In this document: positions 1 through 50,946 of the stretch, one piece after another
How the letters are laid out: the number at the start of each line of letters is the position of its first letter
Numbering within the stretch: the first letter of the stretch is position 1
Source: Acidimicrobiales bacterium
GTDB taxonomy: Bacteria > Actinomycetota > Acidimicrobiia > Acidimicrobiales > Aldehydirespiratoraceae
NCBI GenBank assembly: GCA_029263175.1
Contig: JAJCXZ010000004.1
Span: forward strand, 1-50,946
Direction: 5' to 3'
Length of the DNA: 50,946 bases
Program-made: the position numbers and the translations under genes
Notes under the pieces: model-generated
The model's database searches: none
What the model was told of the DNA's origin: nothing
The model's input: only the letters and a program-made list of their open reading frames with translations

Positions 1-1
1 G

Positions 2-187
2 AGATGTGAGGCCCATCACATCGTGTTCTGGCAAGACAGCCACAACTCCAACATCACCAACCTCGTGCTCCTCTGCACCCAGCACCACCACATGCTCCAC
101 GACCACGATCTTGAGTTGGCCACAGTTGAGGGGATCACCCAACTCAAACCCCGAGCGGGACCCGCCCGACAAGCCTGGGCCGCCTAG
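2..187 (+). CDS. HNH endonuclease domain protein, C-terminal end only
   Basis: The reading frame is open from the window edge and ends at the TAG at 185-187, so only the last 61 residues are present. They contain a typical HNH core: CEAHHI near the start, then WQDSHNSNITNLVLLC and QHHHMLHD, with paired Cys and His residues for zinc and the catalytic histidine region. Actinobacteria carry many such genes, often with an N-terminal DUF222 domain, so that architecture is likely but cannot be seen here. Target and biological role are unknown. The gene ends 36 bases before the next one on the same strand. Confidence 0.8.
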   Translation, partial: RCEAHHIVFWQDSHNSNITNLVLLCTQHHHMLHDHDLELATVEGITQLKPRAGPARQAWAA

Positions 188-223
188 GGCCGCTAGCCAG
201 CTCCAAGACCAGGCCCGAAGTCG

Positions 224-724
224 GTGATGATCATCGCTCTCGGGCCTAGGGGCGCGTCTGCGAGTAGTTTCCTGCGCGTGACAGGAAGGTTCATCGAGAC
301 ACGGCATGGTGACTACGAGCTGTCGACCGATCCTGCCCGCGTCGATATTGCGACAGTACACGCCTACTTGTCGACCGATGGCTACTGGTCTGTGGGCCGC
401 AGCCGAGAGGTCGTGGAGAGGTCGATCGCAAACAGCGGACTGGTCTGCGCCGCGTACGCGATCAGCTCAGGTGAGCTTGTGGGCTTCGGTCGAATGGTCA
501 CGGATCTCGCAACCTTCGCCTGGTTGTGCGACGTCTTCGTTCTGCCTGAACATCAGCGCCACGGCTTGGGTGTGGCGATCGTGACAATGCTTGTGGACCA
601 CCCCGCCGTCAGCGGTGCGAAACGTCAGCTCCTCGCTACGCGCGACGCACACGAGCTGTACCGAAGGGTCGGATTCACCGCGATGGACGAGCCGGAGAAG
701 TGGATGGAGCGCGGCAGCGTGTAG
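224..724 (+). CDS. GNAT family N-acetyltransferase
   Basis: A 166-residue protein with the GNAT fold pattern: a central strand followed by FVLPEHQRHGLGVAIV, which matches the acetyl-CoA pyrophosphate-binding motif (R/Q-x-x-G-x-G/A), and a C-terminal ELYRRVGF segment usual in this family. It should transfer an acetyl group from acetyl-CoA to an amine, but the substrate cannot be read from sequence. The first residues are weakly conserved in character, and a GTG around position 278 is a possible later start. It stands alone between the HNH gene and a VOC gene. Confidence 0.8.
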   Translation: MMIIALGPRGASASSFLRVTGRFIETRHGDYELSTDPARVDIATVHAYLSTDGYWSVGRSREVVERSIANSGLVCAAYAISSGELVGFGRMVTDLATFAWLCDVFVLPEHQRHGLGVAIVTMLVDHPAVSGAKRQLLATRDAHELYRRVGFTAMDEPEKWMERGSV

Positions 725-758
725 AGCACGTGGGACAATCAAGTGGGACAATAGGGAG

Positions 759-1169
759 ATGGAACGACCAGCGATGCGAGTCTCGGGGCCGACGCTCGAT
801 GCCGGCGATCCGATGGCCTTGGCCGAGTTCTATGGGCGACTCCTTGGTTGGGAGATCGAGCGTTTTGAGGGCCCCCGACCGGGGATGCCCTCGAGTGATG
901 GTTGGGCCGTTCTTCGTGCGCCCGATGGATCGATGAAGATCGAGGTCCAATGGGAGCCGCACTATCAGCCGCCGGTTTGGCCCGGAGCAGAGGGGGCGCA
1001 GTTGATGATGATGCATCTCGACATCGGCGTTGCAGACATCGCGGAGGGCGTCCGTTGGGCCGTCGCTCAAGGCGCTCGGATGGCGGAGGTGCAGCCGCAG
1101 GACGGGTTGCGGGTGATGCTCGATCCGGAAGGACACCCGTTCTGCCTGTTCCCGGACCGCAGGGAGTGA
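759..1169 (+). CDS. VOC family (glyoxalase/bleomycin-resistance-like) protein
   Basis: A 136-residue protein with two beta-alpha-beta-beta-beta halves of the vicinal oxygen chelate superfamily. DPMALAEFYGRLLGWEIE opens the first half, and the C-terminus ends LDPEGHPFCLFP, the usual closing strand. Glyoxalase-like proteins of this type often bind small molecules or detoxify electrophiles; no substrate can be assigned. The frame is open further upstream, but similarity starts here. The ATG at 774 is an equally good start. It is convergent with helR, only 9 bases apart. Confidence 0.78.
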   Translation: MERPAMRVSGPTLDAGDPMALAEFYGRLLGWEIERFEGPRPGMPSSDGWAVLRAPDGSMKIEVQWEPHYQPPVWPGAEGAQLMMMHLDIGVADIAEGVRWAVAQGARMAEVQPQDGLRVMLDPEGHPFCLFPDRRE

Positions 1170-1178
1170 GCGCCGCGG

Positions 1179-3611
1179 TCAGAGCGGCGACGGCATGTCG
1201 GCGGCTCGCACGATGAGCAACCGCTGCACCGACCGGGTGAGCGCCACGTAGAGCAGCCGCAGCCCGTTCGGAAGATCGACGAAGTCGGCAGGTTCGACCA
1301 CGATGGTGACGTCGAATTCGAGGCCCTTGGCGGTGGGAGGGTCGACGACCGAGATCGGCTTGTCGAGTTCGAGGGCCTTGCGGGTGTCACCCGCTTCGAG
1401 ACCGGCTTCGGCGAGCGCCTCCAGCACGCGGTCCATGTGGCCCTGCGGGGCGATCACGCCGATGGTCGACCAGTCGTCGCCGAGATCGGCGGCCAGTTCG
1501 GCCACGGTCGATGCGACCGATACCGCGTCGACGTGGTGATGTTCCGCCCCGACGCCGCGGCTACGGATCGACGTTGATGGAGTGATGTCGGGAGCAGTGA
1601 CCGGGAGCAGCGTGTTGGCGTAGTCGAGGATCGGCCCGGGCACGCGGTAGCCGACGGTGAGCTCGCGTCGCCGCACGAGCGAATCGTCGATTCCGAGTCC
1701 GATCGTGACCGCATCCCACGACTCCTGCGCTCCGACTCCCGTGGCCTGGGCGATATCGCCCAGGATCGTCATCGAGCCATCGGAAGCGCGGCGCCCCGCC
1801 GCGCGCAGCGCCATCGCCGACAGATCCTGGGCCTCGTCGACCACGACATGGCCGTAGCGCCGGCCACCACCGGAGACGATCGCGTTGCCTTCGTCGAGCA
1901 GCGGCAGGTCGGCCGCCGTCCATGGCTCCTCGGCGATCTTCTTTGCCGACGAGCGCTGCAACGACTCCGCCTCATCGGCAGTGAGCAGACCATCGATGGC
2001 CTTCTTGCGATTGGTCGGGCTGCCGAGAAGGAGGCGGAGAAGCTGGGCCCCGGAGAGATTGGGCCAGATCTTGTCGACCATCTTCTTGAAACCGGCACTC
2101 TTGAGGAGCTCAGGCAGCATCCGAGCGAGATCTTCCTCGACGATGCCGCGATCGATGAGTTGTCGGCGTGCGTCGCGAAGCAGGACCTGGGCGAAAACAC
2201 CCTTGGCATCGTTGAGCGGAAGGCTGTTGTTCCGGGCCGTCTTCAAGGCTGCTTCGATCGCGGCGGGGCTGAAGCGCACGGACCGAAGACCGATCGGGAG
2301 GCTCTGTTCGTCGGCGGGCACCTTGATACGGGCATCGGCTAGGCGTTTCAGGACCTCGGCCATGACGGCTCGGCCCTTGATCTCGGCGACCCGGGGCGTG
2401 TCCTCACCACGAACGCGGACGCGAGCGCTCAGAAGAGAGGTGATGGTGGCTTGTGTGACTGCAGTCTCGCCGAGCGAGGGGAGCACGTTGGAGACGTAGC
2501 GAAGGAAGACTCGGTTGGGGCCGATCACGAGCACATGGCTCTTGGCCAATGCCGCGCGATGCTCGAACAGAAGGAACGCCGCGCGGTGAAGACCGACGGC
2601 GGTCTTTCCGGTGCCGGGGCCACCCTGCACGAGCATGCATTCGTCGAGCGAGGCGCGAATGATTTCATCCTGCTCGGCAGCAATCGTGGCGACGATGTCG
2701 GACATCTCGCCGCTACGTCCTCGTTCGATCTCGGCGAGAACGGGATCGGGAATGCCGGCCCCGGTGATCGAGTCAGGGTCGTCCAGCTGTTCGTCGAAGA
2801 TCGCGATGAGTTCGTCGACCTCGGTGGAGAAGCGGCGTCGGCGGGCGAGTCCGAAGGCGTCGGCGGCGGTGGCTCGATAGAAGGGAATCGCCACCGGTGC
2901 CCGCCAATCGACAACGACGGGGTTTCCTTCGGCGTTCTCGATGTGACGGCGACCGACGTACCACTGGTCGCCATCGGTGAGGATCGGATCCTCGTCGATG
3001 CGGCCGAAGCACAGCGCAACGTTGCCAACCTCGACCGCGTGGCGCCGGTTGATCATCTTCGACCGGGCGATCTTGGCGTCCGCCGAGTCCTCGTCGCGCA
3101 CCCGTTGCTCGCTGAACTCGAGCACCTTCCGCGTGCGCTCGATCATCGCGTCGAGCGTGGCCCTCGCGTGATGGAGGTACTCCTGCTCGCTGGAGTGGTC
3201 CGGGTGTTGGTCGGGATCGGCAGCGAGAGTTGGGGTCGCGATGAGATCCTCCTTCCACGTTCGGAAGCGCTCGTGGGTCCGGCCACTCGGGCCAACGCCT
3301 GAACCCGTGCCGTCGGCAGTGAGTTCGAAGGTGAAGACCCGGGAGAGATCATCGGCGTGGATGGCGGTGTAGCGGGCGTCGGCACCGCGGGCGGGGCCGG
3401 CTCGCCAGAGCAGCCATGAACCGAGGCGGCGCTTGTACGCGATGCGGGGCGAGCCGATGTCGGCACCGGACCGGAGGAGAGCCGCGGGAGCTTCGATCCA
3501 CGCCTCGGCCGAGATGTTGCGGTCGCGGGTCGGGAGCGGCGGGAGGTCGACGGTGTGAATCGGTGTGTCGTCGAAGGGTCGCTGATCGGCAGGGAGCGGC
3601 TTTGCGGACAC
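1179..3611 (-). CDS. helR: HelD/HelR-type RNA polymerase recycling ATPase
   Basis: An 810-residue superfamily 1 helicase-like ATPase. After about 140 variable residues comes the HelD coiled-coil and FGRID...YVGR...VVDWRAP region (about 145-245). The Walker A motif GGPGTGKT lies at about 330-337, Walker B VVVDEAQD at about 589-596, a YRVPGPI motif at about 655-661 and the final LLYVALTRS motif VI near the C-terminus. Relatives bind RNA polymerase, pull stalled complexes off DNA and, as HelR, can displace rifamycins. The GTG start lies one base after the toxin stop codon, so translation is probably coupled to the toxin-antitoxin pair. The HelR versus HelD assignment is by similarity only. Confidence 0.82.
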   Translation of the reverse strand: MSAKPLPADQRPFDDTPIHTVDLPPLPTRDRNISAEAWIEAPAALLRSGADIGSPRIAYKRRLGSWLLWRAGPARGADARYTAIHADDLSRVFTFELTADGTGSGVGPSGRTHERFRTWKEDLIATPTLAADPDQHPDHSSEQEYLHHARATLDAMIERTRKVLEFSEQRVRDEDSADAKIARSKMINRRHAVEVGNVALCFGRIDEDPILTDGDQWYVGRRHIENAEGNPVVVDWRAPVAIPFYRATAADAFGLARRRRFSTEVDELIAIFDEQLDDPDSITGAGIPDPVLAEIERGRSGEMSDIVATIAAEQDEIIRASLDECMLVQGGPGTGKTAVGLHRAAFLLFEHRAALAKSHVLVIGPNRVFLRYVSNVLPSLGETAVTQATITSLLSARVRVRGEDTPRVAEIKGRAVMAEVLKRLADARIKVPADEQSLPIGLRSVRFSPAAIEAALKTARNNSLPLNDAKGVFAQVLLRDARRQLIDRGIVEEDLARMLPELLKSAGFKKMVDKIWPNLSGAQLLRLLLGSPTNRKKAIDGLLTADEAESLQRSSAKKIAEEPWTAADLPLLDEGNAIVSGGGRRYGHVVVDEAQDLSAMALRAAGRRASDGSMTILGDIAQATGVGAQESWDAVTIGLGIDDSLVRRRELTVGYRVPGPILDYANTLLPVTAPDITPSTSIRSRGVGAEHHHVDAVSVASTVAELAADLGDDWSTIGVIAPQGHMDRVLEALAEAGLEAGDTRKALELDKPISVVDPPTAKGLEFDVTIVVEPADFVDLPNGLRLLYVALTRSVQRLLIVRAADMPSPL

Positions 3612-3612
3612 G

Positions 3613-4029
3613 TCAGGGGGCCTCGGGGGTGATCACTTCGAAGTCGAGCGCGACTGCGGCGGGAATCTGGCGGAAGTCGAGGGTAGCGAATCGAATCGGC
3701 CGCGGGAGTCGATCGAGAGCAGCCAGGTGAACTGCATCGACCGTGGTGAGCCCGTAGAGCGTCCCGATCTCGACGGCCCGGCCCAGACAGCGCTCATCGA
3801 TGGGTACCACGGTCATGGCATCGATGTCGGCGCGGGCCGCGGCGGCGAGGTCAGCCGCCGTATAGGGATCCGGCGCCGAGCGATGGAGTGCCATCAAGAG
3901 TTCGGCGCGGGCGAGGTCAGAAATGGCCCAGATCTGAGCGGTGGCCATGGCGTCGTTGATGAGGCGACGATGGGGCCCGCCGGTATGGCGCTGGAGAAGC
4001 GCAGAAGGGTCGAGGGCGAGGATCGTCAT
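3613..4029 (-). CDS. PIN-domain ribonuclease toxin (VapC family)
   Basis: A 138-residue PIN domain with the expected acidic metal-binding residues: Asp7 (LALDPSALL), Glu43 (RAELL), Asp98 (TTVDAVHLAAL) and Asp118 (FATLDFR). VapC toxins cut tRNA or rRNA, and they are neutralised by the partner antitoxin encoded just upstream. The start overlaps the antitoxin stop by four bases, the usual arrangement of these pairs. The next gene downstream, helR, follows after a single base, which is unusual for a toxin-antitoxin module. The RNA target is unknown. Confidence 0.85.
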   Translation of the reverse strand: MTILALDPSALLQRHTGGPHRRLINDAMATAQIWAISDLARAELLMALHRSAPDPYTAADLAAAARADIDAMTVVPIDERCLGRAVEIGTLYGLTTVDAVHLAALDRLPRPIRFATLDFRQIPAAVALDFEVITPEAP

Positions 4030-4337
4030 CGGCGGCGGGGTGGGTCGCCGCGGAGTTCGGCAAGGACTCGGTCCGGTGACAGGTCGACCGGAAGGATTGG
4101 CGTGGCCCCGGCGGCCACCGGCTTGTCTTCGCGAACGGGAAGCCGGATCAGCCCCGAGGCGGCAAGGTCGTCGAGGGTCGGCTCGGTCGTCGGGGTGAGA
4201 GGCCCGAGCTGCGCGACAGCTTTTCCGTCGACGGTGATCACCACTCGCTCGCCTCCTCCGGCGCGCCGAACGTGGGTGGCGAGATCAGCGCGGAGTTCGC
4301 GGACACCGAGTTGAGATCTACCATCAGAGGACACCAT
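4026..4337 (-). CDS. Phd/YefM-type antitoxin for the adjacent PIN toxin
   Basis: A 103-residue protein whose N-terminus (LGVRELRADLATHVRR, then GERVVITVDGKAVAQLGPL) matches the Phd/YefM DNA-binding fold. The C-terminal half carries the DDLAASGLIRLP-type toxin-binding tail that is common when these antitoxins pair with PIN toxins. ATG at 4337 was chosen because the conserved fold begins right after it; a GTG at 4355 would add six residues. The antitoxin should bind the toxin and repress its own promoter, and two GTACAC repeats lie directly at the start (4340-4359). Confidence 0.82.
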   Translation of the reverse strand: MVSSDGRSQLGVRELRADLATHVRRAGGGERVVITVDGKAVAQLGPLTPTTEPTLDDLAASGLIRLPVREDKPVAAGATPILPVDLSPDRVLAELRGDPPRRR

Positions 4338-4339
4338 GA

Positions 4340-4359
4340 GTACACAAGCGTACACATAC
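4340..4359. repeat. Two 10-base direct repeats at the antitoxin promoter
   Basis: GTACACAAGC is followed at once by GTACACATAC, giving two copies of GTACAC exactly one helical turn apart. On the minus strand a TACGCT box overlaps them (4347-4352), nine bases before the antitoxin ATG. This fits an operator through which the antitoxin-toxin complex silences its own transcription. Confidence 0.5.
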
Positions 4360-4386
4360 TGATTTGGAACGGGGCGATCATCTCGC

Positions 4387-4392
4387 TACGTT
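4387..4392 (+). promoter_or_regulatory. Minus-10 box of a leaderless promoter (acyl-CoA dehydrogenase)
   Basis: TACGTT matches TANNNT and is exactly seven bases before the ATG at 4400, so the transcript probably begins at the start codon. It also decides the start against the in-frame ATG at 4364. Confidence 0.6.
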
Positions 4393-4399
4393 CACGGCC

Positions 4400-5515
4400 A
4401 TGAACTTTGCATTCTCTGAAGAGCAAGAGCAGCTGCGCGAGTTTGTCCGAAGCTTCCTCGCGGACAAGTCGGCCGAGTCGGCGGTCCGTGAGCAGATGGA
4501 CACCGAGCAGGGCTACGACGAAGCCGTCTGGAACCAGATGGCCGAGCAGATGGGCCTCCAGGCGCTCGCCATCCCCGAAGAATTTGGTGGCCAGGGCTTC
4601 GGTTTCATCGAGCAGGTGGTGGTTCTCGAGGAGATGGGCCGCGCCCTGTTGTGCGCCCCGTATTTCTCTTCCTGCGTGCTCGCCGCCAACGCCCTGCTGG
4701 CCAGCGGCGACGATGCGGCCAAGGCTGCGCACCTTCCGGGCATCGCTGCCGGTGAGACCCGCGCGGCACTCGCGTTCACCGAGGAGAGCGGCCGCTGGGA
4801 CGAGGGCGGCATCACCATGCAGGCATCCGCCAGCGGTGATGGCCACACCCTCAGCGGCACCAAGAGCTTCGTGCTCGATGGTCACACCGCAAACCTGATC
4901 CTGGTTGCCGCTCGTACCGACGCCGGCGTCTCGCTGTTCAGCGTCGACGCTGACGCCGCAGGCCTCACGCGTACGGCCCTGTCCACGATGGACCAGACCC
5001 GCAAGCAGGCGAAGCTCGACTTCGCCGACGTGCCGGCCACGCTCATCGGCACCGATGGCGGTGGCTGGGCCACGATGGAGACCGTGCTCGATCTTGCTGC
5101 CGTCGCGCTCGCTGCCGAGCAGGTTGGTGGCGCGCAGATGTGTCTCGACATGTCGGTCGAGTACGCCAAGGTCCGTGTGCAGTTCGGCCGTCCGATCGGT
5201 TCGTTCCAGGCCATCAAACACAAGTGTGCCGACATGCTGCTCGAGGTCGAGTCGGCCAAGTCAGCCGCCTACTACGCCGGTTGGTGCGCTTCAGAGATGA
5301 ACGATGAACTGCCCCAGGTGGCGTCGCTCGCAAAGAGCTACTGCTCAGAGGCGTACTTCCACGCCGCGGCCGAGAACATCCAGATCCATGGCGGCATCGG
5401 GTTCACCTGGGAGCACCCCGCTCACTTGTACTTCAAGCGGGCCAAGAGCTCCGAGCTCCTGTTCGGTGACCCGACCTACCACCGTGAGCAGCTCGCCCAA
5501 CGCATCGGACTCTAA
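4400..5515 (+). CDS. Acyl-CoA dehydrogenase
   Basis: A 371-residue flavoenzyme of the acyl-CoA dehydrogenase family, which oxidises an acyl-CoA thioester to the 2-enoyl form using FAD. The N-terminal helical domain starts NFAFSEEQEQLREFVR; the middle domain contains ALAFTEESG and the TKSFVLDG strand; the C-terminal domain has VQFGRPIGSFQAIKH and ends IQIHGGIGFTWEHPAHLY. Usual family length is about 370-390. The acyl chain or sterol substrate cannot be told from sequence; Acidimicrobiia encode many such enzymes. A TANNNT box seven bases upstream supports this start and leaderless expression. Confidence 0.88.
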   Translation: MNFAFSEEQEQLREFVRSFLADKSAESAVREQMDTEQGYDEAVWNQMAEQMGLQALAIPEEFGGQGFGFIEQVVVLEEMGRALLCAPYFSSCVLAANALLASGDDAAKAAHLPGIAAGETRAALAFTEESGRWDEGGITMQASASGDGHTLSGTKSFVLDGHTANLILVAARTDAGVSLFSVDADAAGLTRTALSTMDQTRKQAKLDFADVPATLIGTDGGGWATMETVLDLAAVALAAEQVGGAQMCLDMSVEYAKVRVQFGRPIGSFQAIKHKCADMLLEVESAKSAAYYAGWCASEMNDELPQVASLAKSYCSEAYFHAAAENIQIHGGIGFTWEHPAHLYFKRAKSSELLFGDPTYHREQLAQRIGL

Positions 5516-5544
5516 CTGTTCGAAAAACTCTGACACCCAGGTCG

Positions 5545-5550
5545 TACGCT
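5545..5550 (+). promoter_or_regulatory. Minus-10 box of a leaderless promoter
   Basis: TACGCT followed by seven bases and the ATG at 5558. It has the same geometry as the boxes before 4400, 10744, 20846, 40895, 44596 and 47763. Confidence 0.55.
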
Positions 5551-5557
5551 CTGTCCT

Positions 5558-6037
5558 ATGGCCTGGGTGTTTCTCGTTTTGGGTGCGATGGTGGTGCTGG
5601 CGATTGCCTTTGTTGCGCTCGGTCGCGCGGTGGGCCGGTTGGAGATGCAACGGCCGCCGGCAATCTTCGAGGTCGTAGCGGCGGTGCGATGGATCGCGAG
5701 CCGTTTGCCCGACGAAGTGACGGCAAGGGTCAGCTACGACGACGTCGAGACGGTGGTCGGATGGCACCTGGATTGGTTCTCTGATGTCGGTGTTTCGTCC
5801 GAGCATGGCGAGGAGCTTGCGGGCGAGGGCGTGGTCCACGAGGGAGCCGTGGCGGTCGAGGAAGCGGCGATCGACGCGGTCGTTGCCCGGGCCGTGGCGG
5901 AGGCGGCGGCCGGCGGACCCGAGATCGATCCGGTTGATGTCGTGTGTGTCCTCGATCTTCAAATGCAGTACTTGCAGGAGATCGGCGCAGTGAGCGCCGC
6001 CGCCGCCGCCGACGGCGAGATCGCCTCTCAGGACTAA
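5558..6037 (+). CDS. Uncharacterised single-pass membrane protein
   Basis: A 159-residue protein of unknown function. Residues 1-25 (AWVFLVLGAMVVLAIAFVAL) form one hydrophobic helix, so the rest is probably held at the inner face of the membrane or outside it. The following region, RLPDEVTARVSYDDVETVVGW, is well formed, and the C-terminal half is rich in Ala, Glu and Val (helical, no cysteines). Similar short anchored proteins occur in Acidimicrobiia without known role, but I cannot name a family. A leaderless promoter box precedes it. Confidence 0.65.
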   Translation: MAWVFLVLGAMVVLAIAFVALGRAVGRLEMQRPPAIFEVVAAVRWIASRLPDEVTARVSYDDVETVVGWHLDWFSDVGVSSEHGEELAGEGVVHEGAVAVEEAAIDAVVARAVAEAAAGGPEIDPVDVVCVLDLQMQYLQEIGAVSAAAAADGEIASQD

Positions 6038-6276
6038 ACCATTCACAAAGGGGGGCGAGATGTGCTTCACTGGTTCCACCAAAGAGAGGAGGTGGTCCAG
6101 CTGATAGCTCAAAGTTTCGTGACCTTGGAGGTGGCTGGCCGCTAACGCAGGCCCGCTGGACTACCTGGCGAATACCAGCCAGTCACCCCTGCGGTGGTTG
6201 TGATCGGGAGTTCGTCACACTTGATCTGTTGCTTCGGCAACAAGCACCCCGCGGGTTCTCCAGCCAATAATCAGGG
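6038..6276 (+). other. Intergenic region with potential RNA structure
   Basis: No convincing gene is present. Bases 6091-6101 (GGTGGTCCAGC) can pair over 11 bp, with one G-U pair, to 6155-6165 (GCTGGACTACC). The same GGTGG can instead pair with CCACC at 6076-6080, so two exclusive folds are possible. A tight GTTGC-TTCG-GCAAC tetraloop hairpin lies at 6228-6241. Together with the strong hairpin at 6277-6319 this could be a small RNA, but no known family was recognised. Confidence 0.35.
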
Positions 6277-6319
6277 ACCGCCCCGGTGCCCTCACTGATG
6301 TGAGGAGCGCCGGGGCGGT
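6277..6319 (+). terminator. Strong GC-rich hairpin, probable terminator
   Basis: ACCGCCCCGG (6277-6286) pairs perfectly with CCGGGGCGGT (6310-6319), with an inner CTCAC/GTGAG stem at 6291-6304. Only a weak T-rich tail (TTCTGCGTT) follows, which is common for terminators of high-GC genomes. It could end the preceding transcript or be the last stem of a structured RNA. Confidence 0.55.
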
Positions 6320-6352
6320 TCTGCGTTGTCGCAGCGAGTGATCGCGTCCCGC

Positions 6353-6358
6353 TAGTCT
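6353..6358 (+). promoter_or_regulatory. Minus-10 box close to a start codon
   Basis: TAGTCT lies six bases before the ATG at 6365, in the spacing expected for a leaderless transcript of the 64-residue protein and the alpha/beta hydrolase. Confidence 0.5.
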
Positions 6359-6364
6359 CCGGAG

Positions 6365-6559
6365 ATGGATCGACCAGGCCGGTATGAAGAGCATCGCTAC
6401 CTTGGAGACAAGCGTGTGCAGCTGGTCTACGACATGGATGAGATCACCGACGAGGAGATGATTGCTCGGGTCAACGAACTTGCATTGACTTCGTTCGGTC
6501 AGACGTTCGGGCCCGACACGTTGCCCGAGGCTCGCAATCGCGGATATCGCCCGGCGTAG
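6365..6559 (+). CDS. Small conserved-looking protein, unknown function
   Basis: A 64-residue soluble, acidic protein (MDRPGRYEEHRYLGDK, VYDMDEITDEEMIARVNEL, ending RNRGYRPA). It has no membrane segment, no cysteine and no motif I can name. Its stop codon is immediately followed by the ATG of the alpha/beta hydrolase, so the two are probably co-translated and may work together. The start is supported by a TAGTCT box six bases upstream. Coding status rests on the regular codon use and the tight junction. Confidence 0.6.
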   Translation: MDRPGRYEEHRYLGDKRVQLVYDMDEITDEEMIARVNELALTSFGQTFGPDTLPEARNRGYRPA

Positions 6560-7345
6560 ATGGAGCGGCGGTTCACGGTCGACGGCAATCAACTGGCTGC
6601 GCATTTGGCGCGTCCCACACAGCTGCATCCGACCGCTCAGGCTGGTCTCGTCATCGCCCATGGATTCCCTGCCGAGGTCGGTGGCGGCATCAACAGCACC
6701 GCGAGCTTTCCCGAGTTGGCCGACCGGGTCGCCACTGATCTCGGTTGGACGGCGCTTGCATTTGCAAGCCGTGGCGTGGCCGAGTCGGAGGGGAATTTCT
6801 CGCTGGGCGGGTGGCTGCGGGATCTGCAGGGCGCGGTGGCGCACCTTCGCGAGTCGGCTCCCGTCGACGGCATTTGGATCGTCGGATTCGGCACGGGTGG
6901 AGCGTTGGCGATCGAGGCAGCTGCCGCCGACCCCGAAATTCGCGGTGTGGCCGCGGTGGCATCGCCGGCCGACTTCCGGGACTGGGCGAGCAGCCCGCGC
7001 AAGCTGCTGGTCTTGGCCCGGGAGATGGGTGTTCTACGAGACGGTGGCGACTTCGGCGGCTCGTTCGACGATTGGGCCGCCGAGCTGAAGAGCATCGCTG
7101 CAGTTGACGCGGCGGCGAGACTTGCCCCTCGCGATCTGATGGTTCTGCACGGCAGCGACGATGAGACGGTGCCCGTGTTCGATGCTCGGGCGGTTGCCGA
7201 TGCCCACGGCTCCGCTGATCTCCGTCTGGTCCATGGCGGCGGTCATCACCTTCGTCACGATCCTCGCGCGATGGCAGTGCTGCTCGGCTGGCTGGAGCGC
7301 CAACGAGTGGCGCTACTGCAGAGCTTCAGCAGTAGACCCACCTAG
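6560..7345 (+). CDS. Alpha/beta-hydrolase fold protein lacking the serine nucleophile
   Basis: A 261-residue alpha/beta-hydrolase fold: oxyanion strand GLVIAHGFP (29-37), TALAFASRGVAESEG (65-78), nucleophile elbow at 109-113, acid loop MVLHGSDDETVP and a C-terminal GGGHHLRHDP. The elbow reads G-F-G-T-G instead of G-x-S-x-G, so glycine 111 sits where the catalytic serine should be, while the Asp and His positions look intact. Hydrolytic activity is therefore doubtful; it may act through another residue or be a non-catalytic binding protein. It begins one base after the stop of the 64-residue gene. Confidence 0.78.
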   Translation: MERRFTVDGNQLAAHLARPTQLHPTAQAGLVIAHGFPAEVGGGINSTASFPELADRVATDLGWTALAFASRGVAESEGNFSLGGWLRDLQGAVAHLRESAPVDGIWIVGFGTGGALAIEAAAADPEIRGVAAVASPADFRDWASSPRKLLVLAREMGVLRDGGDFGGSFDDWAAELKSIAAVDAAARLAPRDLMVLHGSDDETVPVFDARAVADAHGSADLRLVHGGGHHLRHDPRAMAVLLGWLERQRVALLQSFSSRPT

Positions 7346-7350
7346 GGACG

Positions 7351-7944
7351 TCAGTCTGCTTTGGACTTGCCTTTGGCCTTCTGCGTTGTCCGCCAGGCGC
7401 GCACTGAGTCGTGGCCGGCCTCGCTACCCATGTCGGCGACCGAGCGGGGAACGTCGTCGCCGAAGGGCTCACTGACGGCCTGCCAATCGGATGGTCGTTT
7501 GCCGAATCGTTTGGCCAGGACAGCCACGAGGATGCGCGCCTTCTCGTCGCCGTATCCGGGCACTTCGACCAGACGATCATGGACCACGGCGGCTGACCGA
7601 CGGCCCCGCCAGATGGCGGCAGCATCACCGTCGTATTCATCGACGATGTGGGCGCTGAGAGCTTGAATCCGCTTGGCCATCGATGCAGGGAAGCGGTGGA
7701 GCGCAGGCTTGATCGCTACCAGGGCAGCGAAGTCAGCGGGGTCGATGACGGCGATCGTGGCGGCGTCGAGCGGCTCGCCACGCTGGGCGCCGAGCCGCTC
7801 GGCGAGCCGATGCGGCCCGACGAACGCCCACTCGATCGGGATCTGCTGGTCGAGCAGCATGCCGATCAACAGGGCGAGTGGATCAGTGTTGATTCGGGCG
7901 TCAGCGCCAGCGTCGCCCGTTACCCAGAGAGTGCCGGCTCTCAC
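7351..7944 (-). CDS. HhH-GPD-type DNA repair protein
   Basis: A 197-residue protein of the actinobacterial HhH-GPD family (resembling TIGR03252), related to base-excision glycosylases. PLALLIGMLLDQQIPIEWAF is the characteristic first segment, and LVEVPGYGDEKARILVAVLAKRFG resembles the helix-hairpin-helix DNA-binding unit. These proteins are shorter than true glycosylases such as Nth or AlkA, and their base specificity is not established. Its ATG overlaps the aceE stop by four bases, so it is expressed in the aceE transcript. The lysine-rich tail (TTQKAKGKSKAD) is probably disordered. Confidence 0.8.
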   Translation of the reverse strand: MRAGTLWVTGDAGADARINTDPLALLIGMLLDQQIPIEWAFVGPHRLAERLGAQRGEPLDAATIAVIDPADFAALVAIKPALHRFPASMAKRIQALSAHIVDEYDGDAAAIWRGRRSAAVVHDRLVEVPGYGDEKARILVAVLAKRFGKRPSDWQAVSEPFGDDVPRSVADMGSEAGHDSVRAWRTTQKAKGKSKAD

Positions 7945-10676
7945 TGCCCGATGGTGGTGGCGCCGGTGTCGGGGTGAGCCGGGTCGGGGCGGTTGGGGTC
8001 GATCCCGTACTGCTCGATGGCAGCCTTGACCTCTTCGGTGGTGGCGAGCCCATCCTCGGCAAGAGCCGACAGCACGGCGACGACGAGGTGTTCGGCGTCG
8101 ACCTCGAAGAATCGACGCAACGCCTCTCTCGTGTCGGAACGACCGAACCCGTCGGTGCCGAGAACGTGCATGGCGCGAGGGGTCCAGCGGGCGATCTGCT
8201 CCGGAACCATCATCATCCAGTCAGAAACAGCGACAATCGGGCCCTCGCTGTCGTGGAGCTTGCGGGTGACCAGCGGGACCAACGGCTCTTCACCGGGAGC
8301 GAGACGGTTTCGACGGTCGCAATCGAGGGCGTCAGCGCGCAGCCGCTTGTACGAGGTGGCACTCCAGAGTTCGGCCGACACACCATGGTTCTCGGCAAGC
8401 ATCCGTTGGGCATCGTGGGCAGCGACAACTGCGGGGCCCGAGAACAGCACTGTGGCCTTCCGGTCGAACTCGCCGGTCTCGGGGCCATCGCTGTACTTGT
8501 AGAGACCCGACGTGATCTCGGCGTTGTCGACATGGTCGGGGCGAGGCGGCTGGATGTAGTTCTCGTTGTAGATGGTGATGTAGTAGAAGACGTCCTCGCC
8601 GTCGGCGGCCTTCTCCGGGTACATCCGAGCGAGACCGTCCTCGACGATCGCACCCAGTTCGTAGGCGAACGCCGGATCGTAGGCCTCACATGCCGGAACC
8701 GTGCTGGCCAGGAGCTGGCTATGGCCATCTTGATGCTGGAGCCCTTCGCCCATCAACGTGGTGCGCCCGGCGGTGGCCCCGAGAAGGAAGCCACGGGTGC
8801 GGGCGTCCGCCGCGGCCCACAACGAGTCGCCGACCCGCTGAAAGCCGAACATCGAATAGAACGTGTAGAACGGCACCATCGGGACACCGGTGTTGGCATA
8901 GGACGTCCCGGCGGCGATCCACGAGGCGGTTGACCCACACTCGGTGATGCCTTCTTCGAGGATCTGCCCGTCACTACTCTCGGAGTACGAGAGCAGGAGG
9001 TCGTGGTCGACGGGCTCGTAGAGCTGGCCACGCGGGGCGTAGATCTTGAATTCGCGGAACAGGGAGTCCATGCCGAACGTGCGGGCTTCGTCGGGCACGA
9101 TCGGGACGACTCGCTCGCCGAAGGTCTGATCGCGGAGGAGGTCACGAAGCAGGGCGGTGAAGGCCATCGTGGTCGAGACTGCGCGACCGGCTGAGCCCTT
9201 CTGCAGGTCGATGAACGGTCCGCCCACGGGCAGCTGAATCGGACGACGATCGCGCACGATCCGCGAGGGCACGCTGCCATCGAGGGCGCGACGCCGCTCC
9301 ATCATGTATTCGTGCTCGATGCTGTCGGGCCCGGGCTTGAAGTATGGCGGGATGCCGTCTTCGAGCGACTCCTCGGGGATCTCGGCTGCGACATTGAGGC
9401 GCTCGCGCAACTCGATGAGCTGCGGCTTGGTCATCTTCTTGATCTGATGCGTGGCGTTGCGGCCCTCGAAGCCTTCGCCGAGTGTCCAGCCCTTGACCGT
9501 CTTGGCGAGGATCACGGTGGGTTGCCCCTTGACCTCGCTGGCCGCCTTGAAGGCTGCGTAGACCTTCTGATAGTCGTGGCCGCCGCGGGGAAGGCGCTCG
9601 AGCTGCGTGTCGGTGAGGTGCTCGACCAGCTTGCGGAGGCGCGGGTCGGGGCCGAAGAAGTGCTCTCGGATGTAGGCACCGTCCTCGGTGGCGTAACGCT
9701 GGTATTCGCCATCGACGGTTTGGCCCATCTTGTTGAGCAGCACCCCATCGACGTCGCGGTGGAGCAGTTCGTCCCATTCCGTGCCCCACACCACCTTGAT
9801 CACGTTCCAGCCGGCGCCGCGGAACACACCTTCGAGTTCCTGGATCATCTTGCCGTTGCCACGAACGGGTCCGTCGAGCCGCTGCAGGTTGCAGTTCACG
9901 ACCCACTTGAGGTTGTCGAGATCTGAACGGCCCGCGAGCGAAATGGCTCCGAGCGTCTCGGGCTCATCGCACTCGCCGTCACCGAGGAACGACCACACCG
10001 TGCTCTGGCTGGTGTCGTCGATGTTGCGCTGATGGAGGTACTTGTTGAAACGAGCGTGGTAGATCGAGTTGATCGGACCGAGTCCCATCGACACCGTGGG
10101 GTACTCCCAGAAGTTCGGCATCAGGCGGGGGTGGGGATAGCTGGAGAGGCCGTTGCCGCCGATCTCCATCCGGAAGTTGTCGAGTTGGGCTTCGGTGAGG
10201 CGGCCTTCCATGAAAGCTCGGGCGTAAACGCCCGGTGCCGCGTGCCCTTGGAAGTAGATGGCGTCACCGGGGAAGCCATCCTCCTTGCCCCGGAAGAAGT
10301 GGTTGTAGCCGACTTCGTAGAGCGCTGCGCTGGAGGCAAAGGTCGACAGGTGCCCGCCGATTCCGTCGGCTGTCTTGTTGGCACGGATCACCATTGCCGC
10401 GGCGTTCCAGCGTATGAAGGCGCGGATGCGGCGTTCGATGTCTTCGTTGCCGGGGAAGAACGGCTGTTCCTCGGCTGGAATCGTGTTGATGTAGGGGGTT
10501 GACGTCGTGGGCGGGACGCCGATGTTCAGCTCGTTGGCCCGTTCGAGAAGCTTGGCGACGATGTAGCGCGCTCGCGGGGCGCCCGCCGCGCCGACCACCG
10601 CATCGAGCGAATCGATCCACTCCCTCGTCTCGGTCGGATCGATGTCAGGAAGCTGTCGCGAGTAGTGGTCAATCAT
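7941..10676 (-). CDS. aceE: Pyruvate dehydrogenase E1 component, homodimeric
   Basis: A 911-residue thiamine diphosphate enzyme that decarboxylates pyruvate and passes the acetyl group to the lipoyl arm of E2. Length and sequence match the single-chain AceE of gamma-proteobacteria and actinobacteria. The ThDP/Mg motif is GDGECDE at 232-238 with NCNLQ at 261-265, and GHAAPGVYARAF (144-155) and the C-terminal GTDGFGRSDTREALRRFFE are family hallmarks. It is not next to E2; the lipoamide dehydrogenase, E2 and lipoate genes lie at 34.1-39.0 kb on the other strand. The downstream HhH-GPD gene overlaps its stop codon. Confidence 0.95.
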   Translation of the reverse strand: MIDHYSRQLPDIDPTETREWIDSLDAVVGAAGAPRARYIVAKLLERANELNIGVPPTTSTPYINTIPAEEQPFFPGNEDIERRIRAFIRWNAAAMVIRANKTADGIGGHLSTFASSAALYEVGYNHFFRGKEDGFPGDAIYFQGHAAPGVYARAFMEGRLTEAQLDNFRMEIGGNGLSSYPHPRLMPNFWEYPTVSMGLGPINSIYHARFNKYLHQRNIDDTSQSTVWSFLGDGECDEPETLGAISLAGRSDLDNLKWVVNCNLQRLDGPVRGNGKMIQELEGVFRGAGWNVIKVVWGTEWDELLHRDVDGVLLNKMGQTVDGEYQRYATEDGAYIREHFFGPDPRLRKLVEHLTDTQLERLPRGGHDYQKVYAAFKAASEVKGQPTVILAKTVKGWTLGEGFEGRNATHQIKKMTKPQLIELRERLNVAAEIPEESLEDGIPPYFKPGPDSIEHEYMMERRRALDGSVPSRIVRDRRPIQLPVGGPFIDLQKGSAGRAVSTTMAFTALLRDLLRDQTFGERVVPIVPDEARTFGMDSLFREFKIYAPRGQLYEPVDHDLLLSYSESSDGQILEEGITECGSTASWIAAGTSYANTGVPMVPFYTFYSMFGFQRVGDSLWAAADARTRGFLLGATAGRTTLMGEGLQHQDGHSQLLASTVPACEAYDPAFAYELGAIVEDGLARMYPEKAADGEDVFYYITIYNENYIQPPRPDHVDNAEITSGLYKYSDGPETGEFDRKATVLFSGPAVVAAHDAQRMLAENHGVSAELWSATSYKRLRADALDCDRRNRLAPGEEPLVPLVTRKLHDSEGPIVAVSDWMMMVPEQIARWTPRAMHVLGTDGFGRSDTREALRRFFEVDAEHLVVAVLSALAEDGLATTEEVKAAIEQYGIDPNRPDPAHPDTGATTIGQ

Positions 10677-10730
10677 AATTACTGCGAGTATTTCAGGCTT
10701 TTGACAACTTCGGGCGCGTTTCTGCCCAGA

Positions 10731-10736
10731 TATGGT
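10731..10736 (+). promoter_or_regulatory. Minus-10 box of a leaderless promoter (RNase HI fusion)
   Basis: TATGGT is followed by exactly seven bases and the GTG at 10744. This favours the GTG over the ATG at 10732, which lies inside the box. TTGACA at 10701-10706 is 24 bases upstream, too far for an ideal minus-35. Confidence 0.55.
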
Positions 10737-10743
10737 TTGCCAC

Positions 10744-11811
10744 GTGTCACACCCTCGAACCGTCGTCTACACGGATGGGGCCTGCCGGGGAAATCCGGGG
10801 CCCGGGGGATGGGGCTGGGTGGTTCCCGACGGTCCTTGGGCCAATGGTGCCGATCCCGACACAACGAATCAACGCATGGAGCTCATGGCCGCGCTCGATG
10901 CGCTTCGGACCATCGAGGGTCCCGTGGAGGTCGTGTCGGATTCGACCTACGTCGTCAACTGTTTCAGGGACGACTGGTGGAGAGGTTGGCTCAAACGCGA
11001 TTGGAAGAACTCCAAGAAGGAGCCGATCGCGAACCGCGACCTGTGGGAGCCGCTCATCGAGCTCTACCGATCGCGAGCTTACGAGATCACGTTCACCTGG
11101 GTGAAGGGGCACGCCGGCAACGAGTTCAACGACATCGCCGATCGGCTGGCTGTCGAGGCCTCGCACACGCAGCAGGGTCGCTACGGCGTTGGCCCTCCCT
11201 CCGACCTCGGTCCGCCGGACGAGATCGGTGGAGTGTCCCCGGTCGACACCACGGCCCCTCGGCCCGGAGCCGACGGCGTCTATGGGCAGACGTGGCGCCC
11301 CACCGGGCGAGCCCTCGTGGTCACCGGCCATCAGCCGCCTGAGATAGGTGGCTTTGCCGATGACCCACACAACCTGCCGCCAGGCCATGTCGCGGTTCGC
11401 GCCCGCCTCACGGAGATCCTCGAGGCGAAGAAGACCATCGAGCCGGACCTGGTCGTCCTCACCGGTCTTCGGCTCGGCGTGGAAACGCTCGCGGCGGAGG
11501 CCGCAGTGGCCGCGGGTGTCCCCTACGTGGCGATCCTGCCGTTCCCCGACCCCGACTCGGTCTGGCCCGAGCCCGCACGCCGCCGCTTCGCCGAACTCAC
11601 CGCCCACGCAGACGCAGTCGTGCGGCTCGAACGCAAGGCACCGGAGTCGGCTCTGCGAGCAGGCCAGGCGATCGACCGGCGTAATGGTTGGCTCCGCAAG
11701 GTGGCTGACGAGGCACTCATTGTCTGGGATGGTGCTGAAAAGCGCATCGGCAAGGTCGTGGCCGACTTCGAAAAGAGCCATCCCGACGATGTGTGGGTGG
11801 TCAGTCCCTGA
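10744..11811 (+). CDS. Ribonuclease HI fused to a SLOG/YpsA-like domain
   Basis: A 355-residue two-domain protein. Residues 1-145 are a full RNase HI: Asp11 (YTDGACRGNPGPGG), Glu46 (QRMELMAAL), Asp66 (VSDSTYVV), His123 (KGHAGN) and Asp133 (ADRLA), which should cut RNA in RNA-DNA hybrids. A Pro-rich linker leads to a second Rossmann-like domain (about 188-355: ALVVTGHQPPEIGG, DLVVLTGLRLGVETLAAEAA, VPYVAILPFPDPDSVWPE) resembling YpsA/DUF1273 SLOG proteins that bind nucleotide-like ligands. GTG at 10744 is chosen from the promoter spacing. Usual RNase HI is about 150 residues, so the tail is a true addition. Confidence 0.85.
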   Translation: MSHPRTVVYTDGACRGNPGPGGWGWVVPDGPWANGADPDTTNQRMELMAALDALRTIEGPVEVVSDSTYVVNCFRDDWWRGWLKRDWKNSKKEPIANRDLWEPLIELYRSRAYEITFTWVKGHAGNEFNDIADRLAVEASHTQQGRYGVGPPSDLGPPDEIGGVSPVDTTAPRPGADGVYGQTWRPTGRALVVTGHQPPEIGGFADDPHNLPPGHVAVRARLTEILEAKKTIEPDLVVLTGLRLGVETLAAEAAVAAGVPYVAILPFPDPDSVWPEPARRRFAELTAHADAVVRLERKAPESALRAGQAIDRRNGWLRKVADEALIVWDGAEKRIGKVVADFEKSHPDDVWVVSP

Positions 11812-12706
11812 GTGTGGCCGACAGCGCCGGCTCGAGGCCGGCGTGCTCGAACACGAACCCTTCCTCCACCAGCGCACATGGCGAAACATGAGCGCTGCTG
11901 AGGAGCAGCTCGCGCGTGAGCTCTCGGCCGAGCTTGGCCCAGAGTGCGATGGTCGGCGTGGGAATGATGGTCGGCCGGTGCAGCACCTTCCCCAGGGTCT
12001 TCGTGAATTCGGCATTGGTGACGGGGTTGGGAGCGGTCAGATTCACGGCGCCCGAGACCCGGTGGTCGAGGAGCCAGATCATGGCGGCAACATGATCGGT
12101 GAGGCTGATCCAGCTCATCCATTGTGTGCCCTTGCCGATGCGGCCGCCGGCGCCGAGCTTGAAGAACGGCAGCTGTTCAGCGAGCACTCCGCCACTCTTG
12201 TCGAGCACGATCCCGGTGCGGAGGTGGGCGACTCGCGTGCGGTGATCGAGAGGTTCTGTTGCTTCCTCCCACGCCAACACAACCTCAGCGGCGAAACCGT
12301 GACCGGGCGCGGAATGCTCTGTGAGCCTTTCCTCGCCGCGATCGCCGTAGAAGCCGATCGCCGAGCCGGACAGGAAGACACTCGGCGGCGAACTGAGCTC
12401 CGCCATCGTGGTGGCGAGCAGTCGGGTGCCCTGGACCCGGCTGTCGAGGATCCTTGCCTTTTGAGCCTGGGTCCAGCGTCGCTCTGCAAGACCCTCGCCG
12501 GCGAGATGGATGACCGCATCGATTCGGCCCACCGCCATGAGTCCGTCGTGATCGATCGTTCCCGCCGATGGGTCCCAACGCACTGCGGCTCCGGCGGTCG
12601 GTCCGTGGCCGCGGACGAGACGCACCGGCTGGTGGCCGCTCGCCGCCAACCGCGGCAAAAGCGCCGAACCGATGAACCCAGTTGACCCACTGACGAGTAC
12701 CCGCAC
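11801..12706 (-). CDS. TIGR01777 family NAD(P)-binding epimerase-like protein
   Basis: A 301-residue extended SDR protein of the TIGR01777 group (YfcH/SDR39U1-like). The N-terminus has the Rossmann motif VSGSTGFIGSAL; VIHLAGEGLAERRW and SGSAIGFYGDRG are the typical family segments, and the C-terminal part carries VNLTAPNPVTNAEFTKTLG. The substrate is unknown for nearly all members; a role in cell-envelope or nucleotide-sugar chemistry is often guessed without proof. The GTG start at 12706 begins directly with the Rossmann strand. Its 3' end overlaps the convergent RNase HI fusion by 11 bases. Confidence 0.85.
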   Translation of the reverse strand: MRVLVSGSTGFIGSALLPRLAASGHQPVRLVRGHGPTAGAAVRWDPSAGTIDHDGLMAVGRIDAVIHLAGEGLAERRWTQAQKARILDSRVQGTRLLATTMAELSSPPSVFLSGSAIGFYGDRGEERLTEHSAPGHGFAAEVVLAWEEATEPLDHRTRVAHLRTGIVLDKSGGVLAEQLPFFKLGAGGRIGKGTQWMSWISLTDHVAAMIWLLDHRVSGAVNLTAPNPVTNAEFTKTLGKVLHRPTIIPTPTIALWAKLGRELTRELLLSSAHVSPCALVEEGFVFEHAGLEPALSATLRD

Positions 12707-12780
12707 AAGAGGATGCTCTCACGGCCAGCAGGCGCGTGTCGCGCAGAGCTACGATCACCCCACGCGACGAGGGAGCAGCG

Positions 12781-13029
12781 ATGGACGACGAGGGCGTTGA
12801 GCAGACAGAGAAACGTGGACTACAAGGCGGCCTGGTCGTCGCGACGTTGGTTGCCGCCGCGTTGGCGGCTTTCGTGCTGCAGAACACCGATTCGACACCG
12901 GTCACCTGGCTGATGTTCGACGGCTCGGCGCCATTGTTCATCGTGATCCTGGGCTCAGCAGTCGCCGGCGCGGTACTCAGCGAAGCCGCCGGCTGGATGA
13001 TTCGCCGCCGGCGCCGGCACCGTCGCTGA
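12781..13029 (+). CDS. LapA-like (DUF1049) small membrane protein
   Basis: An 82-residue protein with two predicted membrane helices (LVVATLVAAALAAFVLQNTD and APLFIVILGSAVAGAVLSEA) and a short arginine-rich tail (RRRRRHRR). The QNTDSTPVTWLMFDG segment between the helices is the hallmark of the LapA/DUF1049 family, linked to lipopolysaccharide assembly in E. coli but uncharacterised in actinobacteria. ATG 12781 is preceded by GAGGGAG about six bases away and by a TACGAT minus-10 box at 12750-12755. Divergent from the epimerase-like gene. Confidence 0.75.
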   Translation: MDDEGVEQTEKRGLQGGLVVATLVAAALAAFVLQNTDSTPVTWLMFDGSAPLFIVILGSAVAGAVLSEAAGWMIRRRRRHRR

Positions 13030-13045
13030 CCGCGAAGGGGCAGGT

Positions 13046-13675
13046 CTAAGAAGCCGCAGGGTCGCGTCGACGCTTGGTGACGACGACGAGGAACACGCCG
13101 AGGCCGAGCAGCGTCACGGCCACTTGAACGAAGAACTCCGCATGGGTCGCACCGGTGATGGCCAGACTCGGCCCTCCGGTGCTGCCGGTGTTCGATCCGG
13201 TCTCGCCGCCCGACGTGCCACCGCCGGGCACCGTCGTGGTCGTAGTCGGGCCTGGTCCACCGACCACACCACCACTACCGTCGTCACATGAGCCGTCAAC
13301 CGGGTCGTCGCCGTTGTGGCAGACCAGGGTGAGCACCGCGGTCCCGGATTCCGGCCCACAGGTGGCCCGGACGGTCTGGTCGGTACCCGCGAGCAGTCCA
13401 TCGGGCAACACGACGTCGGTGACGGTGTAGAAACCGCCGGAATCGGCCACACCAGTGGCCAGAACGCCGGGCACGCCGTCGATTGTGATTTCCACCGTTG
13501 CTGCCGCGGCACAGTTCTGGCCGAAGACATCGAACGTCTGGTCGACGGGAAGCCGTGCGGGGGAGACGAAGACCGAGACTCCACCACCGCCGTATTGGGC
13601 GGTTGCCGGCGCGGCGAATCCGAGCGTCAGGGCTGCTGCAGCGAGCAGGGCGGCGAGAGTACGAGAAATCGGCAT
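13046..13675 (-). CDS. Secreted LAxTG-type surface protein
   Basis: A 209-residue exported protein. Residues 1-27 are a signal peptide (basic start, AALLAAAALTLGFA, cleavage near APATAQ). A beta-rich domain with three cysteines follows, then a Thr/Gly/Pro-rich linker, a LAITG motif, a hydrophobic helix (VAVTLLGLGVFLVVV) and a basic TKRRRD tail. LAxTG plus helix plus positive tail is the sorting signal reported for class E sortases, so it is probably linked to the cell wall; no sortase gene is visible in the window. ATG 13675 was chosen because the signal peptide starts there. Confidence 0.72.
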   Translation of the reverse strand: MPISRTLAALLAAAALTLGFAAPATAQYGGGGVSVFVSPARLPVDQTFDVFGQNCAAAATVEITIDGVPGVLATGVADSGGFYTVTDVVLPDGLLAGTDQTVRATCGPESGTAVLTLVCHNGDDPVDGSCDDGSGGVVGGPGPTTTTTVPGGGTSGGETGSNTGSTGGPSLAITGATHAEFFVQVAVTLLGLGVFLVVVTKRRRDPAAS

Positions 13676-13761
13676 AGTTGAGCGGGCGCACGGGCCCACA
13701 CCCAGGATCGGCAGTCGCGGCCCTCGATTGAGTGATCTGGGCCGTTCAGCCAGGTCGCGCG

Positions 13762-15969
13762 CTACGGAGCGCGGAGAGAAGCGTCGGCGGCCAGCACCAT
13801 CTGATCCGCGAGGGTGGCGGTCTCGCCGTCCACGGTGACCTCAACCGACACGAGATCGTCGTTCACCAACGGTTGGTGGGGCACCACCAACTCGTACTCA
13901 TCGAGCCCGTCGATCTCAAGGCGGCCGGCCAGGTCGAGTTCGACGACAAGAGTCGTCATCGAGGGAATCTCGACGGTGAACGTGATCGCCTCCCCGCCGA
14001 ACGCGGCATCTCGCCCGGCCGGTACCGCGACGCCGTTGATACGAACGCTCACGAGATCGAGAGCCGTGTGGACCGAGAACAGAGCGACGTTGGTGCCAAG
14101 GGGAAAACCCTGGTCGTTGCTGCCGATGACCGAAAGCGGCAGCCCGGCTGTCGGCGCCCGGTTCTGGAGAGTGATGGTGGCGGTTGCCGATGCCCTGCCG
14201 TCGTCGATCACCACCTCGTAGTCGAGGGACCGCTCGAGATAGACGTCGAGCTTGTTCTGGCCCGAGTTCTGGTGAACCAACGCGATGAGATCTCGTCCGG
14301 CGGGCGAGGGGAACGCTCCATCGAGGCCGGCAGTGTCGATGAGAGCGGCCGGGCCGCCCCCGCTCGCCCACCACGCGCCGAGCCGGTCGGCCTCGATGAT
14401 CGGCCCGATTTTCGCGGCGATACCGCGCGGACCAGGGAGGGCATTGCCGGTGAATGCGTCGAATGCGCCGGTGACGAGTTGGCCGAGGGCAAGGACCCGG
14501 GCGTTGTCGTCGCCCTCGAAGCGGTCGTACTGGTCGACGAGGAGAAAGTCCACGACCGTGTCGGCGCTGAGACGAATCTCGCCGGCGCTGACCGGACCGC
14601 TGAGGTCGAGAATCGCTTCCATTGCATACGGGTCGAGCACGACAACGCCATCGATCTCGACCGCGTCGGCTTCCTCCCCACGCGAGGCTTGTTCGTAGAG
14701 AGCGGCGGCCACCGCCGCGACGCTCGGAAGGTCCGGTTCGAGTCCCACATCCTGGAAGTACGTCTCGGGCTCGTATTCCGCCCAGCGGTCGATGTATTGC
14801 TCAGGCCCGAGTAGTTCGGCGTCGGCATCGATGAGCCGGCGGTTCAGATCCTCGTTGCGGCCCGCGTCCACGATCTCGAACTGGCCATCGTCGGCGCGGA
14901 TCACCACGAAGTTGCCGACGAGTCCGCCGACACCGCGGGCCTCCGCCGGCGTCGTGAGGAGCACCAACCAGTGAACGGGCTCGTTCGCCCCCAGCATGGC
15001 CGGCACCTCGCGAGCTGCCTGGGCGGCAGTGCGCGCCGCGGGAAGGGCGCGATCGAGCTCGGCCACCAGTTCACCGAGCCGGGTGTCGACCGGGCTGATC
15101 AACCACGGATTCTGAACGTCGCCGATGCGAAGATGAGCCCGGCTGACCGACTGTTCAGCCCGGGACAGCACGGGTGCGAGAAGGTCGAGGATCCCAAGAT
15201 CGATCCTTCCCTCGACGAGTCGGACATCGTCGAGATCGACAGCCAGTGTGGTCTCCGCCGCGGTGTCGGTGAGCGACACCCCTTCGGACGCAACGACCTG
15301 AACGGCTCTGACGTGTTGACCAACGATCGGGACGAGGCGAGCGGGCAAACTCCAAGGCCCACCAACCTTGCCCTGGACCGATCGGAACGCGTCGGCGGAG
15401 TGCTCGAACTCTCGGGCGGCGTCCGCCTGGACACCATCGGAGGCCAACCGGAAACCCGCTTTCGCGTGATCGATGCCCTGGTTCACGTCGCCGAGGGCGA
15501 GCAGCGCGACGACGGCAAATACCGCGGAGGACAGAGCGGCCGCGCCGAATAGGACACCCACTATCCTGCCGACGACCTTCGATCGCCCATCCGGTAGATG
15601 GTGGAGGCCCGAGCCGACGATCGGCACGGCCACCGCTGCCGCGATCAAGGTGGTGGAGCTGTGGAACGGGCCGGCGCCGAGCCGGCCCAGGTACCACGCG
15701 AGGATGGCGCCACACATGGCCCCGATCCAGCGGCGGCGTTCGGTCAACAGAGCAAACGCCACGAGGACGACGGCGATCCCGATGCCGATCAGGCCTGCGA
15801 GATCCGGACTGAACCAGACGGCCATCAGGGAACTCAGCATCCACGAGTTGCGACGTCCCCGGCTGGCGGCGATGGCGAGCAGTGCTCCTGAGCCAGCCAC
15901 GTACGCGACATCGACACTGATCAGCCCGGTGGGCGCGGCACCGCCGAGGGAGGCCGCGAAGCCACCCAA
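13762..15969 (-). CDS. DUF4012 membrane protein
   Basis: A protein of at least 735 residues. The N-terminal 180 residues hold four to five hydrophobic helices (VDVAYVAGSGALLAIA, LIGIGIAVVLVAFALL, STTLIAAAVAVPIVG, FGAAALSSAVFAVVALLAL). The large C-terminal part contains VHWLVLLTTPAEARG and GGLVGNFVVIRADDG, typical of DUF4012, a domain of unknown function found in polysaccharide loci of actinobacteria. It likely serves in cell-surface polymer assembly or attachment. The first usable codon is a TTG, and the frame is open for about 30 residues further upstream (including RRVRRTGRDERQAIAIIATL) without ATG or GTG, so the true start is uncertain. Confidence 0.8.
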   Translation of the reverse strand: MGGFAASLGGAAPTGLISVDVAYVAGSGALLAIAASRGRRNSWMLSSLMAVWFSPDLAGLIGIGIAVVLVAFALLTERRRWIGAMCGAILAWYLGRLGAGPFHSSTTLIAAAVAVPIVGSGLHHLPDGRSKVVGRIVGVLFGAAALSSAVFAVVALLALGDVNQGIDHAKAGFRLASDGVQADAAREFEHSADAFRSVQGKVGGPWSLPARLVPIVGQHVRAVQVVASEGVSLTDTAAETTLAVDLDDVRLVEGRIDLGILDLLAPVLSRAEQSVSRAHLRIGDVQNPWLISPVDTRLGELVAELDRALPAARTAAQAAREVPAMLGANEPVHWLVLLTTPAEARGVGGLVGNFVVIRADDGQFEIVDAGRNEDLNRRLIDADAELLGPEQYIDRWAEYEPETYFQDVGLEPDLPSVAAVAAALYEQASRGEEADAVEIDGVVVLDPYAMEAILDLSGPVSAGEIRLSADTVVDFLLVDQYDRFEGDDNARVLALGQLVTGAFDAFTGNALPGPRGIAAKIGPIIEADRLGAWWASGGGPAALIDTAGLDGAFPSPAGRDLIALVHQNSGQNKLDVYLERSLDYEVVIDDGRASATATITLQNRAPTAGLPLSVIGSNDQGFPLGTNVALFSVHTALDLVSVRINGVAVPAGRDAAFGGEAITFTVEIPSMTTLVVELDLAGRLEIDGLDEYELVVPHQPLVNDDLVSVEVTVDGETATLADQMVLAADASLRAP

Positions 15970-16048
15970 TGTGGCGATTATGGCGATCGCCTGGCGCTCG
16001 TCGCGGCCGGTGCGTCGGACGCGTCTGGGGGTGGCGTGACGTGGCTCT

Positions 16049-17992
16049 ATGGCTCATGACCGTACAAAAACTGCCGATACTCCGGGTGGAGGGTCTCCGT
16101 TGGTGACCGAAGGCGAGTCGACGAGTAGGTATCAGATGCAAACGCTGAGTGACATGCGGGGTGGAGCCCTGGGACGCCGGCTCCAGACTCCCGGCATGGT
16201 GCTGGCTGTAGTGGACGCTGCGGCCTGGTGTGTCGGAATCATTGCCGCGATGGCGATGAGGTTCGACTTCGAGTTGTCCGCATGGCAACCCTGGCGTCCA
16301 GAGACGTTGGCTGCCATTGCCGTCCCGGCGATGGTGGCGAGCGGCATCCCCGCAGGGCTCTACGGCGGCCGCTGGCGTCGAGGCAGTCTGGATGAAGGCC
16401 TGGCCTTGACTCGTGCGATGGGGCTCGTGGCCACGATTCTCATCGCCGCGAATGAACTCGTAGGTGTGAGTCGGCTCGTTCCGATCAGTGTGGTGCTCGG
16501 CGCCATGCCAGTGGCGTTCTGCGTCGCCGGTGCTGCTCGGTTCCTCGAACGCCTTGTTGTGCTCCGCGGTATGCGTCGGGCCCGTCAGGGGGCCACGCCG
16601 GTCCTGGTGTTCGGCGCCGGCGATGGCGGCATGCAGGTCGTGACCTCGATGCAAAACGACGGACAGGGTCGGTTCGCTCCGCTCGGCTTCATCGATGATG
16701 ACCCGGCCAAACGCAATCTGCGGCTTCGTGGTGTGCCGGTGCTCGGCGACCGAGATCGTCTGATCACGGTGGCTGAACAGTCCGGGGCCGAGATGCTGAT
16801 CGTCGCCGCTCCGTCGATCACCAGCGATTCACTCCGCGACCTCTCGGCGCGAGCCCTCGCGGCCGATATCGCCGTGCGCATCGTGCCCCACGTGACTGAA
16901 CTGATCGATGGCAGCGTCGGCGCTGACGACGTTCGCCCGCTGACCGAGGCCGACCTGCTCGGCCGACACCAGATCGACACCGACATCGGAGCCATCGCCG
17001 ACTATGTCACGGGGCGTCGAGTGCTCGTGACCGGCGCCGGCGGATCGATCGGCTCCGAACTCTGCCGGCAGCTTCATCGCTTCGGCCCCGAAGCCCTGAT
17101 CATGCTCGATCGCGACGAATCCGCCCTCCACAGCGTGCAGATGGCGATCGAGGGACGTGCACTCCTCGACTCGGAGAATCTGGTCGTTGCCGACATCCGT
17201 GATCGTCAGCGGATGCGTGAGGTCTTCGATCGTCACCGCCCGCACGTGGTGTTCCACACCGCGGCGCTGAAGCATCTTCCGCTGCTGGAGATGTATCCCG
17301 CAGAAGCGGTCAAGACGAACGTCTATGGGACGCTCAACGTGCTCGAGGCGGCTGCCGGGGCCGGAGTCGATCGATTCGTCAACATCTCCACTGACAAAGC
17401 AGCCGACCCGACCAGTGTCCTCGGCTATACCAAGCGAATCGCTGAACAGTTGACCTCCTGGTTTGCGGCGCGCGAGGACGGCGCGTACCTGTCCGTGCGG
17501 TTCGGGAATGTGCTCGGGAGTCGAGGCAGCGTCCTCGGAGCGTTCGAGACCCAGATCGCGGAGGGCGGGCCGGTGACGGTCACCCATCCCGACGTGACCC
17601 GATACTTCATGACGGTGCAGGAAGCGGTGCAGCTCGTGATCCAGGCCGGCGCCGTCGGTCGCGATGGCGAGGCGCTTGTGCTCGACATGGGCCGGCCGGT
17701 GAAGATCGTTGATGTCGCCAAGCGTTTGGTTGCGCAGTCGGATCGTCCGATCGAGATTGTGTTCACGGGCCTGCGGCCGGGCGAGAAGTTGCACGAAGTT
17801 CTCCTCGGTCACGCAGAGCTCGACGACCGGCACGCCCATCCGCTCATCTCCCACTGCAATGTGCCGCCGCAGTCGCCGCTAGGACTCGAAGGACTCGCGA
17901 TCGACGACGCTGACGACCTGAAGGCGTTGCTCATCGGCCTTTGTCGTGCAGGTATGGGTTCGTCACCGTCCAACGAGACAGTTCGGATCTGA
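16049..17992 (+). CDS. CapD/PglF-type nucleotide-sugar 4,6-dehydratase, membrane-bound
   Basis: A 647-residue polysaccharide biosynthesis protein of the CapD/FlaA1/PglF group. About four membrane helices lie at 45-170, then a CoA-binding-like Rossmann domain (VLVFGAGDGGMQVV) and the dehydratase domain starting VLVTGAGGSIGSELC, with the catalytic STDKAADPTSVLGYTKR segment and LRPGEKLHE near the end. Such enzymes convert UDP-GlcNAc to the 4-keto-6-deoxy sugar at the cytoplasmic membrane. With the PglE-, PglD- and PglC-like proteins encoded nearby it would give a bacillosamine-type pathway. A later start is possible since the first 30 residues are polar and low in conservation. Confidence 0.88.
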   Translation: MAHDRTKTADTPGGGSPLVTEGESTSRYQMQTLSDMRGGALGRRLQTPGMVLAVVDAAAWCVGIIAAMAMRFDFELSAWQPWRPETLAAIAVPAMVASGIPAGLYGGRWRRGSLDEGLALTRAMGLVATILIAANELVGVSRLVPISVVLGAMPVAFCVAGAARFLERLVVLRGMRRARQGATPVLVFGAGDGGMQVVTSMQNDGQGRFAPLGFIDDDPAKRNLRLRGVPVLGDRDRLITVAEQSGAEMLIVAAPSITSDSLRDLSARALAADIAVRIVPHVTELIDGSVGADDVRPLTEADLLGRHQIDTDIGAIADYVTGRRVLVTGAGGSIGSELCRQLHRFGPEALIMLDRDESALHSVQMAIEGRALLDSENLVVADIRDRQRMREVFDRHRPHVVFHTAALKHLPLLEMYPAEAVKTNVYGTLNVLEAAAGAGVDRFVNISTDKAADPTSVLGYTKRIAEQLTSWFAAREDGAYLSVRFGNVLGSRGSVLGAFETQIAEGGPVTVTHPDVTRYFMTVQEAVQLVIQAGAVGRDGEALVLDMGRPVKIVDVAKRLVAQSDRPIEIVFTGLRPGEKLHEVLLGHAELDDRHAHPLISHCNVPPQSPLGLEGLAIDDADDLKALLIGLCRAGMGSSPSNETVRI

Positions 17993-17996
17993 GACG

Positions 17997-18680
17997 ATGG
18001 GGTCGGCGCTCCTCGCGGCGTCCGCTGGATTCATTCCTGACGGCCCGCTTCATCCCGAGGACGCGATTCGTGCACTTGGCGTCGGCCTGGCAGTCGGAGT
18101 CGCGCTTGCCGCGCTCGACTGGCGCCGCGGACTCCCCGCCGTCGTGCTCGCCGCCGGTGTCAGCCTTCAGGAGTACCGGTATCCCGAGCTGTTGATCGAC
18201 GGGTTCCGGGATCGGCCCCTTCCGAGCAACGTGCTCATCGGTATCGCGGGGGCCGTCGGGGTGTTGGCTGTCCTCCTCTGGCTTGTCAGGATCGCCCTCG
18301 CCGATCTCATGGTCGCTGCCGCCGTCGCCGTCGCCGTGGTCTGGGCAATCGTCCCCGACACCGAGTCCGCCGTGCTGCTCGGGGGAGTGCTGATCGCTGC
18401 CATGGCGTTCACCCCGCCCACCGGTCGGGCTCACTACGGCGATGCCATCGTGCTTCTGGTCCCCGCGATCGCCGCGGTGCTGGGATCGGTGGGCCGCCCG
18501 GAACGGCTCGAACCGGCGAGCAAGGCAGCCATCGCCGCCGGGCTCGGAGTTCTTCTGGCGCTCGGCGTCGGTCGCCGGCTGGTGACGATGCAGCGTCAGC
18601 GCGCGGGAAGACCGACGACGGTGCAGCCGGGCTCGACGTCATCGACCACGACGGCTCCCGCTCCGACGACAGCTCCCTGA
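17997..18680 (+). CDS. Polytopic membrane protein, unknown function
   Basis: A 227-residue protein with about six hydrophobic helices (for example ALGVGLAVGVALAAL, LIGIAGAVGVLAVLLWLV, LMVAAAVAVAVVWAIV, AIVLLVPAIAAVLGSV). ATG 17997 lies four bases after the dehydratase stop, pointing to co-expression. No family recognised; its place suggests a part in glycan export or assembly. The Thr/Ser/Pro tail (VQPGSTSSTTTAPAPTTAP) is encoded antisense to the conserved end of the convergent acetyltransferase, an 85-base overlap, so the tail may have arisen by loss of an earlier stop codon. Confidence 0.62.
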   Translation: MGSALLAASAGFIPDGPLHPEDAIRALGVGLAVGVALAALDWRRGLPAVVLAAGVSLQEYRYPELLIDGFRDRPLPSNVLIGIAGAVGVLAVLLWLVRIALADLMVAAAVAVAVVWAIVPDTESAVLLGGVLIAAMAFTPPTGRAHYGDAIVLLVPAIAAVLGSVGRPERLEPASKAAIAAGLGVLLALGVGRRLVTMQRQRAGRPTTVQPGSTSSTTTAPAPTTAP

Positions 18681-19219
18681 CCGACTCGGCGGCCGGGCAG
18701 GACGATCGCGCCGGTACCCAGGAAGACACCATCCTCGACGGTGACGTCGCCATTGAGCATGACGCCGGGGGAAAGGCTCACGAAGTCGCCGATTCGGCAA
18801 TCGTGGGAGGCGATCGCTCCGCAGTTGAGGTGGGAGTGGCGACCGACGCGCACGTTCGTCGTGCAGATCGCGCCGGCGAAGAGGATTGCGCCGCCGGCGA
18901 GTTCGACATCGTCACCCACAACCGCGGAGGGGTCGATGATGTTGGCGAGTGGAACGCCGGCAAGTCGTTCTGCGATCAGCCGGCGGGTGGATGGATCACC
19001 GACGGCGATCACGTGGGGCTGAGAGGCGTTGGCAAGATCGGTGATCGAGCCGGCGAGTTCAGCGGCGATCCGGCCCAACCGTTCGGTAAGCGCATCGCTC
19101 GACCGGTCGTCGAATATCTGGATGCCGGACCAGCGATTGTCGTGGTTGGCGCGGCGCGCGGTCATCAGCGCCTCGCGGCCGTGGCCGCCTGCTCCGACGA
19201 TTGCCAGCGATACGGTCAT
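18596..19219 (-). CDS. NeuD/PglD-like sugar O- or N-acetyltransferase
   Basis: A 207-residue left-handed beta-helix acetyltransferase. The N-terminal Rossmann-like part begins SLAIVGAGGHGREAL, diagnostic for the NeuD/PglD family. It is followed by hexapeptide repeats (NIIDPSAVVGDDVELAGGAI, VGRHSHLNCGAIASHDC) with the catalytic His-bearing turn, and ends VVGAGAVVVDDVEPGCTVVG. It would acetylate the 4-amino sugar made by the PglE-like aminotransferase (25855-26979). ATG 19219 overlaps the preceding sugar transferase stop by four bases; an upstream in-frame extension has no conserved features. Confidence 0.85.
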   Translation of the reverse strand: MTVSLAIVGAGGHGREALMTARRANHDNRWSGIQIFDDRSSDALTERLGRIAAELAGSITDLANASQPHVIAVGDPSTRRLIAERLAGVPLANIIDPSAVVGDDVELAGGAILFAGAICTTNVRVGRHSHLNCGAIASHDCRIGDFVSLSPGVMLNGDVTVEDGVFLGTGAIVLPGRRVGQGAVVGAGAVVVDDVEPGCTVVGLPAR

Positions 19220-19830
19220 GGTGCGACGTGAGCAATCGGGTCGTCCGCAGCCGTCGCGCCGGTGCCCTCGCCGTTGACCATGGCTTTTGCCGTGCGCAGC
19301 AGGATCAACGAGTCGAGGCGCAGCGACTGATGCTTCACGTAGTGGAGGTCGAGTTCGATGCGCTCTGGCCAGGAGAGGTCGTTGCGGCCGTTGACCTGGG
19401 CCCATCCGGTGAGCCCCGGGCGCACGGCGAGCCGGCCCCGCTGCTCGGGTGTCCAGCGTTCCACCTGATAGGCGAGGGTTGGACGGGGGCCGATGACACT
19501 CATCTCGCCGCGCGCCACGTTGACGAGTTGCGGGAGTTCGTCGAGCGACAAACGACGAAGGATCCGGCCGGCCGCGGTGATGCGATCATCGCTGGGGATG
19601 ATCGGGTTGTCGCCGTCGAGCATGGTGCGGAACTTCAGCACGGCGAAGGGCTCTCCATCCTGACCGACCCGTTCCTGACGAAACAGGACCGGACCTCTGG
19701 AAGTCAGCCGAACCGCCAGCGCGGCGAGGCCGCCCAGCACGAGTCCAGGCACAGCGACGACCAACAGGATCACGAGATCGCTGGTGCGCTTGCCCCGGTA
19801 GGGCCGTCGGGCGGTGGAGACGTCGGCCAT
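19216..19830 (-). CDS. PglC-like phosphoglycosyl transferase (initiating sugar transferase)
   Basis: A 204-residue monotopic phosphoglycosyl transferase that moves a sugar-1-phosphate from a UDP-sugar to undecaprenyl phosphate, the first membrane step of glycan assembly. It has one N-terminal hydrophobic re-entrant helix (LVILLVVAVPGLVLGGLAAL), then SRGPVLFRQERVGQDG, KFRTM, the Asp-Glu catalytic pair in SLDELPQLVNV, and GEMSVIGPRPTL. Its short length fits the PglC type rather than the longer WbaP type. It lies six bases after the epimerase stop and overlaps the acetyltransferase start, forming a three-gene operon. Confidence 0.88.
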   Translation of the reverse strand: MADVSTARRPYRGKRTSDLVILLVVAVPGLVLGGLAALAVRLTSRGPVLFRQERVGQDGEPFAVLKFRTMLDGDNPIIPSDDRITAAGRILRRLSLDELPQLVNVARGEMSVIGPRPTLAYQVERWTPEQRGRLAVRPGLTGWAQVNGRNDLSWPERIELDLHYVKHQSLRLDSLILLRTAKAMVNGEGTGATAADDPIAHVAP

Positions 19831-19836
19831 CGAGGG

Positions 19837-20763
19837 TCAGATGACGGTGCGCATCCAGTCGACAGTGGCCTTGAGACCGATGTCGAGCGGAGTGGGCGTC
19901 ACGGTGGGGAAGAGTTCGCTGATCTGGGACGCATCCGCCTGGCTGTGGGGCACATCGCCGGCGCGGTTCGGGCCATGATCCACTCGCAGATCCTGATCGA
20001 TGAGTCCGCGGAGCATCTCGATGACGGTCAGCAGATCGGTGCGGGTGCCAAAGGCCAAGTTGACCGGGTCATCGCAGGTGACCTGCCGGTTCAATGCGTC
20101 GACGATCACCGAGGTGAGCGTGTCGACGAAGGTGAAGTCGCGGCTCTGGGTGCCGTCGCCCTGCACAGGGAGTGGCTCGCCCCTGAGCGCGGCGTCGACG
20201 AAGGCCGGCACAACCGCGGCGTAGGCATGGCCGGCAGCCTGCAGCGGCCCGAACACGTTGAAGAAGCGGAACGACAGAGTCGGGAGGCCATACGAGTGGC
20301 CGTATGCCAGTGTGTAGGACTCGGCGGCCAGCTTGCTGGCGGCGTAGGGGCTCACCGGCCGAGTGGCGAGTCCAACGTGCTTCGGCAGGGTCGGGTTGGC
20401 CCCGTAAACCGAGGAGGATCCCGCCGTGATCACGTGCCGGAGTCCGTTCTTGCGGGCCGTTTCCAAGACATTCACGGTGCCGGTGGCATTGACGATGTGG
20501 CTGGCGATCGGATCGGCGATCGAGCGTGGCACCGACGGACGCGCCGCGAGGTGAACGATCGCGTCGGCGGGATCGGCGGCTGCGTTCAAGACCTCGGTAT
20601 CGAGGATGCTGCCAACGATGAGGTTGGCCGCTCTTCCGTCCAGGTTGCGCTCGTCGCCTGTCGAGAGATCATCGAATGCGGTCGCGGTGTGACCGGCCAA
20701 CTCGAGTGCCTCACAGAGATTTGCGCCGATGAAACCGGCGCCACCGGTGACAAGTACGTGCAT
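19837..20763 (-). CDS. GalE/WbpP-like NAD-dependent sugar epimerase
   Basis: A 308-residue extended SDR enzyme. The N-terminus has the NAD-binding LVTGGAGFIGANLCEAL; the catalytic Tyr-Lys pair is in VSPYAASKLAAE, with SSSVYG before it and SFRFFNVFGP after it. Such proteins usually interconvert UDP-Glc(NAc) and UDP-Gal(NAc) at C4. ATG 20763 has GGAGG five bases upstream and starts right at the Rossmann strand. It is the first gene of the operon with the PglC- and PglD-like genes, so it probably supplies the sugar that is loaded or added next. Confidence 0.85.
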   Translation of the reverse strand: MHVLVTGGAGFIGANLCEALELAGHTATAFDDLSTGDERNLDGRAANLIVGSILDTEVLNAAADPADAIVHLAARPSVPRSIADPIASHIVNATGTVNVLETARKNGLRHVITAGSSSVYGANPTLPKHVGLATRPVSPYAASKLAAESYTLAYGHSYGLPTLSFRFFNVFGPLQAAGHAYAAVVPAFVDAALRGEPLPVQGDGTQSRDFTFVDTLTSVIVDALNRQVTCDDPVNLAFGTRTDLLTVIEMLRGLIDQDLRVDHGPNRAGDVPHSQADASQISELFPTVTPTPLDIGLKATVDWMRTVI

Positions 20764-20832
20764 GGGTCCTCCAAATGCTTCTCGTGACTCATCGGCAGAA
20801 GAAGGTGTTCTATGAGGCTGGGTCCACGCTCC

Positions 20833-20838
20833 TAGACT
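20833..20838 (+). promoter_or_regulatory. Minus-10 box of a leaderless promoter (glycosyltransferase 2)
   Basis: TAGACT plus seven bases plus the GTG at 20846 gives the spacing for a transcript that begins at the start codon. This supports the GTG start. Confidence 0.55.
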
Positions 20839-20845
20839 CGCCATC

Positions 20846-21784
20846 GTGACGACCAAAGGCCAGGCTCCAGCGCGGCAGAGCTTTGGCATCCTCGTCACCT
20901 TCCAGCGTCGTGATCTTCTCCGGGATCATCTCGATCGCCTCGCCCGACAGACGCTGCCCCTCGACACGCTCCTGGTGGTCGACAACGCGGGCGACGAGTC
21001 CATCTGCTCGATCGCTGAGGCGGCGGCCGGGCGGGCCGCAAACCACGTCGAATACCTCGCCCTGCCCGGGAACCCGGGCCCGGCCGGTGGGTTCACTGCC
21101 GGGATCGCCCACCTCGGCGACCGGATGTCCGATGACGACATCGTCGTGCTCCTGGACGACAACGATCCACCGTGGAGCGACAAGACATTCGCGATCCTTC
21201 GCGACGTGTTCGATCGTGTCGATGCCGAGACCCCGAATCTCGGGGTCGTCGGTGCCTGGGGCGCCTCGCTCCGATTCGGAGGTCGTCTGCGTAGCGCCGA
21301 CGGCGACGTTCCCGAGCTCGTCGACTATGTGGCTGGCGGTGGGTGCCCGCACTACAAGGCTGGTGCGGCCCGCACCGTCGGTGGGCCCACACCCGAGCTC
21401 TTCTTCGGCTTCGAGGAGCTCGACTTCGGCCTCGCGTTGCAGCGGGCGGGCTATTCGGTGTGGAGCAGCGGGCGTGCCCCTGAACTGAAGATGGCGTCGT
21501 CGATCGGCCGCAAACGAATCGGCCTCTCGGTCGAGCGGCCGACGTGGCGGCGCTACTACAGCCTGCGGAATCTGATTGCGGTTCTTCGCAGGGACGGGCG
21601 TGGGCTGGATGCCCTGGTCGTGAGCCTGGTGGCGGGGATCGCGAAGCCGGTCCTGAATCTCGTGGTCTCTCCGCGCGTGGCGATGTCAAACCTTCGCCTC
21701 AACACCCTTGCGCTTCGCCATGCCTGGACCGGGAGGCTCGGGAAGCAGATCGATCCCGAGGACCTACCCGACCTACTCGGGTAG
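20846..21784 (+). CDS. Glycosyltransferase family 2 protein
   Basis: A 312-residue GT-A fold transferase. FGILVTFQRRDLLRDHLD and LLVVDNAGDE form the nucleotide-sugar binding part, and VVLLDDNDPP carries the Asp cluster that holds the metal. A later FFGFEELDFGLALQRAGY segment resembles the catalytic base region of galactofuranosyl- and rhamnosyl-type GT2 enzymes. The final 80 residues include a hydrophobic stretch that may bind the membrane. The sugar and acceptor are unknown. It lies in the exopolysaccharide island and is divergent from the GalE/PglC/PglD operon. Confidence 0.82.
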   Translation: MTTKGQAPARQSFGILVTFQRRDLLRDHLDRLARQTLPLDTLLVVDNAGDESICSIAEAAAGRAANHVEYLALPGNPGPAGGFTAGIAHLGDRMSDDDIVVLLDDNDPPWSDKTFAILRDVFDRVDAETPNLGVVGAWGASLRFGGRLRSADGDVPELVDYVAGGGCPHYKAGAARTVGGPTPELFFGFEELDFGLALQRAGYSVWSSGRAPELKMASSIGRKRIGLSVERPTWRRYYSLRNLIAVLRRDGRGLDALVVSLVAGIAKPVLNLVVSPRVAMSNLRLNTLALRHAWTGRLGKQIDPEDLPDLLG

Positions 21785-21788
21785 GCCG

Positions 21789-22742
21789 CTAGAACAACTC
21801 GATGTCGCCGAGGGTGAACCGGAGCCGATCCGCCATCGGTGCCGGCCGAGAAAGGTCGCGCACCGTGAGGTGAGGCCCGAGGCCGGGGATCGGGGCCATC
21901 CGCGCCGGAGGATGCGCGGTCCGTCCGAGAGCCAGCACGTAGTCCACCCCGGGAAGCTTCCGTGCCGCACTGACGAGCCTCTGTGCGGTGCGACGATCGG
22001 GAGCGAGGAGCTCGGCGAGAACGGCTTCGGTGGCGCTGCCGCGTCGACGGACGCGAACGATGGCAGCCCCCTCATCGGTTCGGAGCACGCGGTAGCGCAA
22101 TGGCTCGAAGCCGTAGCGCCAGGAGAAATGCTCCGCGGTGCGGGCCGTACGGAGCCCGTCGGCCCAGGGGGTCGCGTCACTGAGGTGCACGAGGTCGTCG
22201 ACCACCGCTTCGACATGGTCACCTGCGTCACAGGGGCTGCTCCACTTCTCGGCGGCAGTGCGGGCCCCGAGCAGACGAGCGGCGCGACGGGGGGAGCCGA
22301 GCGCGACTCGAGTGGGGAGCCGCCCCTGGTCGGACCACCCCATCCGCAGATAGCCTGCTCGGCTCTTGTCGTTCGGCGTGTTGAAGACGAAGTCGACGCC
22401 GTCTTTCGAGAGGTCATCCACCGCTTGCATGGTGAGCGCTCGGAAAATGCCCCGCCGGTGATGATCAGGGTGGGTCGCGGTGTCGACCGCCCGTACCGCT
22501 CGAGCGTCACCGGCAGGACCGGTGAACGTCCAGCAGAGCATCGTGCGGAAGCCGCGGATCCTTCCCTCGGCGCCGGCGACCCACATCGGCGATCGGCCGT
22601 GCGGATTGTCGAAGTGCTTCCATCGGAAGAACGCTTCGTTGGGATCTTCCGGGTTCCAACCGAGCGCGGCGGTGGCGACATCGAGGATCTCGGGAAGATC
22701 GTCGTCGGTCGCCCGGCGGATCTCGGGTTCGGGCCGCGTCAC
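21789..22742 (-). CDS. GNAT family acyltransferase
   Basis: A 317-residue protein with a GNAT domain in the first half: IRRATDDDLPEILDVA, AVRAVDTATHPDHHRRGIFRALTMQAV (acetyl-CoA binding loop) and FVFNTPNDKSRAGYLRMGW, a motif seen in GNAT enzymes of surface-polysaccharide clusters. The second half is a less conserved second GNAT-like fold. It may acylate an amino sugar or other island product; the substrate is not known. The GTG start at 22742 is supported by a TAAGGT box exactly seven bases upstream. Its end lies four bases from the convergent glycosyltransferase. Confidence 0.75.
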   Translation of the reverse strand: MTRPEPEIRRATDDDLPEILDVATAALGWNPEDPNEAFFRWKHFDNPHGRSPMWVAGAEGRIRGFRTMLCWTFTGPAGDARAVRAVDTATHPDHHRRGIFRALTMQAVDDLSKDGVDFVFNTPNDKSRAGYLRMGWSDQGRLPTRVALGSPRRAARLLGARTAAEKWSSPCDAGDHVEAVVDDLVHLSDATPWADGLRTARTAEHFSWRYGFEPLRYRVLRTDEGAAIVRVRRRGSATEAVLAELLAPDRRTAQRLVSAARKLPGVDYVLALGRTAHPPARMAPIPGLGPHLTVRDLSRPAPMADRLRFTLGDIELF

Positions 22743-22749
22743 GCCCGCG

Positions 22750-22755
22750 ACCTTA
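22750..22755 (-). promoter_or_regulatory. Minus-10 box of a leaderless promoter (GNAT gene)
   Basis: On the minus strand TAAGGT is followed by seven bases and the GTG at 22742, the standard leaderless spacing, and it supports the GTG as the true start. Confidence 0.5.
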
Positions 22756-22773
22756 TGGCCAGATCTGGGTCAT

Positions 22774-23628
22774 ATGGCTCATGCGATCGCTCATGAGCGA
22801 GCCACTCGGGCCGATGGTTCGGCAATGGGACTCCTGGCCTCGACCGTGAAGGTGACGGCGCACGCTGTTGATGTGGTGCGTTCGCCGGACGCGGGTCTGG
22901 TGATCCTGATCTATCACCGTGTTGGCGCACGAACGCCGGTGGTGGTCGACCTGCCGACCCCGGTGTTCGATGATCAGATGAGTCGCCTTGCCGAGACCGG
23001 CGACGTTCTTTCGTTGGACGACGCCGTCGGCCGGCTCAGCGCCGGGGAGGACCTCACCGGTCACCAGGTGATCACCTTCGACGACGGCACGGTCGACTTC
23101 GTCGAGGACGCGCTGCCGGTTCTGGACAAGTACGACCTCCCTGCCACGCTCTACGTGGCGACACGTCACATCGACGAGAACGTCCCGTTCCCCGATGGTG
23201 GTCAATCCGCGACCTGGGCTTCGTTGGCTGACGCCGTCTCCAGCAGACTGGTCACGATCGGTAGCCATACCCACTCTCACGCGCTCCTCGACCGCCTTGC
23301 CCCGGCCGATGTCGCGGCCGAACTCGACCGTTCGATCGAGTTGATCGGCGACAAGCTCGGGGTTCACGCCAGTCACTTCGCGTATCCCAAAGCGCTCGCA
23401 CCGACTCCCATCGCCGACCGGGCAGTTCGTGAGCGCTTCGTCTCGGCGGCGCTCGCCGGCACGCGGGCCAACGGCCCGGGATGTGATGTGCACCGTCTCC
23501 TTCGCAGCCCAATCCAGACGACGGACGGAAGTCGCTGGTTCGGTCACAAGGTCGCCGGCGGAATGCGGTTCGAGGACGAAGTCCGCCAGATGGTGAACCG
23601 TCGCCGCTATCGAGGTGCATCCGCATGA
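22774..23628 (+). CDS. Polysaccharide deacetylase (NodB-like)
   Basis: A 284-residue carbohydrate esterase family 4 type protein. LVILIYHRVG opens the fold, the metal-binding catalytic motif is VITFDDGTVDF, and the second motif SHTHSHALL provides the two histidines. FAYPKALAPTPIADRAV resembles the third motif. It would remove N-acetyl groups from a glycan. No signal peptide is evident, so it may act in the cytoplasm or on lipid-linked sugars. ATG 22774 is tentative; ATG 22825 (MGLLASTVKV) is an alternative. The stop overlaps the next glycosyltransferase by four bases. Confidence 0.82.
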   Translation: MAHAIAHERATRADGSAMGLLASTVKVTAHAVDVVRSPDAGLVILIYHRVGARTPVVVDLPTPVFDDQMSRLAETGDVLSLDDAVGRLSAGEDLTGHQVITFDDGTVDFVEDALPVLDKYDLPATLYVATRHIDENVPFPDGGQSATWASLADAVSSRLVTIGSHTHSHALLDRLAPADVAAELDRSIELIGDKLGVHASHFAYPKALAPTPIADRAVRERFVSAALAGTRANGPGCDVHRLLRSPIQTTDGSRWFGHKVAGGMRFEDEVRQMVNRRRYRGASA

Positions 23629-24797
23629 ATCACCCGCGGCTGGTTCATCTCACCACCACCGACATGAGTCTCGATTGGCTCCTTCGGCCGCAGCTCGAGG
23701 CATTCGCGGCGGCCGGCTTCGAGGTCATCGGCATGTCTGCTCCCGGTCCTCATGTCGAGGCCTTGGTCGCCAGCGGGATCCAACACCACGCGATTCATTC
23801 GTTGACCCGGTCGATGGCGCCGCGGCGAGACGTTCAGGCCATGGCCGAGTTGTATCGAGCCTTCCGCAGGATCCGCCCCGACATCGTCCACACGCACAAC
23901 CCGAAGCCCGGTGTCTTCGGGCGGATTGCCGCTCGCGCGGCCCGGGTACCCATCGTTGTCAACACGGTGCATGGACTCTACGCAACCCCCGATGACCGCA
24001 CGCGAAAGAAGGCAGTTGTCTACGGCCTCGAGAGGATCGCCGCCTCGTGCTCTGATCACGAATTGCTGCAGAACCCCGAAGATCTTCCCGTGCTGCGCCG
24101 GCTCGGGATTTCTCACGAGAAACTGACCGTCCTCGGCAATGGTGTCGATTTGTCTCGCTTTGATCGCGGAAGCGGTGACCTCACCGCCGGGTCCAGGCTT
24201 CGTGCCGAGCTCGGCATCGACCCCGCCACCGTGGTGGTCGGTCTCGTCGGACGTCTCGTCTGGGAGAAGGGGTATCGGGCCGTTTTCGAAGCGGCTCGCC
24301 TGCTGCGTGATCGAGACTGCGTCTTCGTTGTCGTAGGTCCAGAGGAACTCGGCAAGTCCGGGGCCGTGGGTCCCGCCGCCCGAGCAACCGCCGAGGCGCA
24401 GGGTGTGCGGTTCCTCGGCCCGCGAACCGACATGATCGATCTGTATCGTCTCTTCGACGTCTACGCCCTCGCATCGCATCGCGAAGGTTTCCCCCGGTCT
24501 GCCATGGAGGCGTCGGCGATGGGACTACCGGTGGTTGCCACCGATATTCGAGGCTGCCGCCAGGTGGTGGTCGACGGCACCACAGGGACGCTCGTGGCGG
24601 TTGACGATGGTGCCGCGCTCGCAACTGCACTCCGCGCCCTGGTCGACGACGTGGCGCTTCGCGATCGTCAGGGGAGGGCGGCCGCAGAGCGAGCTCGGGC
24701 CCACTTCGATGATCGCCGCGTCGTCAAGACGACGCTCGGGATCTACGAGGATCTCCTGACTCACTCGATGCCCGCGCCCGCCAACGCCTTGGCGTAG
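23625..24797 (+). CDS. Glycosyltransferase family 4 protein (PglA/WbnK-like)
   Basis: A 390-residue GT-B transferase. The N-terminal domain holds LVHLTTTDMSLDWLLRPQL and DIVHTHNPKPGVFGRIAARA, the latter typical of enzymes adding the second sugar after an undecaprenyl-linked initiating sugar (PglA-like). The C-terminal domain has VGLVGRLVWEKGY and the EX7E donor-binding segment HREGFPRSAMEASAMGLPVV. It is translationally coupled to the deacetylase (ATGA overlap). Its last 37 bases overlap the convergent GT4 gene. It likely extends the lipid-linked glycan begun by the PglC-like enzyme. Confidence 0.87.
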   Translation: MNHPRLVHLTTTDMSLDWLLRPQLEAFAAAGFEVIGMSAPGPHVEALVASGIQHHAIHSLTRSMAPRRDVQAMAELYRAFRRIRPDIVHTHNPKPGVFGRIAARAARVPIVVNTVHGLYATPDDRTRKKAVVYGLERIAASCSDHELLQNPEDLPVLRRLGISHEKLTVLGNGVDLSRFDRGSGDLTAGSRLRAELGIDPATVVVGLVGRLVWEKGYRAVFEAARLLRDRDCVFVVVGPEELGKSGAVGPAARATAEAQGVRFLGPRTDMIDLYRLFDVYALASHREGFPRSAMEASAMGLPVVATDIRGCRQVVVDGTTGTLVAVDDGAALATALRALVDDVALRDRQGRAAAERARAHFDDRRVVKTTLGIYEDLLTHSMPAPANALA

Positions 24798-25858
24798 ACC
24801 CCCACGATCTCATCGGTTGCCCGAGCGGAGTTGAACAACTCGCCCTGCTTTGTCGCTCTGTGCGCGAGATCGGAGCGAAGGGCGTCATCGGTCGCCAGGC
24901 GAGCGTGGAGTTCGGCCAGCTCGGACGGACGGTCGATCGGGCAGAGGAGGCCGGCTTCGCCCAGCCCGGAGGGGATTCCGCCCGCCGCGGTGGCTGCCAC
25001 CGGGATACCCAGCGCCAGGGCTTCCATCATCGCCACCGGGAGGCCCTCGTGGCGCGAGCTCAGCGTGAAGACGTCGGCCCCACTCAGGACGCGGGTGGCG
25101 TCGCTCCGGTAGCCGAGGATCTCGAACCGCTCTCCGATCCCCGCGCTCGCGACGGCTGCCGCGAGCTCCTCGGCCAGTGGACCCTGGCCGATCAACACAT
25201 AGCGAAGGTGTGGTGCCTTCACCATCGCTTCGGCGGCCGCGGCGATCAGGACGTCGAGCGCTTTCTCGCGACGGAAGTTGGCGACAGTGACGACGAGAAT
25301 GTCGTCGTCGGTGGCTCCCAACTCGGCTCGCACGGCCGTGCGGTCCGCCGAGGAGCGCACCGCGGTCAGATCCACGCCGTGGACGATCGTGGTGATCTTG
25401 GCCGAATCGATCCCCTCAACGGTTGCTCGAACGTCGTCGCTCACCGCGATGGTGGCGTCGTTGAGTCGGATGGTGAGGCGATTCGCGAACCGGGTGAGCC
25501 GGTGGTGACGGGGCCATCGATTGTGTTCGGTGGTGACGATGGCGGGTCGTCGGCGGAGCGTACGGGCGAGAAGGCGGCATACCACGGCGGGAACAGGGGA
25601 GTGGACATGCACCACGTCCACCGGGTCTCGGAGGAGCGTCTGACGAAACTGCCACATCCACCCTGGTGGGCGACCCCCGAGGTGCGTTACCGCCACACCT
25701 GCGGCTTCGAGCTCAGCCACCAGGTGAGTCTTGTGGGCCAGCAGGTAAACGACATCGTGGCGCCAACCGGTTGTGTCGGTGGCGGCCTGGGTGACGATCA
25801 GTCGCTCGGCACCGCCGGGGCCGAGCCCCTTGACGAGGTGGCGGACACGTTTGGTCAC
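24761..25858 (-). CDS. Glycosyltransferase family 4 protein
   Basis: A 365-residue GT-B transferase starting RHLVKGLGPGGAERLIV, with DVVHVHSPVPAVVCRLLA in the acceptor domain, VTVANFRREKALDVLI at the hinge, and the EX7E donor motif HEGLPVAMMEALALGIPV. GTG 25858 overlaps the preceding aminotransferase stop by four bases, so the two are one transcript. It probably adds a sugar to the island polymer. It differs from the neighbour at 23625 (different acceptor motif), so it is not a simple duplicate. Confidence 0.87.
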   Translation of the reverse strand: MTKRVRHLVKGLGPGGAERLIVTQAATDTTGWRHDVVYLLAHKTHLVAELEAAGVAVTHLGGRPPGWMWQFRQTLLRDPVDVVHVHSPVPAVVCRLLARTLRRRPAIVTTEHNRWPRHHRLTRFANRLTIRLNDATIAVSDDVRATVEGIDSAKITTIVHGVDLTAVRSSADRTAVRAELGATDDDILVVTVANFRREKALDVLIAAAAEAMVKAPHLRYVLIGQGPLAEELAAAVASAGIGERFEILGYRSDATRVLSGADVFTLSSRHEGLPVAMMEALALGIPVAATAAGGIPSGLGEAGLLCPIDRPSELAELHARLATDDALRSDLAHRATKQGELFNSARATDEIVGVYAKALAGAGIE

Positions 25859-26979
25859 GCGCTCAGGACCGACTGTGCGGTGTTGATGACGCGTTCGAGA
25901 TCGTCGTCGGTCATCGACGAGCCCGATGGCAGGCAGACGCCGCGAGAAAATATGTCGGCGGCCACCTCACCGCCATGGCAGGGAGCATCGGCGTAGAGCG
26001 GTTGCAGATGCATCGGCTTCCACGCAGGTCGCGCTTCGATGTCGACCGAGTCGAGGGCCGTGATGAGCTCGGTAGGGGAGCAGGCCGAGTTGTCGCCGAG
26101 CACAACGACGGTCAGCCAGTGGTTCGCCGTGCCACGGTCGTCGATCGGGTTGAAGGAAATGCCGGGAAGCTCGCCGAGAGCGGCGAGATAGCGATCGCGA
26201 ATCGTTGATCGCCGATCGATCATCTCGCTCAACCGTTGCACCTGGCCGCGACCGATCGCGGCGAGGGGATTGCTGAGTCGGTAGTTGAACCCGAGAACCT
26301 TGTGCTCGTAGTGAAGAGCCGGCTCGCGGGCCTGAGTCGACAGGTGACGGACTCGATCAACGATCGCGGGATCCGCCGACGTGAGCATTCCCCCACCACC
26401 GGTGGTCATGATCTTGTTGCCATTGAAGGAGAACACACCGATGTCGCCCCAGGCCCCGGCGGGCCGCCCGGCCCACGTCGCCCCGACGGCCTCGGCGGCG
26501 TCCTCGATGAGCGGAATGCCGTGGGCGTCGCAGAGGGCCCGGATCGGCGCGTGATCAGCGCATTGGCCGTACAGGTCGACCGTCACGATGGCGCCGACAC
26601 GCCGTCCGCGCCGCTGGCAGTCCTCGACTGCCGCGGCGACGAGAGCCGGGTCTGCGTTCCACGTGGCTCGCTCGCTGTCGACGAAGACCGGGTCGGCGTT
26701 GCAGTAGCGAACAGAATTGGCCGTTGCCGCGAAGGTAAAGGTCGGAACAATGACAGCGTCGCCCGCCTGAACCCCGGCGACCAGGAGTCCGAGGTGCAAC
26801 GCTGCCGAGCCGCTCGACAGAGCGACTGCATGCGGCACACCCTGCCGCGCCGCGAACTCTCGCTCAAAAGCGTCCAGGTCGGGCCCTACCGGGGCCACCC
26901 AATTCGCGTCAAAGGCACCCAACAGCAGAGACCGTTCAACGTCGGTCATGTGGGGCGGTGAAAGATAGATGCGGCCCAT
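25855..26979 (-). CDS. DegT/DnrJ/EryC1 family sugar aminotransferase (PglE-like)
   Basis: A 374-residue PLP enzyme. It begins RIYLSPPHMTDVERSLLLGA; Asp160 (LIEDAAEAVGA) should hold the pyridine ring and Lys189 in FSFNGNKIMTTGGGG forms the Schiff base. The SFNGNKIMTT wording is that of 4-amino-sugar aminotransferases such as PglE and LegC, which act on UDP-4-keto-6-deoxy-GlcNAc, rather than of perosamine enzymes. It would use the product of the CapD/PglF-like dehydratase and pass it to the PglD-like acetyltransferase. ATG 26979 starts at the conserved N-terminus; the long open frame upstream has no homologous features. Confidence 0.88.
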   Translation of the reverse strand: MGRIYLSPPHMTDVERSLLLGAFDANWVAPVGPDLDAFEREFAARQGVPHAVALSSGSAALHLGLLVAGVQAGDAVIVPTFTFAATANSVRYCNADPVFVDSERATWNADPALVAAAVEDCQRRGRRVGAIVTVDLYGQCADHAPIRALCDAHGIPLIEDAAEAVGATWAGRPAGAWGDIGVFSFNGNKIMTTGGGGMLTSADPAIVDRVRHLSTQAREPALHYEHKVLGFNYRLSNPLAAIGRGQVQRLSEMIDRRSTIRDRYLAALGELPGISFNPIDDRGTANHWLTVVVLGDNSACSPTELITALDSVDIEARPAWKPMHLQPLYADAPCHGGEVAADIFSRGVCLPSGSSMTDDDLERVINTAQSVLSA

Positions 26980-27104
26980 TGGGTCCTTCGACTCATTCCT
27001 CTGGCTGATTTGCCGATTGAGAGAGCGTCGCACAAGCACACGCCCAGTTGGCGTCTTCGGAGGGAGATGTCGTCTGGGCCCGACGGGTGGGCGAAACACC
27101 ACTG

Positions 27105-28883
27105 ATGGAACCCCAACATCTTTTTCGAATGATTCGGCGCCGGTGGCGGCCGATCGCGCTACTGGCGATCCTGTTCGCCGGACTCGGCGCGGCCAGTGCC
27201 GCAGTCGCCGAAGATGCGGCCCCGCCACCGGTGCCCGTCACACGCTACGACTCCTGTCACACAATGCTGATCGACACTGCGATCCCGGGCGATGTGCCGC
27301 AATGGGACGTGCGAAACCTTCCCCAACTGGCCGAACGGATGACACAGGGAGCAATCCCCCAAGCCGTCGCCGTTGCCGTCGGTGATGATCTCGCGACGGT
27401 TCAGTCCCGAGTCAGGGTCGGGGTTCGAAATGACATTCAGAGCATCGCCATCTGCGCTGTCGGGGAGACCCCTGGCGGTTCCGAGGGACTGGCCGATGCC
27501 TACGCCAGCCAGACGATTACGTCTCTCGAAGACGACGCGACGGAGTTTCATCTCGCCGATATCGAGAGCGCCCGTGGCCAGATCGTCGATGCTCAAGCAT
27601 GTGTCGATGGTGCCGAAGCAGGCATCGAGGCTGCCGGTGCAGGCGCCGACATCTCGGCACTGAGCCAGCAGGCGTCGCTCTGTGAACTTCAGCTCAGCCA
27701 GGCCCGATCGAAGGAGATCAGTCTGGAGCGTGGCGGGATCCCCGTCGTTCCGCTGGAAACGCTGTCCTCGGCCGAAGCGGTGGAGATCAGTGAGTGGGAT
27801 TTTGATCGCCGAGTTCGCGAAGGCGCCGCCGGCACGAACGTCGTCGTGGGGATCGAGGATTCGATCGGCACGGCTCGACCGAACTCGAACTCGTCCTCCT
27901 CGGGGCGATCGATTCCTGACGGACCCATCATGCGGGCCCTGGCCGGCTTGATCCTCGGCGCCGCGATCGGATTCGCCTTTGTTCAGTTCACCGAACGACT
28001 CGACTCGCGCCTTCGTCGCAAGGAAGACGTCGAAGAGACTCTCGACCTCCCCGTTCTGGCCGAGATTCCACCCTTGGCACGACGCGACAGAAAGCAAACC
28101 CGCCTGATCTCGGTCGAGGAACCTCGCTCCCGATCGGCGGAGTCCTTCCGGGCCTTGCGTTCAGCGGTGGACTACGCCCAGATGATCCAAGAGGAACGGG
28201 GGACGGCCCGGGCCGGCGCCCAGGTCATCCTCGTCACGTCCAGCGGCCCGAGCGAAGGCAAGACCACGTCGCTCGCCAACCTTGCGGCGGTCATGGCTGA
28301 GGGCGATCGTTCCGTTCTCGCCGTCAACTGCGACTTCCGCCGTCCGCGGCTCCATCGGTACCTCGGCGGTGCGACGGATCCGCAGCGACTCAACGTCACC
28401 AACATCCCCGGCGTCCAGATGGTGACGCAGGTGACGCCGGCCGACGCGGACTCGACCCCGAGCGATGTCGTTGCCGCGCAACGCCGCCTCATCGAGCGCG
28501 CCCGGGAGCGCTTTGATGTGATCCTCCTGGACACTGCGCCCGTTCTGACCACCAACGACGCCGCCGAACTACTCAGCGTGGCCGATCACGTCATCCTCGT
28601 GGTCAATGCCGGCCAGACCAAAGCGGAAGCGGCCGCCCGCGCCGCCGAACTGCTCGAGCGGCGAGGTAAGCCACCACTGGGTGTCGCCCTCGTCGGCACA
28701 CGTGACGTGCCGAACTCGTCGGAGTACTACTACAGCGACGACGATCCGTATCTCGTCCAGAGCAAGCGGAAGCGAGCCGACCGAAAGGGCCCCGACCGAA
28801 AAGGCAACGCTCGACCCGACCTCGACTCCGAACCCGAGAGCGAGCCTCACCTCGACTCGTTCGAGGTCCAGGCAAACGGGTGA
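27105..28883 (+). CDS. Wzz-like/tyrosine-autokinase fusion for polysaccharide chain control
   Basis: A 592-residue membrane protein. Two helices at about 15-34 and 276-294 flank an extracytoplasmic domain with four cysteines, as in Wzz-type co-polymerases. The cytoplasmic part is a BY-kinase-like P-loop domain: Walker A SGPSEGKTT (about 380-388), Walker A-prime AVNCDFRRP, Walker B VILLDTAP. The C-terminal EYYYSDDDPY resembles the tyrosine cluster that is phosphorylated. The first Asp of Walker A-prime (normally D-x-D) is Asn, so kinase activity is uncertain. It overlaps the following polymerase-like gene by four bases. Confidence 0.83.
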   Translation: MEPQHLFRMIRRRWRPIALLAILFAGLGAASAAVAEDAAPPPVPVTRYDSCHTMLIDTAIPGDVPQWDVRNLPQLAERMTQGAIPQAVAVAVGDDLATVQSRVRVGVRNDIQSIAICAVGETPGGSEGLADAYASQTITSLEDDATEFHLADIESARGQIVDAQACVDGAEAGIEAAGAGADISALSQQASLCELQLSQARSKEISLERGGIPVVPLETLSSAEAVEISEWDFDRRVREGAAGTNVVVGIEDSIGTARPNSNSSSSGRSIPDGPIMRALAGLILGAAIGFAFVQFTERLDSRLRRKEDVEETLDLPVLAEIPPLARRDRKQTRLISVEEPRSRSAESFRALRSAVDYAQMIQEERGTARAGAQVILVTSSGPSEGKTTSLANLAAVMAEGDRSVLAVNCDFRRPRLHRYLGGATDPQRLNVTNIPGVQMVTQVTPADADSTPSDVVAAQRRLIERARERFDVILLDTAPVLTTNDAAELLSVADHVILVVNAGQTKAEAAARAAELLERRGKPPLGVALVGTRDVPNSSEYYYSDDDPYLVQSKRKRADRKGPDRKGNARPDLDSEPESEPHLDSFEVQANG

Positions 28884-30262
28884 CGGTCGGGGCCCCTGTG
28901 TCGGATTCCGTCACCGCTCCGATCTTTGCCCGTCCGAGCAGCCGGGGCGCCGAACGAACAGGCGTCAGACTCGCCTGGGCAACCGGACTCGGTTGGGCGG
29001 CGGTGGCGGTTGCCATCGTGAGCTACATCGGCGCGTACACGGTGGGGCGCGCATCGGTTCTCGGAATCCTCTTGGCGGTCGGCGTTGTCGCCGTCTCCGT
29101 CCCCTGGTTCAACAGGGTCGCTCGCCGAACGCCAGATATCGCTCTGGCCGGCCTCCTGCGGCTGTCGCTCGGCCTGAAGCTGATGGCCACTCTGCCTCGC
29201 TTCGAACTGCGCCAGGACAGCCGCGACTACTACCGGGTGGGCAGCAGCCTGGCGAACCACTTCCGGTCGTTCGACTTCTTTGTCGACCCGGGCCAGTCCG
29301 TTCCCGGCACCGGATCCGTCCGCTACATGACCGGCTTGGTCCAGGTGTTCACGCTGGAGGATGAGTTCGCCACGTTCCTGGTCTTCTCGCTCGTCGGCTT
29401 TGTCGGCGTGGTGTTCTTCCTGCAGGCATTCTCCATTGCGCTTCCGTCGATCGACATTCGCCGCTATGCGCTGCTCGTGCTGCTCTGGCCGACGCTGATC
29501 TACTGGCCATCGAGCATCGGCAAGGACGCCGTGATGATCTTCGGCCTCGGAGCAGTGGCCTACGGCCTCGCCCGGCTCATGCACGGCCGGCTCACCGGTG
29601 TCCTCTTCGCCATACCCGGATTGCTGATCTGTGGTCTGGTGCGTCCCCACGTGGCACTGATCGCCGTGTTCGCCGCCGTCGCGGCCCTGATCGTGCGTAG
29701 TCCGCGGCACAGTGCAGGCAGCACGGTCACCAAATTCATCCTCATCGGTGGGCTCCTCGTCGGTGGCGCGATCGCGTCCAACGCCGTGGAGGGGATCTTC
29801 GACATCGATGGACTGAACCCGACGGGGGTGTCTCGGGCGCTCGACATCGCGAGTCAGCGGAGCGCCCAGGGCGGCTCGTCATTCAGTGCGGCTCGAATCG
29901 ACGGTGTCTCGGACTTCCCGATGGGACTGATCACTGTGCTCTTCCGGCCCTTCCCGACCGAGGCCGAGAGCGTCGCGATCGTGCTGACCTCTCTCGAGGG
30001 GCTCCTGCTCGCCGGCCTGGCCCTGGTTGCGATTCCCCGGGTGATGGCGGCGGTTCGTCACATCCGGCGCGAGGCCTATGTGGTGTACGCGGCGGGCTTC
30101 TCGTTGGTGTTCGTCTATCTGTTCTCTGCGCTGGGGAACTTCGGAATTCTCGCCCGGCAACGTTCCATGACGCTGCCCCTGGTGCTGGTCATCGCCGCGC
30201 TCCCCACGGCACGAGAACGCGTGAGGCGACAGCGCACAATGACTCGTTCGGAGGAATCATGA
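28880..30262 (+). CDS. Polytopic membrane protein, probable polysaccharide polymerase
   Basis: A 460-residue protein with roughly ten hydrophobic helices. A periplasmic-type loop carries RQDSRDYYRVGSSLANHF, and LLWPTLIYWPSSIGKDAVMI resembles the conserved segment of EpsG/Wzy-like polymerases. These link repeat units or act as transferases on lipid-linked sugars. The GTG start at 28880 overlaps the tyrosine-kinase stop, and the stop in turn overlaps the PqqD-HprK gene, so the three form one operon. The polymerase role is inferred from topology and neighbourhood. Confidence 0.65.
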   Translation: MTVGAPVSDSVTAPIFARPSSRGAERTGVRLAWATGLGWAAVAVAIVSYIGAYTVGRASVLGILLAVGVVAVSVPWFNRVARRTPDIALAGLLRLSLGLKLMATLPRFELRQDSRDYYRVGSSLANHFRSFDFFVDPGQSVPGTGSVRYMTGLVQVFTLEDEFATFLVFSLVGFVGVVFFLQAFSIALPSIDIRRYALLVLLWPTLIYWPSSIGKDAVMIFGLGAVAYGLARLMHGRLTGVLFAIPGLLICGLVRPHVALIAVFAAVAALIVRSPRHSAGSTVTKFILIGGLLVGGAIASNAVEGIFDIDGLNPTGVSRALDIASQRSAQGGSSFSAARIDGVSDFPMGLITVLFRPFPTEAESVAIVLTSLEGLLLAGLALVAIPRVMAAVRHIRREAYVVYAAGFSLVFVYLFSALGNFGILARQRSMTLPLVLVIAALPTARERVRRQRTMTRSEES

Positions 30263-31428
30263 ACTCCGGAGTCGCAGTGGTCCTACCGCAGCGGACCGAA
30301 GGTGTGCACGAGGCCGTGGTTGATCGCACCCTCGTCCTCTGGAACCCGGCCGACCGGCGCCTTCGCACGCTCAATCCGACCGCAGCCGCGATCTGGCGCC
30401 TCATCCCCGCCGTTGAGACACTGGGCGAGCTGACGTCGGGTGTGGCTGATGAGTTCGGTGTCGCGGCGTACCGGGTTCAGGCCGATGTCGAGCGAGTGGT
30501 CGAGGACTTTCGTTCGAGTGGCTTGCTGGAGGGGTCACCCATCAGGCGGCCGCATGGTTCCGGGGACACCCGAGCATCAGGTGTCGACACCAATGCGGTG
30601 ACCGTCTGGGTCGAAGCGCTCGATGCTCGGATTGCGATCGTGGTCGATGATCCGGCGCTGGCTCGCGCCGTCGAGACCGACCTCGCCCCGATCAGCGTCG
30701 GTACCCCGACCGACAAACACGCCGGCGTGTCCACCATCGTTGTCACAACCGCTGAGGGTGGCTTGATCGACCTCACGGTCAACGGTGCCGACTCGGTCAG
30801 GATCGGGTCGCCGGTGGGCGTAGTCGCCCGGGTGCTGGGTGAGGTCAATGCGCTGGCCGTGGCCTCGGTGCCGGATCATCTGGTGCTCCACGCCGGCGCG
30901 ATCGGTCGAGCAGGGCGCACAGTTCTGCTGCCGGCCGATGCCAACAGCGGCAAGTCGACGCTGACCACGGCCCTCGTCGCCGAGGGCTGGCGCTACCTGA
31001 CCGACGAGGCTGCCGCGCTCGATGGCCGGCTGATGGTGCGGCCATACCCGAAGCCGATCGCTCTTGACCCCGGCTCGTTTCATCTGTTCCCCGAGTTTGC
31101 GCCTGACACGCGCGACGATGACCTCTGGTCAGGACGGCGACAGCGGGCCTGGTATCTCGATCCCGCATCGGTCGGCTCGGTCGGAGCACCAACACCGGCC
31201 CACATCGTGGTCTCCCCACGCTGGACCGAGGGAGCCGCAACGGCGGTGACCGCGCTCCGCCCGATCGAGGCACTTCACGAACTGCTGGGCCACGCGTTCG
31301 ATTTTTCCCAGGGCGGAGCCCACGTGTTCGAGATCCTGGCGCGACTCGCGAACGATGTGCCGATGTATCAGCTCAACTACGGCGACCTTCGCGCGGCGAC
31401 CGCTGCCGTGGATCGCCTCTTGGGCTAG
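30259..31428 (+). CDS. PqqD-like domain fused to an HPr-kinase-like domain
   Basis: A 389-residue soluble protein. Residues 10-92 match PqqD/RRE peptide-binding folds (LVLWNPADRRLRTLNPTAAAIW, then VERVVEDFRSSGLLEG). Residues 205-389 match the HprK/P-like kinase family: HLVLHAGAIGRAGRTVLLPA, Walker A ADANSGKST (226-234), and YLTDEAAALDG in place of the DD metal motif. HprK-like proteins of this type occur in capsule and ribosomal-peptide clusters and are thought to phosphorylate small molecules or proteins. It is co-translated with the polymerase-like gene. The target is unknown. Confidence 0.8.
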   Translation: MNSGVAVVLPQRTEGVHEAVVDRTLVLWNPADRRLRTLNPTAAAIWRLIPAVETLGELTSGVADEFGVAAYRVQADVERVVEDFRSSGLLEGSPIRRPHGSGDTRASGVDTNAVTVWVEALDARIAIVVDDPALARAVETDLAPISVGTPTDKHAGVSTIVVTTAEGGLIDLTVNGADSVRIGSPVGVVARVLGEVNALAVASVPDHLVLHAGAIGRAGRTVLLPADANSGKSTLTTALVAEGWRYLTDEAAALDGRLMVRPYPKPIALDPGSFHLFPEFAPDTRDDDLWSGRRQRAWYLDPASVGSVGAPTPAHIVVSPRWTEGAATAVTALRPIEALHELLGHAFDFSQGGAHVFEILARLANDVPMYQLNYGDLRAATAAVDRLLG

Positions 31429-33116
31429 ACGCCGCGTCGCGCTCGGCGGCGTTCCGCCATCGACGGCAGGTCCTCGAGCGGGGGAAGGCCCTTGCGGCGC
31501 CGTTTCTCTTCGTACTGGGCTTCATCGGCGAGCCGCAGGAGCGCCCCACGGGTCACGACGTTGGGGGTGGCGAACGCTATGCCGCACGACAACGAGCGGC
31601 CCGGGCCGGACTCGCTGAAGAGCTTCTGAGCGCTTTCTGCGACCGGCTCGGCGCTGAGCATGCCGCCGCCGTCGAGGATCACGCAGAACTCGTCGCCGCC
31701 GATCCGGCAGACGGTCGATCCTTCGATCGGGCCCGCAGCAGCAGCGAGTGACCGAGCGGCGTGAACGAGTAGTTCGTCGCCGGCGGCATGGCCGTCCGTG
31801 TCGTTGACGATCTTCAAACCATCGACGTCGCACATGATGAGCGCAACATCTTGGCGATCGATGGGAGAGCGGTCGAAGATCTGGGTGAGCTGCTGTTCGA
31901 GGACTCGGCGATTGCCGAGCCCGGTGAGCGGATCGCGAAGGGCGAGTTCCTCGAACTCGGCAATGCGTTCTGCCTGCGAGACGGCTGCCGCCACGTGTGT
32001 CGACACAAGGCGGAGTGTGGCCAGATCGTCGTGGTCGAGCATGCCGGCGTCAGCGTGGGTGGTAGCCCAGGCAACGCCCCAGACGCTGTCACCGATGATG
32101 ATCGGCCACGCGGCTTCTGATCGAAGCCCTCGGCTGTGCAGCGAGATCGTGCCCGGGTCATCGGCGCGGCTCTCGTCGGTCGACCGGACAAAGCCCTGGC
32201 CGTCGAGCAGCCGGTCGAGTCCAGGTCGGGCGTCTTCGCCATGGGTCTCGTCGACGGGGAAGCGTTCGCTCCCCGAACCGGTGTTGACCAGGATGTCGAG
32301 GGACCGTTCGTCGTGGTCGAGTCGGCCGATGCTGATCGACGATGCGTTGAGCGCCTTCTTGGCCTGATCAGCGATCACGGTCAACACTTCGGTCATGTTG
32401 TTGGCCGCTCGGACCGCAGCGCCGATCGACACCAGTGCTTCAACCGGCGAGTTGCGTTCGGTGGGCACGAACCGGTCGAGGCCACCGAGGACTTCACCGA
32501 GATCGAGTTCGCCGCTGAGGGGGTCACCGGATTCGAGCTCGAGCGCCGCCGCGGCACCCAGGTCCGGGTCGAGCGCCGAGCCGAGAAGCTCGTCAACCCG
32601 ACGACGGCGAGCGGTCCAGTTGGGAGCTGCTCCCGCGGTGGGGTGACCCACGAGAGTGGCCGCAAGGGCGAGCAGACGAGCGGAGAGCGGGATGTCGGGT
32701 CCGCGTAGGGCGTGGGGCCCGCCGCTTCCGTCCCAACGCTCGTACTGATGCCGAACCGCGTTTGCGCAGCCCCCGAGCCCGGGAAGCGACTTGAGCATGT
32801 TCGACGAGAGCACGGCCGAGGAGGGGTCGGGCACGATGTCGACCGTGCCGACCGGGCGCACGTGGGTGAGAAGAATCCCGATCTCGGCAAGTAATGATCC
32901 GGTTATCGCATCCACACGATCCTGCACCGGGGAGCCAGCGGCGGCGGCGATCCGGTCGACCAGGTGGGCCCGTAACGCGGCGCGCCGCGCCGCGGCGGGA
33001 TCAAAGACATCCAGAGCTTGAGCCAGCGCGGTGACCGACGCACGGGCGGAGCGATCGAGGGGGCGGCTGGCAGTATCACTCGCGCGGGCAGGCGCGTCGG
33101 TGAACAAGTGCTCCAT
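31425..33116 (-). CDS. Diguanylate cyclase with GAF and degenerate HD-GYP domain
   Basis: A 563-residue signalling protein. Residues about 40-160 resemble HD-GYP but are degenerate: QYERWDGSGGPHALRGPDIPL replaces the usual HHExxDGxGYP, so phosphodiesterase activity is unlikely. Residues 225-380 form a GAF sensor domain and 385-550 a GGDEF domain with RDPLTGLGNRR, CDVDGLKIVND and an intact GGDEF (473-477). It should make cyclic di-GMP from GTP. There is no RxxD inhibitory site before GGDEF, so product feedback may be lacking. GAGGAGG lies nine bases before the ATG. It could control the adjacent exopolysaccharide genes. Confidence 0.87.
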   Translation of the reverse strand: MEHLFTDAPARASDTASRPLDRSARASVTALAQALDVFDPAAARRAALRAHLVDRIAAAAGSPVQDRVDAITGSLLAEIGILLTHVRPVGTVDIVPDPSSAVLSSNMLKSLPGLGGCANAVRHQYERWDGSGGPHALRGPDIPLSARLLALAATLVGHPTAGAAPNWTARRRRVDELLGSALDPDLGAAAALELESGDPLSGELDLGEVLGGLDRFVPTERNSPVEALVSIGAAVRAANNMTEVLTVIADQAKKALNASSISIGRLDHDERSLDILVNTGSGSERFPVDETHGEDARPGLDRLLDGQGFVRSTDESRADDPGTISLHSRGLRSEAAWPIIIGDSVWGVAWATTHADAGMLDHDDLATLRLVSTHVAAAVSQAERIAEFEELALRDPLTGLGNRRVLEQQLTQIFDRSPIDRQDVALIMCDVDGLKIVNDTDGHAAGDELLVHAARSLAAAAGPIEGSTVCRIGGDEFCVILDGGGMLSAEPVAESAQKLFSESGPGRSLSCGIAFATPNVVTRGALLRLADEAQYEEKRRRKGLPPLEDLPSMAERRRARRGV

Positions 33117-33217
33117 GATCTCGCGCCTCCTCGCAACCGGCCTACTTCCGCTATTTGTAGCAGAAACCGATGGTCACGGAAAGTCTAGCAACTGACCACA
33201 GAGGGTGGTTGTCCGAA

Positions 33218-33844
33218 TCAAGAGGCGGCCAGCTCAGTCATGCGTTCGGTCAGGCCGTCCACGCCCATTGCGCCGATCACGACATCGAAGGTGCTGTCAT
33301 CGTTGATGAACGCAAAGGACGGCTGACTGGCCACCCCGAACGACTCCCAGATCTCACCTTCGAGATCAGGAATATGGGGAAAGGCGTCGACTCCGTTGTT
33401 GGTCACGAAGCGGCGCATTGGGGACAGGTCATCACGGCTGGAAACACCGACAACGTTGACTTGGCCTTCGAATTGTTCCTGTACCAGTGCGACCGCACCG
33501 GATTCTCTGATGCAAGTCGGTCACCAGGGTGCCCAGAACCACAGGACGAGATCTTGGCCGGCATAGTCGCCGGAGTCGAACTGTGATCCGTCGACCAGTT
33601 CGCCGCTGAAGCTGAGCGGCCAGTCGACGCCTGCACCGTCGCTTGCGGGATCATCGGCCGGCGCTTGGCCCTCAGCCGCGGGTACCGCGTCGGTCTCCCC
33701 CGTGGAGGTTGCGTCGGTGGAGGAGTCGCTTTCGCTCGCGTCCGTGGATTCGGCGCTGGTCTCACTCGATGGGTCGCCACCACACGCCGCGCCGAACAGC
33801 GCGACTGCGAAGAGGCAGGGGAGAATTCGCTTCACGGGCTCCAT
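33218..33844 (-). CDS. Thioredoxin-like lipoprotein, probable selenoprotein (UPTC active site)
   Basis: A 208-residue exported redoxin read through an in-frame TGA at 33521-33523 (residue 108). The N-terminus has a lipoprotein signal with lipobox FGAAC, then an acidic Ser/Asp/Glu linker, then a TlpA/DsbE-like domain: VLWFWAPW-TGA-PTC, VNVVGVSS and the cis-Pro loop VASQPSFAFI. The TGA occupies the first Cys of the WCxxC motif and the second Cys (111) is kept. The frame, motif spacing and both sides of the fold are undamaged, and a hairpin with GGUC apex sits 20-37 bases after the codon's first base. Selenocysteine insertion explains this best; a TGC-to-TGA pseudogene or sequencing error is the alternative. 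Automatic callers would split it into two pieces. Confidence 0.82.
33484..33501 (-). promoter_or_regulatory. Candidate bacterial SECIS element
   Basis: In the mRNA sense the sequence is CCGGTGC-GGTC-GCACTGG: a 7-bp stem (one G-U pair) and a GGUC tetraloop. The loop begins 26 bases after the TGA, within the range accepted for bacterial SECIS elements. The GGUC apex is the one in the E. coli fdhF element that binds SelB. The stem lies wholly inside coding sequence. Confidence 0.72.
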
Positions 33845-33903
33845 GGTAAGCAATGTCCAGTCATACTTGGGGTCGGCCGCCCAGAAACGACTGAATCCCG
33901 ACC

Positions 33904-33999
33904 ATGAGCACCCGCAAACTGATCCTCACTGCCCTTCTCTGTGGCATGGCAATCCTGATAGCCGGAGCCATTCAACTCGTCGACATTCTCAACAGCTGA
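33904..33999 (+). CDS. 31-residue membrane peptide
   Basis: A short frame encoding MSTRKLILTALLCGMAIL and about a dozen further residues, ending LNS. It consists of one positive N-terminus and one hydrophobic helix of about 20 residues with a Cys-Gly pair. Similar tiny membrane proteins occur in actinobacteria. It sits 88 bases upstream of the lipoamide dehydrogenase gene on the same strand and begins 59 bases from the divergent selenoprotein start. Function unknown; coding status rests on the clean hydrophobic pattern. Confidence 0.5.
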   Translation: MSTRKLILTALLCGMAILIAGAIQLVDILNS

Positions 34000-34064
34000 G
34001 ATATTCGCGACATCCGAGACGTTCACGCCGAACAGGGCCTTCCGTCCCCGGGCTTTTCGGGCGA

Positions 34065-34070
34065 TATGGT
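34065..34070 (+). promoter_or_regulatory. Minus-10 box before lipoamide dehydrogenase
   Basis: TATGGT lies 17 bases before the GTG at 34088, giving a short leader that contains GAGGAG immediately before the start codon. Confidence 0.45.
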
Positions 34071-34087
34071 GAGCGCCAACCGAGGAG

Positions 34088-35503
34088 GTGAGTGCGACGG
34101 ACGCACAACATGATGTCGTCGTTATCGGCGGCGGACCTGGTGGCTACGCAGCGGCGCTCTACGGGGCCGGGATCGGGCTCGACATCGGGCTCATCGAAAA
34201 CAACATCCTCGGCGGCACGTGCCTGAACGTCGGCTGCATCCCGGCAAAGGAACTCCTCGAGACGGCACACGTGTTCCGCACCGTCCAGCACGCGGGTGAC
34301 TTCGGTGTGAATGCCTCCGAGCCGGTGCTCGACTGGTCGGTCACCATGCAGCGCAAGCAGGGCATCATCGACCAGCTCGTCGGCGGTCTCGCCAGCCTGC
34401 TCACGTCCAAGAAGGTCACGGTCTATGACGGCGCCGGCTCGCTTGGCCCCGACCGCACGGTCACGGTCACCGGTGGTGACGGTGAGCAGATGACGCTCAC
34501 GGGCAATTCGGTCATCCTCGCCACGGGTTCCCAGCCCCGCACAATTCCCGGCTTCGAGATCGATGGCCGACTGGTGGTCACCTCCGACGAGATGCTGTCG
34601 ATCCCTGAGCTGCCCGTGTCGGCAGTCGTGATCGGCGGCGGCGCGATCGGTTGCGAGTTCGCATCGATGATGGGCGACCTCGGTGTCGACGTCACCGTGC
34701 TCGAAGCGCTCCCGCAGATTCTCACCGGCTGCGATCCCGATGCCACCCGTGTTGTCCAGCGCTCGTTCAAAAAGCGCAAGATCAACACCCGCACGGGCGT
34801 CATGGTCGGTGGCCACACTCCGTCTGCCGACGGCCGTTCGACGACGGTCGCTTTCGGCGATGGCGAGTCGATCGACGTCGAACTCATCGTGATGTCGGTC
34901 GGACGCCGCCCGTATGCCGACCTACTCGGCCTTGATGGCACCGGGGTTCAGATCGACGATCGGGGCTTCGTGGTTGCCGACGGACGCTGCCGTACGGGTG
35001 AGCCCGGAGTCTGGGCCGTGGGCGACATCATCAACACCCCGGCACTCGCGCACGTGGCGTTCGCCGAGGGCATGCTCGCGATCCGAGACATCCTGGGCGA
35101 GGAACCGACGCCGCTCGATCATCACGGCACGCCGTGGTGTATCTACTGCCATCCCGAGGTCGCCTTCGCCGGACACACGGAAGAATCCGCCAAGGAGGCG
35201 GGTTTCGATGTGGTCACCTCGAAACACTCATTCATCGGCAACGGACGCGCCAAGATCGTGGGCGAGACCGACGGCGTGGTGAAGGTCATTGCCGAAAAAC
35301 GTCCCGACGGTACCGGAGGTCGTATTCTCGGCGTCCACATGGTCGGCCCCTGGGTCACCGAACAACTCGGCCAGGGCTACCTCGCCGTGAACTGGGAGGC
35401 CACCGTTGACGATGTGGCGGCCTTCATTCAACCCCATCCCACTATGAGCGAGATGTTCGGAGAGACCGTCATGTCACTCACCGGCCGTTCGCTGCACGGC
35501 TGA
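34088..35503 (+). CDS. lpdA: Dihydrolipoyl dehydrogenase (E3)
   Basis: A 471-residue FAD-NAD oxidoreductase that reoxidises dihydrolipoamide of the 2-oxoacid dehydrogenase complexes. FAD motif VVVIGGGPGGYAAAL, redox disulfide GGTCLNVGCIPAKELL (CxxxxC), NAD motif VVIGGGAIGCEFASM, GVWAVGDI, and the C-terminal dimer motif AFIQPHPTMSEMFGE with the catalytic His-Glu region are all present. GTG 34088 is the only in-frame start near the conserved N-terminus. It is followed after 17 bases by the E2 gene and then LipB-LipA, so the operon provides E3, E2 and lipoate cofactor. Confidence 0.95.
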   Translation: MSATDAQHDVVVIGGGPGGYAAALYGAGIGLDIGLIENNILGGTCLNVGCIPAKELLETAHVFRTVQHAGDFGVNASEPVLDWSVTMQRKQGIIDQLVGGLASLLTSKKVTVYDGAGSLGPDRTVTVTGGDGEQMTLTGNSVILATGSQPRTIPGFEIDGRLVVTSDEMLSIPELPVSAVVIGGGAIGCEFASMMGDLGVDVTVLEALPQILTGCDPDATRVVQRSFKKRKINTRTGVMVGGHTPSADGRSTTVAFGDGESIDVELIVMSVGRRPYADLLGLDGTGVQIDDRGFVVADGRCRTGEPGVWAVGDIINTPALAHVAFAEGMLAIRDILGEEPTPLDHHGTPWCIYCHPEVAFAGHTEESAKEAGFDVVTSKHSFIGNGRAKIVGETDGVVKVIAEKRPDGTGGRILGVHMVGPWVTEQLGQGYLAVNWEATVDDVAAFIQPHPTMSEMFGETVMSLTGRSLHG

Positions 35504-35520
35504 GCAAGGAACGATGATTC

Positions 35521-37257
35521 ATGGCTGATGTCACAATGCCCCAGTTGGGTGAGACCGTCACCGAAGGCACGATCACCCGGTGGTTCAAGAACGTGGGCGA
35601 CGCCGTTGCCATGGACGAGATCCTGTTCGAGGTGTCCACCGACAAGGTCGATTCCGAGGTTCCCTCGCCGATCGCCGGAACACTGACCGAGATCCTGGCC
35701 GCGGAGGGCGATGTGGTCGAGGTTGGCCAGGTCCTCGCACGCATCGGCGACGCCGGCGCCGCACCGGTGCCCGCTGGGGCCGCCCCCGCCGCTCCGGTCC
35801 CAAGCCCTGAGCCGGCGTTCGCGCCGATTGACGCCGTGCCGGCTGCTCCGGCGCCACCACCCCCGCCCCCGGCTCCGCCCGCACCGGCGGCCGCGCCCGC
35901 GCCGGCTGCCGGAGCGACCGACATCACGATGCCCCAGTTGGGTGAGACCGTCACCGAAGGCACGATCACCCGGTGGTTCAAGAACGTGGGCGACGCCGTT
36001 GCCATGGACGAGATCCTGTTCGAGGTGTCGACCGACAAGGTCGATTCCGAGGTTCCCTCGCCCGTGGCCGGGACCTTGCTGGAGATCGTTGCCATCGAGG
36101 GAGCAGTTGTCGAAGTCGGCCAGGTGCTCGCCCGTGTCGGCAGCGCGGCAGCAAGCCCGTCAGCGCCGGTCGAGGCAGCTCCCGCACCGGAGACGGCGGC
36201 ACCAGTCGCGGCCGTGACGCCTCCGGCCCCTGCACCGGCGGACGAGCCCGCTCCGCTCACCGAGGGTCTGATCTTGTCGCCGGTTGTGCGGCGCCTCATC
36301 GCCGACAACGGCATCGATGCTTCCACGCTGACGGGCACCGGTGTAGGGGGTCGGATCACCCGCGCGGATGTCGAACGTGTCGTGCAATCTGCCGCCGTCG
36401 GCACCACCCCGGCGCCGATTTCGGCGGCCCCACCCACGCCGCCGCCCGCGGCGCCGGCTCCCGCCGCAGTCGCCCCCCCGACATCGCCGCCCGCTGCCCC
36501 TGCTCCAGTTGCTGCGCCTGCGCCTGTGCCCATCGCCGGCAGTCGCGACCAGATCATCCCGGTCAACAACATCCGCAAACGCACCGGCGAACACATGGTG
36601 ATGTCGAAGGCGACATCACCCCATGTGCTGACCGCCATGGAGGTTGACTACGAACGGGTGGAGCACGTGCGCCGAGCCAACAAGGCCGGCTGGAAGGCCG
36701 ACGAGGGTTTCAGTCTCACCTATCTTCCGTTCATCGCTCGTGCTGTCGTCGATGCGCTGCGTGACTTCCCGCACCTCAACGCCAGCTTCGGCGGCGATCA
36801 TCTCGTGGTACACGACGAGGTCAACCTCGCGGTAGCGGTCGACATCGATTTCGACGGGCTCCTGGCCCCGGTCGTGAAGGGAGCCGGAGGCAAGCGACTG
36901 CGTCAGCTCGCCCGCGACATTGTCGACGTCGCCGCCCGCACTCGCACCAAGCAGCTGACCCCTGACGACCTGAGCGGGGGCACGTTCACGCTGACCAACG
37001 CCGGCCAGTACGGCACGATGATGCAATTCCCGATCATCAATCAGCCGCAGGTGGCGATCCTCTCGACCGACGGTGTGAAGCGAAAGCCCGTCGTGGTCAC
37101 CGACGAATTCGGCAACGAGTCGATCGCCATCCACTCTGTTGGCGTGCTGGCGATGGCCTGGGATCACCGTGCATTCGACGGTGCCTATGCCGCCGCGTTC
37201 CTCAATCGGATTCAGGAGATCATCGAAACCCGCGACTGGGAGGCGGAGATCCACTGA
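35521..37257 (+). CDS. sucB: Dihydrolipoamide acyltransferase E2 (two lipoyl domains)
   Basis: A 578-residue E2 core subunit. Lipoyl domain 1 (about 1-77, Lys42 in STDKVDSEV) and lipoyl domain 2 (about 135-210, Lys173) are separated by Ala/Pro-rich linkers. The E1/E3-binding domain (about 246-286, LSPVVRRLIADNGID) is followed by another Pro/Ala linker and the catalytic domain (about 345-578), ending with DHRAFDGA, whose His549 and Asp553 are catalytic. In mycobacteria such a protein, named SucB or DlaT, serves pyruvate dehydrogenase; with AceE encoded in this window that is the likely role here. The lipoyl domains are almost identical at DNA level. Confidence 0.92.
   Translation: MADVTMPQLGETVTEGTITRWFKNVGDAVAMDEILFEVSTDKVDSEVPSPIAGTLTEILAAEGDVVEVGQVLARIGDAGAAPVPAGAAPAAPVPSPEPAFAPIDAVPAAPAPPPPPPAPPAPAAAPAPAAGATDITMPQLGETVTEGTITRWFKNVGDAVAMDEILFEVSTDKVDSEVPSPVAGTLLEIVAIEGAVVEVGQVLARVGSAAASPSAPVEAAPAPETAAPVAAVTPPAPAPADEPAPLTEGLILSPVVRRLIADNGIDASTLTGTGVGGRITRADVERVVQSAAVGTTPAPISAAPPTPPPAAPAPAAVAPPTSPPAAPAPVAAPAPVPIAGSRDQIIPVNNIRKRTGEHMVMSKATSPHVLTAMEVDYERVEHVRRANKAGWKADEGFSLTYLPFIARAVVDALRDFPHLNASFGGDHLVVHDEVNLAVAVDIDFDGLLAPVVKGAGGKRLRQLARDIVDVAARTRTKQLTPDDLSGGTFTLTNAGQYGTMMQFPIINQPQVAILSTDGVKRKPVVVTDEFGNESIAIHSVGVLAMAWDHRAFDGAYAAAFLNRIQEIIETRDWEAEIH
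35536..35669 (+). repeat. Near-identical lipoyl-domain repeat, copy 1
   Basis: Bases 35536-35669 match 35929-36062 over 134 positions with a single difference (TCC against TCG in the Ser codon of VSTDK). Third codon positions are identical too, which points to recent duplication or gene conversion. Confidence 0.9.
35929..36062 (+). repeat. Near-identical lipoyl-domain repeat, copy 2
   Basis: Second copy, offset by 393 bases (131 codons) from the first. Outside the 134-base block the two domains diverge at once (for example GTLTEILAAEG against GTLLEIVAIEG). Confidence 0.9.
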
Positions 37258-38957
37258 GCTCCGTTGCTGACCTCGACGCGAGCCTGCGAGTCCGCTGGCT
37301 CGGCAGGGTCTCGTACCGCGACGCGCTGGCGCTTCAACGTCAGCTGTTCGCGGGGCGAGGCGATCATCTGCTGCTGTTGGAGCACGATCATGTCGTCACG
37401 CTCAGCAAGCGCACCCCCCGCGAACACCTCTTGGTCGATGCGGAGTCACTGGGCGCCGATGTCGTCTCCACCGACCGCGGAGGCGACATCACCTACCACG
37501 GGCCCGGCCAACTCGTCGGCTACCCGATCCTCACTGTCCCCGGCAAGCGGGGTGGCGGCATGGCTGACACCGCGGCCTATGTGGAGAGCATCGAGCAGCT
37601 CCTGATCGACGTGCTCGCTGACCTGGGGTTGGCGTGTGCGCGCATTCCGCACTCCAACGGCGTGTGGGTGGATGTGGACGGGGTTCGCCCCCGCAAGATC
37701 GCCGCCATCGGCGTTCGTATCTCCCGTGGGAGATCCATGCACGGATTCGCGCTCAACGTCAAGCCCGACCTGACGTGGTTCGACAGAATCGTGCCCTGTG
37801 GCATCAGCGACAAGGGCGTCACGTCGTTGGCCGCGGAGGGGTTCGGTCGCTCCATGCACGAGGTCGTCGACCTGATCGCGGCCGAGGCGGCGCGGCGCTG
37901 GGGCCGCAACGTCCCCGTCGATCGCGCCGACGTAGCCTGGCGGGTTCCCGCCTCCGATCTCGCCCCGTTCACGCGGGGTGAAGGCGCGGGCACACCCGTT
38001 GGTCGACAAGGTGTCGGATACGGCGGGCAGGCCGATGGCACGTCGGTGCGGTTGCTCGGCCGCCTGGCCGAAGCGGGAGTCGCCGCTGATCCGGTGCGGT
38101 TGAAGTCCCGCAAACCCGAATGGATGCGGGTGCCCCTCGACACTGGTCCCACTTACCGCGAGATCAAGAAGACGATGCGCGATCTCGACCTCGTCACCGT
38201 GTGCGAAGAGGCTGGTTGCCCCAACATCTCCGAGTGTTGGAACGACGGCACGGCCACGTTCATGATCCTCGGCGAACGTTGCACCCGTGCGTGCGGTTTC
38301 TGCCTTGTCGATACTCAGAAGCCTGCCGCCGCCGACCCCGGCGAGCCCGGTCGCGTGGCTGAAGCGGTCGATCGGATGGGCCTGAAGCACACGGTGGTCA
38401 CCATGGTGGCCCGCGATGATCTCGCCGACGGGGGAGCAGCAGCAGTGGCGGAAACGGTTTCCGCCATCCGGGCGAAGGTACCGTCGTCTCGTGTTGAAGT
38501 GCTCGTATCGGACTTCAAAGGCGACGACGAAGCGCTGAAGACCGTCTTCGACGCTCGTCCAGACGTCTTCAACCACAACATCGAGACCGTCGCCCGCTTG
38601 CAGCGAGCGGTTCGGCCGTCGGCGGGCTACGCCCGATCACTTTCCGTGCTCGCCCGGGCCAAGCGGGCCGGGCTCGTCACCAAGTCATCGATCATCGTCG
38701 GCATGGGCGAGACCGAGGACGAGGTCGTGCAGACGATGGCTGACCTCGCTGCGATCGGTGTCGACATCGTCACGATCGGTCAGTACCTCCGCCCCACATC
38801 ACACCACCTACCCGTGGCCGTGTGGTGGGAGCCGAAGGTGTTCGCCCACTGGAAAGAGCAGGGCGAAGCGATGGGCATCGACCATGTCGAGTCGAGCCCG
38901 CTCACCCGCTCCAGCTACCACGCTCGAGAAGCGGCCGATGCCGCCGAACGGTCCTAG
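37254..38957 (+). CDS. lipBA: Octanoyltransferase LipB fused to lipoyl synthase LipA
   Basis: A 567-residue fusion. The first part is LipB, which moves octanoate from acyl-carrier protein to lipoyl domains: RGGDITYHGPGQLVGYP (about 75-91), Lys148 in RKIAAIGV and Cys182 in VPCGISDKGVTSL. After a Gly-rich linker comes LipA, the radical-SAM enzyme that inserts two sulfurs: CEEAGCPNISEC (Cys317, 322, 328) and CTRACGFC (Cys343, 347, 350), ending RSSYHA. No ATG, GTG or TTG precedes the LipB fold; CTG at 37254, overlapping the E2 stop and with GGCGGAG five bases before it, is the likely start. TTG at 37377 would delete the first LipB strand. Confidence 0.85.
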   Translation: MSSVADLDASLRVRWLGRVSYRDALALQRQLFAGRGDHLLLLEHDHVVTLSKRTPREHLLVDAESLGADVVSTDRGGDITYHGPGQLVGYPILTVPGKRGGGMADTAAYVESIEQLLIDVLADLGLACARIPHSNGVWVDVDGVRPRKIAAIGVRISRGRSMHGFALNVKPDLTWFDRIVPCGISDKGVTSLAAEGFGRSMHEVVDLIAAEAARRWGRNVPVDRADVAWRVPASDLAPFTRGEGAGTPVGRQGVGYGGQADGTSVRLLGRLAEAGVAADPVRLKSRKPEWMRVPLDTGPTYREIKKTMRDLDLVTVCEEAGCPNISECWNDGTATFMILGERCTRACGFCLVDTQKPAAADPGEPGRVAEAVDRMGLKHTVVTMVARDDLADGGAAAVAETVSAIRAKVPSSRVEVLVSDFKGDDEALKTVFDARPDVFNHNIETVARLQRAVRPSAGYARSLSVLARAKRAGLVTKSSIIVGMGETEDEVVQTMADLAAIGVDIVTIGQYLRPTSHHLPVAVWWEPKVFAHWKEQGEAMGIDHVESSPLTRSSYHAREAADAAERS

Positions 38958-39051
38958 GGCCGGCGCAGGTAGCCGTTGGGCGTCCGGAATGCGGCCCTTG
39001 AGTTCATCGCTTTGGGAACCTCGTTCTGCTCCCTGCCCGCTGAACACCCGG

Positions 39052-39091
39052 GCGTTTGGAGTTGATCACGCGCGTTTGGAGTTGATCACGC
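39052..39091. repeat. Perfect 20-base tandem duplication
   Basis: GCGTTTGGAGTTGATCACGC occurs twice without a gap. The block contains the stop codon and last codons of the CoA-binding protein gene (minus strand), so one unit is coding and one lies past the stop. Confidence 0.9.
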
Positions 39092-39554
39092 CGGTATCGA
39101 AGCCGGCGAGATGCAGGCCTCCGGCGAAGCGGGCGTGTTCGATCTTTGTGCAGCGGTCCATGACAACGTCGAGGCCCGCCTCGGCGGCGACCTGAGCGGC
39201 CTCGGCAGACCAGAGCCCGAGTTGAGCCCAGAACACCTTGGCGCCGATCTCCGCCGACTGTTCGGCGATCGGCGGGAGGTCCTCGCTACGGCGGAAGACA
39301 TCGACAATGTCGGGCACAACCGGCAGGTCCGCCAACGACGGGTAGACCGGCCGGCCGAGAATCTCGGTCTCTCGGGGGTTGACCAGGTACACGTCGTAGT
39401 CGGTCGATGAACTCAACAGGTAGGTGGCGACGAAGTAGCTCGCCCGAGCCGTGTTGGCCGACGCTCCGACGATGGCGATCGACCTGCTCTCGTCGAGGAT
39501 GCGCTTGCGGTCGTTCGCTCCTGGCGGACTCCAGCCCACAATATCTTTACGCAT
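39066..39554 (-). CDS. CoA-binding domain protein (YccU-like)
   Basis: A 162-residue single-domain CoA-binding Rossmann protein: SIAIVGASANTARASYFVATYL, then DVYLVNPRETEILGRPVYPSLADLP and the closing VVMDRCTKIEHARF. Small stand-alone CoA_binding proteins of this kind are widespread, bind CoA or nucleotides and have no settled role. ATG 39554 was chosen near the conserved start; an in-frame extension to 39584 would lie inside the neighbouring gene. Its start overlaps the end of the O-acetylhomoserine sulfhydrylase gene by eight bases, so the two are co-transcribed. The stop lies in a 20-base tandem repeat. Confidence 0.85.
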   Translation of the reverse strand: MRKDIVGWSPPGANDRKRILDESRSIAIVGASANTARASYFVATYLLSSSTDYDVYLVNPRETEILGRPVYPSLADLPVVPDIVDVFRRSEDLPPIAEQSAEIGAKVFWAQLGLWSAEAAQVAAEAGLDVVMDRCTKIEHARFAGGLHLAGFDTGVINSKRA

Positions 39555-40848
39555 GAGCGGCTCCCAGTGCACGATCCAGGTCATAGAGGATGTCGTCGAG
39601 GTCTTCCAACCCGACGGAGATCCGAACCATCTCCGGTGTCACCCCGCCCGCCTCAAGTTGTTCGTCGGAAAGTTGCGAATGGGTTGTCGACGCGGGGTGG
39701 AGGATGAGCGTCTTGGCATCGCCGATGTTGGCGAGATGACTGATCATCTGTAGCGCCTCGATGAACCGGGTGCCGGCCTCACGACCGCCGGTGAGCCCGA
39801 AGGTGAAGACAGCGCCCGCTCCCTTGGGCAGATAGCGCTGAGACATCTCATAGTGAGGGGACTCCGAGAGACCGGCGTACTTGACCCAACTGACTCGGGG
39901 ATCAGCGTTGAGCCATTCGGCGACGGCCTGGGCATTGGCAACGTGACCGGCCATGCGGTAGTCGAGTGTCTCGAGACCTTGCAGGAACAGGAAGGCATTG
40001 AGAGGGGCGAGGGTGGCGCCGACGTCACGGAGGCCATCGTTTCGAAGTTTCGTGCAGTAGGCGTACTCGCCGAAATTGTCCCACCAGCGCAGGCCGTTGT
40101 AAGTGGGTACGGGCTCGGTCAGCTCCGGGAACCGGCCCGAGCCCCAGTCGAACGTGCCTGCTTCGACGACCACGCCACCGAGAGACGTGCCGTGGCCGCC
40201 GATGAACTTCGTCGCCGAGTGCACCACGATGTCGGCCCCATGCTCCACGGGGCGACAGAGCGCCGGCGTGGCAAAGGTTGAGTCGACGGCGAGCGGGACT
40301 CCTTGGGCGTGCGCCGCATCGGCAAGGGCGGCAATGTCGGCAATGGCGCCAGACGGATTACCGATCGTCTCGGTGAACACCAGCTTCGTCTCGGGGCGAA
40401 TGGCCGCGGCGAACGCATCGACATCGGTCGGGTCGACGAAGGTCGTCTCGATCCCGAACCTCGCCAAGGTGTTGGAGAACATCGTGATCGTGCCTCCGTA
40501 GAGGTGACTGCTCGACACGATGTGGTCGCCGGCACCGGCGAGGGCGGTGACACTCAGAAACTCCGCAGCGTGCCCCGAGGACGCGGCCACCGCGCCGATC
40601 CCTCCCTCGAGACTCGCCATCCGTTCCTCGAACGCAGAGACAGTGGGGTTGCCGAGCCTGGTGTAGACCATCCCGTACTTCTGAAGCGCGAACAGGTCGG
40701 CTGCATCGTCAGCGTCCTCGAAGACGTAGGAGCTCGTCTGGAAGATTGGCGTGGCTCGGGCGCCCGTGGAGGGGTCGGGGCGCGCACCCGCATGCAGTGC
40801 TCGGGTGCGAAAGCCCCACTGGCGATCGGCGCCGGTTTCGTCAGGCAT
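39547..40848 (-). CDS. metY: O-acetylhomoserine sulfhydrylase (aminocarboxypropyltransferase)
   Basis: A 433-residue PLP enzyme of the Cys/Met metabolism family that makes homocysteine from O-acetylhomoserine and sulfide. It has the opening GFRTRALHAGARPDPSTGAR, YTRLGNPT, ASSGHAAEFL, the substrate loop SSSHLYGGTITMF, and the lysine motif HSATKFIGGHGTSLGG. Length and the long loop near FGEYAYCTKLRNDGLRDVG distinguish MetY from the shorter MetB/MetC. A TAGAGT box six bases before the ATG suggests a leaderless transcript. No S-adenosylmethionine or other riboswitch was noticed in the 46-base gap to the divergent gene. Confidence 0.92.
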   Translation of the reverse strand: MPDETGADRQWGFRTRALHAGARPDPSTGARATPIFQTSSYVFEDADDAADLFALQKYGMVYTRLGNPTVSAFEERMASLEGGIGAVAASSGHAAEFLSVTALAGAGDHIVSSSHLYGGTITMFSNTLARFGIETTFVDPTDVDAFAAAIRPETKLVFTETIGNPSGAIADIAALADAAHAQGVPLAVDSTFATPALCRPVEHGADIVVHSATKFIGGHGTSLGGVVVEAGTFDWGSGRFPELTEPVPTYNGLRWWDNFGEYAYCTKLRNDGLRDVGATLAPLNAFLFLQGLETLDYRMAGHVANAQAVAEWLNADPRVSWVKYAGLSESPHYEMSQRYLPKGAGAVFTFGLTGGREAGTRFIEALQMISHLANIGDAKTLILHPASTTHSQLSDEQLEAGGVTPEMVRISVGLEDLDDILYDLDRALGAAHA

Positions 40849-40854
40849 CCCGCG

Positions 40855-40860
40855 ACTCTA
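40855..40860 (-). promoter_or_regulatory. Minus-10 box of a leaderless promoter (metY)
   Basis: On the minus strand TAGAGT precedes the metY ATG by six bases. It lies back to back with the plus-strand box at 40882, 21 bases away. Confidence 0.5.
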
Positions 40861-40881
40861 GGGGCGGAGGCGTGGAGGCCG

Positions 40882-40887
40882 TAGTCT
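40882..40887 (+). promoter_or_regulatory. Minus-10 box of a leaderless promoter (M24 peptidase)
   Basis: TAGTCT is followed by seven bases and the ATG at 40895. Confidence 0.6.
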
Positions 40888-40894
40888 GGATGCC

Positions 40895-42001
40895 ATGTTC
40901 GCAAATCGTCTTGATCGGGCCCGGGCCCGAATGGAAGCCGACGGGGTCGATGCCCTGCTCCTCTCGGTCGGCAGCGACCTCCCCTACTTCTGTGGGTACG
41001 AGGCGATGCCGCTGGAACGCATCACCATGCTGGTGGTGCCCCGCGAGGGAGAAGCCAAACTGGTCGTCCCTGAGCTTGAAGTGCCGCGTGTCGAGGAGCG
41101 CCCCGACATCTTCTCGATCCAGGGGTGGGCCGAGACCCAAGATCCGATCGCCCTGATCGCCGAACTGGCTGGCCCGGCCGCGATCGCCGCCGTCGGCGAT
41201 CACATGTGGGCCGGCTTCCTCGTGGACCTCACCACCGCGATGCCGTCGACGTCCTTTCGGCGAGCGAGCACGATCACGAGCCCGATTCGTTCCGTCAAAG
41301 ACGGCGCGGAGGTCGAGCGTCTCCGGGCGGCGTCAGCGGCGGTCGACCGAATTGCCGCCCGTCTTCAGGCCGGCGAGATCGAACTGGTCGGCAAGACCGA
41401 GGCCGAGGTTTCTGCTGAGTTGAGCAGGCAGATCCTCGACGAAGGCCATCAGCGCGTGAACTTCGCGATCGTGGCCGCCGGCGAGAACGCCGCAAGTCCC
41501 CACCATCACGCCGGCGATCGGGTGATCCGGGCCGGTGAGGGAGTCCTCTGCGATTTCGGTGGCACCATGATCGGCGAGGACGGCATCGGCTACTGCTCCG
41601 ACATCACCCGCTGTGTCTGGACCGATGATCGGCCCGACCGGGAGTTTCTCGAGGCCTACGCAGTGTTGCACGAGGCGCAGGCGACTGGCGTACGTTCGGC
41701 CACTGTCGGCACGCCTGCCCAGGACGTCGACCGCGTGACGCGCCAGAAGATCGTCGACGGTGGCTACGGGAGCTACTTCATCCATCGCACCGGTCATGGA
41801 ATCGGAGTGGAGGCCCATGAGGATCCCTACATCGTCGAGGGCAACACGACGCCGCTCGAGCGTGGCAACGCGTTCTCGATCGAGCCGGGCATCTATGTCC
41901 CCGGCAAGTGGGGTATGCGTCTGGAAGACATTGTCGTTGCCGCCAGCGCGGGCCCCGATTCGCTGAACACTGTCGACCACCAGCTCGCCGTCATCGGCTG
42001 A
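40895..42001 (+). CDS. M24 family Xaa-Pro dipeptidase/aminopeptidase
   Basis: A 368-residue metallopeptidase. The N-terminal creatinase-like domain starts RLDRARARMEADGVDALLLS. The C-terminal pita-bread fold has all metal ligands: Asp in LCDFGGTM, Asp in CSDITR, His in HRTGHGIGVEAHEDP, Glu in FSIEPGIY and Glu in RLEDIVV. It should release an N-terminal residue next to proline or cut an Xaa-Pro dipeptide, using two divalent metals. A TANNNT box seven bases upstream sets the start. The next gene begins three bases after its stop. Confidence 0.92.
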   Translation: MFANRLDRARARMEADGVDALLLSVGSDLPYFCGYEAMPLERITMLVVPREGEAKLVVPELEVPRVEERPDIFSIQGWAETQDPIALIAELAGPAAIAAVGDHMWAGFLVDLTTAMPSTSFRRASTITSPIRSVKDGAEVERLRAASAAVDRIAARLQAGEIELVGKTEAEVSAELSRQILDEGHQRVNFAIVAAGENAASPHHHAGDRVIRAGEGVLCDFGGTMIGEDGIGYCSDITRCVWTDDRPDREFLEAYAVLHEAQATGVRSATVGTPAQDVDRVTRQKIVDGGYGSYFIHRTGHGIGVEAHEDPYIVEGNTTPLERGNAFSIEPGIYVPGKWGMRLEDIVVAASAGPDSLNTVDHQLAVIG

Positions 42002-42004
42002 TCA

Positions 42005-42859
42005 GTGATTCGCCTCGACGGGGCAACCGTCCTTCTCCAATGGGCGGCCGGTGGCTGGCTGTTCTTGTGGGTCACGACACGCCGCCGCGAGGTCGGCCTT
42101 GGCTATGGCTGGCTCCAGCGCCTGACCTTCCTCGTTCTGGCAGGTGGATCTCTGGCTGCCGCGTTCATCACGACCCCGACATGGAGCCGAGAGATCACCA
42201 CGATGACGTTCATCGTCGCCGGCGGTGTCGCGCTGTGGGTTTCGATCGACCGCAAAGCGGCTGGAGTCGCCGGCCAACGCCAGGTTGTCGAGCGCCGCAG
42301 CGAGCGTGTGGCAGCGATGACCGGTATCGACCGCGAGGCGCAGCGGTTCGACAAGGAGAGCCCCGAATTCCCGCCGGTGCTCGACCTCATCGCGGCCGGT
42401 ATTGGGCTCCTCGCCGTGGTCATCGCATCGCTCGAAGCAGGCGGGCCTACCGCGCTATCGATCTTTCGTGGGCTCACGAGCGCGATGTTCCTCGGGGTGG
42501 TCTCCAACGCCATGCTCCTTGGCCATTGGTACCTGGTTCAGCCTGGGCTGGCCCGGTCACCGATCCTCGAGTTGGTCCGGTGGACGGCGATCCTGTGGGT
42601 CCCGGAGACGATCGCCATGTTGTTGCCCACCGGAATGGTGTCGGTACTGAACGGCAACATCGACGACGCCTACAACGGCCTTCTCGGCTGGTTCTGGATC
42701 GCCTGCGTGGTGGCCACGATCATCCTCATCGGCGTGACGAGGGCTGCGCTGCGGGAGCGGGAGTACTCCGCCGTCATGGCGGCCACCGGCCTGATGTATC
42801 TCGCCATTCTCACCGGATTCGGCCAGGATCTCGTGGCGCGGGTGCTCCTCAACCCCTGA
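42005..42859 (+). CDS. Multi-pass membrane protein, unknown function
   Basis: A 284-residue integral membrane protein with about seven helices (ATVLLQWAAGGWLFLWV, LTFLVLAGGSLAAAFI, LIAAGIGLLAVVIASL, IACVVATIILIGVT and others). The segment AMFLGVVSNAMLLGHWYLVQPGL carries a conserved-looking Gly-His-Trp-Tyr, and a charged cytoplasmic stretch (about 88-120, RQVVERRSERVAAMTGIDRE) separates the halves. Proteins of this appearance are conserved in actinobacteria, but I know no function. GTG start three bases after the M24 peptidase stop indicates a shared transcript. Confidence 0.72.
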   Translation: MIRLDGATVLLQWAAGGWLFLWVTTRRREVGLGYGWLQRLTFLVLAGGSLAAAFITTPTWSREITTMTFIVAGGVALWVSIDRKAAGVAGQRQVVERRSERVAAMTGIDREAQRFDKESPEFPPVLDLIAAGIGLLAVVIASLEAGGPTALSIFRGLTSAMFLGVVSNAMLLGHWYLVQPGLARSPILELVRWTAILWVPETIAMLLPTGMVSVLNGNIDDAYNGLLGWFWIACVVATIILIGVTRAALREREYSAVMAATGLMYLAILTGFGQDLVARVLLNP

Positions 42860-42904
42860 TCCACTATGGGCCGTGTGGACCTGTTGAGGAGGACACCTCG
42901 GCGG

Positions 42905-42910
42905 TACATT
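42905..42910 (+). promoter_or_regulatory. Putative minus-10 box (methyltransferase)
   Basis: TACATT with TTGAGG 15 bases upstream (42884-42889) forms a possible promoter; the leader to the ATG at 42924 would be only about seven bases. Confidence 0.4.
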
Positions 42911-42923
42911 CAACAGCTGAGCG

Positions 42924-43904
42924 ATGTTCGCCGAGGGGATTCGGCGATGGAACGAGCAACCTGTGACCGAACTCGGTGCGCGCCCAACCTCTGCGGCGAC
43001 ATACGCGGACTTTTCCGTGCGCGGCTCTCTGCGGCAGCTGTTGCACCTGGCGCGAGCGCCCCACGCCCGCAACGCGGCCGCGCTCCTTCGCGAAGTCGAA
43101 ATCTCCGAAACCCGACTAGCGGAACGCCTTGGGCAAACGGAGCTCGTGGGCTTGTCGATCCTCGAGATCGGACCGGGACAGAGCATGGAACGTGCGCAGT
43201 TCTTCGGTCGTCGGAACGTGGTTACGGCGATTGATCTCGATGAGATCGTCGATGGGTTCGACCCCGCCGGGTATCGCCGCATGCGTCGGTCCAACGGTTG
43301 GGGGCGGATGATCAAGACACTGGGGCGAAATGTCCTGATCTCCCCACGCCAACGCCGTGCGTGGAAAGCCGAGCTCGGTGTTGATCGAGTCACCCCTCCG
43401 ATTCGAGTGCGGGGTGACTTCTGCGATGCGAATGTCAGAGACGTGGTCCCGGGATTCGGTGCGTTCGACATCGTCATGTCCTGGTCCGTCTTCGAGCACC
43501 TCCGTGACCCGAGAACGGCAGTCCAGAGCGTTGTCGATGCGTTGGCACCGGGTGGGGTGTTCCTCTTGTCGATCCACAACTACACGGCCAACGACGGGCA
43601 TCACGACATTCGGGCGTTCTCGGGCGGACTGGATGCCCTCCCGCCGTGGGGACACCTCCGGGACTCCACAAAGTCCGAGATCCACCCATCGGCATATCTC
43701 AACGAGTGGCGGCTGCAGGATTGGCAGTCGCTGTTCGAGGAGCTGACTCCGGGCGCGGTTGTGCAGCTCGACTCCTACGAGCATCCGGAGCGTTTCGGCC
43801 CCCTGCTCGATGGATCGCTGGCGGTTGAGCTCGGGGCGTTCAGCCGCGAGGAGTTGCTCACTGTCGACATTGTGGTGACCTGGAGAAAGCCATTGGTCGA
43901 CTGA
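42924..43904 (+). CDS. Class I SAM-dependent methyltransferase
   Basis: A 326-residue protein with a class I methyltransferase core. Motif I is SILEIGPGQSMERAQFF, with VTAIDLDEI as the acidic ribose-binding strand, FDIVMSWSVFEHLRDP as motif IV, and LAPGGVFLLSIHNYTANDG as the post-motif strand. The long insertion between motifs I and IV (RRMRRSNGWGRMIKTLG) and the C-terminal part resemble methyltransferases of glycan or lipid modification, but the substrate is not known. A GTG at 42963 could be the start instead. It stands alone between a membrane protein gene and a TIGR03086-like gene. Confidence 0.8.
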   Translation: MFAEGIRRWNEQPVTELGARPTSAATYADFSVRGSLRQLLHLARAPHARNAAALLREVEISETRLAERLGQTELVGLSILEIGPGQSMERAQFFGRRNVVTAIDLDEIVDGFDPAGYRRMRRSNGWGRMIKTLGRNVLISPRQRRAWKAELGVDRVTPPIRVRGDFCDANVRDVVPGFGAFDIVMSWSVFEHLRDPRTAVQSVVDALAPGGVFLLSIHNYTANDGHHDIRAFSGGLDALPPWGHLRDSTKSEIHPSAYLNEWRLQDWQSLFEELTPGAVVQLDSYEHPERFGPLLDGSLAVELGAFSREELLTVDIVVTWRKPLVD

Positions 43905-43979
43905 GCTCCGCTGTTGGTTGAAAAAGCGTACTTCGTGGGGAAGAATGCGGACTCGACCAACGAATCTGGAGTTCCCCCC

Positions 43980-44537
43980 ATGGAAGTAACTGATGCACTG
44001 ACCGAGACCACCGGCATCGTCGACGGTCTGGTTGCCGGGCTGACCCCCGAACACCGTGAGATGCAGACGCCGTGCAAGAAGTGGACGGTGCACGACCTCG
44101 TCAACCACATGGTCAACACGTCGAAGGCCGTGTCGGCCATGGCGAGTGGCGACATGTCGCTCATGCCCGCCGAGGGCACCGATCACTTGGCCGAGGGTCC
44201 GGTCAGCGGTTGGAACGATGGTAAGGCCGCGATCAGTGCGGCGGCCGGCGTCGACCTGTCAGCGATCCGTCAGACCCCATTCGGTGAAGTTCCCGGTGCC
44301 ATGGTGCTGTCTGTCGGCGTTGCCGACCTGCTCACGCACGGTTGGGACCTCGCCCGGGCGACGGGACAGGACATCTCGGCGACCGATGACCTCACCGCGT
44401 TCGCGCAGAACACATGGGGAATGGTCCTTCCGCCCGACGCCCGTGACGGCGATCGTTTCGATGTCGAGCAGCCGTGCCCGGAAGGCGCCAGCGCGCTCGA
44501 CAAGCTGGCTGCGTTCACCGGCCGCAGCGTTTCCTGA
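43980..44537 (+). CDS. TIGR03086 family (DinB/maleylpyruvate isomerase-like) protein
   Basis: A 185-residue four-helix-bundle protein of the actinobacterial mycothiol-dependent maleylpyruvate isomerase N-terminal/DinB group: LTPEHREMQTPCKKWTVHDLVNHMV is the signature region with the first metal-binding His, and DLLTHGWDLARATGQD carries the second. Members may be mycothiol-dependent enzymes; exact substrates are unknown. ATG 43980 has GGAG eight bases upstream. A strong hairpin follows the gene at 44548-44578. Confidence 0.83.
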   Translation: MEVTDALTETTGIVDGLVAGLTPEHREMQTPCKKWTVHDLVNHMVNTSKAVSAMASGDMSLMPAEGTDHLAEGPVSGWNDGKAAISAAAGVDLSAIRQTPFGEVPGAMVLSVGVADLLTHGWDLARATGQDISATDDLTAFAQNTWGMVLPPDARDGDRFDVEQPCPEGASALDKLAAFTGRSVS

Positions 44538-44547
44538 TGGTGAGTCT

Positions 44548-44578
44548 GGCTGCGCCTGACCAGCGGTCGGGCGCAGCC
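44548..44578 (+). terminator. Hairpin terminator before ku
   Basis: GGCTGCGCC (44548-44556) pairs with GGCGCAGCC (44570-44578), with an inner GACC/GGTC stem and AGC loop. The T-rich stretch after it is weak. It ends five bases before the minus-10 box of ku. Confidence 0.65.
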
Positions 44579-44582
44579 GGAC

Positions 44583-44588
44583 TAACCT
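44583..44588 (+). promoter_or_regulatory. Minus-10 box of a leaderless promoter (ku)
   Basis: TAACCT plus seven bases plus the ATG at 44596. Confidence 0.6.
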
Positions 44589-44595
44589 TTCTGTC

Positions 44596-45519
44596 ATGCC
44601 AAGAGCGATCTGGAGCGGGTCGATCAGTTTCGGACTGGTGAACATCCCTGTCCGCCTCTACAGCGCGGTGTCGCGAAAGACGGTCCGGTTCAACCAGATC
44701 GACTCCGCCACGGGGTCCCGCGTGAAACAAAAGCGGGTCTCTGCCGCCGATGGTGAAGACGTGCCATACGAGCGGATCGTGAAGGGCTTCGAGCTCCCCT
44801 CGGGCGACTTCGTCATGATCTCCGATGAAGAGATGGCCGCGCTCGACCCCGACGCGGTTCGCACCATCGACATCCACGAGTTCGTCGATCTCGCCGACAT
44901 CGATCCGATCTTCTACGACAACGCCTACCACCTTGTTCCCGACGAGCAAACGGCCAAGCCCTACAAGCTTCTCGCCAGCGCGATGGAGGAGGCGGGCAAG
45001 GTCGGCATCTGTCATTTCGTGATGCGCTCGAAGCAGTATCTCGCCGCGGTGCGGCCCAAGGACGGCCGGCTCCTGATGTCGACGATGGTCTATGCCGACG
45101 AGGTCGTCGACCACACCGCCATCGGTGGCTTCGACCTGCTTGACGACATCTCGATCGACCCCAAGGAGCTGGCAATGGCGGAGCAACTCATCGCCACGCT
45201 CGACACTCAGTTCGATCCGTCGAAGCACAACGACACATATCGCGAGGCGGTCCTCGAGTTGATTGACCGCAAGGCGGCGGGTGAGACAGGCGACGATCTG
45301 GTGCCGGCGCCGGCGCCCTCATCCGACAAGGTCATCGACCTCATGGCCGCCCTCGAAGCGTCCGTCGCGGAGGCCAAGAAGGCACGCGGCCGGCACCCGG
45401 CGACCGGTCGCTCGACGTCGAAGGCCAAGGCGGCGAAGAAGGCAGCGAAGAAGGCGGCCAGGAAACCCGTCAAGAAGGCCGTCAAGAAGGCCGTCAAGCG
45501 GGCCCGCAAGTCGGCCTGA
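44596..45519 (+). CDS. ku: Ku DNA end-binding protein (NHEJ)
   Basis: A 307-residue bacterial Ku homodimer subunit that rings broken DNA ends and recruits LigD. It starts with the family signature PRAIWSGSISFGLVNIPVRLY and contains PYERIVKGFEL and KPYKLLASAM. From about residue 260 the protein ends in a lysine/alanine/arginine tail (AKKAAKKAARKPVKKAV) like a histone H1 tail, known in some actinobacterial Ku proteins to help DNA binding. It is followed after five bases by the LigD polymerase domain gene. A TANNNT box seven bases upstream supports leaderless expression. Confidence 0.94.
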   Translation: MPRAIWSGSISFGLVNIPVRLYSAVSRKTVRFNQIDSATGSRVKQKRVSAADGEDVPYERIVKGFELPSGDFVMISDEEMAALDPDAVRTIDIHEFVDLADIDPIFYDNAYHLVPDEQTAKPYKLLASAMEEAGKVGICHFVMRSKQYLAAVRPKDGRLLMSTMVYADEVVDHTAIGGFDLLDDISIDPKELAMAEQLIATLDTQFDPSKHNDTYREAVLELIDRKAAGETGDDLVPAPAPSSDKVIDLMAALEASVAEAKKARGRHPATGRSTSKAKAAKKAAKKAARKPVKKAVKKAVKRARKSA

Positions 45520-45524
45520 CCTTC

Positions 45525-46430
45525 GTGGCCGAGGTCGAGCGAGTCCATGTCGAGATCGACGGCCATCGGCTGTCGGTCAGCAATCTCGAGAAGGTTCTCT
45601 ACCCGGTGGTCGGCTTCACCAAGGCCCAAATCATCGACTACTACGTGCGCATCGCGCCGGTGATGCTTCCCCATGTCGAGGATCGAGGGATCACGTTACG
45701 CCGGTGGCCGAACGGGGTCACCGAGCAGTCCTTCTTCGAGAAGCGGTGTCCGTCGCATCGTCCCGGTTGGGTCGGTACTTGCCTCGGCCCCGGCGATCGC
45801 AGCGGCGGAATCGACTACTGCCGGCTGGATTCGATCGCGGCGCTGGCATGGACGGCCAACCTCGCGGCCCTGGAGATTCATGCTCCGATGGCGCGATGCG
45901 GCGACATGGATTCACCGAGCATGCTGGTCTTCGATCTCGATCCCGGCGATCCGGCGACGGTCATCGAGTGCTGCCAGGTGGCCCTCGAGATCCATGACGT
46001 GCTCGATACGGTCGGCCTCGCCGCGTTCCCGAAGACCTCGGGCAGCAAAGGGCTGCAGGTCTATGTGCCTCTGAACACACCGCACGAGCACAATCACTGC
46101 TCGGACTTTGCCCTGGCAGTTGCGCAATTGCTGGAGCAGAAGCTGCCGAAGCTCGTGCTGTCCAACATGGCGAAGGCCGCACGCAAGGGCAAGATCTTCA
46201 TCGACTGGAGCCAGAACTCCCGCCACAAGACCACCATCGCCCCGTACTCGCTGCGGGCCAAGGACCGCCCCACGGTTTCGACGCCGCTCGCGTGGGACGA
46301 AGTGGCCGATGGGGCAGACGGTGAGCCACTGGTCTTCGAGGCCGGCGATGTGCTGGACCGCGTGGAGGAGTTCGGCGACCTGTTCGCCGAGACCCTCACG
46401 CTCCAACAGAAGCTTCCCGACGGTGGCTAG
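45525..46430 (+). CDS. ligD: Stand-alone LigD polymerase/primase domain
   Basis: A 301-residue archaeo-eukaryotic primase-type domain of the LigD family, which fills gaps with ribonucleotides during end joining. Visible motifs are SNLEKVLYPVVGFTKAQIIDY near the start, the catalytic Asp pair in VFDLDPGD, PKTSGSKGLQVYVPL, and KIFIDWSQNSRHKTTIAPYS. It has neither the ligase nor the 3'-phosphoesterase domain of full LigD. GTG 45525 begins five bases after the ku stop, so the two are co-expressed. A separate ATP-dependent ligase must act with it, not seen in this window. Confidence 0.9.
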   Translation: MAEVERVHVEIDGHRLSVSNLEKVLYPVVGFTKAQIIDYYVRIAPVMLPHVEDRGITLRRWPNGVTEQSFFEKRCPSHRPGWVGTCLGPGDRSGGIDYCRLDSIAALAWTANLAALEIHAPMARCGDMDSPSMLVFDLDPGDPATVIECCQVALEIHDVLDTVGLAAFPKTSGSKGLQVYVPLNTPHEHNHCSDFALAVAQLLEQKLPKLVLSNMAKAARKGKIFIDWSQNSRHKTTIAPYSLRAKDRPTVSTPLAWDEVADGADGEPLVFEAGDVLDRVEEFGDLFAETLTLQQKLPDGG

Positions 46431-46466
46431 GCGGTCGCTGTCACACCCCTGGGCCATGATGATGGG

Positions 46467-47168
46467 GTGAATCGCACCGACCGGCTCTACGCGCTCGTGG
46501 AAGAACTCAGAGCGGGAGCGCCGGGGTCTCGTACCGCTCGAGAACTGGCCGGGCGTTTCGAGGTGTCGACGCGGACCGTGGAGCGAGACATCCTCGCGCT
46601 GCAGGAAGCCGGCGTCCCGATCCATGGCGCCGCCGGCCGGCGGGGCGGGTACTCAATCGATCCTGGTCGCACGCTTCCACCGGTGAATTTCACGCCCTCG
46701 GAGGCTCTCGCCGTGGCGATCGCATTGGCCGACGGCACCGGCCCGTTCGCGGCAGCGGGCCGGATGGCTCGCAACAAGGTCCTGGCGGCCATGTCCGGCT
46801 CTGATCTGGAGGCCACGAGAGTGATGGGTGAGCGGGTACGCCGCTACGCACGGCCTGACACCGTTGAGCCTCCGGTTGTGCCGCTCGGGGTCCAACAAGC
46901 GATCAGCGACAACCTGGTCGTCAGGATCAATTACAGCGACCGCCACGGTGAGGTGTCGACTCGGTCCGTCGAGCCAGTCGGCGTTCTCAGTCTCGACCAG
47001 GATTGGTACCTCGTCGGCTGGTGCCGGCTACGCGACGATGCTCGCACGTTCCGACTCGACCGGATCAAGCGCGCCGAGCTCACCGATGAGACGGCGCCGG
47101 TGCGCGACCCGGACCGTTTCCTCGAGTTCATGCCTTGGCTGGTCGAGCGACCGAGTCCACTCCACTGA
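46467..47168 (+). CDS. HTH-WYL transcriptional regulator (YafY-like)
   Basis: A 233-residue regulator. Residues 1-60 form a DeoR/HTH_11 winged helix (MNRTDRLYALVEELR, LAGRFEVSTRTVERDILAL), followed by a short WYL ligand domain (SDNLVVRINYSDRHGE, VEPVGVLSLDQDWYLVGWCRLR, FRLDRIKRAEL). WYL proteins sense nucleic acid or small ligands. Two palindromes of the form CGACA-N6-TGTCG lie just downstream (47183-47254), before a VOC gene on the same strand; the regulator may bind them. The GTG start is preceded by a GATGGG stretch only. Confidence 0.85.
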   Translation: MNRTDRLYALVEELRAGAPGSRTARELAGRFEVSTRTVERDILALQEAGVPIHGAAGRRGGYSIDPGRTLPPVNFTPSEALAVAIALADGTGPFAAAGRMARNKVLAAMSGSDLEATRVMGERVRRYARPDTVEPPVVPLGVQQAISDNLVVRINYSDRHGEVSTRSVEPVGVLSLDQDWYLVGWCRLRDDARTFRLDRIKRAELTDETAPVRDPDRFLEFMPWLVERPSPLH

Positions 47169-47182
47169 ACGTCCGGCCAATA

Positions 47183-47200
47183 CCGACAGGGGGTTGTCGG
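47183..47200. promoter_or_regulatory. Palindromic site 1, CCGACA-N6-TGTCGG
   Basis: A perfect 6+6 inverted repeat with a six-base spacer, placed 15 bases after the WYL regulator stop. It is one of two matching sites upstream of the VOC gene. Confidence 0.55.
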
Positions 47201-47236
47201 GGTTTCGCACCGCAAAGCCGAGGTTTGTGGGAAACG

Positions 47237-47254
47237 CCGACAGAGGGCTGTCGC
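47237..47254. promoter_or_regulatory. Palindromic site 2, CGACA-N6-TGTCG
   Basis: The same half-sites as site 1 (5+5 bases paired), offset by 54 bases, about five helical turns. It lies 53 bases before the VOC gene start. Confidence 0.55.
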
Positions 47255-47306
47255 TCGGGGCCGCGACGATGGCGTCCCGAATCCCCCACAACTTCAGGAG
47301 CACATC

Positions 47307-47687
47307 ATGAGCAACGCAACCGCAGTCAACCCGATCGGCTGGTTCGAGATCGCCGGGACCGATGTCGAAAAGACTCAGGCCTTCTATGGCGATCTGTTCG
47401 GCTGGCAGTTCAGCGACAGCCCGATTGGGCCCGGCTACAGGATGGTCGATGCCGGCGAGGGTCCCGGCGGCGGCGTGACAACTGCTGAGGGCGGGCTGCC
47501 CTCGACCTACGCCATCTTCTCGATCGTCGTCCCCGACGTCAGTGCCAGCTGCGAGCGCATCAAGGAGCTGGGTGGCCGCGTGCTCGTCGGGCCCGCAGAA
47601 GTTCCCGACAGCGGTGGCCTGGTGTTCGCCAACGTCGAGGATCCGGACGGGAACCACTTCGGCGTCTTCTGTCCGCCCGCGGGCTGA
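47307..47687 (+). CDS. VOC family protein
   Basis: A 126-residue glyoxalase-like protein: PIGWFEIAGTDVEKTQAFYGDLFGWQFSD is cut here to its key features, a WFEI first strand and an FYGDLFGW helix. The second half ends NVEDPDGNHFGVFCPP, the usual closing strand. The His/Glu metal ligand pattern is partial, so it could bind a ligand without catalysis. AGGAG lies nine bases before the ATG, an ordinary ribosome binding site unlike the leaderless genes nearby. Twin palindromes upstream suggest regulated expression by the neighbouring WYL protein. Confidence 0.82.
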   Translation: MSNATAVNPIGWFEIAGTDVEKTQAFYGDLFGWQFSDSPIGPGYRMVDAGEGPGGGVTTAEGGLPSTYAIFSIVVPDVSASCERIKELGGRVLVGPAEVPDSGGLVFANVEDPDGNHFGVFCPPAG

Positions 47688-47711
47688 CCACGACCAACGG
47701 AGATCGTCGGG

Positions 47712-47734
47712 CGGACCGGGCGTGTTCCGGTCCG
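47712..47734 (+). terminator. Hairpin terminator after the VOC gene
   Basis: CGGACCGG (47712-47719) and CCGGTCCG (47727-47734) form a perfect 8-bp stem with a seven-base loop, 24 bases past the VOC stop and 15 bases before the pepA minus-10 box. No T-tract follows. Confidence 0.6.
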
Positions 47735-47749
47735 TCACGGCGGGGTAGC

Positions 47750-47755
47750 TACAGT
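47750..47755 (+). promoter_or_regulatory. Minus-10 box of a leaderless promoter (pepA)
   Basis: TACAGT plus seven bases plus the ATG at 47763. Confidence 0.6.
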
Positions 47756-47762
47756 TCCCGGT

Positions 47763-49202
47763 ATGACGATCACGTTCACCGCAAGCCGTTCGATTCCCAA
47801 GGCCGCCAAGGCCGCCGTCACCATCGTCACCAGCGATGCCGTTGACGCCGGAACCACCGGAGCCGACCCGAAACAGCTCGAGGCCTCCGGCTTCGAAGGG
47901 GAGGTGGGTCAGGTCTACCAATGGCCAAGCGATGGCCGCGTCTCGGCCCTCGTCGGAATCGGTGTTGCCGCTGACGTCGACACTGATGCCATCCGCGCTG
48001 CCGGTGCGTCGATTGGACGCAGCTTCAGCCGTCATACACGAGTCGGCGTCGCCCTCCCCGAAAGCGACGTTGCTGCGGATGCGGCGCGCCAGGCAGTCGC
48101 CGGGGGATTGACGCTCGCGACCTACACGTACACCACCTACAAGAGCGACGCGGAGCGGACCAAACTCGCCAAGGTCGATGTTGCCGGCGCCTCCGGTGCA
48201 CGGGCTCAGGCGGCGATCGATCGAGGCGCGGCGCTGGCTGCTGGTCAATGCTTCGCGCGGGACCTGGTCAACGAACCCGGTGGTGATCTCACTCCGGCCG
48301 CCTTCGCCCGCCGACTCACCGCTATGGCGAAGTCCGCGGGTCTCACCACCAAGGTGTGGGACGAGGCAGCAATCAAGAAGGGCAAGCTCGGTGGCCTCGT
48401 CGGGGTGAATCGAGGCTCGACCAACCCGCCCCGCCTGGTCGAGTTGACCTACACACCCAAGGGAAAGGCCAGGGGAACGTTGGCGCTGGTCGGGAAGGGC
48501 ATCACCTTCGACTCGGGTGGTCTCTCGCTCAAGACGGGCGCGGGCATGATGACCATGAAATGTGACATGGGCGGCGGTGCCGCAGTCGCTGGTGCAATGT
48601 CGGTGCTGAGCGCGCTCGGCGCGAAGGCCAAGGTTCGGGCGTTCATCCCGATGACCGACAACATGACCGGCGGCGATGCCACTCGCCCCGGCGATGTCTT
48701 GAAGATCCGCAATGGCAAGACCATCGAAGTGCTCAACACCGATGCCGAGGGTCGCTTGGTTCTGGCTGACGGACTGTCGCTCGCCTCGGAGATGAAGCCC
48801 GACGCCATCGTCGACATGGCCACGCTGACAGGCGCCTGCATGGTGGCGCTCGGCCCGAAGATCGCCGGTCTCATGGGTAACAACGATGACTGGATCAGTC
48901 AGATCGAATCGGCTTCAGCGGCAACGGGGGAGCGGGTTTGGCACCTGCCCCTGCCCGAGGACTACAAGAAGCAGTTCGAGTCGCCGGTTGCGGACATGAA
49001 GAACATCGGCACCCCGCACGGTGGGGCGCTCACCGCCGGCTTGATTTTGCAGGAGTTCGTCGCGGCCGGGATCCCGTGGGCTCACGTCGATATCGCCGGC
49101 CCGGCCTGGAGCGATACCGACGATGGTGAGATCACCAAGGGAGGCACCGGTTTCGGCGTCCGCCTCCTAGCCGACCTCGCCACCAACTTCAGCAAGCCCT
49201 AG
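47763..49202 (+). CDS. pepA: Leucyl aminopeptidase (M17)
   Basis: A 479-residue cytosolic aminopeptidase. The C-terminal catalytic domain has VGKGITFDSGGLSLK (metal Lys and Asp), MKCDMGGGAAVAGAM, and the M17 signature NTDAEGRL holding Asp, Glu and the catalytic Arg. The N-terminal 160 residues are the variable macro-like domain. It should release N-terminal residues using two metal ions and usually forms a hexamer. A TACAGT box seven bases before the ATG suggests a leaderless mRNA, and a bidirectional hairpin terminator follows at 49247. Confidence 0.94.
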   Translation: MTITFTASRSIPKAAKAAVTIVTSDAVDAGTTGADPKQLEASGFEGEVGQVYQWPSDGRVSALVGIGVAADVDTDAIRAAGASIGRSFSRHTRVGVALPESDVAADAARQAVAGGLTLATYTYTTYKSDAERTKLAKVDVAGASGARAQAAIDRGAALAAGQCFARDLVNEPGGDLTPAAFARRLTAMAKSAGLTTKVWDEAAIKKGKLGGLVGVNRGSTNPPRLVELTYTPKGKARGTLALVGKGITFDSGGLSLKTGAGMMTMKCDMGGGAAVAGAMSVLSALGAKAKVRAFIPMTDNMTGGDATRPGDVLKIRNGKTIEVLNTDAEGRLVLADGLSLASEMKPDAIVDMATLTGACMVALGPKIAGLMGNNDDWISQIESASAATGERVWHLPLPEDYKKQFESPVADMKNIGTPHGGALTAGLILQEFVAAGIPWAHVDIAGPAWSDTDDGEITKGGTGFGVRLLADLATNFSKP

Positions 49203-49246
49203 CGCAGACCGCCCAGCGAACTCGCAGCGAGTAGCGGCCGAAAACG

Positions 49247-49278
49247 TCGGAAGGCGGCCCCGAGGGGCCGCCTTCCGA
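49247..49278. terminator. Bidirectional hairpin terminator
   Basis: A 14-bp perfect stem TCGGAAGGCGGCCC/GGGCCGCCTTCCGA with a four-base loop lies between the convergent pepA and Flp pilin genes. On the minus strand it is followed by CGTTTT, so it can end the pilin transcript as well as pepA. Confidence 0.85.
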
Positions 49279-49294
49279 TCAAAGCTTGGCTGGA

Positions 49295-49480
49295 TTAGCC
49301 GATCGCCGAGTCAACCTCGGAGAACTTGCTCGAAGCCGACTCACCAAGGGCGGTCACGGCGGCGATGCAGACAACAGCGATGAGGGCCACGAGAAGGGCG
49401 TACTCAACGAGGCTGGCGCCACGCTCGTCGTCGATGCGACTGGTGATCCAAGCGGAAAGGAACTGGTAAGCGGTGGTCAT
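49295..49480 (-). CDS. Flp/Fap-type pilin subunit
   Basis: A 61-residue type IVb prepilin. After a 20-residue leader comes the processing site ERG-ASLVEYALLVALIAVV, with Glu5 and Tyr6 of the mature protein as in Flp pilins, then one hydrophobic helix and a short tail. It would be cut by a TadV-type peptidase and assembled by the Tad secretion system into adhesive pili. No tad genes lie nearby in the window. GGGGAG is ten bases before the ATG. A single copy of the pilin is seen. Confidence 0.88.
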   Translation of the reverse strand: MTTAYQFLSAWITSRIDDERGASLVEYALLVALIAVVCIAAVTALGESASSKFSEVDSAIG

Positions 49481-49637
49481 TTTGGGTGGACTCCCCTGTT
49501 ATTGAAACTCACCACCACTCGGCGGTGAACCGTCAACACTCCTTCGGCACGTCCATGCCGGTTCCTTATGCATCTTTTGACCTAATTTTTTGGCCCAGAG
49601 ACCTACTTCCCTGGCCAAATGGCCCAGATTTGAAGGG
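49481..49637 (-). other. Pilin upstream region with inverted repeats
   Basis: 157 bases without a gene. It holds TTTGGCC...GGCCAAA inverted repeats (about 49590-49620), which may end the 214-residue gene transcript, and a CGGCA/TGCCG hairpin about 70 bases before the pilin. The sequence is locally AT-richer than the rest. No clear promoter could be fixed. Confidence 0.4.
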
Positions 49638-50282
49638 CTAGGCCGCGGTGGGACCCTGCTCACCGCGCTGAACGTGGTGTGACCATGCCCAGCGCACGGC
49701 TTCGGCGGCGACGGATGGGGGCACCTTCCAGGACGCCAGCTGTCCTTCGGCGACCGTGATGGTGTCGCCACATTCGACCAGACCCAAGGCGAGTCGCCGC
49801 ACTCGGTTGACGACGGCCTCGTCGTGGCGGGGGTGGTTTTCGACAAAGAAGCGGTGTTCGGTCTGCAACGATTTCGGCAGATGGTTCACCTGCGTGCGGT
49901 TGAGCGGCGGGATCCCGCGGCGAAGCTCGAGGTTGTTGCCGCGGCCCGCCCGAGCGGCACCGAACCGACACGAGCGGAGGATGGTGCGGGTCAAAGCGCT
50001 GTTGCGTCCTCCCTTGTGTCCCAGCCCGAGATGACGCGCGACTGCTTCCAGTTCGATCTCGACCGCTGCGGTGGTACCGGCATCATCGAGTTGGTCGGCA
50101 CAGTAACGGAGGAAAACCACAGTGCTCGGCCCGAGCACGGGAAGCCAGAAGCGTTCGACATATCGGGACCGGGGATCGTGCCCGAGTTTGTCGAGCAGAG
50201 GGTCGATCCATCGGCTCAGGACAATGGTGGTCGGCGTGTCTTCGGTCGGGACAGAGGTTGAGACAGATTGGTTTGAGTTCAC
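49638..50282 (-). CDS. Uncharacterised protein, possible DNA-binding replication-like fold
   Basis: A 214-residue soluble protein. FWLPVLGPSTVVFLRYCADQL and EIELEAVARHLGLGHKGGRNSALTRTI look like winged-helix modules, and NHLPKSLQTEHRFFVEN and LALGLVECGD continue the fold, so it may bind nucleic acid. I recognise no named family; similar proteins seem common in Acidimicrobiia. The GTG start has GGGAG six bases upstream. Its end lies 157 bases before the pilin on the same strand, with GGCCA hairpins between, so co-regulation with the pilin is possible but unproven. Confidence 0.6.
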   Translation of the reverse strand: MNSNQSVSTSVPTEDTPTTIVLSRWIDPLLDKLGHDPRSRYVERFWLPVLGPSTVVFLRYCADQLDDAGTTAAVEIELEAVARHLGLGHKGGRNSALTRTILRSCRFGAARAGRGNNLELRRGIPPLNRTQVNHLPKSLQTEHRFFVENHPRHDEAVVNRVRRLALGLVECGDTITVAEGQLASWKVPPSVAAEAVRWAWSHHVQRGEQGPTAA

Positions 50283-50343
50283 GAGTGCTCCCTGGCACGG
50301 GGGTGATTGATGCCGGGGAAGCTCTCGTGAATTTCAGCTCATT

Positions 50344-50673
50344 TCATGTACTGCTGTCAACTGCGTCTTCGTTGCTGTCGTCGCCGTCAGGTGCTTCGGG
50401 CTCCGTCTCCGACTCAGCAGCCGGCTCCGGATCTCCTGCCGGCTCGGTATCGACGACGGTCTCCCCGGCGGGCGGCGGACCCTTTGGCGCCTTGGCGGGG
50501 CCGTACAGGCCCCACAGCGTTGCGGCGACCACCCCGACGATGAAGACGATGAACGGTGGCCACGTGCCGAGGGCCGCGATGCCCTGGCCGACCACGATCA
50601 GGGCGAGGCCGAGACCGAAGAAGATGCCGTAGAGAAATCCACGGATCGGGTGGCGCTTGGTGACGGTGTCCAT
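50344..50673 (-). CDS. Two-helix membrane protein with acidic tail
   Basis: A 109-residue protein. Two hydrophobic helices (FLYGIFFGLGLALIVVGQGIA and WPPFIVFIVGVVAATLWGLY) are followed by a Pro-rich stretch (AKAPKGPPPAG) and a strongly acidic, probably disordered C-terminus (EPEAPDGDDSNEDAVDSST). No family recognised. ATG 50673 is placed one base before the end of the upstream gene, so it is translated from the same transcript as the partial protein at 50675-50946. Charge pattern suggests the tail faces the cytoplasm or the outside depending on helix orientation, which sequence alone does not settle. Confidence 0.6.
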   Translation of the reverse strand: MDTVTKRHPIRGFLYGIFFGLGLALIVVGQGIAALGTWPPFIVFIVGVVAATLWGLYGPAKAPKGPPPAGETVVDTEPAGDPEPAAESETEPEAPDGDDSNEDAVDSST

Positions 50674-50674
50674 A

Positions 50675-50946
50675 TCAGACTCCTCCCCATGTCTTGGCGG
50701 GTCTGGCATTGAACAGCAGGCCGACGGTGGCGAGGAACACGAGGGCCGCCCCCGGAGCCGTGAGTGGTATGCCGCCCTGGAACTCCACGAAACCGGAGCC
50801 GACGCAGCGGAACAGTTCGTTGTTTTGGCTGTCACTTGCGCCGTTACCGGTGCCGGGCGCATCCATCTGGCCGTTCACGGCAACCAGTCCGCTGATCTTG
50901 GCCGGTTCAGGCAGATCCTCATGGAGGTTGACGGCGCCGGCGTTGC
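50675..50946 (-). CDS. C-terminal part of a membrane protein, cut by window edge
   Basis: The frame is open to the window end (codons start at 50944), so the gene continues outside. The visible 90 residues run LHEDLPEPAKISGLVAVNG, then a Gly/Ser/Asn-rich stretch with one cysteine (LFRCVGSGF), then one hydrophobic helix (PGAALVFLATVGLLFNA) near the C-terminus and the tail RPAKTWGGV. This looks like an extracytoplasmic domain anchored by a C-terminal helix. It precedes the two-helix protein gene by one base. No function can be given. Confidence 0.55.
   Translation of the reverse strand, partial: NAGAVNLHEDLPEPAKISGLVAVNGQMDAPGTGNGASDSQNNELFRCVGSGFVEFQGGIPLTAPGAALVFLATVGLLFNARPAKTWGGV

Follow-up and report, generated by a model that had tools for sequence, protein, structure and literature searches.

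The window analysed here, a stretch of 50,946 nucleotides from an Acidimicrobiales bacterium, carries on its minus strand a thioredoxin-like reading frame that is cut in two by a single TGA, which raises the question whether the locus is a gene broken by a point mutation or one that encodes selenocysteine (Sec). A preliminary description, made from the DNA alone, had proposed the latter, with a Sec-Pro-Thr-Cys active site. Its premise, that the two minus-strand pieces are one frame, was borne out by translation through the TGA at 33521-33523: inspection of the frame from 33844 to 33218 revealed no other interruption. With the TGA read as Sec (U) and the ATG at 33844 as start, the product comprises 208 residues and terminates at a second TGA. 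The elements of the gene are as follows.

33218..33844, minus strand: selenoprotein gene, whole frame including the final TGA stop (ATG-to-stop span; homologues align across the TGA)
33833..33835, minus strand: conserved GTG, probable true start (GTG-AAR-CGA identical in 4/4 genus members)
33782..33835, minus strand: putative signal peptide with lipobox-like ...LFGAAC (pattern match, 4/4 genus members)
33521..33523, minus strand: TGA, predicted Sec codon opening the UxxC redox motif (U108 if translation starts at the ATG; homologue comparison)
33512..33514, minus strand: TGC, codon of the resolving Cys in UPTC (C111; invariant in alignments)
33484..33501, minus strand: SECIS hairpin CCGGUGC-GGUC-GCACUGG (Sec-copy alignment, stem compensation)
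33218..33220, minus strand: terminating TGA (GGTC absent from the corresponding loop position 3' of it)

The predicted active site reads WFWAPW-U-P-T-C, with U as residue 108 of the ATG reading, in the translated context QDLVLWFWAPWUPTCIRESGAVALVQEQF. The TGA therefore does stand at the first Cys of a WAPW-CxxC motif, where homologues have TGA or Cys, and the second Cys, which had been described as intact, proved invariant as C111 in an alignment of 32 sequences, as did Q174, with P175 nearly invariant. The proposed length of 208 residues holds for the reading from ATG 33844, but among four genus members this in-frame upstream ATG is present in the window only, while the GTG at 33833-33835 is common to all four, so that the product probably has 205 residues. 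A lipobox-like pattern, which we take to be of the PROSITE PS51257 type, matches the N termini of the window protein and of three genus relatives by pattern match alone; Cys 21 (ATG reading) would be the lipid-anchored residue. Two other open frames overlap the same DNA, at 33170-33586 on the plus strand and at 33403-33783 on the minus strand in a different frame.

Homologues were sought in 119 genomes, the host's own and those of relatives, 116 of which gave matches. Among the matches listed, stops inside the match were exclusively TGA, usually one and in one row two. Thirty-nine of the 42 listed rows with E <= 4.2e-27 contained TGA, and all three without it came from genomes lacking selA. 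To 30 loci from the genome search, a scan of species genomes contributed a further 80, the best among 522 relatives and labelled Acidimicrobiales, Acidimicrobiia or other Actinomycetota; in 110/110 of these loci the codon preceding xxC was TGA or Cys. The alignment of homologues that the preliminary description had called for thus gave a clear outcome at this position, TGA or Cys, with other stops absent among the matches listed. After identical copies had been dropped, 95 distinct ones remained, window included, 49 with TGA and 46 with Cys (TGC/TGT); the 49 TGA copies of this set are labelled Acidimicrobiia or come from genomes of the window's own order. The same TGA recurs in many separate assemblies, and at this codon Cys and Sec copies are one base apart.

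An Rfam scan of the window returned no family over threshold, and the hairpin was therefore found by comparison. When the 49 Sec copies are aligned without gaps, the distance from the TGA is 19 nt to the start of the 18-nt hairpin and 26 nt to its GGUC loop. The preliminary description mentions neither this hairpin nor the GTG start common to the genus members. The hairpin loop, as GGTC, is found in 48/49 Sec copies versus 2/46 Cys copies, and GCGGTCGC is in place in 44/49 versus 0/46. Over 48 distinct rows, 88.7% of the cells of the seven stem pairs were paired and 35 were changed on both sides, compared to 28-51% paired and 2-26 doubly changed cells in controls in which the stem had been slid. 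Double-sided changes are seen in four pairs, with C-G, G-U, G-C, A-U and U-G at columns 26/37 and C-G, G-C and U-A at columns 24/39. The observed paired percentage, number of doubly changed cells and covariation score lay beyond all 500 shuffles; the number of doubly changed pairs was reached in 50/500 and the number of further types in 191/500. The pair at columns 25-38 is unpaired in 23/48 distinct rows, and RNAalifold, unaided, recovered 4/7 stem pairs. Of the 49 copies, 28 are equal in length and align without gaps; wherever two of these have the same residue at codon 9 or 10 after the TGA, they also use the same codon for it, against a mean same-residue codon identity of 0.54 (sd 0.19) over 72 columns.

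A published bSECIS model specifies a loop of 3-9 nt, a stem of 4-16 bp, a G in the first two loop positions, a distance of 16-37 nt from the UGA and an energy of at most -7.5 kcal/mol (excerpts of PMC13188914). With a 4-nt GGUC loop, 7 bp, 26 nt and -10.4 kcal/mol for the 18-nt stretch, the window hairpin agrees with the model as excerpted. Its z-score is -3.28 for the 18-nt and -2.66 for the 29-nt version, and those of two relatives, L025 and L061, are -3.30 and -1.27. When four longer stretches (48-88 nt) were folded as single sequences, the z-scores lay between -0.34 and +0.43 and the pairings were mostly different ones; nearly all computational tests identify a selenoprotein gene, these folds being the exception. 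A different hairpin nearer the TGA, partly suggested by the 48-88 nt folds, was replaced by the alignment-based one. Our SECIS model scored the window site, which is among the model's rows, at 63.3 bits versus 18.3 for the next site in the genome; the two runners-up (18.3 and 17.7 bits) lack a TGA at a suitable spacing, and scoring 150 of 5213 first-look candidates yielded no second convincing SECIS site in the genome. Within the order, the hairpin can serve as a search tool for this gene.

The search for selA, selB, selC and selD that had been suggested for the host genome (4,397,103 bases in 111 contigs, 97% complete) found SelA, SelB, SelD and tRNA-Sec all present, each exceeding its curated cut-off. 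By profile search, selA lies on contig C75 (386 bits, cut-off 268, 2.1e-115), directly followed by selB (278 bits, cut-off 242); selD (355 bits, cut-off 125, 3.7e-106) has an in-frame TGA in GAGUGCK and is of the Sec type, and one tRNA-Sec (64 bits, gathering score 47) is called by ARAGORN as tRNA-SeC with anticodon tca. Matches over cut-off in 14 control genomes numbered one for selA, two for selB, two for selD and five for tRNA-Sec; with 5/14 controls over the gathering score, a match to the tRNA-Sec model is not specific by itself. Two other genes of the host genome contain an in-frame TGA. One, thioredoxin-like and 31% identical (L141, G000:C28:10429-10917), has the motif WFWAPH-UPTC and a lipobox-like N terminus, without the GCGGTCGC hairpin in place; the other, a formate dehydrogenase alpha homologue with TGA as UHAP (L144, G000:C92:25294-27162; 625 bits, below the cut-off of 666), is likely a further selenoprotein.

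Across the 119 genomes, selA gave a match in 92 (89 over cut-off) and none in 27. TGA rows were counted among the matches listed, down to E ~4e-10 and with paralogues included. At least one such row occurs in 58/119 genomes, all 58 of which have a selA match, and in 0/27 of the selA-less ones (Fisher 4.5e-10, with genomes counted irrespective of kinship). A second check, of 20 genomes, gave a selA match for 15 of the 16 with a TGA copy; of the four with Cys copies only, two have selA and two do not. In G389, which has a TGA copy, selA is in two pieces and below cut-off. No selA match was obtained in G380, a draft of 590 contigs from outside the order, despite its TGA copy, so that either a contig is missing or this genome is an exception. 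The G380 copy (L157, G380:C235:4903-5376) has the motif WFWAPWUPSC.

Could the TGA nevertheless be a nonsense mutation or a sequencing error, which turned TGC or TGT into TGA and thereby broke a CxxC gene? The single base that separates Cys from Sec copies at this codon is consistent with such an event, but an identical TGA in 49 distinct copies argues against it, as do a hairpin that is kept with the TGA and not in Cys copies, and the co-occurrence of TGA copies with selA. The stretch 3' of the TGA, moreover, is under purifying selection as protein: comparing the window with three genus members, pN/pS is 0.231, 0.253 and 0.257 for 100 codons that follow the TGA and 0.243, 0.245 and 0.275 for 34 codons that precede it. 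In the two shifted frames of the minus strand it is 1.4-2.5, which favours the reported frame over these two. The preliminary description had thus rightly noted that no decay is seen beyond the TGA, where pN/pS is 0.23-0.26, and we regard a broken gene as exceedingly improbable. An assembly error was likewise considered, and was rejected along with nonsense mutation and a reassigned code.

A lineage-specific recoding of TGA (to Trp or Cys, say) or read-through without selenium would also account for a frame that is open once TGA stands for a residue, and near-cognate read-through of UGA is known. Against this, the terminal stops of the 49 Sec copies are 22 TGA (window included), 19 TAG and 8 TAA, and GGTC follows at the loop position in 0/22 of the copies that end in TGA; that so many use TGA as their own terminator, none with GGTC after it, is strong evidence against a reassigned code. 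Across the 110 loci the position holds Cys or TGA and never Trp, TGA copies track selA, and the genome possesses the Sec machinery, so that we consider this explanation highly improbable too. Comparison of sequences demonstrates a conserved predicted Sec codon, found as TGA in 49 copies and replaced by Cys in 46, together with a SECIS-type hairpin, Sec machinery and purifying selection, and on these the proposed Sec-Pro-Thr-Cys selenoprotein stands: the gene very probably encodes a functional selenoprotein of thioredoxin fold.

Which reaction this protein might catalyse is less settled. Four Pfam families match over cut-off, Redoxin (PF08534, 50.3 bits versus a cut-off of 26.6), AhpC-TSA, Thioredoxin_8 and Thioredoxin, and eight NCBIfam models match under cut-off, ResA best. 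In a profile search, the best solved relative was M. tuberculosis DsbF (Rv1677, PDB 3IOS; 1.2e-48), followed by DsbE/MPT53 (Rv2878c, 1LU4; 4.4e-36). The AlphaFold model has a mean pLDDT of 83, with 127/208 residues at 90 or more, the thioredoxin domain mostly > 90 and the N-terminal 70 residues low; a fold search with it also placed 3IOS first (41% identity, TM 0.91 by target and 0.60 by query) and 1LU4 second (TM 0.90 by target), with ResA structures as the next group. DsbF and DsbE being nearest by both sequence and predicted fold, the window protein is probably an envelope disulfide oxidoreductase. Like them, it is an actinobacterial protein with a single thioredoxin domain, exported in their case and predicted to be so here. 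Whereas they use Cys-x-x-Cys, a site that is absent from the window protein but has its Cys in the Cys-form copies, the window protein has Sec as first residue (UxxC) and its gene a SECIS hairpin; if Sec does the chemistry of Cys, it can work like the DsbE/DsbF family. Mt-DsbE and Mt-DsbF are oxidants, which refold hirudin and do not reduce insulin (excerpts of PMC3853704), and we therefore favour a disulfide-forming or -exchanging role in the envelope, with Sec as the attacking residue; the disulfide-forming role seems reasonably likely on these grounds. That Sec is inserted but the protein acts as a reductase or a peroxidase-like enzyme, in a ResA, CcmG or Prx-like role, is a possibility to which we assign a smaller but appreciable chance: the best Pfam matches, Redoxin and AhpC-TSA, point that way, as do ResA as best NCBIfam match, albeit under cut-off, and the ResA structures in the fold search. 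Opposed to it are the nearest structures by sequence and fold, both of reported oxidants (excerpts of PMC3853704), and the motif, which is UxxC and not the TxxU of Sec peroxiredoxins (excerpts of PMC13188914).

For the disulfide-forming reading, we infer the following course of events. The gene would give rise to an exported, probably lipid-anchored thioredoxin-fold protein, located outside the membrane, in which Sec takes the place of the nucleophilic N-terminal Cys (Sec-Pro-Thr-Cys). Along the established bacterial pathway, SelA would convert Ser-tRNA-Sec to Sec-tRNA-Sec with selenophosphate from SelD, and SelB would bind the GGUC hairpin 26 nt 3' of the UGA and bring in the Sec-tRNA, such that Sec is physically inserted; the ribosome would pass the first UGA and end at the second, which is without a hairpin. 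In the mature protein, Sec would attack the substrate and Cys111 resolve the selenenylsulfide, the protein thereby forming or exchanging disulfides in exported proteins as M. tuberculosis DsbE and DsbF do.

The preliminary description had called Sec in an exported redox lipoprotein of an actinobacterium noteworthy, a claim that has to be toned down. UxxC thioredoxin-fold selenoproteins are already catalogued, among others as 'Redoxin family protein' PF08534 and 'Thiol-disulfide isomerase-like protein' cd02966 (excerpts of PMC13188914), so that the kind is known; such families were described from marine metagenomes as Trx-like 1 and Prx-like 3 (excerpts of PMC1088965 and PMC2398784), and Sec use in Actinobacteria has been reported (excerpts of PMC5029168). 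The window protein combines a PF08534 domain, its best Pfam match, with UxxC (UPTC) on a thioredoxin fold and, compared by description only, may belong to the catalogued PF08534/cd02966 families, for which the excerpts of PMC13188914, PMC1088965 and PMC2398784 show no tie to Actinomycetota or to a lipoprotein. In the open-licence literature searched, we found no report of this selenoprotein family in Acidimicrobiales. The families of Sec-containing thioredoxin and Prx-like thiol:disulfide oxidoreductase are generally cytosolic. They share UxxC on a thioredoxin fold with the window protein (excerpts of PMC13188914) but are of another sequence type, whereas the window protein has a putative signal peptide and WFWAPW. 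According to a 2026 review, selenoproteins in bacteria belong mostly to anaerobic metabolism and are seldom kept by aerobes (excerpts of PMC13188914); probably exported oxidoreductases with Sec and Cys forms in one phylum offer a natural test of Sec retention outside the cytoplasm. Wherever gene prediction treats TGA as a stop, such genes would be split or missed, and a conserved, probably exported redox protein of uncultured actinobacteria is thus probably misannotated in many genomes.

How far does the Sec form extend beyond the order? The sample drawn from the 522 relatives was biased in this respect, because one of the two patterns used in that scan, WFWAPWC, finds Cys copies only and because retention was limited to the 80 best loci. 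Among 296 genomes drawn evenly across the phylum, 21 had a match at E 1e-20 or better; 17 of these lie outside the order, and 14 of the 17 had a TGA copy, so that a Sec form restricted to Acidimicrobiales was rejected. The TGA is at the motif in 14/14 of these copies (WFWAPWU, or WMWAPWU, WLWAPWU, WLWTPWU and similar), and GCGGTCGC is in place in four. The other ten (within L148, L150, L152-L162 and L164) lack GCGGTCGC at the place of the window hairpin; L150 and L160 have a foldable hairpin nearer the TGA (z -1.35 and -1.76, not clearly beyond shuffles), and a closer hairpin may serve as SECIS in some copies outside the order.

Two trees were computed by a quick method, both unrooted and from few columns (140 in the 95-row tree). 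With 95 rows, Sec copies lay on one side of one branch (support 82); after addition of 28 rows (123 in total, 72 Sec and 51 Cys), two Sec/Cys changes were needed, 50 Cys rows being set apart by a single branch (SH-aLRT 95) and the remaining Cys copy pairing with an adjoining Sec copy in G270 (support 95). The two G270 copies stand side by side (L163, G270:C154:60484-61731) and perhaps reflect a recent Sec/Cys switch after duplication. Tentatively, and with no great confidence, one might see in Actinomycetota an old selenium-dependent envelope disulfide system, its Sec form present in several families outside the order, with the Cys clade possibly descended from a Sec ancestor and the SECIS altered or in another register elsewhere. 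The Cys clade in question holds copies from Mycolicibacterium, Pseudonocardiaceae and Streptomyces, and a Sec-to-Cys switch of such kind has been called rare (excerpts of PMC13188914).

The selenoprotein gene is flanked by the following two genes, assigned by domain matches.

34088..35503, plus strand: dihydrolipoamide dehydrogenase-type flavoprotein (Pyr_redox_2, Pyr_redox_dim), divergent upstream neighbour
31425-33116, minus strand: single protein with HD_5, GAF and GGDEF, immediate downstream neighbour

A dihydrolipoamide dehydrogenase-like homologue at >=65% identity, that is, at least 65%, accompanies 23/48 other distinct Sec loci (L020-L040, L042, L094), and Cys loci gave three weak matches of this type at 28-32% (L047, L093, L112); because many loci are short, absence of this neighbour says little. 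The HD/GAF/GGDEF protein has homologues in 14 distinct relative loci, at 38-91% identity. We attach no function to the gene order around the selenoprotein and regard the flavoprotein as a conserved neighbour only. Elsewhere in the window, near genes for E2 and E3, one plus-strand frame at 37377-38957 joins LplA-B_cat (residues 2-170) to the lipoyl synthase domains LIAS_N and Radical_SAM, a LipB-LipA-like fusion.
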